DNA from: Halobacillus sp. Marseille-Q1614 | GTDB lineage: Bacteria; Bacillota; Bacilli; Bacillales; Halobacillaceae | Length of the DNA: 64,000 nt | NCBI RefSeq assembly: GCF_902809865.1 | Contig: NZ_CADDWH010000001.1 | Span: forward strand, 1,364,001 to 1,428,000 | Direction: 5' to 3' | Part shown: in pieces, positions 1 to 64,000 of the stretch | How the letters are laid out: each line of letters begins with the position of its first letter | Position numbering within the stretch: the stretch's first letter is position 1 | Made by a program: the position numbers and the translations under genes | Notes under the pieces: model-generated | Seen by the model: the letters and a program-made list of their open reading frames with translations, nothing else | Databases searched by the model: none | What the model was told of the DNA's origin: nothing

Positions 1-122
1 TCAACACCGTTGATCGTGACGATATTAATAGCCATCATTCCCAATAATGATGATATATCTCCCAGGAGTCCAGGACGGTTATACTGGATCTCATATTCTA
101 AATACCATTCTTTCTTTTCCAT
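1..122 (-). CDS. ymfK: YmfK-like protein (DUF3388), N-terminal part only
   Basis: Only the first 40 codons lie in the window; the gene runs off the left edge. The start is the ATG at 122, seven bases after a GAGGAG ribosome site. The visible peptide begins MEKKEWYLEYEIQYNRPGLL and continues into an ACT-like beta-alpha pattern (GDISSLLGMMAINIVTINGV), as in B. subtilis YmfK. Position after ymfF-ymfH-ymfI-ymfJ supports the name. The molecular function of this family is not known to me. A terminator at 240-272 separates it from ymfJ, so it probably has its own promoter in the AT-rich gap 123-239, where I cannot fix one with confidence. Confidence 0.75.
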   Translation of the reverse strand, partial: MEKKEWYLEYEIQYNRPGLLGDISSLLGMMAINIVTINGV

Positions 123-239
123 GATCCATCTCCTCAGGCAGAAAATGTCGAAGTTTGCAAAAATAAAATAGCTACTCTTGTTATATCATAAATGATTTTA
201 CTCTAATAGAAAAGTCTGCAAACAGATTAAAAATTAATG

Positions 240-272
240 AAAAACCGCACAGCTCAAAATCTGTACGGTTTT
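240..272 (-). terminator. Intrinsic terminator after ymfJ
   Basis: Stem AACCGTACAG / CTGTGCGGTT (one G-U) with an 8-base loop, followed on the minus strand by TTTTTCATTAATTTTT. It lies directly after the ymfJ stop. Confidence 0.8.
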
Positions 273-279
273 CCCATTT

Positions 280-543
280 TTATTTAGGCTGATTGCCTTC
301 GTTTTGGACAAGTTTAACCATCATGTTAGCGATTGCGTGCTGTTCCTGTTCATCGGCAACATTCCACAGCTCTCTTAAAACGGCTTCTTGACCATTTTTA
401 GCATCTACTTCTGTTGCTAAGTATCCACCGATTTCGTAAGCTAATTCATTAACAGTTCTTTCATCCATGCCTTGTCCTTGAGCTTGATGCAAACGATCTC
501 CAAGGAAATCTTTCCAGGAATCAAAATTTTCTAGTACGGACAT
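280..543 (-). CDS. ymfJ: YmfJ-like protein (DUF3243)
   Basis: Small acidic cytoplasmic protein of 87 residues beginning MSVLENFDSWKDFLGDRL, matching the DUF3243 family to which B. subtilis YmfJ belongs. No signal peptide or membrane segment is visible; it looks all-helical. A good AGGAGGT ribosome site precedes the ATG. It follows ymfI after a gap of about 70 bases and ends in a clear terminator, so it is the last gene of the ymfF-H-I-J group. Its function is unknown; the conserved position is the main basis for the name. Confidence 0.85.
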   Translation of the reverse strand: MSVLENFDSWKDFLGDRLHQAQGQGMDERTVNELAYEIGGYLATEVDAKNGQEAVLRELWNVADEQEQHAIANMMVKLVQNEGNQPK

Positions 544-612
544 GATGTCTACCTCCTAAGGATGTTTTGATCAACCTTAGTATGAGCGATCGAAAAGATA
601 ATATACACAAAT

Positions 613-1332
613 TTAGTACCACCCGCCATTAACTTTTAACACGTGTCCGGTTACATAGCTTGAAGCATCATTCAATAAGTAGAAGATGGCTTTAGCGACT
701 TCCTCACTTGTTCCAAGACGGCCGAGCGGAATTTCTTCTGTGATCATTTTTTTATCTTCACTTGAGATAATTTGATTCATCGGTGTGTCAATAAAACCAG
801 GGGTGACCGCATTCACCCTGATTCCGCTTGGGCCGGTTTCTTTGGCCAGACCCTTTACAAAGCTGATCTGCGCCCCTTTTACTGAGCTGTAAACAGCTTC
901 AAGGCTGGCTCCTTCTTCTCCCCAGACAGAGGATACCACGACGATGCAGCCTTCCTTTTTGCGAATCATAGGAGGCAGCAGCTTTTTGGTCAGCATCCAG
1001 AGAGCTTTGACATGCACGTAATAAAGCTTATCCATAACCTCATAGGAGACATCCTGATGCAGGCTCAAAATATGATTACCCGGTGCAAACACAAGCATGT
1101 CCCAATCGTCAGGAACGGAATCAAGAAAGCTTTCGATTCCTTCCATCGTCGACAGTTCACCGTAATAAGCGCCGATCCATCTATCTGGGTTGATCGTGTC
1201 TTTTTTGCGGTCGATTTTTTCTTTATTGGAAAAATACTGGAGGGCAACGTTCATCCCTTCGTCTGCCAGCAGTTTGGCTGTAGAGAATCCGATGTCTCCG
1301 CTCCCTCCAATGATTAAGCATTTTTTATTCAT
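613..1332 (-). CDS. ymfI: SDR-family reductase YmfI (EF-P 5-aminopentanone reductase)
   Basis: A 239-residue short-chain dehydrogenase. The glycine-rich cofactor loop (GGSGDIG, residues 9-15), the catalytic serine in VVSSVWGEEG, the YSSVK catalytic Tyr/Lys pair and the PGFIDTPM segment are all present. In B. subtilis the orthologue reduces 5-aminopentanone to 5-aminopentanol on translation factor EF-P; that role is taken from the family. It overlaps the 3' end of ymfH by 8 bases, so the two are translationally coupled. In B. subtilis the EF-P modification is linked to swarming motility. Here the gene is intact although the flagellar operon in the same window is destroyed. Confidence 0.85.
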   Translation of the reverse strand: MNKKCLIIGGSGDIGFSTAKLLADEGMNVALQYFSNKEKIDRKKDTINPDRWIGAYYGELSTMEGIESFLDSVPDDWDMLVFAPGNHILSLHQDVSYEVMDKLYYVHVKALWMLTKKLLPPMIRKKEGCIVVVSSVWGEEGASLEAVYSSVKGAQISFVKGLAKETGPSGIRVNAVTPGFIDTPMNQIISSEDKKMITEEIPLGRLGTSEEVAKAIFYLLNDASSYVTGHVLKVNGGWY

Positions 1333-2617
1333 TTTCCTGAGGTTTCACCTGGAAGACAGAAATTCTTTCTTCTTTAATCCAGTGTTCTACATATTGATCC
1401 GCTTCCTGAGCCGTTAAAGATTCAATTACAGGCAGTACATCAAATAAGTCGACACCTAACGTGTGATAGTGCGTAAACTGATTGGCTATAAATTCCATAG
1501 AATTCAGCGCTCTCATAAACTGGCCGATTTTTTTACGCTTCATTCTTGTGAAATCTTCTTCAGAAATTTTCTTCTCTTTAAGAACATGCAGCATTTCTTT
1601 TATACGTTTGGCAAGCTCATCAGGTTTTCTCGAATCTCCACCTAAAATGGTAAAACCAAACTGGCGGTCGAGCTCTGTCTCAAATTGAAAGCTGTCATCG
1701 ATAAGATCTGCGTTATACAGCTCTTCATAAAACTCCCCGCTTTTTGAGAAATAAAAGTCGAGGACCATCCCTGAAAGCAGTTCAGCACGCAGAAGCTCTT
1801 CACCTGTCAGTGAAGAAACATCTTCTTTTACACCTACCATCGCTTTTGCCGTGGTCACAGGCATCGTAATCGCATCTTCCGCTTTAGCGGCTGAAACGGG
1901 TTCTTCCGGGTAAGAACGCTTAATTTCCGGAGCCTTTTTAAATGACTTGCTGTTTTGGTTATCCCGTATTAGTCTGATCATACTTTCCGGCTCAAAATTA
2001 CCCGCTATAAAAAGAACCATGTTCGAAGGATGATAGAAGGTTTCATAGCAAGTATACAAATCATCTTTTGTAATTTCCTGAATGGAGTCGACCGTTCCCG
2101 CTATGTCCACTTTAACCGGATGCTTTTCATAAAGGCTTTGAATCGTACCAAAAAAAGCTCTCCAGTCCGGCTGGTCATCATACATGCGGATTTCCTGGGC
2201 GATAATTCCTTTTTCCTTATCAACACTTTCCTTTGAAAAGTAAGGATCCTGAACAAAATCAAGTAGGGTCTGGACATTTTTTTCAATATGGCTTGTAGCC
2301 GAGAACAAGTAAGCCGTCTTCGTAAAGGAAGTGAAGGCATTAGCCGACGCACCGAGCTGAGTAAAATCCTGAAACACATCACGATCCTCTTTTTCAAACA
2401 GCTTGTGCTCAAGGAAGTGCGCAATCCCTTCAGGTACGGTTGTTTCTTTATCCTGGCCAATCGGAGTGAACGTCTGGTCAATCGACCCATAGTTCGTAGT
2501 AAAAATTCCGTATGTTTTGGCCATTTCCGGTTTGGACAGCAAGAACACCTGCAGCCCATTATCCATCGTTTCTTTGTATACTTTTTCGTTTAACTGCTGG
2601 TATACCAATTCTTCCAT
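1325..2617 (-). CDS. ymfH: M16-family metallopeptidase YmfH (active-site-bearing partner)
   Basis: A 430-residue insulinase/pitrilysin-fold (M16) protein. The inverted zinc motif HxxEH is present as HFLEH around residue 67, with M16 spacing to downstream acidic residues. Its start overlaps the ymfF stop by one base (TAATG), indicating coupled translation and probably a YmfF-YmfH heterodimer with one active and one inactive half. Relatives are annotated as EF-P 5-aminopentanol modification-associated, which matches linkage to ymfI. The physiological substrate is not evident from the sequence. No signal peptide is seen, so it is cytoplasmic. Confidence 0.87.
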   Translation of the reverse strand: MEELVYQQLNEKVYKETMDNGLQVFLLSKPEMAKTYGIFTTNYGSIDQTFTPIGQDKETTVPEGIAHFLEHKLFEKEDRDVFQDFTQLGASANAFTSFTKTAYLFSATSHIEKNVQTLLDFVQDPYFSKESVDKEKGIIAQEIRMYDDQPDWRAFFGTIQSLYEKHPVKVDIAGTVDSIQEITKDDLYTCYETFYHPSNMVLFIAGNFEPESMIRLIRDNQNSKSFKKAPEIKRSYPEEPVSAAKAEDAITMPVTTAKAMVGVKEDVSSLTGEELLRAELLSGMVLDFYFSKSGEFYEELYNADLIDDSFQFETELDRQFGFTILGGDSRKPDELAKRIKEMLHVLKEKKISEEDFTRMKRKKIGQFMRALNSMEFIANQFTHYHTLGVDLFDVLPVIESLTAQEADQYVEHWIKEERISVFQVKPQENE

Positions 2618-3906
2618 TACGATTCCCCTCCTTCTTGGCTCGTTAAGAAGTAGACAGTATCAAGTTCTATTTTATTAGCCACATTCACTACATCTTCTTT
2701 CGTAACATTACGCACGTTATTAAAAATAGTTTCTGCAGGAATGTCTGTGCCTGAAAGCATTTGGTGATACAGCACTTCAATTAAGCCGCTCGCGTGATCC
2801 ATTGTTTCCTGAAGCTGGTTGACAACCTGCTCTTTGGAACTTTCCACGTCACCTTCAGTAAAATCACCTTCTTGCATCGCCTGCATCTGTTCAAGAATAA
2901 TGGATTTCGCCTGATCAAAATCTTTAGGGTCAACCCCGCTGAAAACTAGCAGGAGACCTTTGTGGCTTTCAAAACGAGAAGCCGCATAATAGGCTAAGCT
3001 GTGCTTCTCACGAACATTCATAAATAGTTTTGAACTCGGAAAACCGCCGAACAGCCCGTTAAACACTTGAAGAGCAAAATAGTCGTCATCCCCAAAAGTA
3101 ATATTTGTCCGATAGCCAATATGGAGCTTCCCTTGATTGACATCTTCTCTTTCAATGACTTCATTAACCTTACCCTTTGCAGAAATGGTATTATTTTCAG
3201 TCTTCGTATGATTTTCTTTTACGGATTTTCTTGAGAAGAATTTATCAGCCATAGATTTGATCTCTGACTCGTCTATATCGCCAATAATGTAAACATCCAG
3301 CTGATCACGGTTAATCATCGCCTGATAATATTCATGAAGGCTTTTTGCTGTAATATCTTTAAAATCTTCAAGATAGCCATGGACATGGTAAGAGTATGCC
3401 TCTCCGTCACACATGTGATCAATCAGTCTCATATTCGCATAGCTCATCTTATCATCTTTAATGGACGTAATTTTTTGTTCAAGAGTCTGCTTTTCACGGC
3501 TTACGATTTTTTCATCAAATGCATTATGCTCAACTTTTGGCCGGAAAAGAACGTCACTGAATATTTCCAGTGCTTTTTCAAAAATAGGTTCCTTATCCGA
3601 TAGATAAGCTTCATTCACGACTTCCATGCGGAAAGACAAAATATGATTCTCACCTTTTTTCGTTCCATCACTGGAAAAGCCCGTGCCATATAAATTTTCT
3701 AACGCAGACTGCAGCTTACGGGTTTCAGGATGCCTGCTCGTCGCTTTTTGCAGGACATGCGGCAGAAGGGCACGTTCAGTAATTCCCTCTCGTTGAAGTG
3801 GAGCTTTCATTTTCGCAACAATGGATACGGTTTTATACTTTTTGCTGGGTAAAATATGTAATCTGTATCCATTTTCATTATAAATGGTTTCATTTGAAAT
3901 TTTCAT
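2617..3906 (-). CDS. ymfF: M16-like protein YmfF (catalytically degenerate partner)
   Basis: A 429-residue M16-fold protein of the same length as YmfH. The zinc motif is replaced: the aligned segment reads LLPHVLQKAT instead of HxxEH, so it is expected to be a non-catalytic subunit, as in other two-gene M16 pairs. ATG at 3906 was chosen because AGGAGG sits 8 bases upstream; a TTG one codon earlier is less likely. It is the first gene of the ymfF-ymfH-ymfI-ymfJ unit, separated from the nup operon by a strong terminator. Confidence 0.87.
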   Translation of the reverse strand: MKISNETIYNENGYRLHILPSKKYKTVSIVAKMKAPLQREGITERALLPHVLQKATSRHPETRKLQSALENLYGTGFSSDGTKKGENHILSFRMEVVNEAYLSDKEPIFEKALEIFSDVLFRPKVEHNAFDEKIVSREKQTLEQKITSIKDDKMSYANMRLIDHMCDGEAYSYHVHGYLEDFKDITAKSLHEYYQAMINRDQLDVYIIGDIDESEIKSMADKFFSRKSVKENHTKTENNTISAKGKVNEVIEREDVNQGKLHIGYRTNITFGDDDYFALQVFNGLFGGFPSSKLFMNVREKHSLAYYAASRFESHKGLLLVFSGVDPKDFDQAKSIILEQMQAMQEGDFTEGDVESSKEQVVNQLQETMDHASGLIEVLYHQMLSGTDIPAETIFNNVRNVTKEDVVNVANKIELDTVYFLTSQEGGES

Positions 3907-4002
3907 CAACTCATCCTCCTCTTATACCTTATCTATTATGCACACCTATCTATGTTTCATGCTTACAAGGGTTAATTCATATGCTAAGCGATATCGGGAA
4001 AA

Positions 4003-4040
4003 AAGTAAAAAGTAAAGCCCGGTGAATGCACCGGGCTTTA
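4003..4040 (-). terminator. Intrinsic terminator of the nup operon
   Basis: Perfect stem AAAGCCCGGTG / CACCGGGCTTT with a 4-base loop, followed on the minus strand by a T-rich tail (TTTACTTTTTAC). It immediately follows the nupQ stop. Confidence 0.92.
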
Positions 4041-4043
4041 TTT

Positions 4044-5003
4044 TTAACGACTTCCTTTTACATATGGGGAACCGAGAGATTTTGGAGCCTCTGCTCTGCC
4101 GATAAATCCGGCAAGAGCCAGAATGGTTAAAACGTAAGGCGCAATTAATAAAAAAACCTGCGGCACATCGGCTAGAAGCGGAATACCGGAGCTGACGACA
4201 CTTAAACTTTGGGCAAATCCAAAGAAGATCGCCGCCCCCAATGCTCCAAGCGGATGCCACTTGCCGAAAATAACGGCTGCTAGCGCCATAAAGCCTTGTC
4301 CGACAATCGTCGACTGTGAAAAGTTCATCGCAATGGTAAGGGCAAAAACGGATCCTCCAAGTCCTCCAAGGGCTCCTGACAGCATAACAGCAACATAGCG
4401 CATACCATAAACGTTAATTCCGTTCGTATCCGCGGCCATCGGATGTTCTCCTACCGAACGCAGCCTTAAGCCAAATGGTGTTTTAAATAATACAAACCAT
4501 ACAACAAAAGCTAAAATAATCGCCATATAAGAGGTCAGGTACATCCTTGAAAAAAGCAGGCCCCCAAGTATCGGAATATCACTTAACAGCCATACATCTG
4601 TCGTATAAAACGGCTTGCTTACCATATCTGTCTGGCCTTTATCATACCATTGCTTCGTTAAAAACAGTCCGATACCTAAAGCGAGAAAGTTTATGGCCAC
4701 TCCGCTTACAACCTGATCGGCCCGAAACGTAATTGACGCTACAGCGTGAACGAGGGCAAAAACTGCTGAAATTATCATAGCTGCTGTAATCGAGAGCCAT
4801 GGGGTGAAAGAGCCAAAAGTATCGGCAAACGTTAAATTAAATACGATACCTACAAATGCCCCCATAACCATAAGGCCTTCAAGACCTATATTGATAATAC
4901 CCGACCGCTCACTGAGTACACCGCCTAACGCTGTTAAAATCAGAGGGGATGCAAAAAACAAAGCTTGCGGAATAACCGATTCCAGGATCTCAATAATGTT
5001 CAT
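4044..5003 (-). CDS. nupQ: Nucleoside ABC transporter permease (NupQ type)
   Basis: A 319-residue hydrophobic protein with about eight predicted membrane segments and the GLEGLMVMGAF signature of branched-chain/ribose-type permeases (the RbsC/BMP-linked family). It pairs with the upstream permease NupP. The stop of nupP is directly adjacent to this ATG, so the two are translated together. By analogy with B. subtilis NupNOPQ it forms the membrane channel of a nucleoside (guanosine-type) importer. Substrate specificity cannot be read from the sequence. Confidence 0.85.
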   Translation of the reverse strand: MNIIEILESVIPQALFFASPLILTALGGVLSERSGIINIGLEGLMVMGAFVGIVFNLTFADTFGSFTPWLSITAAMIISAVFALVHAVASITFRADQVVSGVAINFLALGIGLFLTKQWYDKGQTDMVSKPFYTTDVWLLSDIPILGGLLFSRMYLTSYMAIILAFVVWFVLFKTPFGLRLRSVGEHPMAADTNGINVYGMRYVAVMLSGALGGLGGSVFALTIAMNFSQSTIVGQGFMALAAVIFGKWHPLGALGAAIFFGFAQSLSVVSSGIPLLADVPQVFLLIAPYVLTILALAGFIGRAEAPKSLGSPYVKGSR

Positions 5004-6050
5004 TTATTTCCCCTCCTTTTTCATACGCAGGATAAACCAGCGAATCAGATAGCTTGAAGCTACGAAGAAAATTATTAAGGCAATAACAATTTCAACGAGT
5101 TCTGTCGGCACACCAGCTACTGTAGGCATGTTCAACGCTCCGATTTTTAAAATTCCAAATAGAAAAGCAGCGAATACGACTCCTATGGCTGTATTGGCAC
5201 CAAGGAGCGCAACAGCAATTCCTTCAAAGCCGATGTTTGTAAAACCTGACTTCGTCGCCAAGTAGCCAAATGTTCCTAATCCTTCCATAGAGCCGGCTAA
5301 ACCGGCAAAGGCACCAGAAATCATCATCGCAAGAACGATATTCTTACCGACGCTCATTCCAGCATAGCTTGAAGCAAATGGATTATAGCCGACGGACCTC
5401 AGCTCAAATCCTCGTGTAGTTTTATTCAAGATAAACCACATCACAAGCGCCATAAACAATGAAATAAGAATTCCATAGTGCATTCTTGAGTAAAATGTCA
5501 TATCGGCTAACCATGGTGAAGCGAGCGATGCCGTTTCCGCAATTCTCTCCGTCTGGTCTTCACCATCTGTAATGACATGGCGAATGATCGCATTCGTGGA
5601 ATACAAAGCAATATAGTTCATCATAATCGTTACGATAACCTCATGGACGCCAAGCTTTGCCTTAAGGATTCCTGGAATAAAGCCCCAGGCGGCACCGGCA
5701 GCCGCAGCAGCCGCTAAAGCAAGCGGCAAGTGAATAATCATTGGAAGCTCAAAGGCTGTCCCTACCCAGACAGAAGCCAGCCAGCCAACGAACACTTGCC
5801 CCTCAACTCCGATGTTAAGAAGACCTGTCCTTAAGGCAAATGCTACAGCCAGCCCTGAGAGGATATAAGGAGTAACCATTCGAATGGTTTCACCAAAAAA
5901 GTAACTGTCGCCGAACGCTCCATTCCATAGGGCTGCATAACCGGCAACCGGGTTGTAACCAAAGATAAGCATAATAATGGCTCCAGACAGCAGGCCAAGA
6001 AAAACAGATATAACAGGTATGAGTACGTTAATCAGGCGATTGGAAAACAT
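5004..6050 (-). CDS. nupP: Nucleoside ABC transporter permease (NupP type)
   Basis: A 348-residue membrane protein with an N-terminal hydrophobic segment from residue 5 and the permease signature LLNIGVEGQVFVGWLASVW. It belongs to the same family as NupQ but is a distinct paralogue, as expected for the heterodimeric channel of BMP-type nucleoside importers. It overlaps the end of nupO by one base and abuts nupQ, so it is the third gene of a tight four-gene operon. Confidence 0.85.
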   Translation of the reverse strand: MFSNRLINVLIPVISVFLGLLSGAIIMLIFGYNPVAGYAALWNGAFGDSYFFGETIRMVTPYILSGLAVAFALRTGLLNIGVEGQVFVGWLASVWVGTAFELPMIIHLPLALAAAAAAGAAWGFIPGILKAKLGVHEVIVTIMMNYIALYSTNAIIRHVITDGEDQTERIAETASLASPWLADMTFYSRMHYGILISLFMALVMWFILNKTTRGFELRSVGYNPFASSYAGMSVGKNIVLAMMISGAFAGLAGSMEGLGTFGYLATKSGFTNIGFEGIAVALLGANTAIGVVFAAFLFGILKIGALNMPTVAGVPTELVEIVIALIIFFVASSYLIRWFILRMKKEGK

Positions 6051-7576
6051 TATTTCTCACCCGCTTTCTCAAGCCTGTTCCCGGCCATCAACAGACCAAG
6101 CTGCTGTTCATTGGTTTCCTCTGGTTTTACTTCAGCAATTATCTGCCCGTCAAACATAACAGCGATCCGATCACTTAAATTAAGGACCTCATCGAGCTCA
6201 AATGATAGAAGCAGAACGGCTTTCCCTTTATCACGCTCTTCAATTAATTTCTGGTGAATAAATTCGATCGCCCCTACGTCGAGACCACGAGTCGGCTGTG
6301 CAGCAATCAGTAAGTCTGGCGAGCGGTCAATTTCTCTGCCGATGATAGCTTTTTGCTGGTTTCCACCTGAAAGTGCGCGGGCCTTCGTAAACTCATCCGG
6401 TGTACGTACATCATATTCCTTGATCAGTTCCCGGGCTTTCTGATAAATATTTTTAAAGTTCATAACTCCTTTTTTAGAAAAAGGCTCCTGATAATAAGAT
6501 TGCAGAACGAAATTATCAGCCACTGGAAAATCTAGAACTAAACCGTATTTGTGCCGGTCCTGTGGAATATGAGAAATGCCGGCCTCTGTGATTTTTCTTG
6601 GTGTAAGGTTTGAAATTGCTTTGTTATGCAGTTGAATCGTCCCTGACTCTGTCTTTCTTAAACCTGCGATGGCTTCTATCAGCTCAGATTGTCCATTGCC
6701 GTCAATACCGGCGACTCCGACGATTTCACCTGCGCGAACTTCAAGGTTGAGCCCCTTGACCATCGGAACGTTCCTGACATCTTTAACATACAAGTCTTTA
6801 ATCAAAAGGTACGTCTCTCCCGGATTCGCTTCTGTTTTCTCCGTCTTAAAGCTGACTTCTCGGCCCACCATTAAAGAAGCAAGGTGATCTGGGTTTGTTT
6901 CCTCTACATCCACCGTACCAATTCCTTCTCCTTTACGGATAACGGTACAGCGGTCACAGACCTCCATAATTTCTTTAAGCTTATGCGTAATTAGAATAAT
7001 CGATTTCCCTTCACGGACGAGGCTCTTCATTATATCGATCAGTTCTTTAATCTCCTGAGGCGTCAGTACGGCTGTCGGCTCATCAAAGATAAGAATTTCG
7101 GCCCCGCGGTACAAGGTTTTCAAAATTTCTACGCGCTGCTGCATCCCTACAGAAATATCACGCACTTTTGCTTTAGGATCAACATTTAAGCCGTACCTTT
7201 TAGACAGCTCGGCAACTTCCTGTTCCGCTTTCTTAATATCTACGGTTATCCCTTTTTGCGGTTCGCTGCCTAAGACGATATTTTCGGTAACAGTAAACGT
7301 ATCGACAAGCATAAAATGCTGATGCACCATTCCGATTCCAAGCCGGTTCGCGACGTTTGGGTCGGTGATTTTAACCTGCTTTCCTTTTACTCGAATCTCG
7401 CCTTTTTCCGGCTGATACAAGCCAAACAATACATTCATTAACGTTGATTTGCCTGCACCGTTTTCACCTAACAGAGCATGTATCTCCCCTTTTTTAACTT
7501 GAAGCATAATATTGTCGTTGGCGACAATGCCGGGAAACTCTTTGCGAATGTTGACCATCTCTATTACGTAATCCAT
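6050..7576 (-). CDS. nupO: Nucleoside ABC transporter ATP-binding protein (NupO type)
   Basis: A 508-residue tandem ATPase. The first domain has Walker A GENGAGKST near residue 40, signature VGMQQR and Walker B ILIFDEPT. The second has the atypical Walker A GIDGNGQSE and signature LSGGNQQK, followed by AAQPTRG, as usual in the RbsA/NupO group where the second site is degenerate. ATG at 7576 follows AGGGGG by nine bases; longer readings upstream lack a better site. It energises uptake through NupP/NupQ. Confidence 0.9.
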   Translation of the reverse strand: MDYVIEMVNIRKEFPGIVANDNIMLQVKKGEIHALLGENGAGKSTLMNVLFGLYQPEKGEIRVKGKQVKITDPNVANRLGIGMVHQHFMLVDTFTVTENIVLGSEPQKGITVDIKKAEQEVAELSKRYGLNVDPKAKVRDISVGMQQRVEILKTLYRGAEILIFDEPTAVLTPQEIKELIDIMKSLVREGKSIILITHKLKEIMEVCDRCTVIRKGEGIGTVDVEETNPDHLASLMVGREVSFKTEKTEANPGETYLLIKDLYVKDVRNVPMVKGLNLEVRAGEIVGVAGIDGNGQSELIEAIAGLRKTESGTIQLHNKAISNLTPRKITEAGISHIPQDRHKYGLVLDFPVADNFVLQSYYQEPFSKKGVMNFKNIYQKARELIKEYDVRTPDEFTKARALSGGNQQKAIIGREIDRSPDLLIAAQPTRGLDVGAIEFIHQKLIEERDKGKAVLLLSFELDEVLNLSDRIAVMFDGQIIAEVKPEETNEQQLGLLMAGNRLEKAGEK

Positions 7577-7630
7577 TTTTCCCATCCCCCTATTCAAAAG
7601 TCCTCCCAATGGTCTAGATAATGCCTTAAA

Positions 7631-7680
7631 AAATCACCAAATGAAGAGGGCCGGCAATGAGTCCCTTCATTTGATGATTT
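7631..7680 (-). terminator. Hairpin with T-run between nupN and nupO (likely partial terminator)
   Basis: Near-perfect 16-base arms AAATCATCAAATGAAG / CTTCATTTGGTGATTT followed by T residues. It sits between the binding-protein gene and the ATPase gene. Such hairpins commonly lower downstream expression so that the binding protein is made in excess. Its loop contains GCCGGCCCTC, which is also complementary to a segment just upstream (see findings). Confidence 0.75.
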
Positions 7681-7732
7681 TCATAGATACTTAGGGCCAG
7701 ACCAGCCGGCCCTCCAATATCATGATCCTATA

Positions 7733-8842
7733 TTAAAGAGAGCTTTCATATTCCTCTAACTCTTCGTGGGTGCTTGGAACTTGAATTTCTCCACTTGTAA
7801 TCTTTTCTTTCCATTCTTCAACTTGTGAAACAATTTCCTCTGTCATTGCTTCTTCATTAGTTGTCGCAATGGAAACCGCATCATCTTCTAATCCGTATTC
7901 CTTCACTTCTCCTCCAGGAAATTCGCCTTCCATTGCTTCAGTTGCTACATCATTAACGGCAACGTCTACGCGTTTAACCATGGAAGTAAGTGTTACGTTA
8001 TGGTCACCAATCGCTCCTTCTTCATGCTGGTCACGGTCAACCCCGATCACCCATACTTTCTCATCAGGATTGTTCTGCTTAATATCTTTCGCTTGGGCGA
8101 ATACACCATTTCCAGTAGCTCCAGAAGCATGATAAATCACATCAACATCATTGTTATACATATTAGATGCAATCAGCTTTCCTTTGTCTGCAGCAGCAAA
8201 GCTCTCAGCATATTGCACGTCCACTTCGATTTCAGGGTCCACTGACTTTACACCAGCTACATAACCGGCTTCGAATTTATTGATTAGATCCCCATCTTCA
8301 CCGCCGATGAACCCAACTTTGTTAGTTTCTGTTTTAAGAGCAGCAGCTACTCCTGCTAAGAAAGAACCTTCATGCTCTTTAAAAGTGATGCTTACAATGT
8401 TATCGCCTTCCGCTACAGAATCTACTAAACCGAAATGAGTATCAGGATACTGGGCTGCTACTTCTTCAAGAGCCGGCTGAAGCAGGTAGCCAATTCCATA
8501 AATCAGGTTGTAATCCTGGCGGACGAGACGGCTTAAGTTTGTCGTATAGTCTCCCTCGCTGTCAGACTGGGCATAATCAAACCCTTCCCCTTCGGCCAAT
8601 CCATTTTCCTCACCAAAAGCCTGTAGTCCTTCCCAGGCTGACTGGTTAAAAGATTTATCATCAACACCGCCGACATCAGTAACCATAGCAACAGTGAAAT
8701 CTTCTGAACTTCCTTCTCCACCATCACCTGAACCGCCGCTGTCAGAAGCTTCCCCTTCGTCTGAAGACCCGCCACAAGCCGCCAAAACAAACCCGATAGA
8801 TAATAATAATGCAAGAATCATGAGAAACCGACGATTTTTCAA
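7733..8842 (-). CDS. nupN: BMP-family nucleoside-binding lipoprotein (NupN type)
   Basis: A 369-residue extracellular substrate-binding protein. A basic and hydrophobic signal peptide is followed by lipobox LAAC with Cys23, then a very acidic Gly/Ser/Asp/Glu linker (residues 24-48) and the BMP-type periplasmic-binding fold (VAMVTDVGGVDDKSFNQ). It is anchored to the membrane surface and delivers nucleosides to NupOPQ. The start is TTG at 8842, preceded by GGGGG at proper spacing. Its promoter region contains an inverted repeat likely bound by the adjacent GntR regulator. Confidence 0.9.
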   Translation of the reverse strand: MKNRRFLMILALLLSIGFVLAACGGSSDEGEASDSGGSGDGGEGSSEDFTVAMVTDVGGVDDKSFNQSAWEGLQAFGEENGLAEGEGFDYAQSDSEGDYTTNLSRLVRQDYNLIYGIGYLLQPALEEVAAQYPDTHFGLVDSVAEGDNIVSITFKEHEGSFLAGVAAALKTETNKVGFIGGEDGDLINKFEAGYVAGVKSVDPEIEVDVQYAESFAAADKGKLIASNMYNNDVDVIYHASGATGNGVFAQAKDIKQNNPDEKVWVIGVDRDQHEEGAIGDHNVTLTSMVKRVDVAVNDVATEAMEGEFPGGEVKEYGLEDDAVSIATTNEEAMTEEIVSQVEEWKEKITSGEIQVPSTHEELEEYESSL

Positions 8843-8879
8843 AGACCTTACCCCCTAAATTTGTTAAAGTATTGCGAAA

Positions 8880-8905
8880 ATTATAAAAGACAAAATTTTT
8901 TGTCT
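8880..8905 (-). promoter_or_regulatory. nupN -10 box and overlapping inverted-repeat operator
   Basis: A TATAAT -10 (8880-8885) lies beside the perfect inverted repeat AGACAAAA-TT-TTTTGTCT (8888-8905), inside the spacer/-35 area. A dimeric repressor bound here would block RNA polymerase. The neighbouring GntR-type gene is the obvious candidate, but binding is inferred. The -35 is weak (TAGACA at short spacing). Confidence 0.55.
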
Positions 8906-8956
8906 ATTTTCCTCAAAAAAAGCACCACCTCCTCAAACCCTTTACAATGTAAGCCC

Positions 8957-9682
8957 TTACACTCTTTTTCTTAAAACATGGAAACTAAACTTATCCGCGC
9001 GGAAATAATTGGAGGACAAAAGTACAGGTTCGTCATCTTTCGTGTAATGCATTTGTTTGAGTAATAATAGTGCTTGGTCTGGTTCGCAATTTAAAATTGG
9101 GGATATTCTTTCATGATAGCCAATCGGTTCAATATCTGTCACAGCATATCCAATCGTTTTGCCCGTGTATCTTTCTATGACACTGAAAAGGGAATCAGCT
9201 TCTCTAATTTGCTCAATTGGTATAAGGCCTTCAGGAATCCTGTCTTTACAATAAACGACAGGCTGCTGATCAGCTGTACGCACCCGCTCTACCCGTGCTA
9301 GTTTATGTAGGGGATATGGAGAGAAGCGTCTGCGCTCATCTTCGGTGGGCTCGATGAGTTCTGCGGATAGATATTGGGACCCAGGTGTCATTCCTGATTT
9401 CTGAATCATGCCAGTTACACTGTCAAGCTCTTCAATACCTGATGAAAAAACCGGCTTCGGATTAACAAATGTTCCGACACCATGTCTTCGTGTAACAATA
9501 CTTTCTTCTTCTAAAATTCTTAAAGCCTCTCTTAAGGTTGCCCGGGAGACTCCAAGCGATTTCGACAGCTGAAATTCAGAGGGCAATTTTTCTTTCTCCA
9601 GGTACACTCCTGCTTCAATATCTCGTTTTATTTGTTCTATCACTTGCAGGTACAAATGACGAGTATCTTGTCTAATAGACAT
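8957..9682 (-). CDS. ymfC: GntR/HutC-family transcription regulator (YmfC-like)
   Basis: A 241-residue regulator. An N-terminal winged helix-turn-helix ([20 protein letters not shown], with the wing RRHGVGTFV) is followed by a UTRA ligand-binding domain. The start is ATG at 9682 with GGAGTG seven bases upstream; the reading frame stays open for 46 codons further, but that extension is AT-rich and unlike the family. It lies directly upstream of nupN in the same direction and probably controls the nucleoside importer. Position between spoIIIE and ymfF matches B. subtilis ymfC. Confidence 0.85.
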
Positions 9683-9997
9683 AATTCTCACTCCAAATCT
9701 ATGTCCTCTAAAGGTATGAGATCTGACATCTGACGTTTGACACATCATATTCGAGAATAATATAACACTATTTATGTAATAAATAAATAGAATTAGGACA
9801 TTTTTATTGAATACTAGCACATGTTTAATAATTCTGATTTATTAAATAAAGTTGCTGTGATAATGATTAGTAGGTATTCTTAAGCGACAGGAAGAGGTAA
9901 TTAGCTCGCTTTTTTCGCGAATTTCTTCTATAACCAGAGATCCCTAATAATAAAAAAGCACACTTTTACTGAGAATGCAGGGTACTCGTAGCAAAAA
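9683..9997. other. Gene-free stretch upstream of ymfC
   Basis: About 315 AT-rich bases with no convincing gene. It contains TATTTAT-GTA-ATAAATA (9769-9785), a 17-base inverted repeat with perfect 7-base arms, and three TGAC words at exact 7-base intervals (9724-9743: TGACATC, TGACGTT, TGACACA) close to the ymfC start. These are plausible operator or promoter elements for ymfC. No strong -35/-10 pair could be fixed. Confidence 0.5.
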
Positions 9998-10032
9998 ATA
10001 AAAAGCCTCAAAAAGGAAATCCTTTTTGAGGC
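9998..10032 (-). terminator. Intrinsic terminator of spoIIIE
   Basis: Perfect 12-base stem GCCTCAAAAAGG / CCTTTTTGAGGC with a 4-base loop, followed on the minus strand by TTTTTATTTTTTG, nine bases past the spoIIIE stop. Confidence 0.93.
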
Positions 10033-10040
10033 CATAACGC

Positions 10041-12320
10041 CTAACTTTCTTCTACCATTTCTGAGATCAGCACCTGGCGCGGCTTGCTTCCTTCATAAGG
10101 GCCGACGACACCATTATCTTCCATGGCGTCTATTAACCTCGCAGCCCGGGTATAGCCTACCCTGAACCTCCGCTGAATCATGGAGACACTGGCACTCTGC
10201 ATTTCTATCACCATTTGCACTGCCGCAGGATATAGATCATCATCGACCTCTTTTTTCTCTTCGCTTTCTTCATCTGGTATCATTTCTTCCTGATACTGAG
10301 CTTTCTGCTGCTCAATACAGAAGTTCACGACTCGTTCCACTTCATCATCTGATAAAAAGGCACCCTGTACACGGGTCGGTTTGTTAGAACCAACCGGGGT
10401 AAACAGCATATCTCCGCGTCCAAGCAGCTTCTCGGCTCCTCCTGTATCTAGAATCGTCCTTGAATCTGTCTGGGAAGATACACTAAAAGCGATTCGTGAT
10501 GGAATATTGGCTTTAATGACCCCAGTAATAACGTCTACTGACGGACGCTGAGTCGCAATAATTAAGTGAATCCCTGCTGCACGTGCCATCTGAGCCAGAC
10601 GGGTAATGGCATCTTCTACATCATTGGAAGCTACCATCATTAAGTCAGCTAATTCATCTACCAGCACAACGATATATGGCAGAAACGGCTGGTCATCGCC
10701 GTTCTCGCGATTGTGCTTTTTAATATATTCATTGTAGCCTTCAATATTTCTAGTACCTGAATCAGAGAATAAATCATACCTGCGCTCCATCTCGGATACC
10801 ACTTTCATCAATGCTTTTGAAGCTTTCTTTGGATCTGTCACAACAGGCGCCAGCAAATGCGGGATCCCATTGTAAACATTCAGCTCTACTTTTTTCGGGT
10901 CGATCATCATCATTTTTACTTCATGCGGCTTCGCGCGCATAAGGATACTCGTAATGATTCCATTAATACAGACACTCTTCCCGCTTCCGGTCGCCCCTGC
11001 TACTAATAGGTGCGGCATTCGGTTAAGTTCTGCCATTACGGCTTCGCCGGAAATATCCCTTCCTAATGCAAAGCTTAGTTTGGCATCTGGATGAGCTTTC
11101 CCTGTTTCCAGCACTTCTCTTAGAGAAACCATGGAAATTTCCTGGTTTGGCACTTCAATCCCGACAGCGGATTTCCCTGGGATCGGGGCTTCAATCCGGA
11201 TATCTTTGGCAGCAAGAGCAAGCGCTAAGTCATCATTAAGGTTTACGATTTTACTTACCTTTACTCCGATATCGGGGTAGACTTCATATTTGGTTACCGA
11301 TGGGCCTACGTGAACCTTCGTAACCTTTGCTTTTACGCCGAAGCTTTGAAATGTCCTCTCAAGCTTCTTCACGGTGGCCTGAATATGAGAGCGGCCCTGA
11401 CTCTGAGGACTTGATGTAGGTTCATCGAGAAGGTCAAATCCAGGAAGCTTATAATCTGGATTTTCTACTTCTGCAGTCGTCATTGTACGATCCAGCGTCT
11501 GGTCATCTCCTGGAACAGGCACTGCTTCTTTCCCTGTGTCTTCTGGTTTTTTATAGGCCTGATCAGTAAAGTCCTGAATAATCGGCTCGTATTCTTCCTC
11601 TTGATTTACGGATTCATCAGAAGCGGGCTCCTCTATTCTCGCTGGTGCTTCTTTATCTATAACTTTAGGTCGTTTAGACGGCTTTTCGACTTTTTGACGG
11701 TTTTTTACGCTGCTCCACATTTCATTTAATTTTTCACCGGTAGAAGCCAGCACTTGCCCCAATGAGCGTTCTGTAATAAATAAAAAACCGATGAGAAACA
11801 AGAAAAGCGAAACGATGATGGAACCTGTTGCTGAAAATAAATAGTAAGTGATCAGCAGTAAAAAAGCTCCTATAAATCCGCCGCCGATGCTTGTGGCCGG
11901 CAGGTCCCCGCGCATCATTCCTGTTAACCGGTCCCACGTTAAATCAAATACGGAAGCTCCAGTTTGTAAGTCGTCAGCAAGAGCTTGAACGTGGGTAAAT
12001 AACAGCAAAGAAATTACGATAATATAAGTTCCTATGAGACGTTTATGTAAAAAATCAGGCCATTTTCTTTTGACCATTAAATAGATTCCGACGATCAGGA
12101 AAAAAATCGACGCAATAAAATACCATACTCCAAATAAAACCTGCCAGACATTTTCCAAACCGCCTGGTATCGCTCCGTCGCTTATTACGGAGGCTCCGCT
12201 TCCAAATACAGCAATAAAAATAAATAAAAGACCTATTAATTCAAATTTAATATGTTCTTTTAAGCTGGATTGTTTTTTTCTGGATTTGGCTTTGGTTTTT
12301 CTTTTCTTTTTATTCGCCAC
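10041..12320 (-). CDS. spoIIIE: DNA translocase SpoIIIE (FtsK family)
   Basis: A 759-residue FtsK/SpoIIIE ATPase. About four membrane helices (residues ~25-185) are followed by an acidic linker, the alpha/beta motor with Walker A GATGSGKS and Walker [12 protein letters not shown], and the C-terminal gamma winged helix ([20 protein letters not shown]) that reads orienting DNA sequences. It pumps the chromosome into the forespore across the sporulation septum. Length is close to the ~787 residues of B. subtilis SpoIIIE. It stands alone between two terminators. Confidence 0.95.
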
Positions 12321-12352
12321 TTATGGCCCACCTCCCTGACACGAAAAGAAGA

Positions 12353-12385
12353 GGATGTCGTAAGCTGGTGGAAGCCACGACATCC
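12353..12385 (-). terminator. Intrinsic terminator of tepA-ylzJ
   Basis: Stem GGATGTCGT / ACGACATCC with a 15-base loop followed on the minus strand by TCTTCTTTTC. It lies between ylzJ and spoIIIE. Confidence 0.8.
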
Positions 12386-12432
12386 CTTTTTTCATGTATA
12401 ACTGCCTCTATTATAGCATATGGAAAGCTATG

Positions 12433-12651
12433 TTAGTAGTCCAGCCATTGTCCTGGTTGTAAAGACGGATCCAGGTAATCTTTCGGGTCAGTAGACACCA
12501 CTTGAATGATTTGCTTTTTTCCGTTTCCGTGGTCAAAACACTTCACATGCCTGTTGTTGTATTTCTCATACACAATTTGGCTGGCATTCGTATCCTGAGG
12601 GAAAACGTCATGTTCACATAAGGGCGTATACAGAATCATTGAGTAATCCAT
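12433..12651 (-). CDS. ylzJ: YlzJ-like small protein
   Basis: A 72-residue protein beginning [18 protein letters not shown], as in the YlzJ family found after tepA in many Bacillaceae. Its start shares a base with the tepA stop, so it is translationally coupled. No membrane segment or recognisable catalytic motif is seen and its function is unknown. Position between tepA and spoIIIE is as in B. subtilis. Confidence 0.85.
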   Translation of the reverse strand: MDYSMILYTPLCEHDVFPQDTNASQIVYEKYNNRHVKCFDHGNGKKQIIQVVSTDPKDYLDPSLQPGQWLDY

Positions 12652-13391
12652 TACTGAATCACCTGCTGCTCATTTTCTTTATTTTTATCAATCATTTCAT
12701 TCAGCTTGCTCATGGCTTCTTTTACGCCGCCCACGGCATCAATAAGGCCATACTCTACCGCCTGCTGGCCTACGACGTTCGTGCCGATATCCCTCGTCAG
12801 GTTACCTTTTTCAAACATTAAGTTTTTAAATTTTTCTTCCTCGATGTTGGAATGTCTCGTGACAAAATTAACGACACGATCCTGCATTTTATCCATATAC
12901 TCAAACGTCTGCGGTACTCCGATAACGAGCCCATTTAACCGGATCGGATGAATTGTCATCGTCGCTGTTTCTGCTATGAATGAATAATTGGCCGAAACAG
13001 CAATAGGCACTCCTATGGAATGTCCTCCGCCTAATACAATTGAGACAGATGGTTTGGATAAAGATGCGATCATTTCTGATATCGCGAGACCAGCTTCTAC
13101 GTCCCCGCCTACCGTGTTTAACAGAACGACAACTCCCTCGATTTTTGGATTTTGCTCAATCGCAATTAACTGAGGAATGATGTGCTCATACTTCGTTGTT
13201 TTGTTTTGTGCCGGAAGCTGCATATGCCCTTCCACCTGCCCGATAATCGGAAGCACATGCACGTTAGAGTCGCCCGGCTGCGGTACATTCGACTGGCCGA
13301 GTTCCTGAATTTTATCTACAAGTGAAGACTTATCCTTTTCTTTGTCCGGAGTCGTTTCCTGCGGCTTTTGTTCGTCATCCATGTAAGTCAT
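12651..13391 (-). CDS. tepA: ClpP-class protease-like protein TepA
   Basis: A 246-residue ClpP/crotonase-fold protein. The putative nucleophile Ser lies in [11 protein letters not shown] and the oxyanion-type loop in [15 protein letters not shown]. The first ~45 residues are a polar, Lys/Glu/Gln-rich tail. The start is ATG at 13391 with AAAGGGG ten bases upstream; a longer hydrophobic extension to 13448 is unlikely. The B. subtilis orthologue was named translocation-enhancing protein. In B. subtilis rnjB lies between dapA and tepA; it is absent here. Confidence 0.87.
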
Positions 13392-13502
13392 AGCTGTAAT
13401 GCCCCTTTCATGCTTTGCCATTAGTATGAGACAGAACGATAGAAACATACAGAAGCTGAAATTTTTCTCTTATTTCTTCCGGTACCTGGTATACAGAAAA
13501 TA

Positions 13503-13534
13503 GAAAAAACAGCAAAGCGAATGCTTTGCTGTTT
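13503..13534 (-). terminator. Intrinsic terminator after dapA
   Basis: Perfect stem AAACAGCAAAGC / GCTTTGCTGTTT with a 4-base loop and a TTTTTTC tail. It closes the dpaA-dpaB-asd-dapG-dapA unit at the point where rnjB would normally begin. Confidence 0.92.
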
Positions 13535-13538
13535 CGGT

Positions 13539-14408
13539 TTATTCTTTATTAATCAAGGCTTGAATGAGCAGCCGTTCTTCTGCGTTTAATGGAACGAGCG
13601 GAAGTCTTACTCCTCCTGTATCGATTCCTTTCATTTGAAGGGCAGTCTTCACAGGTGACGGCGAAGGAGCAATAAACATACCTTTTAATACAGGAAGGAG
13701 CTTACGGTGCAGCTGAGCAGCTTCTCTACCTTTGCCTTCATCGTATAGACGAAGCATTTTCTGCATTTCAAGACCGGCGATATGTGAAGATACAGAGACT
13801 ACACCATTACCTCCTATCGCATAGATAGGGAGGGTTAAATTATCATCCCCGCTGTATACAGAGAAATCATCATAGGTGTGTTCAATAATTGCTGCTATAC
13901 CGTCTAAATCCGCTGTAGCTTCCTTGACACTAACGATATTTTCTATTTTTGAAAGCTCAACAACAGTCTCAACCGTCATCCTTACCGCAGAGCGGCCTGG
14001 AATGTTATAGAGCATGACTGGTTTATTTATGGATTCAGCAATGGCTTTAAAGTGTTCATATAAACCTTGCTGACTGGGTTTATTGTAATAAGGGGTTACA
14101 AGCATCACTGCATCAACCCCTGTCTTGACAGCTTTCTGGGAAAGCTCGATCGAGGCCTTAGTGTTGTTGCTGCCTGTTCCCGCGATTACAGGGATCCGTC
14201 CGTTCACTGTCTGAACGACATGCTCCCAAAGCGCAACCTTTTCTTCTGACGTTAGAGTCGGTGACTCTCCTGTTGTTCCCGCTATGACTAAACCGTCTGT
14301 GCCATGGTCAATTAAATACTCCACCAACTGGGAAGTTTTTGTGAAGTCAATGTTCCCATGGCTGTCAAAAGGTGTAACCATGGCCGTTAACACTTTACCA
14401 AAATCCAC
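13539..14408 (-). CDS. dapA: 4-hydroxy-tetrahydrodipicolinate synthase
   Basis: A 289-residue DapA. It has the GTTGESPTL substrate loop, the catalytic-triad region with YYNKPSQQG, and the Schiff-base lysine in IVSVKEAT. It condenses aspartate semialdehyde with pyruvate. The product feeds both lysine/peptidoglycan synthesis and, in the mother cell, dipicolinate made by DpaAB encoded in the same gene run. It follows dapG by 18 bases and ends in a strong terminator. Confidence 0.95.
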   Translation of the reverse strand: MDFGKVLTAMVTPFDSHGNIDFTKTSQLVEYLIDHGTDGLVIAGTTGESPTLTSEEKVALWEHVVQTVNGRIPVIAGTGSNNTKASIELSQKAVKTGVDAVMLVTPYYNKPSQQGLYEHFKAIAESINKPVMLYNIPGRSAVRMTVETVVELSKIENIVSVKEATADLDGIAAIIEHTYDDFSVYSGDDNLTLPIYAIGGNGVVSVSSHIAGLEMQKMLRLYDEGKGREAAQLHRKLLPVLKGMFIAPSPSPVKTALQMKGIDTGGVRLPLVPLNAEERLLIQALINKE

Positions 14409-14426
14409 GACCTAAATCCCCTTTCA

Positions 14427-15644
14427 TTATCCAACATTCAATTCAAAAATATCATGCAGCGCGTTTACTGCCTGAATGAGGTCCTCATCTTTTACAAGTA
14501 CCCAGATCGTTGTATGGGAATCAGCCGACTGCAGAATTTGAACACCGCGGTCGATCAGCGTCTGAACGATTTTCGCAGTGACTCCCGGTACTCCTGTAAT
14601 TCCCGCACCAACCGTTGATACTTTCGCACAGCCTTCTTTTACTTCAGGTTCATATCCAAGGTCTTCTAAAATGCTGACGGCCTGATGGGTATATACGCTG
14701 TCTATCGTATAGCTTACACCGCTAGGGGAAATGTTAATAAAATCAACAGAAATATTCGCTTCTGCCATGGATTTAAATACTTCGGACTGCAGTTTAGATG
14801 GGTCTTCCTTTGATTGAACTTTAATTTGTGACAGGCCGGCCATATGAGCTATGCCCGTAACGAGGCGATCCGGCAGGTCATTACCTCTCTCCCCTTCTCT
14901 GGAAGCAGAGACTAATGTTCCGGGATCATCAGAGTAAGTGGACCGGACTCTCATCGGTACTTTAGCATGCATTGCAATTTCAACAGCTCTCGGGTGGATC
15001 ACTTTCGCACCCTGATAAGCTAAATTGCAGATTTCATTATAAGTTACAGCATGAAGAGCGCGCGCTGATTCCACAAGACGAGGGTCAGCCGTCATAATGC
15101 CTTCAACGTCTGTAAAAATATCGATATATTCGGCTTTTAAGGCAGCACCAAGTGCAGCAGCACTCGTATCGCTGCCGCCCCGGCCGATCGTCGTAATATC
15201 ACCAAGTTCCGTCTTACCCTGGAAGCCGGCGACTACAATGACATCATGGGTTTCTAATTCCTGAAGGATGCGGCTGGGATCCATTCTGAGAATTTTTGCC
15301 CTTGTAAAATCATCATTGGTTAAAAATCCAGCGGCTGCTCCTGAAAAGCTTGCAGCACGTAAGCCGGATTGCAATAATTCGTGGGCAAAAACGACAGAAG
15401 AGATCGTTTCCCCGCAGGACATGAGCATATCCTGCTCCCGGTCAGAAATATCAGAAGAAGGAAACTGCACTAAATCAAGCAGAGAATCTGTTGCATAAGG
15501 ATCGCCTTTACGGCCCATAGCGGAAACCGTAACGACGACTTTATACCCTTCCTGTAAAGCTTTTTCAATATGTGAAATGGCACGTGCACGGCTTTCTTTA
15601 TCCCTTACGGACGTGCCTCCAAATTTCTGAACTAATATTTTCAT
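14427..15644 (-). CDS. dapG: Aspartokinase I (DapG)
   Basis: A 405-residue aspartate kinase beginning MKILVQKFGGTSV (kinase nucleotide loop KFGGTS). It has TTIGRGGSDTSA in the kinase domain and two C-terminal ACT domains (from about residue 265). It phosphorylates aspartate for the aspartate pathway. In B. subtilis DapG is the diaminopimelate-sensitive isozyme. ATG at 15644 was chosen because GAGGTG stands 8 bases upstream; a GTG two codons earlier sits on the ribosome site. It lies between asd and dapA. Confidence 0.93.
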   Translation of the reverse strand: MKILVQKFGGTSVRDKESRARAISHIEKALQEGYKVVVTVSAMGRKGDPYATDSLLDLVQFPSSDISDREQDMLMSCGETISSVVFAHELLQSGLRAASFSGAAAGFLTNDDFTRAKILRMDPSRILQELETHDVIVVAGFQGKTELGDITTIGRGGSDTSAAALGAALKAEYIDIFTDVEGIMTADPRLVESARALHAVTYNEICNLAYQGAKVIHPRAVEIAMHAKVPMRVRSTYSDDPGTLVSASREGERGNDLPDRLVTGIAHMAGLSQIKVQSKEDPSKLQSEVFKSMAEANISVDFINISPSGVSYTIDSVYTHQAVSILEDLGYEPEVKEGCAKVSTVGAGITGVPGVTAKIVQTLIDRGVQILQSADSHTTIWVLVKDEDLIQAVNALHDIFELNVG

Positions 15645-15668
15645 GTTCACACCTCTACAATTTTTAAC

Positions 15669-16718
15669 TTACAGCCATTGGCGGGCGATTACGCGTTCTG
15701 CGATTTGAACGGAGTTCCAAGCAGCTCCCTTTAATAAATTATCGGAAACCACCCATAGGTGAAAGCCGTTTTCCTGATCCAAATCTTTGCGAATACGTCC
15801 GACAAATACTTCCCGCTTACCAGCTGAACTTAAAGGTGTAGGGTAAGTCTGAGTGGATGGATCATCTTCAAGAACGACACCGTCTGCTTCTCCAATTAAG
15901 GATTTAAGCTCTTCTACAGTCACACCCGCTTTATCGACTTCCACATAGACGCTCTCTGCATGGGACGTAAAGAAAGGCAGACGTACACAAGTAGCGGAAA
16001 CCTGCAGACTTGGGGCATGCATAATCTTTTTCGTTTCATTAATCATTTTCATTTCTTCGAAAGTATAACCATTTTCCTGGAACACATCGATTTGCGGCAG
16101 CGCGTTAAAAGCAATCGGATAATGCTTTTTATCTCCGCCTACAGGCAGGATATTCGCCTGCATCTCTTCACCGTTTAAGAAAGCCTGTGACTGATCTCTC
16201 AGCTCATCAGCCGCTTCATTTCCAGCGCCGGAAACCGCTTGGTACGTAGAAACGATCACACGGTTTAAGCCAAGATGCGTTTTAATAGGCTCCAGTGCTG
16301 CCACCATTTGAATCGTGGAGCAGTTTGGATTGGCAATGATGCCATTATGATTTTGTATGTCTTCTTCATTTACCTCAGGAACGACAAGCGGAACCTTTTC
16401 ATCCATACGGTATGCACTTGTGTTATCGATAACTAAAGCGCCGCGTTTTACAGCTTCCGGTGCTAGTTTCTTAGATACAGAGCCTCCTGCGGAGAAAAGT
16501 GCTATATCAATATTTTCAAAGCTTTCAGGGGTTGCTTCTTCCAATGTATATTCCGTACCCTTGAACATTTGTTTCTTGCCTGCGGAGCGGCTTGAAGAAA
16601 GCAGCTTCAGCTCATTGACCGGAAAATCGCGGTCTTCTAAAGTCTCCAGCATCTTTTGTCCTACAGCTCCTGTAGCTCCAACTACGGCTATGTTATATAA
16701 TTTGGATTGTGTCATCAT
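15669..16718 (-). CDS. asd: Aspartate-semialdehyde dehydrogenase
   Basis: A 349-residue Asd. It shows the NADP loop [11 protein letters not shown], the active-site cysteine in [10 protein letters not shown] and the HAESVYVEV segment of the dimer/catalytic domain. It reduces aspartyl phosphate to aspartate semialdehyde, the substrate of DapA. The start is one of two adjacent ATGs (16718 or 16715) after AAAGGGG. It lies 50 bases after dpaB with no terminator between, so it can be co-transcribed with dipicolinate synthase late in sporulation. Confidence 0.93.
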
Positions 16719-16816
16719 GATATCCCCTTTCAAAAATTGATGGTCTGTGTTGTCGTTTGAAGTCACTATCTTGTTATTTTACCATATTAGTGACGAAACT
16801 GGTAAAGAAATAAGAA

Positions 16817-17413
16817 TTACGCCTTGTACCTTTCGATTAAAACGGGCTGTTTTTGTCTGCCTTCGAGCGCTGCTTCAATGGTCTCAGGAATCAGTGTCAT
16901 ATCTGCGACAAGTGAATTCGGTTTCATAAAAGGATGATCCTGTCCGAAAGGTACGAAGTAAATGTTTTTAGCTGCCATCAGTCTCATCACGTTCACTCCG
17001 TTTAATCCTAACGCATCATTTGTTGAAATCGCAAGTACAACCGGTTTTTCATTTCGCAAAGTCGCTTTAGCCGCCATTAAAACAGGGGAGTCGGTCAAGG
17101 CGTTAGCGAACTTGCTTGTAGAGTTACCGGTCATAGGTGCAATAACCATGCAGTCGAGCGGCCTCTTAGGCCCTAAAGGCTCTGCCTGCGGGATTGTCGT
17201 AATCAGCGGTTCCTGTGTTATTTTTTCGATCGTTTTCATATGTTCTGCCGCTTCGCCAAATCTTGTATCTGTTTTTTGTACAGTACTTGAAAGAACGGGA
17301 ATGACGGTCGCTCCTTCATCCTTCAGCTGCTGAAGGATAGGAAATACTTCGTGATAGGTACAGTGAGATCCAGTAAGGCCAAATCCAATGGTCTTTCCTT
17401 TTAAACTTGCCAT
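16817..17413 (-). CDS. dpaB: Dipicolinate synthase subunit B
   Basis: A 198-residue flavoprotein-fold subunit (SpoVFB). The GFGLTGSHCTYHEVFP start and MVIAPMTGNSTSKFANALTD resemble the flavin-binding decarboxylase fold. With DpaA it makes dipicolinic acid, the calcium chelator of the spore core. It overlaps the dpaA stop (TAATG) and has GGTGG upstream. Expression is expected from the sigma-K promoter before dpaA. Confidence 0.92.
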   Translation of the reverse strand: MASLKGKTIGFGLTGSHCTYHEVFPILQQLKDEGATVIPVLSSTVQKTDTRFGEAAEHMKTIEKITQEPLITTIPQAEPLGPKRPLDCMVIAPMTGNSTSKFANALTDSPVLMAAKATLRNEKPVVLAISTNDALGLNGVNVMRLMAAKNIYFVPFGQDHPFMKPNSLVADMTLIPETIEAALEGRQKQPVLIERYKA

Positions 17414-18306
17414 TATTCTTCCACCTTTCGTTTACTCTTTTGCAGCTCTCCGCAAATTACGTTCGCCACAATGTTTCCTGCTGTTTTCGGCGCGACAAGA
17501 CCAGGCAGACCGGGAACTAAAATCGCCTTAATGCCCCGTTTCTCCGCATATCGAAAATCTGTACCTCCTGGTTTAGAAGCCAGATCCAAAATCAACGCAT
17601 GTGAAGGCAGTTTTTTAATAATCGAAGCATTGACGACAGGTGCGGGAACAGTGTTTAATACATAATCAAACTCCATCTCATATTTGTCTATATCGCGCAT
17701 ATCAATTGGAGTCAATCCCATCTCATAGACGCGCGCCTTCCCGGCATCAGAGCGGACGCCGACGCTGATTTTGGCCCCCAGTTGATGAAAAGTTCTGGCC
17801 AGGCTCATGCCTACGCGTCCCAGGCCAAGTATCAATACTTTCGATCCGTGGATCGTGTAATCCGTATGCTGAATAGCCATCATAATCGTCCCTTCCACGG
17901 TAGGAATGGAGTTATAAATAGCCACATCATCACGGTCCATGAGCGGGATGAGATCCCGGCCCGCTTTTTTCACAATTTTCTTTAATGCATCATTAGCAAT
18001 TCCAGAGTAGATTTGGCAGTGGGCGGGGGTCTTTTTTAGCCAGTCAGTCTGTAAAGAAATCGTACGGTTTGTAAAAATTCCATCAATCATACCCTGATCA
18101 TCCGTTCCGGCGATCGGTAAGATAATTGCATCCAGTTTCTCGACGTGGGAGCCGCTGAAATCTAAATCAGTGCACTCGGTGAAACTTCCATTCAGCTGGT
18201 CAAATCCGGCTAAATAGACATGGGCATCCCACTCATGCAATTTCCTTATGATTTCTATTTGTCGGGCATCGCCCCCCATGACCGCTACGTGATATCCTGT
18301 TAACAT
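17413..18306 (-). CDS. dpaA: Dipicolinate synthase subunit A
   Basis: A 297-residue dehydrogenase-type subunit (SpoVFA) with an N-terminal Rossmann-like region (VAVMGGDARQIEIIRKL) and a second nucleotide loop VLILGLGRVGMSLART around residue 155. The start is ATG at 18306 (MLTGYHVAV), preceded by AAGGAG nine bases upstream; this gives the same length as B. subtilis DpaA. The earlier ATG at 18336 touches its own GGAG and is rejected. A well-formed sigma-K promoter lies 38-66 bases upstream. Confidence 0.94.
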   Translation of the reverse strand: MLTGYHVAVMGGDARQIEIIRKLHEWDAHVYLAGFDQLNGSFTECTDLDFSGSHVEKLDAIILPIAGTDDQGMIDGIFTNRTISLQTDWLKKTPAHCQIYSGIANDALKKIVKKAGRDLIPLMDRDDVAIYNSIPTVEGTIMMAIQHTDYTIHGSKVLILGLGRVGMSLARTFHQLGAKISVGVRSDAGKARVYEMGLTPIDMRDIDKYEMEFDYVLNTVPAPVVNASIIKKLPSHALILDLASKPGGTDFRYAEKRGIKAILVPGLPGLVAPKTAGNIVANVICGELQKSKRKVEE

Positions 18307-18343
18307 GCCCAGAGTCTCCTTCTTAATAGGTTTCATCTCCTTG

Positions 18344-18372
18344 TATCGTATGCAGATTTCATCTGTAAGTGT
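18344..18372 (-). promoter_or_regulatory. Sigma-K promoter of dpaA
   Basis: The minus strand carries AC (18369-18370), exactly 16 bases, then CATACGATA (18344-18352), matching the sigma-K consensus AC-N16-CATANNNTA. It is placed correctly for mother-cell expression of dpaAB, which is sigma-K controlled in B. subtilis. Confidence 0.85.
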
Positions 18373-18408
18373 GTTCTATTCTTAGAACTCCCTCGCAGTT
18401 TATGACAA

Positions 18409-18438
18409 CAAAAAAAAGCTGTGACATAGAGTCACAGC
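18409..18438 (-). terminator. Intrinsic terminator upstream of dpaA
   Basis: Perfect stem GCTGTGAC / GTCACAGC with a 5-base loop followed on the minus strand by eight T residues. No gene ends here: the nearest upstream stop (ymxH) already has its own terminator about 300 bases away, so this one implies a separate short transcript. Confidence 0.88.
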
Positions 18439-18716
18439 CCAGTTTATGAATATATGCTGATCCAAAGAGGAAGACTGCTCTGCCCTGACAAAAATAGGCT
18501 TCTCCCTTTCTCCCAAGCTGGTTCAGTTATCACCTTCTGAGAGGCAGTTCATTTCTTTTTACAGTTTCCACAAACTTCAGGGCTGATCCATAAAACACCT
18601 CGCCCCTTTTATCAGCGAAAAAGGGGCAGGGATATCGAGTTGTTTCCATCCGTTATTTTTTCATTTTTCGCAACGGAATTAACTTATTCTGGTTCCTATA
18701 CATTTAACAAATCCTA
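18439..18716 (-). other. Structured gene-free stretch between ymxH and dpaA
   Basis: About 280 bases bounded by two strong terminators. The minus strand has a perfect 9-base hairpin (GCCCCTTTT / AAAAGGGGC, 18602-18627), a possible long-range pairing GCCCTGA / TCAGGGC, and a 16-codon frame MYRNQNKLIPLRKMKK with AGGA upstream. A weak TTGTTA / ATAAGT promoter-like pair is at the 5' end. It could be a small RNA or leader. I match it to no riboswitch or RNA family I know. Confidence 0.4.
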
Positions 18717-18750
18717 CAGAAAAAGAGAGCCGGGATTCCACGCCCGGCTC
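18717..18750 (-). terminator. Intrinsic terminator of ylxY-ymxH
   Basis: Stem GAGCCGGG / CCCGGCTC with an 8-base loop, overlapping the ymxH stop and followed on the minus strand by TCTTTTTCTG. Confidence 0.85.
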
Positions 18751-18970
18751 AATGGTTAATTAAAATCGTGTCTTCACCTATCGCTTGAACCTGGGACCAG
18801 TCGATCACGAGTTCCGACTTCGTCTGAAACAGGCTGCGGTTGAAAATGACTAATGAAATGATCTGGCCGCTTTCCGGGTCAAAGTTAATATCAGCCTGAC
18901 CGAGAACTCCGAGCTTTTTCCCCTCTTTTAAATCAATAACTTCCTTTAAAGCAAGCTTTTTCATTCTCAC
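18749..18970 (-). CDS. ymxH: YlmC/YmxH-family sporulation protein (PRC-barrel)
   Basis: A small PRC-barrel protein of about 73 residues (KEVIDLKEGKKLGVLGQADI) of the YlmC/YmxH family. I favour the GTG start at 18970 because AAGGGTGG lies six bases upstream; a longer GTG start at 19000 overlapping ylxY by 14 bases remains possible. Family members are expressed in sporulation but have no defined reaction. In B. subtilis mlpA lies between ylxY and ymxH; here the two genes touch, so mlpA is absent from this place. Confidence 0.82.
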   Translation of the reverse strand: MRMKKLALKEVIDLKEGKKLGVLGQADINFDPESGQIISLVIFNRSLFQTKSELVIDWSQVQAIGEDTILINH

Positions 18971-18986
18971 AAAAAAGCCACCCTTC

Positions 18987-19904
18987 TTATCTTTTTTCAC
19001 TCATTAATACGTCCAGCGTAACGATCTGATAATTTTTCTTTAATTGTGTAATCAGCGGATCTAAGCTCTCGCTCGTCACCTTTGTAGGATGCATTAAAAT
19101 CGTAGCCCCATTATGGACATTGTTTTGGACCCGCTCAAGCAATACTTCACGAGTCGGCTTCTTCCAGTCGATCGTATCAACTGTCCATAAGATCGTCAGC
19201 ATGTCGAGAGACTCCGCAGCAGTCACCGTCTCATTGGAAAAGCTTCCTGAAGGCGGACCAAACCACCGAATCGGCTCATCTGAAAAGGAAGCCAGCAGTT
19301 CATTTGTTTTCACAAGGTTTTCTTTGGCCGACGATTCCCTTAATGTATAAAAGTCAGGATGCCCAAACCCATGACTTCCAATCAGATGGTTTTTTTCTTC
19401 GATCATCTGTACGTGTGATGGATTGTCTCTTGCAAATGCTCCGTCAATGAAAAAATTCGCCTTTACCTGGTGCTTATCCAATGTTTCGAGCATAGATGGA
19501 ATATACTCGGCTCCCCACGAAACGTTGATCAAAAAAGTGACCATATTCTTTTGCTCATTTCCTTTATAAATCGGAGCGGCGGGAAGGTCCTCAAGCTTCA
19601 CTTCCGGTTCCACCTGGTCATATACTAATTTTTTCTCATCAAAAGTGTTGGACTTTTTCATATTCTCGTATGATTTCTCAAGATTCACTTTTCGGCCATT
19701 TAAGCCGGGAATCTTTTTCCACACTTTGTCGATGCGGGCATTTTCCGGTGGAAACTCGTACCCTTTCTGCTTCTCTTTAATTTCCTCATACAAAGAAGAG
19801 GTATTAGCTGCGGGCACCGCCCGACGCTGATCCTGCTGTACCGTAACGATAATTGTCACAAGTAAAATAGCCGCTATAATTTTTATGATCCCGTGCACAT
19901 CCAT
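18987..19904 (-). CDS. ylxY: Polysaccharide deacetylase-like sporulation protein YlxY
   Basis: A ~305-residue NodB-homology protein with an N-terminal hydrophobic anchor (IIKIIAAILLVTIIVTV) and an extracytoplasmic NodB domain. The usual TFDD motif is replaced by LINVSWG, as in B. subtilis YlxY, while a SHGFGHPD metal-type motif is kept, so deacetylase activity is doubtful. The longest frame starts at 19958 right on the pnpA terminator and lacks a ribosome site; ATG 19904 or GTG 19898 after AAGGGG are better. It is probably sporulation-expressed. Confidence 0.82.
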   Translation of the reverse strand: MDVHGIIKIIAAILLVTIIVTVQQDQRRAVPAANTSSLYEEIKEKQKGYEFPPENARIDKVWKKIPGLNGRKVNLEKSYENMKKSNTFDEKKLVYDQVEPEVKLEDLPAAPIYKGNEQKNMVTFLINVSWGAEYIPSMLETLDKHQVKANFFIDGAFARDNPSHVQMIEEKNHLIGSHGFGHPDFYTLRESSAKENLVKTNELLASFSDEPIRWFGPPSGSFSNETVTAAESLDMLTILWTVDTIDWKKPTREVLLERVQNNVHNGATILMHPTKVTSESLDPLITQLKKNYQIVTLDVLMSEKR

Positions 19905-19957
19905 CAGCCCCTTGGCAAATGTATATGCAAAACGGGTGAGGACTAGAATTTTAAACA

Positions 19958-19990
19958 TAAAAAAAGAAACTGGCTAACCAGTCTCTGTTT
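19958..19990 (-). terminator. Intrinsic terminator of pnpA
   Basis: Stem AGAGACTGG / CCAGTTTCT with a 4-base loop, followed on the minus strand by TTTTTTTATG. It lies directly after the pnpA stop. Confidence 0.9.
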
Positions 19991-19992
19991 TT

Positions 19993-22119
19993 TTACTCTG
20001 TAGTTTCTTTTGCTTCTTTTTCCTTTTTCTCATCGATAAGAATCGCTTTTCTGGAAAGGTTGATTCTTCCCTGCCTGTCAATTTCTTTTACTTTTACTTT
20101 AATAGAATCTCCAACGGATACTACATCTTCAACTTTTCCGATGCGTTCTTCCGCAAGTTCAGAAATATGAACAAGGCCTTCTTTTCCTTTAAATAGCTCA
20201 ACAAAGGCGCCGAATTTTTCAACACGTTTAACGGTTCCCTGATAAACTTCTCCAGCTTCAACTTCGCGGACAATGTCTTCAATGATTTTCTTAGCGACAC
20301 TGTTCATTTCAGATTCTGTGGAAGAAATAAATACGGTACCATCTTGTTCAATGTCGATTTTTACGCCGGTATCTTCGATGATCTTGTTAATTTGTTTACC
20401 GCTTGGCCCGATAACATCACGAATTTTATCCGGATTAATTTTCATAGTCATAATCTTAGGCGCATAACGGGAAAGCTCTGTTCTGGATTCAGGAAGCGTA
20501 GCCAGCATAGAGTCAAGAATTTGCAGGCGGCCCTTCTTCGCTTGAGCCAATGCTTCTTCTAAAATCTCTCTGGATAGGCCTTCAATCTTAATATCCATTT
20601 GGAGTGCTGTGATTCCTTTAGCTGTTCCTGCTACTTTAAAGTCCATATCTCCAAGGAAATCTTCCATGCCTTGAATATCTGTCAGAATAGAGTAATCTTC
20701 TCCTGATTTAACAAGTCCCATTGCAATTCCGGCTACAGGCGCTTTAATTGGAACCCCTGCGTCCATCATGGCCAATGTACTCGCACAGATACTAGCCTGT
20801 GAAGTGGATCCATTGGATTCAAGAACTTCTGATACTAAGCGGATCGTATAAGGAAATTCCGTTTCTGAAGGTACGACTACTTCTAGTGCACGTTCACCTA
20901 AAGCCCCGTGTCCGATTTCACGACGTCCAGGTCCGCGGATCGGCCCAGTTTCACCTACAGAATAGTGAGGGAAATTGTAGTGGTGCATAAAACGCTTGGA
21001 CTCTTCAAGGTCAAGTCCGTCAAGAATCTGCACATCACCTAGAGCTCCTAAAGTACAAATGCTTAAGGCTTGAGTTTGGCCACGAGTGAATAGGCCGGAA
21101 CCATGTGTACGCGGAAGGATGCCTACTCTTGAAGATAAGGCACGGATTTCATCAATTCCTCTTCCATCCGGACGAACCTTTTCTTTCGTGATCAAGCGGC
21201 GTACTTCTTCTTTGACAATGTTATCTAAAATAGATTTCACTTGTTTAAGCGTATCTTCATCTGCTTCGAGCTCTTCATAAGACTCGACAACCGCCTTTTT
21301 AGCATTATCGATTGCTTCTTCACGAGCTTTCTTTTCTTCTGTTTGAATGGCAGCAACTAGTGATTCAGTTGCTTCAGCTTCTACTTTTGATTTTAGCTCT
21401 GCGTCTAAATCAAAAAGCTGTACTTCCATTTTTTCTTTACCGACAGCTGCGATAATCTGCTCCTGGAACTCGACAAGGCGCTTAATTTCTTCATGGCCGA
21501 ACATTATCGCCTCAAGCATATCCTCTTCGGATGCTTCGTTAGCTCCTGCTTCTACCATGTTAATCGCATCTTTCGTTCCGGCAACCGTTAAATCGATATC
21601 ACTTTTCTCCTGTTCTTCTATTGTAGGATTAATGATAAATTCGCCGTCTACACGTCCGACAACAACACCGGCAATAGGACCTCCAAATGGAATGTCTGAG
21701 ATTCCTAAAGCAATTGATGAACCAAGCATCGCGGCCATTTCGGTGGAGCAGTCCTGATCCACACTCATTACCGTGCTGATCACTTGTACATCATTTCTAA
21801 AGCCATCTGGGAAAAGCGGACGGATCGGGCGGTCGATTAAACGGGAAGCAAGGACGGCCTTATCACTTGGACGGCCCTCTCTTTTAATGAATCCTCCCGG
21901 AATCTTCCCTACCGCATATAAACGTTCTTCGTAATTAACGGTTAATGGAAAAAAGGGAAGGTCTTTTGGCTCTTTTGAACCCGTTGCAGCTGAAAGCACG
22001 GAAGTATCGCCATATTTAATCATGGCGGCACCGCTGGCCTGCTTAGCCAGTTCTCCAACTTCGACGGAGAAGTTTCTTCCTGCTACATCGATTGAAAAGA
22101 CTTGATTTTCTGCTGACAT
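19993..22119 (-). CDS. pnp: Polyribonucleotide nucleotidyltransferase (PNPase)
   Basis: A 708-residue phosphorolytic 3'-5' exoribonuclease. It has two RNase PH domains (the second with [15 protein letters not shown]), an intervening helical domain, then a KH domain with [10 protein letters not shown] near residue 565 and a C-terminal S1 domain ([20 protein letters not shown]). The start is ATG at 22119 (MSAENQVF) with GAGAGGAG eleven bases upstream. It acts in mRNA turnover with the degradosome. It follows rpsO, as is usual in bacteria, but behind a terminator. Confidence 0.95.
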
Positions 22120-22196
22120 AAAATATTTGACTCCTCTCAATCAGACAAAGTAATTATCTAACTCATAGTTTACACTAAAAATTATGTAAACATACA

Positions 22197-22225
22197 GAAA
22201 AAGCGGGATTAACTCCCGCTTTTTC
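22197..22225 (-). terminator. Intrinsic terminator of rpsO
   Basis: Perfect stem AAAAAGCGGGA / TCCCGCTTTTT with a short loop, between the rpsO stop and pnpA. Confidence 0.9.
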
Positions 22226-22232
22226 TCCTGCA

Positions 22233-22502
22233 TTAGCGACGTAGACCAAGGCTCTTGATTAACTCACGGTAACGTGTAATGTCTTTATTACGCAGGTAGT
22301 TTAGTAAGTTACGGCGTCTACCTACCATTTTAAGCAATCCACGACGAGAATGGTGGTCTTGCTTGTGTGTACGCAAGTGCTCGTTCAAGTTCGTAATTTG
22401 CTCTGTAAGAACTGCGATTTGTACTTCCGCAGATCCTGTGTCATTTTCATGAGTTTTGTACTCATTGATTAGTTCTTGTTTACGTTCTTGTGTGATAGCC
22501 AT
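22233..22502 (-). CDS. rpsO: 30S ribosomal protein S15
   Basis: An 89-residue S15, full length, with the family core [14 protein letters not shown] and [20 protein letters not shown]. It binds the central domain of 16S rRNA and nucleates platform assembly. AGGAGG lies before the ATG. It has its own promoter and a structured leader of about 80 bases, consistent with S15 autoregulation known in other bacteria. Confidence 0.97.
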
Positions 22503-22619
22503 TATAGCTACACCTCCTAAATAGATTTGAATTCCCTTTCCCCGAGCGGACGCCGGAGTTACGTGCCGCCAAGCGAAGGTTCCATAGTACAGATTAACTT
22601 TTTTTCAGCTAAAATGCAA
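22503..22619 (-). promoter_or_regulatory. rpsO promoter and leader
   Basis: TTGCAT (22614-22619), a 17-base spacer and TAATCT (22591-22596) form a good sigma-A promoter. The GC-rich transcribed leader (22515-22585) contains complementary CGCTTGGCGGCACG and CGGCGTCCGC segments and is a candidate S15 autoregulatory RNA. The fold itself was not computed. Confidence 0.6.
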
Positions 22620-22634
22620 GAGAAAACCGCATTA

Positions 22635-23525
22635 TCACTGTAAAAATTGACGCACTTCCTGTTTGCTTGGGATTGATTTCTGCACGCTGTCAGGAAAATT
22701 TCCATTCTTTTTTATTTCGCGGATATAGCCGTAAAATTCTATCGAAACCGTATCTTCATCTTCTAAATTATAAGATTCTATAGAATAGATTTCCACCGCG
22801 GAATTATTATAAATAATCGCCGCCCCTTCATACGACTCTCTGCCTGCTTTCAGGCGGACAGCATAGAGGCCGGACTTCGGCAGATAATACGGGCGCTTCA
22901 GCTGTACGGTTAATCTGTCAGACCGCTTCGGATCATTAATTTGACCGCTGACAACAAACGGACGCCCGAGAAGTCTCCTCACTTCCTCCATTTCTCCATT
23001 ATCCAGGAAAGAACGAATGCGGGTGGAACTAACTTTTTCCTCTTCTTCCTCGACACGGGAGACGGTAGAAGTCGTAAATCGCCCTTGAGCCAGCTCGGGC
23101 AGGGTATCCATAGAGCCCTGCCCTTTGAAGCCAAAACTGAAGTCAAAGCCGGCGGCTACATGCTGTATGTTTAACTGAATAAAGAATTGTTCCACAAACT
23201 CCTGCGGTGATAGAGAGGCCAGCTTTTTATTAAAGCGGATCACATATAAAATGTCGACGCCCATCTCAGAAAGAATTTCTTGTTTATCTTCAAGCGGAGT
23301 AATATAGGAAGCATGTTTTACTTTATGATTTAATACTACAGATGGATGAGGGTCGAACGTCATGACAGCACTCGATACCCCTAGCTCCTCAGCTTTCTGC
23401 CGGGCCGTCTGAATGACTTTCTGATGACCTTTATGGATGCCATCGAAAAAACCGACGGCAGCCGCTGAAGGGGCAATAGAGCCAGCTGGAAGACTTTCTT
23501 CGACACTTAAATGAATCGTTCTCAA
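22635..23525 (-). CDS. ribC: Bifunctional riboflavin kinase / FAD synthetase
   Basis: A 296-residue RibF/RibC. The N-terminal adenylyltransferase domain has the GFFDGIHKGHQKVI motif and SSTRIRSFL; the C-terminal riboflavin-kinase barrel follows from about residue 185. It makes FMN and FAD. The start is TTG at 23525 with AGGTG eight bases upstream. It lies after truB in the order usual for Bacillaceae. Confidence 0.94.
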   Translation of the reverse strand: MRTIHLSVEESLPAGSIAPSAAAVGFFDGIHKGHQKVIQTARQKAEELGVSSAVMTFDPHPSVVLNHKVKHASYITPLEDKQEILSEMGVDILYVIRFNKKLASLSPQEFVEQFFIQLNIQHVAAGFDFSFGFKGQGSMDTLPELAQGRFTTSTVSRVEEEEEKVSSTRIRSFLDNGEMEEVRRLLGRPFVVSGQINDPKRSDRLTVQLKRPYYLPKSGLYAVRLKAGRESYEGAAIIYNNSAVEIYSIESYNLEDEDTVSIEFYGYIREIKKNGNFPDSVQKSIPSKQEVRQFLQ

Positions 23526-23547
23526 TTTTGTTTCACCTGCTCCATTT

Positions 23548-24441
23548 TTAAAATACTCGTATCGGCTTTATTTTATCATGCTTCGTTGGATGCTGCTGAT
23601 AGATAGCCAGCGCCTCCCCGTTTAATTTTACAACAACGATGTCTGACTCCATGCTTTTTGGCCGGGGGAGTACCTGGCCGTTCTCGACAGAAAATCGTTT
23701 ATCTTCCCCCATGATTAACGTTTCTAAATGATTCAGCCCTCTGTCTAAAGGCAGGATCAGCTCTTTTACATCCCCTTGGTCAACGCGGAGTTGAACCTCC
23801 TCAAAAGTAAAACAGTCTTCCCTTTTTATGTCCCCTGTCTGCAGACGCTCAAGGGATGACATGTGAGCGGGAAAACCTAGCGCTTTCCCGATATCAACAC
23901 ATAGTGTGCGAATATATGTGCCTTTGGAGCAGGAGGCTTTTATTGAAAAAGAACAGGTGTCACCTGACTTCTCTATATCACTCAACCGTCCAATTTCGTG
24001 AATGGTAACCTTCCTCTTCGGCCTCTCAACTTCTTTGCCTTCACGTGCATATTGATAGAGCCGCTTGCCGTTTACTTTTACAGCGGAATACATCGGCGGA
24101 ATTTGAGTGATTTCACCTTTAAATTGAGAGAGAACATTGTCTATGTCTTGATTTGAAGGCACAGGATCGACGGATGCCCGTTCGACTTCTTCTCCTGTCT
24201 GGTCTTCCGTTTCTGTTGCAAAGCCTAACGTAACGGTCGCTTCGTAAACCTTTTTCGTATCGGTTAAAAAGGGGACAATTTTCGTTGCTCTGCCGATACA
24301 TAATGGAAGAACTCCTTCTACTTCAGGGTCAAGAGTGCCGGTATGGCCTATTTTTTTCGTTTTCAGCATCCCCCGTGCTTTACTGACACAGTCGTGTGAA
24401 GTAAAGCCTTTTTCTTTCCATAATGGGAGTATCCCGTTCAT
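23548..24441 (-). CDS. truB: tRNA pseudouridine-55 synthase
   Basis: A 297-residue TruB. The catalytic aspartate lies in the motif KKIGHTGTLDPEVEGVLPLC near residue 38, and the KGTYIRTL segment is present. It isomerises U55 in the T-loop of tRNAs. The start is ATG at 24441 (MNGILPLWKEKGFTSHDCV) with AAAGGAGGGGG upstream; the extension to 24537 is not family-like. It is downstream of rbfA after a terminator. Confidence 0.94.
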   Translation of the reverse strand: MNGILPLWKEKGFTSHDCVSKARGMLKTKKIGHTGTLDPEVEGVLPLCIGRATKIVPFLTDTKKVYEATVTLGFATETEDQTGEEVERASVDPVPSNQDIDNVLSQFKGEITQIPPMYSAVKVNGKRLYQYAREGKEVERPKRKVTIHEIGRLSDIEKSGDTCSFSIKASCSKGTYIRTLCVDIGKALGFPAHMSSLERLQTGDIKREDCFTFEEVQLRVDQGDVKELILPLDRGLNHLETLIMGEDKRFSVENGQVLPRPKSMESDIVVVKLNGEALAIYQQHPTKHDKIKPIRVF

Positions 24442-24605
24442 CCATACACCCCCTCCTTTTTTCATACACTCAGTTGACCGGGGGAAATTCGCTCCCTTTT
24501 CACGGAAGAACGCCCGGGTCTCCTCGATAAAACCCACCAGTGCAGGGCGTACCGGACTTAATGCCGCAGCTTATCCAACCGAGCTTATTTAAAAAGTCTT
24601 TTCAT

Positions 24606-24637
24606 AAGAAAATCCGCGCTACGTTAAGCACGGATTT
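24606..24637 (-). terminator. Intrinsic terminator after rbfA
   Basis: Stem AAATCCGTGCT / AGCGCGGATTT (one G-U) with a 6-base loop and a TTTTCTT tail. It closes the rimP-nusA-infB-rbfA operon. Confidence 0.85.
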
Positions 24638-24659
24638 CTTTTTGTAAGCCTGTCACTTA

Positions 24660-25007
24660 TTAATCCGTATCGTTTAAATCTTTTAAGATCGTTTCGATAC
24701 GATTTCCCCGTTCGATCGCTTCATCGAACTCGAACATAATTTCCGGGGTTTTTCTCAGGCGTATACGCTGGCCAATTTCAGAGCGGATAAATCCTTTCGC
24801 TTTGGCAAGGCCGACTAACGTATCGTGCTTCTGCTTTTCATCCCCGAGAACAGAAATAAACACTTTTGCCTGCTGCAGGTCACCCGTAACTTTGACTTCT
24901 GTTACTGTAACGAAGCCTACTCTCGGATCTTTAATTTTTTTGCTGATAATATCAGTCAGTTCTTTTTTCATCTGTTCTCCGACACGATTTGCGCGTAGAT
25001 CATTCAT
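24660..25007 (-). CDS. rbfA: Ribosome-binding factor A
   Basis: A 115-residue KH-type-II RbfA beginning [16 protein letters not shown]. It contains [12 protein letters not shown] and the C-terminal [17 protein letters not shown]. It assists 30S maturation near the 5' end of 16S rRNA. It is the last gene of the nusA-infB operon, 28 bases after ylxP. Confidence 0.95.
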
Positions 25008-25035
25008 TTCCTATCACCTCTTCAACAATAAAGCA

Positions 25036-25314
25036 CTACAGCCATTCTAAAGTCGTATCTGCCCGCTCAATTTCAGGAAAAGAATCCATTAATGATAAAG
25101 CCTGCTGGATCGTCTGCTCACAGATAACTTTACTGCTGGCAACCGTAACGATTCCGATACAAGTGCGCTGCCAGAGATCCTGGTAATCCAGCTCGCTGAC
25201 AGCCACGTTGTATTCATTGCTGAGTCTCGATTGAATTCTTTTAATAACTGAACGTTTTTGCTTTAAGGACTGGGCGTCATATATGAAACATTCCACCTCA
25301 GCACTTAAAATCAT
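25036..25314 (-). CDS. ylxP: YlxP-like protein (DUF503)
   Basis: A 92-residue DUF503 protein with a ferredoxin-like fold pattern ([35 protein letters not shown]). It overlaps the infB stop by four bases. Its conserved place between infB and rbfA suggests a translation- or ribosome-related role, but no reaction is known. Confidence 0.9.
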
Positions 25315-27377
25315 GTACGTTCGATCTCCTGCATTTCGTAAGGTTCGATGATGTCGCCTACTTTAATATCATTAAAGTTCTTCACTGTAATACCGCACTC
25401 ATAACCTTGAGCAACTTCTTTCGCATCATCTTTATAACGCTTCAGCGCATCGACTTCACCTTCAAAGATAACTACTCCGTCGCGGATAACGCGTACTCCT
25501 GAATGACGAGTAACTTTTCCGTCTGTTACATAAGAACCGGCGATTGTTCCAACTTTAGAAACCTTAAAGATTTCACGGACTTCGACTTGGCCGATAATCT
25601 TCTCTTCGTACTCAGGATCGAGCATACCTTTCATGGCTGCTTCAATTTCCTCAATTACTTTGTAAATGATGTTGTGCAGACGAATTTCCACATTCTCTGA
25701 TTCCGCTGCTTTTCTTGCATTCCCGTCAGGACGGACGTTAAAACCGATGATAATCGCATTGGAAGCTGAAGCAAGCGTTACGTCTGATTCCGTAATCGCA
25801 CCTACGCCTGTGTGAATAATCTTCACTTTAACGCCTTCAACTTCGATTTTTTGCAGGGAACCGGCTAAGGCTTCAAGAGACCCTTGAACATCTGCTTTTA
25901 AAATTAAGTTGATATCTTTAATATCCCCTTGTTTAATTTGTTCAAACAGGTCATCTAAGCTTACTTTAGCCGTTGAGCTTCTATCTTCTTCGATCTGTCT
26001 CTGCTGGCGTTGTTCCCCGATCGCTTTTGCTTTTTTCTCATCTTCAAAAGCGAGGAAGCGGTCACCAGCCTGCGGCACGTTATTTAAACCTGTGATTTCT
26101 ACTGGGGTAGAAGGTCCTGCCTCTTTCACACGGCGTCCAAGGTCGTTGACCATCGCACGCACACGGCCGAAGGTGTTCCCTACTACGACAGGGTCACTGA
26201 CTTTAAGTGTACCGTTTTGAACAAGTAAAGTTGCAACAGGGCCGCGTCCTTTATCCAGCTCAGCTTCGATAACTGTTCCGTAAGCTGGACGGTTAGGATT
26301 AGCTTTGAACTCTTCCATTTCTGATACGAGCACGATCATTTCAAGAAGCTCATCAATACCTTCGCCTTTTACTGCAGACATTTTAACAAAGATGGTATCT
26401 CCGCCAAAGTCTTCAGAAATAAGCTCATATTCCATAAGCTCCTGCATGACACGGTCCGGGTTAGCCCCTTCTTTATCCATTTTATTAACCGCAACAATAA
26501 TTGGAACATTTGCTGCTTTCGCGTGACTGATCGCTTCTTTTGTCTGAGGCATAACGCCGTCATCTGCAGCAACCACTAAAATTGCGATGTCTGTAACCTG
26601 AGCACCACGTGAACGCATGCTTGTAAATGCAGCGTGTCCCGGTGTATCAAGGAATGTGATTTTCTTATCAGCAGCTTCTACTTGATAAGCTCCGATGTGC
26701 TGAGTAATTCCTCCAGCTTCTCCTTCTGTCACTTTCGTATGACGGATAGAGTCCAGAAGCGTTGTTTTCCCATGGTCAACGTGTCCCATGATCGTTACAA
26801 CAGCCGGACGCTCTTGCAAGTCAGCAGGGTCGTCTTCAAACGTCATGTTTTCGATATCTGTTTCATCTACAACGACTTCTTCTTCGACTTCCACGTCATA
26901 TTCTGCACAGATTAATTCGATGGTATCCCCATCTAAGTCCTGGTTCTTCGTAGCCATAACGCCTAGAAGCATCAGCTTTTTAATTAACTCTGATGATTCT
27001 TTGTTTAATTTCTCAGCCAGTTCGCCTACTGTAAGAGACCCAGAGTAAGTAATCTTTTCTGGTGTTTGTTTTTGAGGCTTTTGGGCCTGCTGATTACGAT
27101 GGCCGCCTTTTGGCTGGTTGTTGTTACGGTTGTTTTTCTGGTTTTTATTCTTTCCTTTAGGCTTGGAATTCTGCTTCTGGTTATTGTTCGCCGGCTTTTT
27201 CTGCTGGTCTTTAGCCGGACCTTTGCCAAAAGCCTGATCAAGCTTTCCTTTTATTCCGTCTTCAATCATAGACATATGGTTGGAAACTTCCACGTTTAAA
27301 CCTTTTAATTTTTCGATCACTTGTTTACTAGACACATCATTCTTTTTTGCATATTCATATACACGCATTTTACTCAT
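25311..27377 (-). CDS. infB: Translation initiation factor IF-2
   Basis: A 688-residue IF-2. After an N-terminal helical domain ([20 protein letters not shown]) comes a low-complexity Asn/Gln/Lys-rich linker (residues ~65-125), then the IF2-N domain and the GTPase with G1 [13 protein letters not shown]3 DTPGHAAF and G4 NKMDKEG, and C-terminal barrel domains. It places initiator tRNA on the 30S subunit. The start is ATG 27377 after GGGGGTG. It overlaps ylxP. Confidence 0.96.
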
Positions 27378-27381
27378 TCTT

Positions 27382-27696
27382 TCACCCCCGAATAGATTCA
27401 TCGAGCAGCGATTGCAACTTTTTCGCAAATCCTTGATCCAGAACTGCGATCGCGACTCTCCCTGACTTTCCTATGGCTTGTGAAAGAGTATCACGATCAT
27501 CCACCATGTAGCAGGGTATTTCATAAAAGCTGCACTTATCTGTCAGCTTTTTCTTTGTTTGTTTACCGGTATCCCCGGCGATAAGGACCAGTTTCGCCTT
27601 GTTTTTTTGAATATCTTTTGTAATTTGCTCTTCTCCCAAGGTTAACTTACCTGCTCTATTAGCGATACCTAACAGATTTAAATAAGATCCACTCAT
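27382..27696 (-). CDS. ylxQ: L7Ae-family RNA-binding protein YlxQ
   Basis: A 104-residue L7Ae/L30e-fold protein ([37 protein letters not shown]). B. subtilis YlxQ binds K-turn RNA in vitro. It overlaps ylxR by four bases and sits five bases before infB, so it belongs to the nusA operon. Confidence 0.92.
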
Positions 27697-27968
27697 GAGT
27701 CTTTACCTTCTATCAGGTTTCTCAGGTCTTCATAGACAGAAGCATTGACCTTTGCATTTAAATGACGATTTAACGCCTGCTGCTGTTCTGCCTTATCTAT
27801 GACCTCAAGACTTTTAGAAACGTAAGCCCCCCGGCCGTTTTTCTTTCCCGTTTGATCAACGAAAACTTCACCTTCTTTATTGCGGACCACCCGGATGAGT
27901 TCTTTTTTTGGTTTCATTTCCTGGGTGACGACGCATTTTCTTAATGGTGGTTTTTTGGCTTGGGCCAT
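27693..27968 (-). CDS. rnpM: YlxR-family RNA-binding protein (RnpM)
   Basis: A 91-residue YlxR/DUF448 protein. It has the family pattern [20 protein letters not shown] and [10 protein letters not shown]. The B. subtilis protein has been described as a modulator of RNase P; that role is transferred from the family. It is encoded between nusA and ylxQ. Confidence 0.92.
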
Positions 27969-27980
27969 CGCTTCCCCCTC

Positions 27981-29081
27981 CTATTCAGCTGATTCTTCGG
28001 ATTCGATCTCTTTATCATCAGATGATTCCGAGATGACCCCTTCTTCTAATGCTTCACTTTCACTCTTTATGTCAATTTTCCAGCCTGTTAATTTAGCAGC
28101 TAAACGCGCATTTTGTCCGCGTTTACCAATCGCTAAGGACAGCTGGTAATCAGGTACGATCACTGTAGTTGCTTTTTCTTCTTCATTGACAAGAACTTCT
28201 ACAACCTTTGAAGGGCTTAAGGCATTGGAGACGTATTCCACAGGGTCTTCAGACCACTGTACAATGTCGATCTTTTCACCTTTTAGTTCATTCACGATTG
28301 CTTGAACACGCTGTCCACGCTGTCCAACACAAGAACCAACCGGATCCACTTCCGGATCTTCCGCAAATACAGAGATTTTCGAACGGTCTCCTGCTTCACG
28401 GGCAACAGATCTTACTTCTACTGTACCATCATAAATTTCCGGCACTTCCATTTCAAATAGACGCTTTAGAAGGCCTGGGTGAGTACGGGAAACATAAATA
28501 TGGGGTCCTTTATTGCTGTTCTCCACTTTCGTTACATATACTTTCAAGCGGTCATGAACTTCATACTTTTCTGTCGGCATCTGTTCGCCTTCAGGAAGCC
28601 TCGCTTCTATTTTGCCTAAATTCACATAGACGAAACGCGGATCCTTACGCTGAATGATTCCTGTCATTACGTCTTCTTCACGATCGACATACTCTCCGTA
28701 GATAATGCCGCGCTCTGCTTCACGTACACGCTGAGTTACAACCTGCTTAGCCGCCTGGGCTGCAATACGGCCGAAGTCCATTGGCGTAACCTCTACTTCG
28801 ATAACATCGTCGACTTCATAATTAGGATCTTTTTCTTTCGCCTGCTCAATAGATACTTCCTGCTGAGGATCCATCACTTCATCAACAATGACTTTTCTGG
28901 CAAATACTTTCATGCTGCCTTGTTCTTCATTAATGTCGACACGAACGTTCGTCGCAGAGTTAAAATTCTTCTTATAAGCGGAAATTAGAGCGGCTTCAAG
29001 CGCTTCTAACAACAGACCTTTGTCAATGCCTTTTTCCTTTTCTAAATAATTCATGGCATCAAATAGTTCACTACTCACCAT
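27981..29081 (-). CDS. nusA: Transcription termination/antitermination factor NusA
   Basis: A 366-residue NusA. It has the N-terminal RNA-polymerase-binding domain, an S1 domain ([20 protein letters not shown]), and KH1 and KH2 domains ([38 protein letters not shown]), with an acidic tail. It stimulates pausing and intrinsic termination. In B. subtilis NusA limits its own operon through a terminator in the leader, and a matching hairpin lies upstream of rimP here. Confidence 0.96.
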
Positions 29082-29091
29082 ATATCCCCCT

Positions 29092-29565
29092 TTAATTAAA
29101 AGTAACGGCTAAGTTTGCCTTCGCTATTTTTTCGTAAGGTACCTCCAGCTGTTTTTTACGGGTTTTTATTTGTATTTCAATCACAGCTGTATCATTTTTA
29201 AACTGGAGAAGTGTACCTTCGAACTCTTTTTCCCCTTCAATAGGTTCATACAACTTCATATAGACGTGTTCGCCTGTATATTTTTCAAAGTCGGCTGGCG
29301 TTTTCAGAGGCCGTTCTGCTCCAGGTGAGGAAACCTCCAGAAAATAAGCCTGCTCAATCGGGTCAGCTTCATCCAGCTTTTCACTAAGCTGCTCAGACAC
29401 TTGTCCGCATTCTTCAATATCTACTCCGCCTGGCTTATCGATAAAGACACGCAAGAACCAGTTCTTACCCTCTTTTTTGAATTCAAGGTCAACCAGCTCA
29501 AGATTCATTTGATCTAAAATTGGAGTAACCAGCTCTTGAGTTAATTCTGTTACGTTTTTACTCAA
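29092..29565 (-). CDS. rimP: Ribosome maturation factor RimP
   Basis: A 157-residue RimP with the family features [38 protein letters not shown] and [11 protein letters not shown]. It is needed for 30S assembly. It is the first gene of rimP-nusA-rnpM-ylxQ-infB-ylxP-rbfA, with a GGGAGGGATT ribosome site upstream. Confidence 0.95.
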
Positions 29566-29637
29566 TGGAATCCCTCCCTGTGCAAATAGTTAGATTTTTA
29601 ATGGATGTAAGTTAGTTTGAAAAACCTCGAAACGAAA

Positions 29638-29659
29638 CCGCTATGATTATTCATAGCGG
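29638..29659 (-). other. Second hairpin in the rimP leader
   Basis: Perfect 9-base stem CCGCTATGA / TCATAGCGG with a 4-base loop, between the leader terminator and rimP. The tail (TTTCGTTTCG) is poor for termination, so it may be an RNA-stability or regulatory stem. Confidence 0.6.
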
Positions 29660-29705
29660 CTTCTAAAGCGTTCGTTCCATTCAAAGCCCGAAAATTGAGC
29701 CTTAA

Positions 29706-29739
29706 ATATAACGAAAGAGTGGGTTTCCCCACTCTTTCG
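29706..29739 (-). terminator. Intrinsic terminator between polC and rimP, inside the rimP leader
   Basis: Perfect 12-base stem CGAAAGAGTGGG / CCCACTCTTTCG with a short loop; the minus-strand tail is TTATATTT, a weak U-tract. It lies about 25 bases after the predicted start from the promoter at 29770-29798, so it can stop polC transcripts and attenuate rimP-nusA. Confidence 0.8.
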
Positions 29740-29769
29740 GACGTTCTTATCGCTCTTGACACCATAAAA

Positions 29770-29798
29770 AATATACCATAGTTTCCGTATTAATGCAA
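29770..29798 (-). promoter_or_regulatory. Promoter of the rimP-nusA-infB operon
   Basis: TTGCAT (29793-29798), a 17-base spacer and TATATT (29770-29775) on the minus strand, just after the polC stop. The last spacer bases and the -10 (TATGGTATATT) are identical to those of the rpsB and rplS promoters in this window. Confidence 0.78.
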
Positions 29799-29805
29799 CA
29801 AACCA

Positions 29806-32800
29806 CTAAAATAACGACAGCTGGTTCTCTTCAGGCATTCCTTTAAGGCAGCCTTGATCATCTAAATACTCAAGGACAGTCTTAGAAATACGGCTTCTCT
29901 CACGCAGGTCCTGCTTGGAAAGGAATTCTCCTTCTTTCCTGGCGTTTACGATATTGATCGCCGCGTTTGTGCCTAAGCCGTCCACAGCGTTAAATGGAGG
30001 AATCAATGAATCTCCTTCTACAAGAAAGTCCGTAGCACTAGATTCATATAGATCAACCGGTTTGAAGCTGTAGCCGCGTTCACACATTTCTAAAGAGATT
30101 TCAAGCACTACCATCAGGTTCTTCTCTTTAGGCGTGGCATCGAGCCCTTTGGACTGGATTTCTTCAAGTCTCTTTCTAATCGCATCTGACCCTTTGACCA
30201 TCGTCTCCAGTTCAAAGTCCCCTGCCCTTACGGTAAAGTAGGCCGCATAGAAATAGATCGGGTAATGAACTTTAAAATACGCAATACGCACAGCCATTAA
30301 AACATAGGCAGCTGCGTGGGCTTTCGGGAACATATACTTGATCTTTTTACAGGAGTCGATATACCAGTCAGGAACCCCATGTTTTTTCATTTCTTCGATC
30401 CATTCATCCTGCAGGCCCCGCCCTTTTCGAACGAATTCCATAATTTTAAAGGCCAGTGATGGATCCAGTCCTTTATGCATGAGATAGACCATGATGTCGT
30501 CACGGCACCCAATAACTTCCGGCAGCGTACAAATGCCGTCATTTATCAGCTGTTCCGCATTGCCGAGCCATACATCTGTTCCGTGTGAAAGACCAGATAT
30601 GATTACCAGCTCTGCGAATGTTTTCGGCTTCGTATCCTCAAGCATCTGCCTTACAAATCGGGTTCCGAATTCAGGAACGCCGAGTGTACCTGTTTTACAG
30701 CCAATTTGCTCTGCCGTTACTCCAAGCGCCTCAGGACCACTGAAGATCTTCATAACTTCAGGGTCATCGACAGGGATTTCCTTCTGGTCAATGCCGCTTA
30801 AATCCTGGAGCATGCGGATAACGGTCGGATCATCGTGTCCGAGTATATCAAGCTTCAGCAGATTATCGTGAATCGAATGGAAGTCAAAGTGAGTCGTCTT
30901 CCACTCCGACTTCGTATCATCAGCTGGAAACTGTATCGGTGAAAAGTCGAAAATGTCCATATCATCAGGAACAACAATGATACCGCCAGGGTGCTGTCCG
31001 GTTGTTCGTTTTACACCTGTGCACCCTTGGACAAGGCGGTCAATTTCCGCATTTTTATATTGCAGCTGATGGTCGCCTGCATAGCCTTTCACATAACCAT
31101 AAGCTGTTTTCTCAGCAATCGTGCCGATGGTACCTGCACGATAGACATTATCTTCGCCAAAGAGCATTTTCGTATAGTTATGCGCTTGCGGCTGGTATTC
31201 CCCGGAAAAGTTCAAATCGATATCGGGCACTTTATCTCCTTTAAAACCAAGGAAGGTTTCAAAAGGAATATCCTGACCATCTTTTTTATAGGCGGTTCCG
31301 CACTCAGGACAGTCTTTTTCCGGAAGGTCAAATCCGCTTCCGACCGACCCATCTGTGAAAAATTCATGGTGCTTACAGTTTGGGCAGACGTAGTGTGGCG
31401 GAAGTGGGTTCACCTCGGTAATCTCCGTCATCGTCGCTACAAAGGAAGAGCCGACCGACCCACGAGAACCTACTAAATAGCCGTCATCTAATGATTTTGT
31501 TACGAGCTTCTGGGAGATCAGATAAATAACAGCAAACCCATGACCAATAATACTGTCCAGTTCTTTTTCGAGCCGCTTTTCTACTAACTCTGGAATAGGT
31601 TCACCGTAAATGCTTCTCGCTTTATTATAAGACATTTCCCGGATTTCCTGATCAGCCCCTTCGATATTAGGAGTATACAAGTCCTCTTTTACCGGTGTCA
31701 CTCCCTCAATTTGATCATTTATTACATGAGTGTTTGTGACAACGATCTCTCGGGCTGTTTCTTCACCTAAAAATGAGAACTCCTCAAGCATTTCATTCGT
31801 TGTTTTAAAATGAACTTCCGGCAATGTCTGTCGATTGAGCGGGTTACCGCTTTGTGACGAAATTAAAATCTGCCGGTACATTTTCTCATGCGGCTCCACG
31901 TAGTGAGTATTCCCTGTAGCAACAACCGTTTTATGTGTTTTCTTGCCGATAGAAACAACCTTTTTCAAAATATCATAGATCTGTGCTTCACTTTGAACGA
32001 GATCCTTTTCAAGCAGGTGATAATAGTTTCCGGGCGGCTGAACTTCTATAAAATCATAGAATTCGGCCACTTTTTCCGCTTCTTCTTCAGATTTCTGCAT
32101 CGCCGTTTCAAACAGTTCGCCCTTATCGCATCCTGAGCCGACAAGAATCCCTTCTCTCAGCTTCGCTAAACGGGAACGAGGAATTCTCGGCACCCGGTAG
32201 TAATAATTAATATGCGACTCTGAAACGAGCCGATATATATTTTTTAAGCCAGTCGCATTCGCTGCAAGTAAAGTAACGTGGGAAGGACGGGACCTTTGGT
32301 AGGCTTTTCCTTCTCCCATATAATCATTTAAATTCTTATGGTTCGTAATGCCGCGTTCGATCGCTTTCTTTACGAGCTTCCATAATAAATAGCCGGTTGC
32401 TTCCGCATCGTAAATCGCCCGGTGGTGCTGGGTGAGCTCAATATCAAAATACTTACACAGTGTGTTTAATCGGTGGTTCTTTAGCTCCGGTACTAAAAAG
32501 CGGGCCAGTTCAAGCGTGTCGATGACGGGATTCGCAGATTTCTCATAGTTTACCAGTTTAAACCCGGCGTTTAAAAACCCCATATCGAAGCTCGCATTAT
32601 GGGCAACGAGTATGTCATCACCCATCCACTCATGGAAGTCTTTAATCACGTCTTCAATTTCCGGTGCATCTTTAACCATATCATCCGTAATGCCCGTTAA
32701 ATCAACCGTCGTCTGAGACAACGGGTGGTGAGGGTTGGCAAATGACTCAAATCGGTCGATGATTTCTCCTTCTCTCACCTTTACTGCGGCCAGTTCAATA

Positions 32801-34098
32801 ATTTTATCGTAAACAGCTGACAGACCTGTCGTTTCCACGTCAAAAACAATGTACGTATCTGAAGCCAAGTCCCGATCCTGTTCTTCATAAGCAATCGGTA
32901 CACCATCATCTACAAGGTTGGCTTCCATCCCGTAAATGATTTTAATATTATTTTTCTCGCCGGCTGAGTAGGCTTCCGGATAAGCCTGTACAACCGCATG
33001 GTCGGTAATGGCAATCGCATCATGCCCCCACTTGGCTGCCTGAGAAATCAGCCTTGAAGGTGCAACGGGAGCATCCATCTGGCTCATCGTTGTATGAGCG
33101 TGAAGCTCAATCCGCTTCTCTCCTTCTTTGGCATCATCTTTACGAAGTGCCGGCGTGACTTCGTTAATGTCATTCGCCATCATTGTCAGCTCACTTGTAA
33201 AGTTATCTGTTTGAATACTTCCACGGGCTTTGATCCACATGCCTTTTTGCACCTGTTTAAACAAATCGGCATGGTCCTCTCCGCGGGAGAACATTTTAAT
33301 GGAAAAGGAATCGGTATAATCCGTCGCTTTAAGAAGCAGCAAATGGCGTCCGGAACGCAGCTCCTTAATTTCTGCATCAAATACGTAGCCCTGGACAGTT
33401 TTTCTCCGTTCTTCTTCTAAAATACTTTCCATAGGCTCCGCTTCTTCTTGAATTTTATATCCAATTTCAATCGGTCCTGATGGTTTGGCCACTTCCTTCT
33501 CTTTCGCCCGTTCTTCCTGATCCTTCACAGCCTTCTGAACGAGCAGCTGATCTTCTTTCTGGCGTTCTTCTTGAAACTTCTTAATCTCTTCCTGTTCTTC
33601 TTTCACCCGGGTCTGTACATAAAGAGAAGGAAGACCGCAAGATGCACAGAAAAATTGCAGCGAGGATTCAAGTTTCTTCTGAACCGCATGGCTTTCTGCT
33701 AAATTCCTGCAGGTTAACATAATTTTATTCCCGTTAATCTCTGGATTTTGATCTAATATTAAATCTTTATACCCAGGATTAAGATCTGTTAAAGACGACA
33801 CAAAGCCTTTCCAGTATTCATTAATTTCTTCTTTAGTTAAGGTTTTATCTCTTGCATCAATCGTCCAGGAAATGGCAGCTAACGATTGAAAAGCCGATTG
33901 GAGCTTTGTCGTAAACAGCTGATAGACGGATGGAGGCAGCGGTTTCTCCATTTGAAAGTGAAAATGCCACTTTTTCTCCGCCTTAAATACGGTCAGCTTC
34001 ACAAGGGAGCTGTCCGAAAAATGGGGTTCTATTAATTCTTGCGGGAACTGAATTTGCTCCAAAAGATAGTGCATTTTTTCTCGGCTGCTAACACTCAA
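29806..34098 (-). CDS. polC: DNA polymerase III alpha subunit, PolC type
   Basis: A 1430-residue PolC. An N-terminal OB region is followed by the PHP domain ([15 protein letters not shown]), interrupted by the DEDDh proofreading exonuclease ([28 protein letters not shown]). A zinc finger ([10 protein letters not shown]...CPECG) and the polymerase domain with the [12 protein letters not shown] carboxylates follow. It is the replicative polymerase of Firmicutes. The start is TTG at 34098 with GGGAGG eight bases upstream. It follows proS after a terminator. Confidence 0.97.
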
Positions 34099-34136
34099 AC
34101 GTGATTCCTCCCTACCGATGGTACTATACTCATAAA

Positions 34137-34170
34137 TATACCCTTGCCTAAAAATGATAGCAAGGGTATA
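34137..34170 (-). terminator. Hairpin terminator after proS
   Basis: Stem TATACCCTTGC / GCAAGGGTATA with a 12-base loop. The T-tail (ATTTATG) is short, so termination may be partial. Confidence 0.65.
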
Positions 34171-34189
34171 GATCTTGGTCCTAAAAGCG

Positions 34190-35890
34190 TTACTTATACC
34201 AGTTCTTTACATACTCTATAATGGAAGCTGATTCAACTTCATCCTGTTCGCCGGTCTGACGTGCTTTTACTTCGACGATGTTTTCTCCGGCACGTTTACC
34301 GACTGTAATACGGAGCGGAATCCCAAACAGGTCACTGTCGGCAAATTTAACGCCGGCCCGCTCTTTACGGTCATCGTACAGCACCTCAATACCAGCCGCC
34401 TGAAGCTGTTCATACAGGTCATCTGCCAGCTCTTTTTGTTCTTCTTTTTTAGGGTTAAGAGACAGGAGATGAACTTGGTATGGAGCAAGATTCTTCGGCC
34501 AAGTAATTCCTCTGTCATCGTTGTACTGTTCGACGATAGCTGCAAGCGTCCGGGAAACTCCGATTCCATAAGATCCCATGGTCATCGTCTTCGCCTTCCC
34601 TTGATCATCTAAGAAGGAAGCGCCCATCTTCTCTGCATAAAATTCGCCGAGTTTAAAAACATGGCCAACTTCAATACCGCGGGCGAATTTAATCTTACCC
34701 TGTCCATCAGGAGAAGGATCACCTTCTTCAATAAAGCGAAGGTCAGCATAATCTTTCACTTTAAAATCACGACCAGGATTTACATTAGTAAAGTGATAGC
34801 CGGATTCATTTGCGCCGCAGGAGACGTTCGCCACTTTTTCTACGGCATAGTCAGCAACGACCTCTACTTCTTCAGGCACATTAACCGGCCCAAGTGATCC
34901 GAATCCTGTGCCAAGCAGACGGCGTGTATCTTCTTCAGACGCCATCTCTACCATTCTTGCGTCATATAAGTTTTTCAGTTTTACATCGTTTACCTCGTGG
35001 TCGCCTCTTGTAACCACCATGACATACTGCTCGTCCACTTTAAACATAATCGACTTAAGGCCTTTAGACAGTTCATGGCCTAAGAAATCAGCAACCTCCT
35101 GCATCGTCTTCTGATCAGGAGTCTCTACCTTCTCAAGCTCTTTTGGCGTTTCGCCGGATGCTTGATACTCGGCAGCAACAGGGGCCATTTCTATGTTGGC
35201 GGCATAATCGGAAGTATCGGAATAAGCAATTACATCTTCTCCGACTTCTGATAGCACCATAAACTCATGCGTGTCTTTTCCACCCATTTGGCCGGAGTCA
35301 GCTATAACAGCTCTAAAATCAAGACCGCAGCGGGTGAAGACATTTGAGTAGGCCTTAAACATCGTTTCATAGCTTTGATCAAGACTTTCCGCTGATTCAT
35401 TAAAGGAATAGGCATCTTTCATTAAAAATTCCCGGCCTCGCAGCAGTCCAAATCGAGGGCGTTTTTCGTCACGGAATTTGTTTTGAATCTGATAGACCAT
35501 CAGCGGCAGGCGTTTATAGCTCTTCACCGCATCCCTTACCAGGCTGGTCGTCACTTCTTCATGTGTAGCTCCGAGCGCAAACTCACGATCGTGGCGGTCA
35601 TGCAGGCGCATAAGTTCTGAGCCATACGTGTGCCAGCGGCCGCTTTCTTCCCATAGTTCAGCAGGCTGCAGGGCAGACATCAGCATTTCATGTGCCCCTG
35701 CTTTGTCCATTTCCTCTCGGACGATATCTTCTACTTTCTTAAGGACCCTGCGTCCAAGCGGCAGGTAACTGTAGATTCCGGAAGCAATTTGACGTATGTA
35801 TCCGGCACGGACAAGTAACTGATGACTTTTAATTTCCGCATCGGCCGGAATTTCTTTTAACGTTGGAACAAGCATCTGGCTTTGTTTCAT
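34190..35890 (-). CDS. proS: Prolyl-tRNA synthetase
   Basis: A 566-residue bacterial-type class II synthetase. Motif 2 ([21 protein letters not shown]) is near residue 135, the YbaK-like editing insertion spans roughly residues 230-390, motif 3 is [14 protein letters not shown], and there is an anticodon-binding domain at the C-terminus. It charges tRNA-Pro and clears mis-charged Ala. ATG 35890 follows GAGGTG. It is preceded by rasP with its own terminator. Confidence 0.96.
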
Positions 35891-36002
35891 TTTTTTCACC
35901 TCAGATTGATTATTTATAGGTTGTGTTAGCTTTTTAGTAAAAAGGGGGTTCGGCTCACTTGCTTTTCATATCAAAAGCTTCACTTAATATCGCCAGGAAA
36001 AT

Positions 36003-36050
36003 AAAAAGCAAGCTGGAAGCAGATAGGATAGCTCATCCGGCTTCCAGCTT
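36003..36050 (-). terminator. Intrinsic terminator of the uppS-cdsA-dxr-rasP operon
   Basis: Perfect 11-base stem AAGCTGGAAGC / GCTTCCAGCTT with a 19-base loop and the tail GCTTTTTATTTTCC, directly after the rasP stop. Confidence 0.87.
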
Positions 36051-36055
36051 TAAGT

Positions 36056-37312
36056 TTACAGGAATAATCGTTGAATATCATTCCAAGTGACCACAAGCAT
36101 CAAGAGCATGAGTAAGGCGAATCCAATAAAATGGACAACTCCCTCTTTTTGCGGGTCAATCGGTTTTCCGCGCAGTCCTTCAAGCCCGACGAACAATAGA
36201 CGTCCGCCATCAAGGGCCGGAAGCGGCAGCAGGTTAATTATCCCAAGATTAACACTTAAAATGGCTGTCCACATCACAAAATTCGTAAATCCTGTCTGGA
36301 CAACCTGGTCGGTTGCATCGTATATACCTACAGGTCCAGACAGCATATCAAGGGAAAACTGACCGGTTACGAGTTTTCCAAGGTTGGTTAAGATCAATGT
36401 TCCCCATTCATAGGTCTGGGTAAAGCCAAACGTCAGCTTCTTCCCAAACGAATCTTCAAAGGCGCGGGCCACACCGACCTGTCCGATTTCCATATCTCCT
36501 TCTGTCAGCTTCTTAGGAGTAACGGTTAACTCTTCAGTTGAACCATTACGTTCCACAGTCAGACTTACGGACTCTTCAGGGTGTTCCCTGACAATCATTG
36601 TGAATTCTTCCCACGTGTCTACAGGCTCTCCGTTAACTGCGACCACTTCATCACCATTCTGCATCCCGGCCTGCTCTGCCGGTGAATCCTGCTGAACTTC
36701 TCCAATTAAGGCCCGTTCAGCCGGAACTCCTTGTATAAAGCCAAGGATCATAAACAGAATAATCGCTAAGACGAAGTTCATCATCGGGCCGGCAAACAGC
36801 TGCATCGCACGCTGCGGCACGGATTTAGAAGCGAATTGACGATCATATGGAGCAATCTGAGTCTCTTTCTCATCCATCACGAACATTGCTTTTGGATCTA
36901 CTTCAAAGTACAGTTTTTCCTCTTCGTCAATTTCATATCCTTCTATAATTAAACGATGGTCTAAATCTGCTCTCTCTACCTCAATGACTCGTGCATGAGG
37001 ATGTTTCGACTTATTATTGACGATGATACGATTGACTTTTCCCTCTTGGTTGAACTCAAGTCCAATATGATGACCGGCTTTAAGCTCAATGATCTCAGGG
37101 TCTTCACCTGCAACTCTTACATAACCGCCAATTGGCAGCAAGCGAATCGTATAAAGGGTTTCGTTTCTCGTAAAGGCAAAAATTTTCGGTCCAAAACCGA
37201 TCGCAAATTCACGTGCAAGCATTCCTGCTCGCTTTGCAAAAATGAGATGCCCCCACTCATGCACAAAAACCAGCAGGCCGAACATGAGTATAAAAGCAAT
37301 TACTGTAGTCAA
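36056..37312 (-). CDS. rasP: Site-2 intramembrane protease RasP
   Basis: A ~418-residue S2P metalloprotease. The HEWGH zinc motif lies in the first membrane helix (residue ~18), a PDZ domain in the middle (GDEVVAVNGEPVDTWEEF), and the LLPLPALDGGRL motif in the third helix. In B. subtilis it cleaves anti-sigma factors such as RsiW and signal-peptide remnants. I favour TTG 37312 with AAGGAAGG eight bases upstream; a GTG at 37321 has no ribosome site. It is the last gene of its operon. Confidence 0.92.
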   Translation of the reverse strand: MTTVIAFILMFGLLVFVHEWGHLIFAKRAGMLAREFAIGFGPKIFAFTRNETLYTIRLLPIGGYVRVAGEDPEIIELKAGHHIGLEFNQEGKVNRIIVNNKSKHPHARVIEVERADLDHRLIIEGYEIDEEEKLYFEVDPKAMFVMDEKETQIAPYDRQFASKSVPQRAMQLFAGPMMNFVLAIILFMILGFIQGVPAERALIGEVQQDSPAEQAGMQNGDEVVAVNGEPVDTWEEFTMIVREHPEESVSLTVERNGSTEELTVTPKKLTEGDMEIGQVGVARAFEDSFGKKLTFGFTQTYEWGTLILTNLGKLVTGQFSLDMLSGPVGIYDATDQVVQTGFTNFVMWTAILSVNLGIINLLPLPALDGGRLLFVGLEGLRGKPIDPQKEGVVHFIGFALLMLLMLVVTWNDIQRLFL

Positions 37313-37328
37313 ATGAAGCACCTTCCTT

Positions 37329-38474
37329 TTAATTTAAATGGCTACGAACACGCTCTCTGGTTGTCTTATCTATAGATAGTATGGCAGATAAGTCCGAGCT
37401 ATGAATTTTATCATGCTTTGACAGCTCATTTTCAATCAGGCGTTCAATATCAAGAAACGATATTTTTCCTTCTAAAAATAATTGAACCGCCTCTTCGTTC
37501 GCCGCATTTAATACGGTTGTCATACTGCCGCCGGCTTTTCCAGCTTCGTAGGCCATCCGCAGACATGGAAACCTTTCGAAATCCATTTTCTCAAAATTTA
37601 GTGAAGCTATTTCTTCTAAATCCAGCTGCTTCGTCATCGGCAGATCCAGCCGGTTTGGATAAGTAAGCGCATATTGAATCGGCACTTTCATATCTGGAGT
37701 TCCAAGCTGGGCAATTACACTTCGATCTACATATTCAACCATCGAATGAATGACGCTTTCTCTATGAAGGATAACATGAATTTTATCGTATGGTACATCA
37801 AAGAGCCAATGGGCTTCAATCACTTCAAGTCCTTTGTTCATCATAGACGCAGAATCGATGGTAATCTTCGCACCCATACTCCAGTTCGGATGGTTCAGGG
37901 CGTCTTCCACCGTTACCCCTTCAAGCTGCTCTCTCGTTTTGTCACGAAAGCTTCCGCCTGAAGCCGTAATAATCAGTTTATGAACATCTTTCATTTGTTC
38001 TCCATGTAATGCCTGATAAATTGCCGAATGCTCGCTGTCCACAGGCAGAAGATCTACACCGTGTGTTTTCGCAGCATCCATAACTAAATGTCCGGCTGTT
38101 ACTAGAGTTTCTTTATTTGCAATCGCAATCTTTTTTTTCGCTTCTATGGCCTTAAGTGTTGCAGGGAGGCCGACGCTTCCCATCACCGCATTTACTACTA
38201 CATCTACAGCATCGGCAACGCTGGCTTCAATTAAACCACCGGAACCAACTAAAATAGAAGGGATCTCTATTTGTCTAACCAGCTTTTGTTTTGTTTCTTC
38301 ATCCTGCACGACGACAATCTTTGGTTCAAACTCCTTTATAAGCGGAACGGCCTTTTCTATGTTTCTTCCAAAAGCCATTGAATATAAAGAAAATTCCTCT
38401 TTGTGGAGCCGCAGTACGTCGAGTGTTTGAATCCCGATCGATCCAGTCGCGCCAAGCAGTGCAATTCGTTTCAT
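37329..38474 (-). CDS. dxr: 1-deoxy-D-xylulose 5-phosphate reductoisomerase
   Basis: A 381-residue Dxr. The NADPH loop [13 protein letters not shown] is at the N-terminus, [10 protein letters not shown] near residue 115, and the metal/substrate segment [13 protein letters not shown] follows. It makes 2-C-methylerythritol 4-phosphate in the MEP isoprenoid route, which supplies UppS encoded two genes upstream. ATG 38474 follows AGGAGG. Confidence 0.95.
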
Positions 38475-38484
38475 TTTTTTCCTC

Positions 38485-39276
38485 CTAGACCTGTATAAAT
38501 CCAATTAGATGCAAGATCGGCAGCATGAAGATCAAACTGTCAAATCGATCGAGCACTCCGCCATGACCCGGTAATATTTTTCCGGAGTCTTTCACTGCAT
38601 AATGGCGTTTGAATGCGGACTCTACAAGATCGCCCACTTGCCCTGCCATGGAAATAATAATCGTCACGAGCAGGACGATGGTCATTGAGCTGTGAATAGG
38701 ATAGATGATTTGGAAAATAAAAGCGACAACACAGGCTAAAAGGATGCCGCCAACAGAACCTTCAATGGTTTTCTTAGGGCTGATTTGCGGCCATAGCTTC
38801 CGCTTTCCGAAAGCCCGGCCGAATAAGTAAGCTCCTGTGTCTGTTGCCCATACGACAAACAGCGCATAGAAAATATATTCAAGTCCGTTTTGCCGTGTTT
38901 CCATCAGGTAATAAAAACCCATCCCTATATAAACGGCTGATATTAGCAGGAAACCGGCATCATCAAATGTAAAACGGTTTTTAACTAATACAGTATAGCT
39001 GAGCAGCAGCAGTACAGCGAGCAGCGTAATCTCTGCTTTTGTGATCGGCAGCTCAAACTGGCCGAACATTTCTCCTTTGTACATGAGAGACCACATGAAC
39101 AAAAAGGTAATAATGGCAGAAACGGAGTACTTCGCAATTTTTTTCATTCTCATCAATTCATAAATACCAATAGTTGCGATTAAGTATACGAATAATAGAA
39201 AAGGAAGTCCTCCTAAGATGACGATCGGTAAGAATATTAATGCTGCAACGACTGCTGTAATTGTTCTTTGTTTCAT
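38485..39276 (-). CDS. cdsA: Phosphatidate cytidylyltransferase
   Basis: A 263-residue polytopic membrane enzyme with about seven hydrophobic segments and the C-terminal CDP-diglyceride synthetase signature ([20 protein letters not shown]). It makes CDP-diacylglycerol for phospholipids. It lies 14 bases after uppS and 10 before dxr. Confidence 0.95.
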
Positions 39277-39290
39277 TATACATCCACACC

Positions 39291-40058
39291 TTATATTCCG
39301 CCGTATCGACGCTTCCTGTTTTGGTAGTCGTAGAGGGCTTTTTCAAATAGGGCTTCATCGAAATCCGGCCAGTACACTTCGGTAAACCAAAATTCCGCGT
39401 AAGCCAGCTGCCATAATAAAAAGTTGCTCAGCCTCTGTTCGCCGCTCGTGCGAATCAAAAGGTCAGGCTCCAGCAGCCCTGAAGTATATAAATGAGAAGT
39501 AAACATCTCCTCGTTAATGTCTTCGGGAGAAATCTCTCCTTCTTTTACCTTCTCTGCGATTCCTTTAACCGCATCCACCATTTCATAACGGCTTCCATAA
39601 TTTAAAGCAAAATTTAGTATAAGTCCAGTATTGTCAGAGGTTCGCTTTACAGCTTCACCAATCGCTTTCTGAGTATGAGCCGGCAAGATGCTGATCTCTC
39701 CTATTGTTTGTACTCGCACATTTTTTTCAATCAATTCTGGCAAGTATGTACTGAGAAAGTCAACCGGGAGTTTCATAAGAAAATCGACTTCGTTCTTCGG
39801 CCTCTTCCAGTTTTCTGTAGAGAACGCATAGAGCGTCAGTACATTGACTCCTAGATCTGACGCATGTCTGACAATCTTCTTAACTACACTCATTCCTTCT
39901 TTGTGTCCGGCGATTCGGGGCATTCCGCGGTTCTTAGCCCAGCGGCCGTTCCCGTCCATAATGATCGCTACATGCTTAGGGATCTGCTCATAGTCTAAGC
40001 CAAGTGTTCGTTGAATAGGTTCCTTTTTAGTTTTAGTAAATGGAAACTTGATTGGCAT
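39291..40058 (-). CDS. uppS: Undecaprenyl diphosphate synthase
   Basis: A 255-residue cis-prenyltransferase with the substrate motif IMDGNGRWAKNRG near residue 33 and C-terminal LIRTSGEQRLSNFLLWQLAY. It makes C55-PP, the cell-wall lipid carrier. The start has CTGGAGG upstream. It is the first gene of the lipid operon uppS-cdsA-dxr-rasP. Confidence 0.96.
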   Translation of the reverse strand: MPIKFPFTKTKKEPIQRTLGLDYEQIPKHVAIIMDGNGRWAKNRGMPRIAGHKEGMSVVKKIVRHASDLGVNVLTLYAFSTENWKRPKNEVDFLMKLPVDFLSTYLPELIEKNVRVQTIGEISILPAHTQKAIGEAVKRTSDNTGLILNFALNYGSRYEMVDAVKGIAEKVKEGEISPEDINEEMFTSHLYTSGLLEPDLLIRTSGEQRLSNFLLWQLAYAEFWFTEVYWPDFDEALFEKALYDYQNRKRRYGGI

Positions 40059-40194
40059 GAAAAAATCCTCCAGTCCTATGGCTCCATTATCTTATTATAT
40101 ACTATTATCCTACACCATGCCGTCCTTCTCTTAAAGAGTACGATCAGCAATATAATAGCGATATGGCCGCCCGCTGCCAAGAATAAAGTATAGC

Positions 40195-40232
40195 AAAATA
40201 AAAGCCGCACTGCCAAATAGCAACAGTGCGAC
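40195..40232 (-). terminator. Intrinsic terminator of frr
   Basis: Stem GTCGCACTG / CAGTGCGGC (one G-U) with an 11-base loop and the tail TTTTATTTTGC. Confidence 0.82.
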
Positions 40233-40250
40233 TTAACACCTAAAGGCTTA

Positions 40251-40808
40251 TTATACTTCCAACATTTCCGCTTCTTTAGCTTTGGCAAGCTTATCGATTT
40301 CCGCGATGTTTTCATCGGTTACTTTTTGAACATCATCCTGGAAAGAACGAAGATCATCTTCAGTGAGCTCTCCATCTTTCTGGAGCTTTTTCAGTTGGTC
40401 ATTAGAATCACGGCGGATATTTCTAACTTGAACTTTAGCTTCTTCCGCATATTTACCAACAACTTTAACGAGGTCTTTACGGCGTTCTTCTGTTAATGCC
40501 GGGATGTTGATTCTTACGATATTTCCATCACTTGATGGTGAAAGTCCCAGATCGGCTTTTTGGATCGCTTTTTCGACTTCAGCAATAGCTGATTTATCAT
40601 AAGGTGTAATAACTAACAAGCGAGGTTCAGGCGCAGAAACTTGCGCTAACTGGTTTAGTGGAGTTGCGGCTCCATAATAATCTACATAGACATTGTCCAG
40701 CAGAGATGGATTTGCGCGGCCGGCTCTTACTGTTGCCAACTGGCGAGTAAAAGCTTGCACCGCCTGCTCCATTTGTTGTTTAGTTTCGTTAATAACAGCA
40801 TCGGACAT
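40251..40808 (-). CDS. frr: Ribosome recycling factor
   Basis: A 185-residue RRF. It has the typical three-helix bundle with [20 protein letters not shown] and [19 protein letters not shown]. It splits post-termination ribosomes with EF-G. It follows pyrH by two bases. Confidence 0.97.
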
Positions 40809-40810
40809 GC

Positions 40811-41533
40811 TTATTTCCCCCTTACAATTGTTCCAATATTTTCGCCCATTACAGCTTTTTTAATATTACCTTCTTCTGTAATAGAGAATACCAGTAAATC
40901 TATATCATTGTCCATACATAAGGAAGAAGCTGTGGAATCCATAACGCCAAGACCTTCGTTAAGTACTTCCAGATAAGAGACTTGATCGTATTTCTTCGCA
41001 TCCACATTCACCTTTGGATCATCTGTGTATACGCCATCCACGTTATTTTTAGCCATTAAAATAACGTCAGCTTCGATTTCAGCCGCACGAAGGGCAGCTG
41101 TCGTATCTGTTGAAAAATAAGGGTTTCCTGTGCCGGCAGCAAAAATAACGACACGCTTTTTCTCTAAGTGGCGAATCGCTTTTCTTCTGATGTAAGGTTC
41201 GGCCACCTGTCTCATTTCAATTGAAGTCTGTACACGAGTTGGAATTCCGATATTTTCTAAGCTGTCCTGCAGTGCCAATGAGTTCATGACCGTCGCGAGC
41301 ATGCCCATATAGTCGGCATTGGCCCGGTCCATCCCCATCTCACTGCCTACTTTACCTCTCCAGATATTGCCGCCGCCTACTACGACAGCTACTTCTACGC
41401 CTAATTCGGCTACTTCTTTCACCTGACGAGTGATCGACTGGATAACACGTGGTTCAATTCCAAATCCATTTTCACCGCTTAAAGCTTCCCCACTCAATTT
41501 TAATACGATTCGTCGATAGCGTGCTGTAGTCAT
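40811..41533 (-). CDS. pyrH: UMP kinase
   Basis: A 240-residue hexameric UMP kinase of the amino-acid-kinase fold ([43 protein letters not shown]). It phosphorylates UMP to UDP. The start is ATG 41533, five bases after GGAGG; the ATG at 41545 overlaps the ribosome site. It follows tsf behind a hairpin. Confidence 0.96.
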
Positions 41534-41613
41534 AGAAACCTCCATCTATCCCTTATTTAAGCTACTTTTCTAATAGTTTATGTAGCTGCGTTTAATTTGC
41601 CCTGCACATCCGG

Positions 41614-41648
41614 GTTGTAAAATAGGGAACACAATGTGTCCCCTATTT
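41614..41648 (-). terminator. Intrinsic terminator after tsf
   Basis: Long stem AAATAGGGGACACA / TGTGTTCCCTATTT (one mismatch/G-U) followed by TTTTACAA. Confidence 0.8.
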
Positions 41649-41661
41649 CCCAGTGTTTTCG

Positions 41662-42546
41662 TTATTTTTTAACTTGGCTCATTACTTCATCAGCAAAGTT
41701 TTCTTCACGTTTTTGCATTCCTTCGCCAACTTCAAAGCGTACAAAGCCTTTGATTTCGCCTCCAGCAGAAGCTACATATTTCTTCACTTTCTGATCTGGA
41801 TCTTTAACGAAGTCCTGTTCAAGCAGGCAGATTTCCTGGAAGAATTTATTTAGGCGGCCTTCTACCATTTTTTCTACAATGTTTTCCGGCTTGCCTTCGT
41901 TAAGAGCTTGAGTCTTAAGAGTTTCGCGCTCAGCGTTAACTTCTTCTTCAGGAATTTCATCTTGAGAGACATAACGAGGGTTTACAGCTGCAACGTGCAT
42001 AGCTACATCTTTAGCTACGGCTTCATCAGTAGAACCTTCAAGAACTGTAAGTACACCAATACGTCCACCCATGTGAGTGTATGCACCGAAAGCATCGTTA
42101 TCTGTTTTCTCTTTAATAACAAAACGGCGAAGAGAAATTTTCTCACCGATTTTAGCAACGACATCAGTGATGTAGTCGTTAAGCTTACGGCCTTCTCCTT
42201 GAAGCTCCTGGTCTAGTGCTTCTTCAACAGTAGCAGTCTTCTGTTCGATAAGGTGCTTACCGATTTCTTTAAGAAGAGTCTGGAACTGATCATTTTTCGT
42301 TACGAAGTCTGTTTCACAGTTTACTTCAAGTAAAGCAGCAGTATTTCCTTCTACCGCGATGTAAGCAGATCCTTCAGCAGCAATACGGTCTGCTTTCTTC
42401 TGTGCTTTGGAAATACCTTTTTCACGAAGCCAGTCCATTGCTTTTTCCATGTCACCGTCAGTTTCAGTCAGCGCTTTTTTACAATCCATCATACCTGCGC
42501 CGGTTTTTTCACGAAGTTCTTTTACCATCTTTGCATTAATAGCCAT
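41662..42546 (-). CDS. tsf: Translation elongation factor Ts
   Basis: A 294-residue EF-Ts. The N-terminal UBA-like domain has [16 protein letters not shown]; the core has the TDFVTKN motif. It is the nucleotide exchange factor of EF-Tu. It follows rpsB, separated by a hairpin that may be a partial terminator. Confidence 0.97.
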
Positions 42547-42573
42547 GTTATATCCTCCTTAAATATTCTTCCT

Positions 42574-42611
42574 TTAAAAAAGGTGATAAAAGGTATACCC
42601 CCTTATCACCT
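42574..42611 (-). terminator. Hairpin between rpsB and tsf
   Basis: Stem AGGTGATAA / TTATCACCT with a 13-base loop and a TTTTTTAAAGG tail on the minus strand. Probably a partial terminator that sets the rpsB:tsf ratio. Confidence 0.75.
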
Positions 42612-42624
42612 CTTGAATCATTAA

Positions 42625-43368
42625 TTACTCTTCTACGGCTTCTGTTTCTGTCTCAGCTTCAGCTTCTTCAGCTACTTCGTTCTCTTCACCTTGTTTAGCT
42701 TCAAGAACAGCGTCAGCCATTTTAGCTGTAAGCAGTTTAACCGCACGAATCGCATCATCGTTAGCTGGGATTACATAATCGATTTCATCTGGGTCACAGT
42801 TTGTATCGACAATTCCAACTACTGGAATATTTAATTTATGAGCTTCGGCAATCGCGATGCGCTCTTTACGAGGGTCAATGACGAACATCGCATCAGGAAT
42901 AGAAGTCATTTCTTTAATACCGCCAAGGAACTTAACCAGGCGATCTTTTTCTTTTAGTAAGTCTACTACTTCTTTCTTAGGAAGTACGTCGAAAGTACCG
43001 TCTTCTTCCATACGCTCTATATCTTTTAAGCGGTTGATACGCTTGCGGATCGTTTGGAAGTTTGTAAGAGTACCACCTAACCAGCGCTGATTGATGTAGA
43101 ACATGCCACAGCGTGTAGCCTCTTCACGTACAGTGTCTTGTGCTTGCTTCTTAGTACCGACGAAAAGGATGTTTCCGCCTTCCTCAGCAACCTGACGTAC
43201 ATAGTTGAAAGCTTCATCAACCTTTTTCACAGTTTTTTGAAGGTCGATGATGTAAATACCGTTACGCTCTGTGAAGATATATTTTTTCATCTTCGGGTTC
43301 CAGCGGCGAGTTTGGTGTCCGAAATGCACACCAGCTTCTAGCAGCTGTTTCATAGAAATTACAGACAT
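42625..43368 (-). CDS. rpsB: 30S ribosomal protein S2
   Basis: A 247-residue S2 beginning [27 protein letters not shown]. It contains the helical-hairpin insertion and ends in a strongly acidic tail ([20 protein letters not shown]), longer than usual. It has its own promoter and a ~120-base leader. In B. subtilis it follows swrB, and the swrB remnant still precedes it here. Confidence 0.97.
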
Positions 43369-43522
43369 TTGAAAGTCCTCCTGTTTGGTTTTTTATTAGT
43401 ATCCTCCGCCTCTATCATTTCTTCGCCCCAACCCTTCATGCGAAGAGCAACCTGAGACAAGATTAAGAGACGTGTGTATTGACACCGTCAGTAAATATAC
43501 CATAATCGACCAGGTCAATCAA
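43369..43522 (-). promoter_or_regulatory. rpsB promoter and leader
   Basis: TTGATT (43517-43522), a 17-base spacer and TATATT (43494-43499) on the minus strand. The ~120-base leader contains complementary CTTCGC and GCGAAG segments around 43420-43445 and may be an S2 autoregulatory RNA. Because the promoter sits at the very end of the swrB remnant, rpsB expression does not depend on the lost fla/che operon. Confidence 0.72.
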
Positions 43523-43525
43523 GTT

Positions 43526-43927
43526 CTAGTGAGAATTTTTTTCATCGAATTTTACAATCAGTTCTATTTCTGTTCGCCCGGCTTCTAAATCCCTTGCAAT
43601 CTTCTCTATTGAATCGCCCTTCCTTTGCCTAGTGAGCACCTGTGAATGAAGGGGAGGGTTAGGCTGTTGTTCAAAAATTGGCGGCTCATCGTTTATCGGA
43701 TCTTCGCCAGACGTTTGCGGCACGCTTGTCTGATCTGCATCGAGCCGCTGATTTTCTGTTTTAATTTCACTTAAATATTAAGCAAACAGTTCAGCCATAT
43801 CCTTCATCGCCTGATGATGGGAGCGTTCCAACTCTTCTGACTGCTTCAGTCTTGTAAATAAAGCAATGGTCGTAAGGATGAGCACCCCATGTAGGATAAA
43901 GCTAATAACCAGTAAAAAGTATACCAT
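43526..43927 (-). pseudogene. swrB: swrB (ylxL) remnant with an in-frame stop
   Basis: An ATG at 43927 after AGGG opens a frame with an N-terminal membrane helix (YFLLVISFILHGVLILTTIA) and a charged stretch. Codon 50 is TAA (43778-43780). The same frame then continues without interruption for 83 codons to a stop at 43526. Location between sigD and rpsB and the single N-terminal membrane anchor match SwrB, a motility regulator. The TAA is easily explained as a changed CAA (Gln) codon. The gene is broken, in keeping with the destroyed flagellar operon beside it. Confidence 0.78.
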
Positions 43928-43935
43928 TTTATCCC

Positions 43936-44341
43936 TCATTTATTAAAGCCGCTTACAGGACCCCCAATGACTTCTAATAATGACTTTCGAAGCTTAAAAA
44001 TAGCATTCGAGTGAATCTGTGAAATCCTTGAAGTCGTCAATTCCAAAACTCCCCCTATTTCTGTTAAAGTCAGCTCTTCATTGTAAAATAAGCCGACGAC
44101 CAACTGTTCCTTTTCATTCAGCCTTTTTATATGATCGGCCAGCTCGTTGATATTTTCCTTTTTCACAACATGCTCATACGGGCTTTCTGCCTCCCGGTCC
44201 GGGATCGAATAACCAATGCCTTCCTTATGTTCTTTGTCCTTCGCTTTTTCTTCCATAGATAAGACATTAGCAAATAACGAATCTTTAATGACTTCTTTTA
44301 CTCCAACACGGCTCATATGCAGTTCAGCCGCAATTTCATCT
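43936..44341 (-). pseudogene. sigD: sigD 3' fragment (sigma-D regions 3-4 only)
   Basis: The last ~135 codons of the motility sigma factor: the region-3 stretch SDEIAAELHMSRVGVKE and region 4 (LNEKEQLVVGLFYNEELTL; TSRISQIHSNAIFKLRKSL) are clear. Everything upstream, including region 2 that binds core polymerase and the -10 box, is missing and replaced by fliF sequence in another frame. An internal ATG (44316) could still start a 126-residue peptide, but it could not act as a sigma factor. The swrB remnant follows nine bases later. Confidence 0.88.
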
Positions 44342-44627
44342 GAGGCAGCGAATCCGCTTGTTTCTCTGGGACGGCTATTGTCCCTCCATCACCGATTTCG
44401 TATGCTGCTCCCCGAGCATCCAGTTCTTCTTTGACCTGCCCGACCTCAGTAAGTGATAAATCCTGATAAAGCGGAACCATGTTCGTCTGGGAAGCGAATA
44501 AGCCGGCAGCTTCCAGTAAAAAAACAAACCCGGCTGCAGCACCGATCATTACGCCTTTTTGCTTCATTGACCGCTCTTTCCAGAACACTGTTCCTTTATT
44601 TATGTATAAATTTATTTTTTCTTTCAT
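44327..44627 (-). pseudogene. fliF: fliF 5' fragment fused to sigD
   Basis: The first ~100 codons of the flagellar MS-ring protein: MKEKINLYINKGTVFWKER, one membrane helix (GVMIGAAAGFVFLLEAAGLF), then VPLYQDLSLTEVGQVKEELD and IAVPEKQADSL, as in FliF. The normal protein is over 500 residues. The frame leaves FliF around 44330-44341, runs a few codons into the sigD region out of frame and stops at 44313. The join removes all of fliF's remainder and every fla/che gene up to the middle of sigD. Confidence 0.88.
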
Positions 44628-44757
44628 AATTGCCCCAAAAAAAAGCCTATCAATCGCCACTTTAAAGTCAGCTGCAAAAGTAGAGTGAGCTTCATTTGGA
44701 GTAATTGACTTGCCATGCTGTGGCTGAACGTGAGTCAGCGGTGAAACAATGTACCAT
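44628..44757 (-). pseudogene. fliE: fliE 5' remnant running into fliF
   Basis: Downstream of flgC a frame reads SPLTHVQPQHGKSITPNEAH, then STFAADFKVAID, resembling the FliE N-terminus. It then passes directly, in frame, into the fliF start (RLFFGAIMKEKINL). The only ATG with a ribosome site (44757) is out of frame by one base in a TTT run, so the 5' end is also damaged. The C-terminal two thirds of FliE are missing. The identity rests on position and short similarity. Confidence 0.65.
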
Positions 44758-44772
44758 CTTGCAGAAACATCC

Positions 44773-45228
44773 TTATTGTTTTCCGATTTCCAGTGCTTTC
44801 ATAAGCATTCCTTTAGACGCATTTAATGACGTAATGTTGGCTTCATAAGATCTTGTCGCACTCATCATATCGATCGTTTCTTCCAACGGGTCAACGTTTG
44901 GCATTTGAACATACTCAGCTTCATTGGCGTCCGGGTGATTCGGATTAAACACTTGCTTAAAAGGTGTTTCATCATCGACGATTTCCACAGCTTTTACACC
45001 GCTTGCTCTATATGTCTGTAAAGCTTGTTGGAAAATTGCACGAAACTCCGGCTCCTGCGGCTGAAGGTCCACCATTTTCCTGCGATAAGGCTGCTGCCAC
45101 TCTCCTTTTTCATTCAAAACAGCTCTCGTCGTATTGGCATTGGCCATATTAGAAGTCGCGACATCCATCCTCAGCCTTTGCGCTGTCATTCCACTCGCAC
45201 TAACATTCATTGAATGAAAGATACTCAT
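44773..45228 (-). CDS. flgC: Flagellar rod protein FlgC, open frame in a dead operon
   Basis: A 151-residue FlgC with intact ends: SIFHSMNVSASGMTAQRLRM and DVATSNMANANTTRA at the N-terminus (SNMANANT rod-protein motif) and the C-terminal helical segment MSATRSYEANITSLNASKGM. GGGAGG precedes the ATG. It is the only flagellar gene here without an obvious lesion, but its neighbours flgB, fliE, fliF and sigD are all broken, so it cannot contribute to a rod from this locus. It is probably a recent relic. Confidence 0.85.
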   Translation of the reverse strand: MSIFHSMNVSASGMTAQRLRMDVATSNMANANTTRAVLNEKGEWQQPYRRKMVDLQPQEPEFRAIFQQALQTYRASGVKAVEIVDDETPFKQVFNPNHPDANEAEYVQMPNVDPLEETIDMMSATRSYEANITSLNASKGMLMKALEIGKQ

Positions 45229-45230
45229 TA

Positions 45231-45622
45231 CTAGTTTCCTCCCCTAACCACTTCTTTTAAACTGTTAAACTTCCCGCTCAGCCGCTCGACTAATGCCTGA
45301 TACTGGATCTGGTTTTTAGCTAATTCATTCAATTCCTTATCAATGTCCACATTATTTCCGTTGTGATTGTAAATGGTCCCTTGTCGTGAAGTAGTTTGAA
45401 TCACGGGGGAGGAGCTATTTTCGAAGGTGAAATGTTTCGGATGGGTTCTTTTTGCTTCCAGGCTGTTGAGTTCTCCACTTAATACATTTTTAAAGGTCAC
45501 TTGTTTTGCTTTATACCCGATGGTATCTACGTTAGTAATGTTGGCGGAGATGACCTTGTTTTTTTCGCAGATAGGTTTAAAGAATTTTCCAGTGTGGTAA
45601 AGGTATCACTAAACAGTTTCAT
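45231..45622 (-). pseudogene. flgB: flgB, frameshifted
   Basis: The ATG at 45622 (ribosome site GGGGAA) opens MKLFSDTFTTLENSLNLSAK. The frame is then lost in a run of seven A (around 45564-45570); one extra A would restore KNKVISANITNVDTIGYKAK and the rest of FlgB through GNNVDIDKELNELAKNQIQY and ALVERLSGKFNSLK to the stop at 45231. The conserved rod motif is also degraded (DTIGYK for the usual DTPNYK). A homopolymer sequencing error is possible, but the surrounding decay favours a true pseudogene. Confidence 0.83.
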
Positions 45623-45903
45623 AGTTCCCCATATTTGACAAATTCCTACAATACAGCCAATCACACAGGAAGTCTTTTTACCTGTAAATTATATAATAAC
45701 TCTCTTTTTATCGGCAACAACCTACTTTACACCTACGCTTTTTGTAGGCATATAGAGTTAATTTTTACTATTTGTCGAAATAACCTACTATAAGAACATT
45801 ATTTTATATTTATTAAACAAAAAAGCCCTACGAAAGGTATAAATTTTAGTTATAATTAAGGGTAAAAATGATTAATAATTGAATTTTACTAGGCCTAAAC
45901 AAA
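45623..45903. other. Gene-free stretch upstream of flgB with fossil fla/che promoter
   Basis: About 280 bases, very AT-rich. The minus strand has TTGCCG (45712-45717), an 18-base spacer and TATAAT (45688-45693), a good sigma-A promoter for the flagellar operon. The overlapping GCCGATAA resembles a sigma-D -10, but no TAAA lies at the right distance. CCTAC/GTAGG words recur four times at 45721-45790, forming a small hairpin (CCTAC-7-GTAGG). The promoter may still fire into the remnants. Confidence 0.55.
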
Positions 45904-45935
45904 CAAAAAAGCAGCTCCTTTGAGTGGAGCTGCTT
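45904..45935 (-). terminator. Intrinsic terminator of codY
   Basis: Perfect stem AAGCAGCTCC / GGAGCTGCTT with a 7-base loop and a TTTTTTGTTTG tail. It isolates the codY operon from the flagellar remnants. Confidence 0.92.
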
Positions 45936-45939
45936 TTCC

Positions 45940-46719
45940 TTAGTTCGAACGTAGCTTTTGAAGCTCAACTAAGAAGTTATTATTTAGTACTTTAATGTAT
46001 GTTCCTTTCATACCAAGTGATCTGGATTCAATAACTCCTGCACTTTCAAGCTTACGGAGCGCATTTACAATAACAGATCTCGTGATTCCTACACGGTCTG
46101 CAATTTTACTTGCTACAAGCAGGCCTTCGTTTCCTTCAAGCTCTTCGAAGATATGCTCAATAGCTTCTAATTCACTATAAGACAGTGAGCTGATCGCCAT
46201 TTGTACAACAGCTTTACTGCGGGCTTCCTGCTCAATCTCTTCCGTTTTCTCATGAAGGATTTCCATACCTACTACAGTGGCCCCGTATTCAGCAAGCAGT
46301 AAATCATCCTCGTTAAAGCTTTCATTTAGTCTGCTTAGGATAAGAGTCCCTAAACGCTGCCCTCCGCCGATAATCGGAACGATCGTCGTTAAGCCTTCCT
46401 CAAAAAGCTCTTTGTTTTCTACAGGGAATGCTGTATACTCACTTTCAATATCCAGGTTTGGAGTCGTCTCTTGGATGTTAAATAAGTTCTGGGTATACTC
46501 CTGTGGAAACTGGCGTTCAGAAAGCATTGCTTTCATTCTTTCATTTTCAATCTCCTGTTTGATGGCAAAACCTAAAAGCTTTCCCCGGCGGCTGAGTACG
46601 AAAGTGTTCGCACCGATGACATCGCGTAATGTCGCGGACATGTCGTTAAAGTCCACCGACTTTCCTGTTGTTTTCTGAAGCATAGCGTTAATTCTTCTTG
46701 CACGATTTAATAATTCCAT
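45940..46719 (-). CDS. codY: Global transcription regulator CodY
   Basis: A 259-residue CodY, the same length as in B. subtilis. An N-terminal GAF domain binding branched-chain amino acids ([20 protein letters not shown]) is followed by a C-terminal winged helix ([20 protein letters not shown]). It represses nutrient-limited functions when GTP and isoleucine/leucine/valine are high; in B. subtilis it also represses fla/che just downstream. ATG 46719 follows GGAGG by eight bases. Confidence 0.97.
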
Positions 46720-46749
46720 GTTCATTTCCTCCTAACAATTTATAAACTA

Positions 46750-48147
46750 TTACAGTATAAATCTGCTTAAATCTTTGTTTTTCACAATAGTGGATAATTT
46801 ACTTTCTACATACTGAGGCGTTATATCAATGGTTGCCATATTAATGTCAGGAGCTTCAAACGACAGATCCTCGAGCAGTTTCTCCAATATGGTGTGCAGT
46901 CTTCTCGCTCCGATATTATCGGTTTCCTGATTAACCTCAAAAGCTATTTCTGCGATTCTTGTAATAGCTTCGTCAGAAAATTCAACCTTTATACCTTCTG
47001 TTTCTAATAAAGCTTTGTACTGCTTTAAGAGCGCGTTGGAAGGCTCGACTAAAATACTTCTGAAATCTTCAACGGTCAGTTTGTTAAGCTCCACCCGAAT
47101 CGGGAAGCGTCCCTGCAGTTCAGGAATAAGGTCGGAAGGCTTTGCCATATGAAAGGCCCCGGCTGCGATAAACAAAATATGATCTGTGGAAACCGGACCA
47201 TGCTTTGTCACGATTGTTGATCCTTCAATAATCGGCAGGATATCTCGCTGAACGCCTTCCCTTGAAACATTGGCCTGATTTTCGCCTTTTGCGGCAATCT
47301 TATCGATTTCATCTATAAAAATCATTCCGGACTGTTCTACTTTTTCCACAGCTTCCTGACCAATTTCATCCATATCAATCAGCTTTTGGGCTTCTTCCTG
47401 GGTAAGAACTTTTCGGGCGTCTTTAACGGTCAGCTTTCGCTTTTTCTTTTTCTTAGGCATAAACTGACTGAAAGCATCCTGCATATTCATCCCCATTTGT
47501 TCCATACCTGACCCCTGCAGCATGTCAAACATGGAAGACTGATTTTCTTCTACTTCAACAGTAACCATACGATCTTCAAGCTCTCCTAAATCGAGCTGAT
47601 GACGGATCCGGCTGCGCTTCGTTTCAATTTCTTTATCTTCTTCATTTGTCTCAGGTGCAGATTCTGTTGGATTACTTTGCTGAAACAGCATTTCAAATGG
47701 ATTTTTCATCGTATTTGACTGTTTCTTTCTAGAAGGCACGAGCAAATTAACTAGGCGTTTATTCGCCTGTTCTTCGGCTCTTTCCTTGACGGCTTCCATC
47801 TTTTCTTCTTTAACCATCCGGACAGCCATTTCCACAAGGTCGCGTACCATCGATTCGACGTCACGGCCTACATAACCCACTTCCGTAAATTTGGTCGCTT
47901 CCACTTTCACAAAGGGAGCCCCGACCAGCTTCGCCAGGCGGCGGGCAACTTCTGTCTTACCAACCCCGGTAGGTCCTATCATTAAAATATTTTTAGGTAC
48001 AACCTCGTTTTTTAAGTCATCTGACAGCTGCATTCTCCGATATCGGTTACGCAAAGCCACCGCCACCGACCGCTTCGCATCTGTCTGACCGATAATGTAT
48101 TGATCCAAACGCTCAACGATTTGCTTAGGCGTTAATTCAATAGACAC
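46750..48147 (-). CDS. hslU: ATP-dependent protease ATPase subunit HslU (ClpY)
   Basis: A ~465-residue AAA+ unfoldase. It has Walker [14 protein letters not shown], the pore/I-domain region with GYVGRD and the Walker B segment [10 protein letters not shown], plus the C-terminal DLSRFIL that docks into HslV. I favour the GTG start at 48147 with GAGGAGG eight bases upstream over the ATG at 48168 that overlaps hslV. It works with HslV encoded directly upstream. Confidence 0.95.
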
Positions 48148-48160
48148 GATGGCATCCTCC

Positions 48161-48706
48161 TCATTCAAGTACCTCTAAAGTTATTTGGTTATTCGTAAAC
48201 ACGCAGATCTCCCCGGCAATTTCCAGGGCTGCTTTAGCGATCTCAGGAGCTGTTTTGTCTGGAGAATACCGCTTTAACGCCCGGCCGGCACTTAGTGCAT
48301 AATTTCCGCCAGAGCCGATAGATAAAATACCATCATCCGGTTCTATTACTTCCCCAGTTCCAGAGACTAAAAACATTTTATCTCGATTCATAACGATCAG
48401 CATGGCTTCAAGTTTCCTCAAAACCTGATCACTTCGCCATTCCTTAGCTAATTCAACCGATGCTCTCGCCAGGTTGCCATCAAAAGCTTCGAGCTTCGCT
48501 TCAAACTTTTCAAACAGTGTAAAAGCATCAGCCACGGAACCGGCAAAGCCCGCTAACACTTTATCGTTAAATAACCGGCGTACTTTTACAGCTTTATGCT
48601 TCATCACTACCTGATTGCCGAGTGTCACCTGCCCGTCTCCACTCATCGCGGAAAGGCCATTGTGCTGAACGGCGAAAATAGTTGTCGCATGAAATTGCTG
48701 GTTCAT
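48161..48706 (-). CDS. hslV: ATP-dependent protease peptidase subunit HslV (ClpQ)
   Basis: A 181-residue proteasome-fold peptidase. The N-terminus reads [17 protein letters not shown]: the usual TTIFAV core is present but preceded by a seven-residue extension after Met. B. subtilis ClpQ has a comparable extension and uses an N-terminal Ser; here no Ser is close to the start. It is coupled to xerC upstream and hslU downstream. Confidence 0.94.
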
Positions 48707-48715
48707 TTAAGCACC

Positions 48716-49627
48716 TCATTCTTTATTGGCACGGGGATGGCTGCTCATATAGACATTTCTGAGCCGATCCTTTGTGACATGTGTATAAATCTGAGTCGAA
48801 GCTAAATGTTCGTGCCCTAATAATTCTTGTACAGAGCGTAAATCTGCTCCCTCATTAATTAAATGTGTAGCAAAGGTATGTCTAAGCTTGTGAGGATGAA
48901 TATTTACGGTCAGGGCAGCTTCATCCACCATTTTGTTTAAAATATTCCGCACGCCTCTTGCTGTTATCCCGTTTCCTCTAGCATTAAGAAAAACTATTTC
49001 TGTTTCCTGTCCGCTTTTCTTCTGCAGTACCTTGCGGCCGTCTTCTAAATAACGGATGAGGGCATCCTTCGCAAAATCACCGAACGGGACATAGCGCTCT
49101 TTTCGTCCTTTTCCTCGTACGAGTACCGTTGTCAATGATAAATCAATATCTGAGAGCTTCAGGCCTACACATTCACTTACACGCATGCCTGTGGCGTAAA
49201 GGATTTCTAAAATCGCTTGATTTCTCTGCCCAAGCGATGTCGCAAGGTCGTTTACGGTAAATAACTTTTTCAGTTCTTCTTCATAAAAGAACTGGGGAAT
49301 CGGATGGGTTTGTTTTGGTAAGTGGATTCGTAAAAATGGGTTATTTTTTACGATGTTTTCCCGTTCTAAGAAACGGTAAAAGCTTCTGAGACATGAAAGC
49401 CTCTTAGAGACTGACCTTCTCGATAAGTTCTGATCGTAAAGGCCTGATAAGTAAATCCTGATGACTGAATCGTCAATCTCCTTAATATCGTCAAGGCCCT
49501 CTCTGTTCATGAATTCAAATAAATTTTCAATTTCATCGCTATATTGTTCTACCGTTAGGGGTGATGCATTTTTTTCAATCTGTAAGTATTCCATAAAAAG
49601 CTGCTTTGACTTTTGTCGGTCTTCCAT
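48716..49627 (-). CDS. xerC: Tyrosine recombinase XerC (CodV)
   Basis: A 303-residue Xer recombinase. The N-terminal SAM-like DNA-binding domain is followed by the catalytic domain with Arg in ATGMRVSECVGL, HKLRHTFATHL and the nucleophile Tyr in STQIYTHVTKDRL. It resolves chromosome dimers at dif together with a second Xer protein. It is the first gene of xerC-hslV-hslU-codY. In B. subtilis trmFO lies between topA and this gene; it is absent here. Confidence 0.95.
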   Translation of the reverse strand: MEDRQKSKQLFMEYLQIEKNASPLTVEQYSDEIENLFEFMNREGLDDIKEIDDSVIRIYLSGLYDQNLSRRSVSKRLSCLRSFYRFLERENIVKNNPFLRIHLPKQTHPIPQFFYEEELKKLFTVNDLATSLGQRNQAILEILYATGMRVSECVGLKLSDIDLSLTTVLVRGKGRKERYVPFGDFAKDALIRYLEDGRKVLQKKSGQETEIVFLNARGNGITARGVRNILNKMVDEAALTVNIHPHKLRHTFATHLINEGADLRSVQELLGHEHLASTQIYTHVTKDRLRNVYMSSHPRANKE

Positions 49628-49670
49628 AAGTCACCTCGCAAAGCGTTTAAATTTTATCACACTAACCCCT

Positions 49671-49700
49671 ATTATAACAACGAATTTAATAAAATTGTAA
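49671..49700 (-). promoter_or_regulatory. Probable promoter of xerC-hslV-hslU-codY
   Basis: TTACAA (49695-49700), an 18-base spacer and a perfect TATAAT (49671-49676) on the minus strand, about 45 bases before the xerC start. Just upstream, ACAATTCAGAATTTT matches the CodY box AATTTTCWGAAAATT at 10 of 15 positions, a weak hint of CodY autoregulation. Confidence 0.5.
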
Positions 49701-49844
49701 CAAAATTCTGAATTGTTCTCAGTCTACCCTTATAGTATACGGCCACAGCTGTAAAATATAAACATGGAAATTCACTGTCAAGTATATTACCTTACCAAAC
49801 GGTAATTATAGCGGTCCGGCCGGTCAGTGTCAATCAATTCCCTT

Positions 49845-49883
49845 TTAAAAAAATCCTATGATCGACCGGGGGCCGACCATAGG
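49845..49883 (-). terminator. Intrinsic terminator of topA
   Basis: Stem CCTATGGTCGG / CCGGTCGATCATAGG-type arms with a G-rich loop, followed on the minus strand by ATTTTTTTAAAAGGG. It starts four bases past the topA stop. Confidence 0.85.
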
Positions 49884-49886
49884 ACG

Positions 49887-51968
49887 TTAAGATTGCTGTG
49901 CTTCTTTATAATCACATTCTGTACACTCAATTTGTGTACCCTTTTTCTTTTTCTTCTCAACAAGCAGAGAGCTGCATTTTGGACATGGGCGCGTAATCGG
50001 CTTATCCCAGGAGATGAAGTCACACTCTGGAAAACGTTCACATCCAAAGAATTTGCGGTTCTTCTTGCTCTTTCTTTCGACAACTTCTCCTTCTTTACAT
50101 TTCGGACAAGTCACGTCGATCTTTTTCAAAATCGGTTTCGTATTCCGGCACTCCGGGAAGTTGGAGCACGCTAAAAACTTGCCGTATCTTCCCATTTTGT
50201 AAACCATTTCATGCCCGCAGTTTTCGCAGTCAATGCCGGCAGGTTCATCTTTAATTTCCACATTTTCCATTTCTTTCTCGGCTTTTTGCAAGCGGGGCTC
50301 AAACCCTTGATAGAATTCAGAGATAATAGAAACCCAGTCCTGCTTGCCTTCTTCAATGGAATCGAGTTCATCTTCCATTTCTTTTGTAAAATCAACATCG
50401 ATGATTTCGGGGAAGTATTCTTTTAACTGGTCAAGCACGATTTCACCCAGCTCGGTCGGCACAAAACGTTTATTATCAAGAGCCACATAACCACGGCGCT
50501 GAATCGTATCGAGCGTCGGTGCATAAGTGGACGGTCTTCCAATCCCCAGTTCTTCTAACGTACGGACGAGACGGGCCTCTGTATAACGCGGAGGCGGCTG
50601 GGTGAAATGCTGATTCGGCTTGATCTCTTCTGCTTTCACCTTCATGCCCTCTTCCAGGTTAGGAAGCAGCTTGTCAGTTTCTTTTTTCTGATCATCCCGA
50701 CCTTCAATGTAGATCTTCATGAAACCTTTGAATTTCACTTTAGAACCAGTTGCTCGGAACTCTACACCTTGATTATACAAGTGAACCGTCATCGTATCTA
50801 ATACAGCCGGAGCCATCTGGCTCGCGATAAAACGATCCCAGATCAGTTTATAAAGACGGTACTGGTCTCTTGATAAAACAGACTTCATAGACTTGGGATC
50901 TCTATTAGCTGAAGTTGGACGGATGGCTTCATGAGCATCTTGAGCTCCGCCGCTTTTTCCTTTTGCTCCACCTTTACCGGCAGCTAAATACTCTTTTCCG
51001 AAGTTTTCCTGAATATAGTCTTTTGCTTCTTCCTTCGCTGTGTTGGAAAGCCTTGTGGAATCGGTACGCATATAGGTGATTAAACCAGTAATGCCCTGTT
51101 TTCCTTTAAGGTCAATTCCTTCATATAACTGCTGGGCAACCATCATCGTTTTCTTTGCCCTGAAATTCAATTTACGAGCCGCTTCCTGCTGCAGGGAAGA
51201 CGTCGTAAACGGCTGGGAAGGATTACGTCTTCTTTCTCGTTTGTTAACCTTCTCAATGGTGAATTGATCACCTTTTAACTTATTTTGAATCGCTTTTACA
51301 TCATCTTCGGTTTTAAGCTCTGTCTTTTTCCCGTCAATTCCGTAAAACGCACCTTCGAAGGGCTCTTTATCTTTTAAGAATTCCGCATCAATCGTCCAGT
51401 ATTCTTCCGGTTTGAAGTTCTTAATTTCATTTTCTCGGTCGACGATGATTTTAACTGCGACTGACTGAACTCTGCCGGCACTGAGGCCCTTTTTAACTTT
51501 CTTCCATAAAATCGGGCTGATATTATAACCGACAAGCCGGTCCAATACTCTTCGTGCCTGCTGAGCATCAACTAAATCTGTATCAATCGATCTCGGCTGT
51601 TTAAAGGAGTTTTTAATTGCATCTTTTGTAATCTCATTAAATACAACGCGGCAGTCTGACTTATCATCAATTTCAAGACTGTGGGCCAAATGCCAGGCAA
51701 TCGCTTCCCCTTCGCGGTCGGGGTCGGCTGCGAGATAGACGCGTTTGGCTTTCTTTGCCGCTGCTTTTAATTCTTTTAAAACGGGCCCTTTGCCTCGTAT
51801 TGTAATATATTTAGGTTCAAATTCATTATCAACATCGACACCCATCTGACTTCTAGGTAAGTCTCTGATGTGTCCTAATGACGCTTTTACTTTGTACTTC
51901 TTTCCAAGGTATCGTTCAATCGTTTTTGCTTTAGCAGGTGATTCAACGATTACGAGATAATCTGCCAT
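49887..51968 (-). CDS. topA: DNA topoisomerase I
   Basis: A 693-residue type IA topoisomerase. It has an N-terminal TOPRIM domain ([20 protein letters not shown]), the catalytic Tyr in [15 protein letters not shown] near residue 305, and three C-terminal four-cysteine zinc ribbons ([42 protein letters not shown]). It relaxes negative supercoils. ATG 51968 follows GGAGG by seven bases. It lies downstream of dprA, as in B. subtilis. Confidence 0.96.
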
Positions 51969-52127
51969 GTAGTTTCCTCCCATAGAGGTATTTCTGTATT
52001 TTTATATATATCACAAATCTTCCCTATTATTAAATAGAATGAAACCGTTTGTCAAACGGAGCTCGATATTTTTGATCAAAATGTATGCCTGAAGAGTCTG
52101 ATTTATCACTATCTTCTGCAGAATTTT

Positions 52128-53006
52128 TTATTTTTTCAAACAATAATCCTGGAGGATATCATGACAGCTTTGGACGAGCTTAGCGCCTTGCTGGATAATA
52201 TGGTGACAGCCTTCACTCGTCTCAAGTCCAATAGGTCCTGGAACCGCATATACATTTTTTCCTTGTTCTAAAGCCTGATCAACTGTAATGAGCGATCCAC
52301 TTTTCATTCTAGCCTCGATCACGAGAGTTGATTCAGTCAGCGCTGAAATAATTCGGTTTCTTTCAGGAAAATGATATTTCTTCGGTGGACGGTCCGGGGG
52401 GTATTCACTTAAGAGCAGCTGGGTTTCTCCTAAGCGTTGAAAAAGCGCGGGATTATTTTTAGGATATGGATAATTAAAACCTGAACCGAGGACGGCAATC
52501 GTTGCCCCGCCATGATCAATTGCGAGCTGATGGGCCTGCTGATCGACACCTGCTGCCATGCCGCTGACAATTAAAAAATTTGCTGAAATAAGCGGCGGCA
52601 GGAGCTTTTCCATCGTGTAATAAGCATAATCAGATGGCGTACGCGTACCTACCACACTGATGGATAACAGGCGGCTGAGCAGTTCCAGGTTCCCTTTTGC
52701 ATAAAGAACTAAAGGAGGATCAGGAATCTGGCGCAAAGACAGCGGAAAATCCGGATCCATGATGGTAAGTGCATGAAATTGCCGGCTGTTTTTGTCGAGT
52801 TTCTTCATTATATTGTCATTTCTTATATAATCAAGGATTGATTTGGAACGCTTAAAGGGAAGTGAGAGTTTAGAAGAAAGCTTAGAAGGAGTTAACACTG
52901 GAAGAGAAGTAAGAAGACTATCATCTTTCATCATCTGCCTTAGCACTGGTCTTGTGACGTAAGGACAGTCGTTTAATGTAATTAATGCTTCTCGTTTCGA
53001 TATCAT
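52128..53006 (-). CDS. dprA: DNA processing protein DprA (Smf)
   Basis: A 292-residue DprA. The extended Rossmann core contains VVGTRTPSDYAYY, VSGMAAGVDQQAHQLA, VLGSGFNYPYPKNN and LLSEYPPDRPPKKYHFPERN; the first ~60 residues are the helical N-terminal domain. It loads RecA on incoming single-stranded DNA during transformation. It follows sucD after a terminator. Confidence 0.94.
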   Translation of the reverse strand: MISKREALITLNDCPYVTRPVLRQMMKDDSLLTSLPVLTPSKLSSKLSLPFKRSKSILDYIRNDNIMKKLDKNSRQFHALTIMDPDFPLSLRQIPDPPLVLYAKGNLELLSRLLSISVVGTRTPSDYAYYTMEKLLPPLISANFLIVSGMAAGVDQQAHQLAIDHGGATIAVLGSGFNYPYPKNNPALFQRLGETQLLLSEYPPDRPPKKYHFPERNRIISALTESTLVIEARMKSGSLITVDQALEQGKNVYAVPGPIGLETSEGCHHIIQQGAKLVQSCHDILQDYCLKK

Positions 53007-53031
53007 TGATCAGCCTCTTTCTTTTTTGGGA

Positions 53032-53066
53032 ATAGGGAAAACCGCGTCCCTGTAGAGACACGGTTT
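53032..53066 (-). terminator. Intrinsic terminator of sucCD
   Basis: Stem AAACCGTGTC / GACGCGGTTT (one G-U) with an 8-base loop and a TTCCC tail; moderate strength. Confidence 0.72.
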
Positions 53067-53076
53067 AACCTTTCTA

Positions 53077-53979
53077 TTAGTGAGTTTTACATTTATCAAA
53101 AAGGTTTTCTTTCTTAAGTACGTCAATAAGTGTTTCACCCATAACGGAAGGGGTTTCTGCCACTTCAATTCCGCACTCGTTCATAACACGGATCTTCTCA
53201 TCCGCCGTTCCCTTACCGCCGGAAATAATGGCACCCGCGTGGCCCATACGTTTTCCTGGAGGGGCTGTACGGCCGCCGATAAAGCCTACGACAGGTTTCT
53301 TCATGTTGGCTTTCACCCATTCAGCAGCTTCTTCTTCTGCTGTTCCGCCAATCTCACCAATCATAATTACAGCTTCTGTATCGTCATCCTCATTAAACGC
53401 TTTTAATACATCAATAAAGTCAGTACCATTGACAGGGTCACCGCCGATACCTACAGCTGTTGACTGGCCAAGACCTGCTTCAGAAAGCTGATGAACTGCT
53501 TCATACGTTAATGTACCAGACCGGGACACAACGCCGACATGACCCTTCTTATGGATATATCCAGGCATGATTCCAATCTTACATTCTTCAGGTGTGATAA
53601 CGCCAGGGCAGTTCGGACCGACAAGACGAGTCTTTTTGCCTTCCATATAACGTTTCACTTTTACCATATCCATTACAGGGATATGCTCTGTAATACAGAT
53701 CGCAAGCTCAAGTTCTGCATCTGTTGCTTCCAAGATTGCATCAGCAGCAAATGGAGCAGGCACGTAAATAACGGAAGCTGTAGCTCCTGTCTTTTCTACG
53801 GCTTCAGAAACTGTGTTAAAGACAGGGATTCCTTCTACTTCTGTCCCGCCTTTACCTGGTGTTACACCACCGACGATTTGAGTACCGTATTCAACCATTT
53901 GTTTCGTATGAAATAAAGCTGTTGAACCTGTAATTCCTTGTACGATTACTTTTGTATCTTTATTAATAAATACGCTCAT
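53077..53979 (-). CDS. sucD: Succinyl-CoA synthetase alpha subunit
   Basis: A 300-residue alpha subunit with the CoA-binding Rossmann domain ([18 protein letters not shown]) and the phosphohistidine in [16 protein letters not shown]. It forms succinate and nucleoside triphosphate from succinyl-CoA with SucC. It follows sucC by 16 bases. Confidence 0.97.
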
Positions 53980-53995
53980 TAGATTCCCCGCCTTT

Positions 53996-55156
53996 CTACT
54001 TCACTAGTTCTACGATTTTTTGTGCGCCATTAGCCATAGAGTCTGCAGATGTAATGTTGAGGCCAGACTCGTCAAGAATTTTCTTACCAGCTTCTACGTT
54101 CGTACCTTCTAAACGTACTACAAGCGGTAAGGTTAAACCGATTTGCTTCGTTGCTTCAACAACTCCCTCAGCGATAACGTCACACTTCATAATACCGCCG
54201 AAGATGTTAACGAAAATGCCTTTTACATTTTCATCAGATAGAATAATTTTAAAAGCTTCTGTAACTTTCTCTGTCGTTGCGCCGCCCCCTACATCAAGGA
54301 AGTTAGCCGGGTCACCGCTATAGTGCTTAATAGTATCCATTGTCGCCATAGCTAGACCTGCACCGTTAACCATGCAGCCGATGTTGCCGTCTAATGCAAT
54401 ATAGCTTAAGTCATATTTAGATGCCTCGATTTCTTTTGGATCTTCCTCATCTAAATCACGAAGCTCAGCGATATCCTTTTGACGATATAAAGCGTTATCA
54501 TCAAAGTTTAACTTAGAATCCAATGCAAGTACGTCCCCGTCACCTGTTGTAACTAGCGGGTTGATTTCAGCAATGGAGCAGTCTTTCTGTACAAATACGT
54601 CATAAAGGCCAAGCATAAATTTAACAGCTTTTCCAACCTGTTCTTTAGGAATGTTGATATTGAATGCCAGACGGCGAGCCTGGAATGCTGTCAAACCAAC
54701 CACTGGATCGATCTCTTCTTTGAAGATTTTTTCCGGAGTTTTCTCCGCTACTTCTTCAATTTCCGTTCCGCCTTCTTCAGACGCCATCATTGTTACTCGG
54801 CTTGTCGCACGATCCAGCACTAGACCTACATAGTACTCGCTCTTAATGTCGCAGCCCTCTTCAATGAGTAAGCGCTTTACTTCTTTACCTTCTGGTCCGG
54901 TCTGATGGGTAACAAGTGTTTTGCCCAGGATTTCGTCCGCGTATGTACGCACTTCGTCGAGATTTTTAGCAATCTTAACCCCGCCAGCCTTGCCTCGTCC
55001 GCCGGCATGGATTTGTGCTTTCACGACTGTGACACTGCTATCAAGTTTTTTAGCTGCTTCAACAGCCTCATCTACCGAATATGCCACATAGCCTTTTGGC
55101 ACAGGAACGCCAAAATCGCTCATAATTTGTTTACCTTGGTATTCATGAATGTTCAT
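53996..55156 (-). CDS. sucC: Succinyl-CoA synthetase beta subunit
   Basis: A 386-residue beta subunit starting [20 protein letters not shown] with an ATP-grasp domain ([20 protein letters not shown]), the AEINPL segment and [17 protein letters not shown]. It is the nucleotide-specificity subunit of the TCA-cycle enzyme. It has its own promoter upstream. The usual upstream neighbours ylqG and ylqH are missing. Confidence 0.97.
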
Positions 55157-55190
55157 CTTTCATCCTCCCATCAAATTTCACTGCAATCCC

Positions 55191-55220
55191 ATTGTATAAA
55201 AAAAACCAGCAAATTGTCCA
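55191..55220 (-). promoter_or_regulatory. Promoter of sucCD
   Basis: TGGACA (55215-55220), an 18-base spacer and TACAAT (55191-55196) on the minus strand, about 35 bases before the sucC start. Confidence 0.68.
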
Positions 55221-55294
55221 CAGTAACCATAATTCTTGTCGAAAAATTCAAACTAATTAACTGTAATTATATTATGTAAACTTAATTTAATAAC

Positions 55295-55414
55295 CTAAGT
55301 CAGGATTCCCTGGTTTATTATGGTAAACTTGCTCCCCAAAACAGCTGCCCGGATGTCATCGTAAATAACACGCCGGACAATGGATGGCTGAATCTTATTA
55401 GAAGTACACACCAT
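55295..55414 (-). other. 39-codon open frame between rnhB and sucC, doubtful
   Basis: An ATG at 55414 opens MVCTSNKIQPSIVRRVIYDD, continuing IRAAVLGSKFTIINQGILT. No good ribosome site is seen. It lies exactly where ylqG/ylqH stand in relatives and could be a decayed remnant or chance. No family was recognised. Confidence 0.2.
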
Positions 55415-55432
55415 CAGGGTTCTTTTCTACTA

Positions 55433-56197
55433 CTAAAGCAAGATTCTTACCTTTACAGGTGAAAACGATTTGCGATGGTGCGGGGTCGGTCCATACTTCT
55501 CGAGCGCGTCAAGGTGATGCTTCGTCCCATAACCCTGATTGCTGCTAAAACCGTAATGTGGATATTCATCGCCTATCTCTCTCATCATTCGATCACGGGT
55601 AACTTTAGCAACAATGCTCGCAGCAGCGATAGAGACACTTTTCTGGTCTCCTTTTACAATTGACTGCTGAGAACAAGAGACATCAAGTATCATAGCATCA
55701 ATCAGAAGGTGATCAGGCTTGGTCGAAAGCTGATCTACCGCTTTTTGCATGGCCAGCTTAGCTGCCTGATATATGTTTACACGGTCAATGTCTTCGTTCG
55801 ATACTACCCCTACTCCAACTTCCGCTTCATTTATTATGTATTCATAAAATTCTTCTCTCTTTTGCTGGGACAAAAGCTTAGAATCCATTAATCCTTCTAA
55901 ATAAAAGTGATCTGGTAAAACGGCGGCGGCTGCCACAACGGGCCCAGCTAAAGGCCCCCGGCCGGCTTCATCTATACCGGCAATAATAGTTTTCCCACTA
56001 GCTTTAGCAGCATTTTCATAGTTTTTCATCTCGTTAAACTGCTGTTTCAGCTCTTCTTTACGCTGAATTTTTTGATCATATTGTGCGAGTAACTGCTGCA
56101 CACCTTTTCGCTTGTCATCTCTCAGCCGTTTAATTTCGTCTGCATTAAAATCGCCTCGGTCCAATAAAAGCTTGATCTCTTTAATTGTATAGCTCAT
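55433..56197 (-). CDS. rnhB: Ribonuclease HII
   Basis: A 254-residue RNase HII. The catalytic carboxylates are in IAGIDEAGRGPLAGPV, MDSKLLSQQKREEFY and LLIDAMIL; the N-terminal ~70 residues form the helical substrate domain typical of Bacillus RnhB. It removes ribonucleotides embedded in DNA. It follows rbgA. Confidence 0.95.
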   Translation of the reverse strand: MSYTIKEIKLLLDRGDFNADEIKRLRDDKRKGVQQLLAQYDQKIQRKEELKQQFNEMKNYENAAKASGKTIIAGIDEAGRGPLAGPVVAAAAVLPDHFYLEGLMDSKLLSQQKREEFYEYIINEAEVGVGVVSNEDIDRVNIYQAAKLAMQKAVDQLSTKPDHLLIDAMILDVSCSQQSIVKGDQKSVSIAAASIVAKVTRDRMMREIGDEYPHYGFSSNQGYGTKHHLDALEKYGPTPHHRKSFSPVKVRILL

Positions 56198-56320
56198 AAT
56201 AATCCCCCGTTATCTATTATATCGGACTTTATGCTGCGTTTATAAATTTGGGTGTATAATATTTTTGAGCGCCTGCTCATTTCAATTCCCTCTCCCCTTG
56301 CATGGTTTAGTAGGGACAAA

Positions 56321-56354
56321 TAAAAAACGCAAGCGGGAGCTCCCGTTGCGTTTT
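56321..56354 (-). terminator. Intrinsic terminator of rbgA
   Basis: Long stem AAAACGCAA-CGGGA / TCCCG-CTTGCGTTTT with a T-rich tail, directly after the rbgA stop. Confidence 0.88.
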
Positions 56355-56357
56355 CGA

Positions 56358-57200
56358 TTATTCAGGCTGCTCGAAGCTTATAGTTCCAATTTTACCTGAA
56401 CGCAGATCTTGTAAAATGACATCCGACGTCTTATCAAAATTAACAACTCCGCCGCTCTCCAGACAGCCGCGTTTCTTACCTATCACTTCAAAAGCCTCCA
56501 TCATATCATTTACCTCTTGAAATCCGTAGCGGCTTTCAAGCAGTTCTGGATAATGATGGGTGATATAATCAAGAATATAGGCGGCAACGTCCTCTTTAGG
56601 CAGAATCGTATCTTTGATTGTCCCGATAGCTGCCAGACGGTATCCGATCTCTTCTTCTTCAAATTTAGGCCATAGAATCCCCGGTGTATCCAACAGTTCA
56701 AAGTCTTTTTTCACTTTAATCCATTGCTGTTTCTTCGTGACACCCGGACGATCCCCTGTAATAGCCGTCTTTTTATTAGCCAGACGGTTAATCAGTGTTG
56801 ATTTCCCTACATTAGGAATTCCAAGGATCATCGCACGCAACGCTCGTGGACGAAGACCTTTAGCCTTCATTTTTTCTATTTTGCTTTTCCCCAAATCTTT
56901 AGCGAGAGATACGACACGCTGGACATCTTTCTTATCATTCGCTTCAATAGCTATCGCATGGGTACCTCGTTTTTTATAATAATCCAGCCATTTCTCAGTA
57001 ACTTTAGGATCTGCTAAGTCCTTCTTCATAAGGACCACCATTTTAGGCTTGCTTTGCAATAGCTGGTGTAAAACAGGGTTCTCTGAAGAAACTGGTGCTC
57101 TTGCATCCACCAGTTCAATTACAAAGTCAACGAGCTTCAGTTTTTCCTCAGCTTCCCGTTTGGCTTTCGCCATATGCCCTGGATACCATTGTATCGTCAT
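56358..57200 (-). CDS. rbgA: Ribosome-assembly GTPase RbgA (YlqF)
   Basis: A 280-residue circularly permuted GTPase. G4 (MVVLMKKDLAD) precedes G1 (LGIPNVGKSTLINRL) and G3 (DTPGILWP), with a C-terminal ANTAR-like helical domain. It drives late assembly of the 50S subunit in B. subtilis. The start is ATG 57200 after GGAGGAA; an upstream extension would read into the palindromic repeat and is rejected. Confidence 0.96.
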   Translation of the reverse strand: MTIQWYPGHMAKAKREAEEKLKLVDFVIELVDARAPVSSENPVLHQLLQSKPKMVVLMKKDLADPKVTEKWLDYYKKRGTHAIAIEANDKKDVQRVVSLAKDLGKSKIEKMKAKGLRPRALRAMILGIPNVGKSTLINRLANKKTAITGDRPGVTKKQQWIKVKKDFELLDTPGILWPKFEEEEIGYRLAAIGTIKDTILPKEDVAAYILDYITHHYPELLESRYGFQEVNDMMEAFEVIGKKRGCLESGGVVNFDKTSDVILQDLRSGKIGTISFEQPE

Positions 57201-57219
57201 AAAAATTCCTCCATTATAA

Positions 57220-57339
57220 GAAATGCGAGAGGGGCCGCTTAGGCCTGACACGCATAAGCAAAACCATGCAGTGGCGGTTTATGCCACGTAATGGGATTGC
57301 TTATGACGCGAAGGCCTGCCCCTCGCAGAGCTGGACATT
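57220..57339. repeat. Palindromic repeat A, copy 1 (between lepB and rbgA)
   Basis: About 120 bases with outer arms GCGAGAGGGGC / GCCCCTCGC and inner arms AGGCCTGACACGCATAAGCAA / TTGCTTATGACGCGAAGGCCT around a 35-base loop. It starts GAAATGCG and ends GCAGAGCTGGACATT. The first 86 bases are identical to copy 2 at 58048. It is transcribed in the lepB-rbgA interval. Confidence 0.9.
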
Positions 57340-57340
57340 A

Positions 57341-57461
57341 GAAATGCGGAAGTGGCCTGCTAGACACGACTCGCTTAAGCAAAACGCCAGAGGGAAGGGC
57401 TTTTTCTTCCCGGCGGTGGATTGCTTATGACGCGAGTGTCTGGCCACTGCAGCTGGACATC
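57341..57461. repeat. Palindromic repeat B, copy 1
   Basis: Same ends as repeat A (GAAATGCG ... GCAGCTGGACAT) and the same architecture, but with different arms that still pair: GTGGCC / GGCCAC, AGACAC / GTGTCT and CTCGCTTAAGCAA / TTGCTTATGACGCGAG. It directly follows repeat A. Confidence 0.88.
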
Positions 57462-57479
57462 AAAAAATGATAAGGCGTC

Positions 57480-58028
57480 CTAATCAATAAGTCCAATTTT
57501 ATCCAGCGGCCAATAAGTAAAAAGGGACTCACCGACCAGCTGTTCATAAGAAACCATTCCAATCGAGCGGCTGTCTGTCGAGTTATCACGGTTATCCCCC
57601 AACACCAATACATGTCCTTCCGGAACAGTTAAATGACCTCCCGGCAGTTGTTCAATAGTAAAATCGTCAGTTAAGTCCTGTCCAGGCGGAATAGATTGTT
57701 TCTGCTCATCCAAATACGGCTCTTCTACTACTTCACCATCTATATATAATTGATCGTTCTGTACAGCGACTTCTTCTCCAGGCAGGCCTATGATCCTTTT
57801 AATATAATCCTGTTGATCAGTAGCGTGAAAGACAGCTACATCAAACCGTTCCGGCTCACCCAGAGTATAATTAATTTTACTCACAATTAAGTGTTCCCCA
57901 TTATGTAAATTGGGCATCATGGACGGTCCCTCAACGATTACAGGCGCAAACAAAAACACACGGACAATTACCGCGAGCACCGCAGCAATCGCGAACGCCT
58001 TCACCCACTCAAACCATTGCTTCTTCAT
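57480..58028 (-). CDS. lepB: Signal peptidase I
   Basis: A 182-residue type I signal peptidase with one N-terminal membrane anchor (AFAIAAVLAVIVRVFLFAPV), the nucleophile Ser in VEGPSMMPNL, the general-base Lys in DYIKRIIGLPGE and GDNRDNSTDSRSIG. It cleaves exported preproteins outside the membrane. ATG 58028 follows GGAGAAGAGG. The gene is bracketed by two copies of a tandem palindromic repeat unit. Confidence 0.95.
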   Translation of the reverse strand: MKKQWFEWVKAFAIAAVLAVIVRVFLFAPVIVEGPSMMPNLHNGEHLIVSKINYTLGEPERFDVAVFHATDQQDYIKRIIGLPGEEVAVQNDQLYIDGEVVEEPYLDEQKQSIPPGQDLTDDFTIEQLPGGHLTVPEGHVLVLGDNRDNSTDSRSIGMVSYEQLVGESLFTYWPLDKIGLID

Positions 58029-58047
58029 TACCTCTTCTCCTTTAAAA

Positions 58048-58164
58048 GAAATGCGAGAGGGGCCGCTTAGGCCTGACACGCATAAGCAAAACCATGCAGT
58101 GGCGGTTTATGCCACGTAATGGGATTGCTTATGAGCGAAGGCCTGCCCCTCGCAGCTAGACATT
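58048..58164. repeat. Palindromic repeat A, copy 2 (between rplS and lepB)
   Basis: Nearly identical to the copy at 57220. It differs by a one-base deletion in the 3' arm (GAGCG for GACGCG) and by changes near the 3' end (GCAGCTAGACATT). Confidence 0.9.
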
Positions 58165-58165
58165 A

Positions 58166-58251
58166 GAAATGCGGAAGTGGCCCGTTTAGACACGACTCGC
58201 TTAAGCAAAAACATTCAGTAGCGATCTTTGCCATAAAACTAAAAACCTTAT
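58166..58251. repeat. Palindromic repeat B, copy 2 (decayed)
   Basis: Begins like repeat B (GAAATGCGGAAGTGGCC, ACACGACTCGCTTAAGCAAA), then continues with a diverged loop similar to that of repeat A (ATTCAGTAGCGATCTTTGCC) and loses its 3' arm near CCTTATG. It has the same order and orientation relative to A as on the other side of lepB. Confidence 0.75.
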
Positions 58252-58260
58252 GTAAATCTA

Positions 58261-58295
58261 GAAAAAAGGAGCTTGACGAATGCAAGCCCCTTTTT
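58261..58295 (-). terminator. Intrinsic terminator of rplS
   Basis: Stem AAAAAGGGGCTTG / CAAGCTCCTTTTTT (one G-U) with an 8-base loop, directly after the rplS stop. Confidence 0.88.
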
Positions 58296-58299
58296 ACTA

Positions 58300-58653
58300 T
58301 TAGATAATTTCTTTAATACGAGCAGCTTTACCGCGAAGGTTACGCAGATAATATAGCTTCGCGCGACGTACTTTACCGCGGCGAGAACGCTCAATCTTTG
58401 CAATTCGTGGTGAGTGTACTGGGAATGTACGTTCAACACCTACGCCGTAAGAGATTTTACGTACAGTAAATGTTTCACTGATTCCACCGTTTTGGCGCTT
58501 GATTACAACACCTTCGAATACCTGAATACGCTCACGGTTACCCTCGACAACTTTCACGTGTACCTTAACAGTATCACCTGGGCGGAAGTCTGGGTGGTCA
58601 GAACGAAGCTGTTCCTTCGTAATGTCATGAATTAATTGTTGCATTTTCTTCAC
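58300..58653 (-). CDS. rplS: 50S ribosomal protein L19
   Basis: A 117-residue L19 with [35 protein letters not shown] and [20 protein letters not shown]. It lies at the 30S-50S interface. It has its own promoter and leader in addition to possible readthrough from trmD. Confidence 0.97.
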
Positions 58654-58766
58654 TCCTTCTCAACTAATGCTCTTACCTTCTACGAGACAGCGGAACATCG
58701 TTTTTAAGCTTAAACCGAACATTTAAGCACAAAAGATAATATACCATAATCTATTAAGTTTCGCAA
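58654..58766 (-). promoter_or_regulatory. rplS promoter and leader (L19-leader-like)
   Basis: TTGCGA (58761-58766), a 17-base spacer and TATATT (58738-58743) on the minus strand. The ~80-base leader (58654-58731) has complementary GCT(T)AAA and TTTAAGC arms and GTTCCGCTGTCTCGTAG, AAGGTAAGAGC segments. Bacillaceae rplS genes are known to have an L19 leader RNA; the match is inferred from position. Confidence 0.6.
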
Positions 58767-58777
58767 GGTTTTCTAGC

Positions 58778-59503
58778 TTATTCCCATTCGTTTATCCAGG
58801 CTTTTTCCTGGTCGGTCAGCTTGCGTTCTTTCAGAAGATCGGGACGGCGTAAATAGGTCCGCTTCAGTGACTGATAGTGTCTCCATTCCTCTATTTTTGC
58901 ATGGTTTCCAGAAAGGAGAACCTCTGGAACATCATGACCCCGAAAGCTGCTGGGTCTTGTATAATGAGGGTGCTCAAGAAGTCCGTTGGAAAAAGAATCT
59001 TCTGGAGCCGATTGTTCATTTCCTAAAACGTCAGGCAAAAGCCGTACAACGGAATCGATGACGACCATGGCTCCGAGTTCACCACCTGTAAGAACATAGT
59101 CCCCGATCGAAATCTCTTCATCTACGAGCTTTTCACGAACTCGCTCGTCGTAGCCTTCATAATGGCCGCACAAAATGATCAAGTGATCTTCCTCCGCCAA
59201 TTCTTCTGCTTTTTTTTGCGTATAAGGCTGTCCCTGCGGGCACATCAAGACGACTTTAGGCTTGGACTTGCGTCTTTCCTTCGTTGCCTCCACGGCATCG
59301 AATATCGGCTGAGGCGTTAAGACGAGCCCGGCACCTCCGCCGTATGGGTAGTCATCGACTTTGTTATGCTTATTCGTCGTATATTCTCTAAAATTAACCG
59401 TATCGTAGGAAAAGGCTCCTTTATCTCTAGCCCGTTTCATAATGGATGCATCCATCACTCCAGTAAACATTTCCGGAAATAAGGTTAGGATATCGATATG
59501 CAT
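58778..59503 (-). CDS. trmD: tRNA (guanine-N1)-methyltransferase
   Basis: A 241-residue TrmD with the SPOUT knot ([37 protein letters not shown]) and [11 protein letters not shown]. It methylates G37 of tRNAs to prevent frameshifts. Its start shares one base with the rimM stop. Confidence 0.96.
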
Positions 59504-60018
59504 TAGTCCAGCAGCCCTTCTATTGGATCAATGATAACTCGTTTGTTTTCAACGTCTACTTCCTTCACTACCTGCTCGATATAAGGAATGAGAACATCCT
59601 TCTGCTTATGGCGGCGCACCACCCACACGTCATTCGCTCCCGGTGTGAGGATTTCTTTCACTTCCCCTACCTTTTCATCATTCATTAAAAAGACTTCTGA
59701 ACCGATAATTTCATGAAAGTAAAATTCGTGATCTCCGAGCTCTTCCTGCTCGCTCTTTGGCACCTTTAAGTATCCATCACGGTATTGCTCCACATCATTA
59801 ATTGAACTGTGACCTTCAAATGTCAGAAGATCAAAACCTTTATGAACTCTGTGACTTTTAACGGTTAGTTCTTTTACATTATTCTTATCATTTACCCAAT
59901 ACAAAAGCTGCCCTGGTTTGAACCGTTCTTCAAAATCAGTAATTCTGCGGACTTTTACTTCACCTTTTATACCATGTGTATTAATAATCTGTCCTACATT
60001 AAAAAGTTTTTCCGTCAT
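59503..60018 (-). CDS. rimM: 16S rRNA processing protein RimM
   Basis: A 171-residue RimM. The N-terminal beta-barrel ([20 protein letters not shown]) is followed by a C-terminal PRC barrel ([18 protein letters not shown]). It binds S19 and assists 30S head maturation. It is one base overlapped with trmD and 7 bases after ylqD. Confidence 0.96.
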
Positions 60019-60025
60019 ATGTGAT

Positions 60026-60412
60026 CTACCTCGCTCGTATTACAATTCCATCTTTAATTACAATTTCACGCTTATTAACAACTTCTTCGTATGAATCGCC
60101 TTCTTCAAGCTCAACGATCGTCTCTACCTCATCTACCTTTAGTTCTTCTCCCGCAGGAAGTACATCCAGCTGATTCAGCTGAAACTGAATTCTCTTCATA
60201 GCGTCCTGTCGTCGTGATATCTCTCTAACGAATCGCTGGCGGACATCATTTTGTTCATAATCATGGCTGCGCTCCAGCTTCTTCTGCTGAAATTTCAGCT
60301 GCTGGCATTCTTTATCCAAACGTTCATACTTCGAATTTAACCGATCCTTTAACGCTTGTCTGCTGTCATCAGTTAAGATTTCTTTTACGGGGATCCGCTG
60401 AATGATTTGCAT
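60026..60412 (-). CDS. ylqD: YlqD-like protein
   Basis: A 128-residue protein of the YlqD family with a long central coiled coil (about residues 25-85, rich in Lys, Gln, Arg) and a short C-terminal beta segment ([16 protein letters not shown]). Function unknown. It lies between khpA and rimM, as in B. subtilis. Confidence 0.88.
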
Positions 60413-60442
60413 GATATTCCTGCCTTATCCGATATTAGATGT

Positions 60443-60482
60443 TAAAAAAGGGAAAGGTTCTATAGCCCCTCTCCCTCTTTTT
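60443..60482 (-). terminator. Hairpin after khpA
   Basis: Stem AAAAAGAGGGAGAGG / CCTTTCCCTTTTTT with G-U/A-C mismatches and a 10-base loop; likely partial terminator between khpA and ylqD. Confidence 0.55.
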
Positions 60483-60708
60483 ACATGATATCTAAATAGA
60501 TTCTTTTCTTTAAATCTGACCCTGCGGCGTAAACTACCGTCCGAATCGCCTTGGCAATTCGACCGTTCTTTCCAATCACCTTACCAACATCTTCACTGTG
60601 AACAGTTAAGTGGTAAACAACTTTGTGTTCTTCTTCCTTAACGTTAATTTCGATCTCTTCTGGGTGATCAACAAGCGGTGTAACGATCGTTTCGATCAAG
60701 GCTTTCAT
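60481..60708 (-). CDS. khpA: KH-domain RNA-binding protein KhpA (YlqC)
   Basis: A 75-residue single KH domain with the GKNGRIAKAIR loop (GxxG). KhpA works with KhpB as an RNA chaperone linked to cell shape in other Firmicutes. It lies 12 bases after rpsP. Confidence 0.93.
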   Translation of the reverse strand: MKALIETIVTPLVDHPEEIEINVKEEEHKVVYHLTVHSEDVGKVIGKNGRIAKAIRTVVYAAGSDLKKRIYLDIM

Positions 60709-60720
60709 GATATCACTACT

Positions 60721-60993
60721 TTACTTATTGTTTTTTTTATCGTGGAACTGCTTCATAATTCCTTCTTTAGAGAACAAGTTACGAACAGTGTCGCTTGGCT
60801 TCGCGCCGTTAGACATCCAATCCATAGCTTTATCAGCATCGATATCCACATGTACTGGATTAGCTACAGGATTATAAGTTCCAATTTGTTCAATAATACG
60901 TCCATCACGAGGAGAACGTGAATCAGCAACAACTACACGGTAAAATGGGTTACGCTTTGAACCCATACGCTTTAGGCGAATTTTAACTGCCAT
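60721..60993 (-). CDS. rpsP: 30S ribosomal protein S16
   Basis: A 90-residue S16 beginning [23 protein letters not shown] 60993 is the canonical start, with GGAGG nine bases upstream; a TTG three codons earlier is too close to the ribosome site. It is important for 30S assembly. It follows ffh. Confidence 0.97.
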
Positions 60994-61080
60994 ATTTAAC
61001 AACCTCCATTAATTTCTTTAAATGTTCAACACAAGAATAGATTTTAGCAGATACTTCGATGTGTGTAAAGGGTTTTTACA

Positions 61081-62421
61081 TTACATGAACGGAAATTTCA
61101 TTCCTTTACCCTTTTTCCCTTTAGTATTACTCATCTGTTTCATCATTTTCTTCATTTCTTCAAACTGCTTAAGAAGACGGTTTACCTCTGATACAGAACG
61201 TCCAGATCCTTTAGCAATCCGTTTCTTGCGGCTCGCGTTCATAAGCGATGGGTCTATGCGCTCTTTTTTTGTCATCGACTGAATGATCGCTTCAACATGA
61301 ACGATTTGCTTATCATCGAAGGACGCATTTTGCAGCCCCTTCATTTTATTGGCACCCGGAATCATGTTAATGAGTTCATCAAGCGGCCCCATGTTTTTGA
61401 CCTGCTCCATCTGCTCAAGAAAATCTTCAAACGTAAAGGATGCATTACGCATTTTAGACTCAAGATCTTTTGCCTGTTTCTCATCGACCTGGGACTGAGC
61501 TTTCTCAATTAAAGTAAGCATGTCTCCCATCCCTAAAATACGGGAAGCCATTCTTTCTGGATGGAACGGCTCGAGCTGATCAAGCTTCTCACCCATACCT
61601 GCAAATTTAATCGGCTTGCCAGTTACGGCTTTAATAGAGAGTGCCGCACCCCCGCGGGTATCACCGTCAAGCTTCGTCAACAGCACTCCAGTTACGTCGA
61701 GCTGTTCGTCAAAGCTTTCCGCTACGTTCACGGCATCCTGTCCTGTCATGGCATCTACTACTAGGAAAACTTCATCCGGATTAACAGCTTCTTTTATTCG
61801 CTGCAGCTCTTCCATTAAGTCACCATCAACGTGCAAGCGTCCGGCCGTATCGACGATCACATAATCATAATGCTCTTCTTTCGCTTTCGCTACTGCATTT
61901 TTCGCAATGTCCACCGGATCAGCCTCTGTACCTTCAGAATGAACAGGCATGCTCAGCTGTTTGCCTAACGTCTCGAGCTGCTGAATGGCAGCCGGACGAT
62001 AGACGTCAGCGGCAGCTAACAGTGGCTTACGGTTATAATTTTTTCTTAACAAGTTGGCAAGCTTCCCAGTCGTGGTCGTTTTACCGGCACCTTGAAGACC
62101 TACCATCATGATCACGGTCGGAGGACGTTTAGCGACAGCTATTTTACTCTCGTTCCCTCCCATTAATTCTGTCAGTTCATCTTGTACAATCTTGATAACC
62201 TGCTGGCCTGGAGTTAAGCTCCCCATTACTTCCTCACCAACAGCGCGTTCGCGGATTCGTTTTACAAAGTCTTTTACTACTTTAAAGTTTACGTCCGCTT
62301 CTAAAAGGGCAAGCCGTACTTCCCGGCTCATCTCCTTCACATCTTGTTCAGAAACCTTCCCTTTACCTTTAATCTTCTGTATCGATTGCTGTAAACGGTC
62401 GGATAAGCCTTCAAATGCCAT
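61081..62421 (-). CDS. ffh: Signal recognition particle GTPase Ffh
   Basis: A 446-residue SRP54. The N domain is followed by the G domain with GLQGAGKTTTTGKLA, DTAGRLHVD and TKLDGDTRGGAAL, and the methionine-rich M domain ends GKGMKFPFM. It binds signal peptides and the SRP RNA and docks with FtsY. It follows ylxM by 13 bases. Confidence 0.97.
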   Translation of the reverse strand: MAFEGLSDRLQQSIQKIKGKGKVSEQDVKEMSREVRLALLEADVNFKVVKDFVKRIRERAVGEEVMGSLTPGQQVIKIVQDELTELMGGNESKIAVAKRPPTVIMMVGLQGAGKTTTTGKLANLLRKNYNRKPLLAAADVYRPAAIQQLETLGKQLSMPVHSEGTEADPVDIAKNAVAKAKEEHYDYVIVDTAGRLHVDGDLMEELQRIKEAVNPDEVFLVVDAMTGQDAVNVAESFDEQLDVTGVLLTKLDGDTRGGAALSIKAVTGKPIKFAGMGEKLDQLEPFHPERMASRILGMGDMLTLIEKAQSQVDEKQAKDLESKMRNASFTFEDFLEQMEQVKNMGPLDELINMIPGANKMKGLQNASFDDKQIVHVEAIIQSMTKKERIDPSLMNASRKKRIAKGSGRSVSEVNRLLKQFEEMKKMMKQMSNTKGKKGKGMKFPFM

Positions 62422-62434
62422 CGAAGGAACCCTC

Positions 62435-62773
62435 CTATTCTAAGTCTTGTAATTCATCAAGCCATTTATTAATATCTTTTTCTATTTCTGTCTTTTCTGC
62501 AGCCTCTTTCAACTGCTGAATGATCTGCTGTCTTTTTTCAAATTTTTCATATAACATCAGCTTGTTCTCATATTCTTCAAGCATGGCTTCTGTCCGTCTA
62601 ATATTATCATAAACGGCCTGCCTCGAGACATTAAAATTCTCTGATATCTCACCCAGCGAATAATCTTCTAAATAGTAAAGTTCCATGTAATTTCGCTGCT
62701 TGGGAGTGAGTAGAGATTGATAGAAATCTAATAAATAGTTAATCCTCGTTGTCTTTTCAAGCACGACTTCCAC
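62435..62773 (-). CDS. ylxM: YlxM-like helix-turn-helix protein
   Basis: A 112-residue UPF0122/YlxM protein with a sigma-4-like helix-turn-helix ([20 protein letters not shown]) and a C-terminal coiled helix. It is linked to SRP genes across Firmicutes and in streptococci modulates SRP GTPase activity. It lies between ftsY and ffh. Confidence 0.93.
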
Positions 62774-62837
62774 TCCTTGTTAAGTGAAATACCTTTACAT
62801 ATGAATAGTAACCGAGTCTAGCGTCTTATGTCAAGAA

Positions 62838-64000
62838 TTACTCTTGCTCCTGCGCCTGCTCATCTATCATGTCAGCGAATAATCCGTAGACGAAGGCGTG
62901 GGCGTCAAACTGTTCTAAGTCAGTTACTTTTTCTCCTAAACCTACAAGTTTTACAGGAATCTGAAGCTCCTTGCGAATCGCAAGCACGATTCCCCCTTTT
63001 GCTGTACCATCAAGTTTAGTAAGCACAATACCAGATACATCAGTAGCTTCCGAGAAAGTTTTCGCCTGGCTCATGGCATTTTGTCCTGTTGTTGCATCGA
63101 GGACAAGGAGTACTTCATGAGGCGCATTTGGTACTTCTCTCTCGATAACGCGCTTAACTTTTGACAGCTCATTCATTAGGTTTACTTTATTTTGCAGTCT
63201 GCCGGCCGTATCACAGATAAGCACATCAGATTTTCTCGACTTTGCCGATTGAATACCGTCAAAAATAACCGCGGCCGGGTCGCTGCCTTCACTGTGCTTG
63301 ACGACGTTTACTCCGGCACGTTTTCCCCATTCATTAAGCTGGTCGATTGCTCCGGCACGGAATGTATCCCCTGCAGCAAGTGTTACTTTCTTACCTTCTG
63401 CTTTTAACTGGTGGGCTAGTTTTCCGATTGTAGTTGTCTTCCCTACCCCGTTAACTCCAACAAATAAATAAATCGTTAAGCCGTCAGGGTTGGTATTCAG
63501 TTCTTCAATCTGTACTTCATCTTCATCACCGTAATACAGCTCAACGAGTTTCTCCGAAATGACTTCTTTCACCTGCTGGGGATCTTGAATGTTGCGTCGC
63601 TTCACTTCCATTTCAAGCTCCTCAATCATTTCCATAACTGCATTAACCCCGACGTCTGCGGAGATGAGGACTTCTTCCAGCTCTTCAAAGAAATCCTCAT
63701 CCACTGTGCGGTAGCGTGCGACAAGGTCATTAATCTTGCTCGTAAAAGAGTTTCTCGTTTTAGCGAGTCCGGTTTTAAACTTGGCAGCGATACTTACCTC
63801 TTCTTCTTGAGGAGCTTCTTCTACAGGAAGAAGATCTTCTTCCACCTCAGCTTCTGTCTCCCCTTCAAAAACTTCTTCTTCTTCAGGTACAGTCTCTTCT
63901 TCTGTAAATGTTATTTCATCTTCAGGAAGTTCTTCCTCTGCAGGAAGTTCTGCAGCGTCTTCCTGTACAGTCACTTCATCTTCCTGGTCCTGATAGATAT
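62838..64000 (-). CDS. ftsY: SRP receptor FtsY (start beyond the window)
   Basis: The frame is open to the right edge (387 codons visible, 3' end inside). A strongly acidic region (residues visible up to ~60, Glu-rich) precedes the N domain and the GTPase with [27 protein letters not shown] and [10 protein letters not shown]. It receives SRP-ribosome complexes at the membrane. The true start lies outside; the codon at 63974 is an internal GTG, not the start. The acidic extension fits a salt-adapted Bacillaceae. Confidence 0.95.

Follow-up and report, generated by a model that had tools for sequence, protein, structure and literature searches.

In Bacillus subtilis the fla/che operon is laid out between codY and rpsB. 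The locus described here has the same neighbors and the same order of its remaining pieces (flgB, flgC, fliE, fliF, sigD, swrB), although 24 of 30 open reading frames (ORFs) longer than 100 codons are gone, as counted on the relative G010, which stands in for the B. subtilis layout. Flagellar loss is common, but what is seen is mostly its end state. Listeria immobilis is reported to lack all genes of the flagellar locus in an otherwise motile group (PMC10865800); it and other non-motile Listeria resemble the present genome in having lost flagella within a motile group, whereas this genome keeps fragments and has a part-collapsed sister. For Alicyclobacillus acidocaldarius a recent loss of motility was inferred from the genome and its relatives, with most flagellar genes reported present and a few missing (PMC3035248), whereas here nearly all are gone. 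Many flagellar gene losses are described in the Actinobacteria, also in free-living species (PMC10746217), and these are on the scale of a phylum whereas ours lies within one family and includes intermediate stages. Chloride is reported to be required for flagellin synthesis and motility in H. halophilus (PMC2412884). We found no literature on flagellar loss in Halobacillus, with most subscription journals lying outside the search. Losses of this kind are known, but the intermediate stages are unusually well represented here: the 44 genomes of the family include intact layouts, the part-collapsed genome G005, and two nearly finished cases, G000 and G028, with different break points. Because these stages occur in one family, a few more genomes would allow a test of the sequence in which chemotaxis, rotor and export, filament, stator and sigma factor were lost.

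The window analyzed is a stretch of 64,000 nucleotides (G000:C1:1364001-1428000) from G000, a 3.98 Mb genome of the Halobacillus group in three contigs. The locus keeps its position between codY and rpsB, the gap between these genes is 2,571 bp compared to ~28.2 kb in G010, and all elements of the interval lie on the minus strand (Table 1). The remnants are very probably the relic of a Bacillus-type flagellar and chemotaxis operon in a bacterium that no longer makes flagella, reduced by a deletion together with smaller and separate lesions. The deletion, of ~25 kb by comparison with G010, would have joined fliF to sigD, smaller lesions would have broken flgB, fliE and swrB, and separate lesions would have removed or broken three other flagellar loci (the flgM-to-fliT block, motAB and flhOP). 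The G010 interval contains 30 ORFs longer than 100 codons, 29 of which were covered by NCBIfam scans; the best matches are to FlgB, FlgC, FliE, FliF, FliG, FliH, FliI, FliJ, FlgD, FlgG, FliL, FliM, FliY, FliZ, FliP, FliR, FlhB, FlhA, FlhF, CheB, CheA, CheW, CheC, CheD and a FliA/WhiG sigma factor. The CheA, CheW, CheC, CheD and FliZ matches score under the curated cut-off; no match was obtained for one ORF, and a few others gave unspecific matches only. The names swrB, fliK, flhG, fliT and the like are presumed from gene position. With the 47 ORFs of 70 codons or more in a 40-kb stretch of G010 as queries, tblastn matches inside the G000 interval are confined to flgB, flgC, fliF, sigD and swrB, and with fliE, found by DNA alignment, 6 of the 30 ORFs are recognizable. 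The other 24 are without a tblastn match in the interval at E ≤ 0.01, which bears out the first-pass annotation in its claim that the genes between fliF and sigD are absent.

Table 1. Features of the codY–rpsB interval of G000 and its flanks (positions are those of the window).
Feature	Position	Strand	Evidence
codY, intact left neighbor	45940..46725	-	261-aa ORF; 98% identical to G010 CodY
Terminator-like stem-loop 3′ of codY	45905..45939	-	consensus scan, 14 pairs
flgB pseudogene	45234..45622	-	tblastn, residues 1-21 and 19-130 of G010 protein in two frames
flgC, open frame, 151 aa	44773..45228	-	ORF; tblastn, residues 1-153
fliE stump, roughly the first third; ends approximate	44650..44765	-	DNA alignment with G010
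fliF stump, residues 10-110 (~101 codons)	44346..44645	-	tblastn; Pfam YscJ_FliF positions 2-51 of 179
fliF/sigD join, out of frame	44343..44350	-	ends of the two matches
sigD tail, residues 126-255 (~130 codons)	43966..44349	-	tblastn; Sigma70_r4, E 2e-13
swrB pseudogene with in-frame stop	43538..43927	-	tblastn, residues 29-157
Promoter-like site 5′ of rpsB	43494..43522	-	consensus scan, 9/12 matches
rpsB, intact right neighbor	42625..43368	-	247-aa ORF; 96% identical to G010 RpsB

Five of the six remnants are broken, and flgC alone is still open; its product contains the Pfam Flg_bb_rod and Flg_bbr_C domains and is 69% identical to G010 FlgC. The flgB frameshift lies near 45560-45569, and the longest flgB ORF has no Pfam match; fliE gave no tblastn match with the G010 query. 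The sigD tail forms an ORF of 126 aa (43936-44316), and the swrB ORFs are split into 43778-43939 and 43526-43723 with the stop at about 43778. This is the set described in the first-pass annotation (a frameshift in flgB, an open flgC, a stump of fliE, fliF joined to sigD, and swrB with a stop), and tblastn, ORFs and alignment together confirm it; the join, which had been put at 44330, is relocated by the match ends given in Table 1. The two genes meet there in different frames, which precludes a fusion protein. No long direct repeat is present at the join in a search of 43300-46000; the two deletion ends may share a few bases. Both flanking genes are intact as had been claimed, and the nearest named record, Halobacillus sp. 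Marseille-P3879, likewise has a CodY with 98% identity to that of G000. Sites that could serve as their own terminator and promoter, the other part of that claim, are present but do not exceed expectation from shuffled sequence, with 2 terminator-like sites against 2.0 expected and 8 promoter-like sites against 5.5 (sd 2.6).

The remainder of the genome, whose assembly is rated 99.99% complete, was searched for the FlhA, flagellin, chemoreceptor, CheW, FliF, MotA_ExbB and rod-type families. There are no matches at all for FlhA, flagellin, chemoreceptors or CheW, the one FliF match is the stump, the one MotA_ExbB match is truncated, and rod-type proteins number two, compared to four in G005 and six in each of the other nine genomes of the genus. 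FlhA and flagellin are present in ten of the 11 genus genomes (FlhA at full length in nine), G000 being the one that lacks them, and chemoreceptors and CheW are present in nine, being absent from G000 and G005. Outside the codY–rpsB interval, a frameshift interrupts motA at residue 117/118, and motB is truncated, lacking residues 1-164; flhO carries both a stop and a frameshift, and flhP is missing its first 121 residues. A block running from flgN to fliT and including flgK, flgL, hag and fliD (counterpart in G005, L117:7895-15078) is excised, leaving 57 residues of a flgN-like gene and 22 of the last gene. The genes adjoining the excised block and the motAB and flhOP loci align. This is decay at multiple loci rather than one deletion, and the first-pass proposal of loss through a large deletion is incomplete, with three further loci broken and cheV and a receptor gene gone. 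The broader first-pass claim that flagella have been lost is strongly supported; no second operon emerged from the genome-wide search, and no intact flagellar system was found elsewhere in G000 among the families searched. The cells are presumably non-motile.

A comparison of 80 named codY loci bears on whether a working operon could reside elsewhere in G000, with the codY–rpsB copy a leftover. The genes flgB to fliG follow codY in 68 loci, in keeping with an operon that stays intact at this site in relatives, and only the start of flgB follows it in one (L067); two (L038 and L053) are too short to tell, and in nine (L028, L060, L069, L073, L077, L079, L085, L089 and L091) rpsB directly adjoins codY. 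Relocation clearly occurs in relatives, as seven of these nine genomes, whose completeness is not given, have FlhA elsewhere and thus the operon at another place; FlhA was not found in the genomes of L028 and L060, and is present in the controls L020 and L026. Adjacency of codY and rpsB was therefore rejected as a marker, and is not by itself a sign of lost flagella. For G000 a relocated operon has a practically negligible chance and was rejected, since genome-wide searches in a nearly complete assembly found none, with four families unmatched and FliF present only as a stump, and since the stator and rod genes are broken too.

A misassembly, with the chromosome still holding the operon, would account for the join but not for the small lesions away from it (the flgB frameshift, the fliE deletion and the swrB stop), for those at three other loci, or for the missing families that are encoded elsewhere, and we give it only a very slight chance. 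There is a small chance that either flgC or the 126-aa tail of sigD is still expressed and serves another purpose, as both frames are open and the tail retains region 4. However, the tail is without region 2, the part of a sigma factor responsible for core binding and −10 recognition, no ribosome-binding sequence is seen by eye before its first ATG, and its omega value (below) is not separable from 1; no use is known for FlgC when the other rod parts and the export gate are missing.

With the locus read as the relic of a lost flagellar operon, several patterns emerge from its relatives. FlhA is matched in 42 of the 44 family genomes, with none in G000 and G028; the match in G005 spans positions 396-656 only, and those in G025 and G030, the latter a draft of ~1000 contigs, are in two pieces. 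The G025 pieces (G025:C1:3028139-3030092) cover positions 1-73 and 73-656, and reflect either a frameshift or a sequencing error. In G001, flagellin is in two pieces (G001:C1:3821332-3822024), one with an internal TAA, and a MotA-family match with an internal TGA accompanies an open one elsewhere in the genome. G000 and G005 are sister genomes with an ultrafast bootstrap of 100, and five housekeeping genes show 85.4% identity between them. The codY–rpsB interval of G005, ~6.9 kb long, represents a different and partial collapse. Here flgB, flgC and fliE are open over their aligned length, fliF and fliG are frameshifted, flhA residues 430-679, flhF residues 1-56 and scraps of cheA in two frames are kept, and sigD residues 1-251 are in one frame; swrB gave no tblastn match. 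The flgK, flgL, hag, fliD, motA, motB, flhO and flhP genes of G005 are all present without a frameshift. The interval of G028, which belongs to another genus of the same family, is ~4.0 kb and contains flgC with two stops, part of fliE, fliF residues 2-125 followed by the end of a flhG-like gene, and swrB; this collapse is independent of those in G000 and G005. The G028 sigD gene (G028:C1:2390001-2410000, L138) is open from residue 6 to 255 in one frame while the fliF-to-flhG genes are deleted, and its product may have been retained to serve other genes. In all three genomes fliF is broken between residues 110 and 125, with differing break points and joins: near residue 110 there is the join in G000 and the loss of a few codons with a frameshift in G005, and the G028 gene ends near residue 125. 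Because the sequences differ, we provisionally take these similar positions as coincidence. No inactivating change common to G000 and G005 was found in flgB, flgC, fliE, fliF or sigD.

The timing of the loss was addressed with a codon model (our own script, F3x4 frequencies, a fixed tree of 12 genomes). For flgB, flgC and the fliF stump, omega on the G000 branch is 0.051 compared to 0.049 elsewhere, an estimate from 360 codons with heavy synonymous change and a background that includes the decayed copy of G028. Values of 1 and 0.4 fit worse (2ΔlnL 8.8 and 6.6), and 0.2 is only marginally rejected (2ΔlnL 4.0). A frameshifted flgB cannot be selected as FlgB and yet its pattern is constrained, so it probably broke late on the G000 branch, and the rejection of neutral drift over the whole branch indicates that the loss is probably recent relative to the G005 split, the sense in which the first-pass description of it as recent is upheld. 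In G005, flgB, flgC and fliE (365 codons) have an omega of 0.046 (2ΔlnL 21.0 against 1). These sequence comparisons favor loss of the flagellum after the split of G000 and G005, separately in both, and the G000 remnants presumably now drift. The G000 sigD tail (126 codons) has an omega of 0.20 (2ΔlnL 1.0 against 1; p 0.08 against background). Relaxation of sigD in G005, suggested by an omega of 0.56 for the 126-codon fragment (p 0.014), was dropped as the full 251 codons give 0.023 (p 0.41). In the 126-codon sigD set, codY on the G000 branch has a lower omega of 0.001 (p 0.0055), and this significantly low value indicates that single-branch values are noisy.

Part of chemotaxis probably went first, as both sisters lack cheV and one receptor gene at the same positions. 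In a comparison that left out G007 and G008, cheV occupies one syntenic site in G010 and all six others (G001, G002, G003, G004, G006 and G009), and the receptor gene one site in G010 and all four others (G002, G004, G006 and G009). The DNA of G000 and G005 aligns without interruption where cheV is missing, and the cheV loss, at least, is most simply placed in their common ancestor, before the operon collapses. We infer that the receptor gene was likewise lost in the common ancestor, although G000 and G005 differ by several hundred bases at that site, which makes its shared loss less certain. A tentative scenario, which we regard as possible rather than probable, is that this ancestor lost cheV and receptors with its flagellum still under selection and swam without steering, that its daughters then dismantled their flagella independently with different deletion end points, and that G028 did likewise alone. 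At the receptor site of G000 and G005 the receptor gene alone is missing. An MFS transporter gene there was considered as a replacement and rejected, since it is a long-standing neighbor that also lies beside the receptor gene in G009, G002, G006 and G004; it was not found in the G010 stretch. In G000 this MFS gene (C1 near 1610000-1612000, L151) is broken into two ORFs that overlap, one of 138 aa and one of 298 aa, compared to 402 aa in G005. Within the window, the sole Rfam match is an L19 leader RNA at 58664-58701 on the minus strand, which scores just above the gathering threshold.
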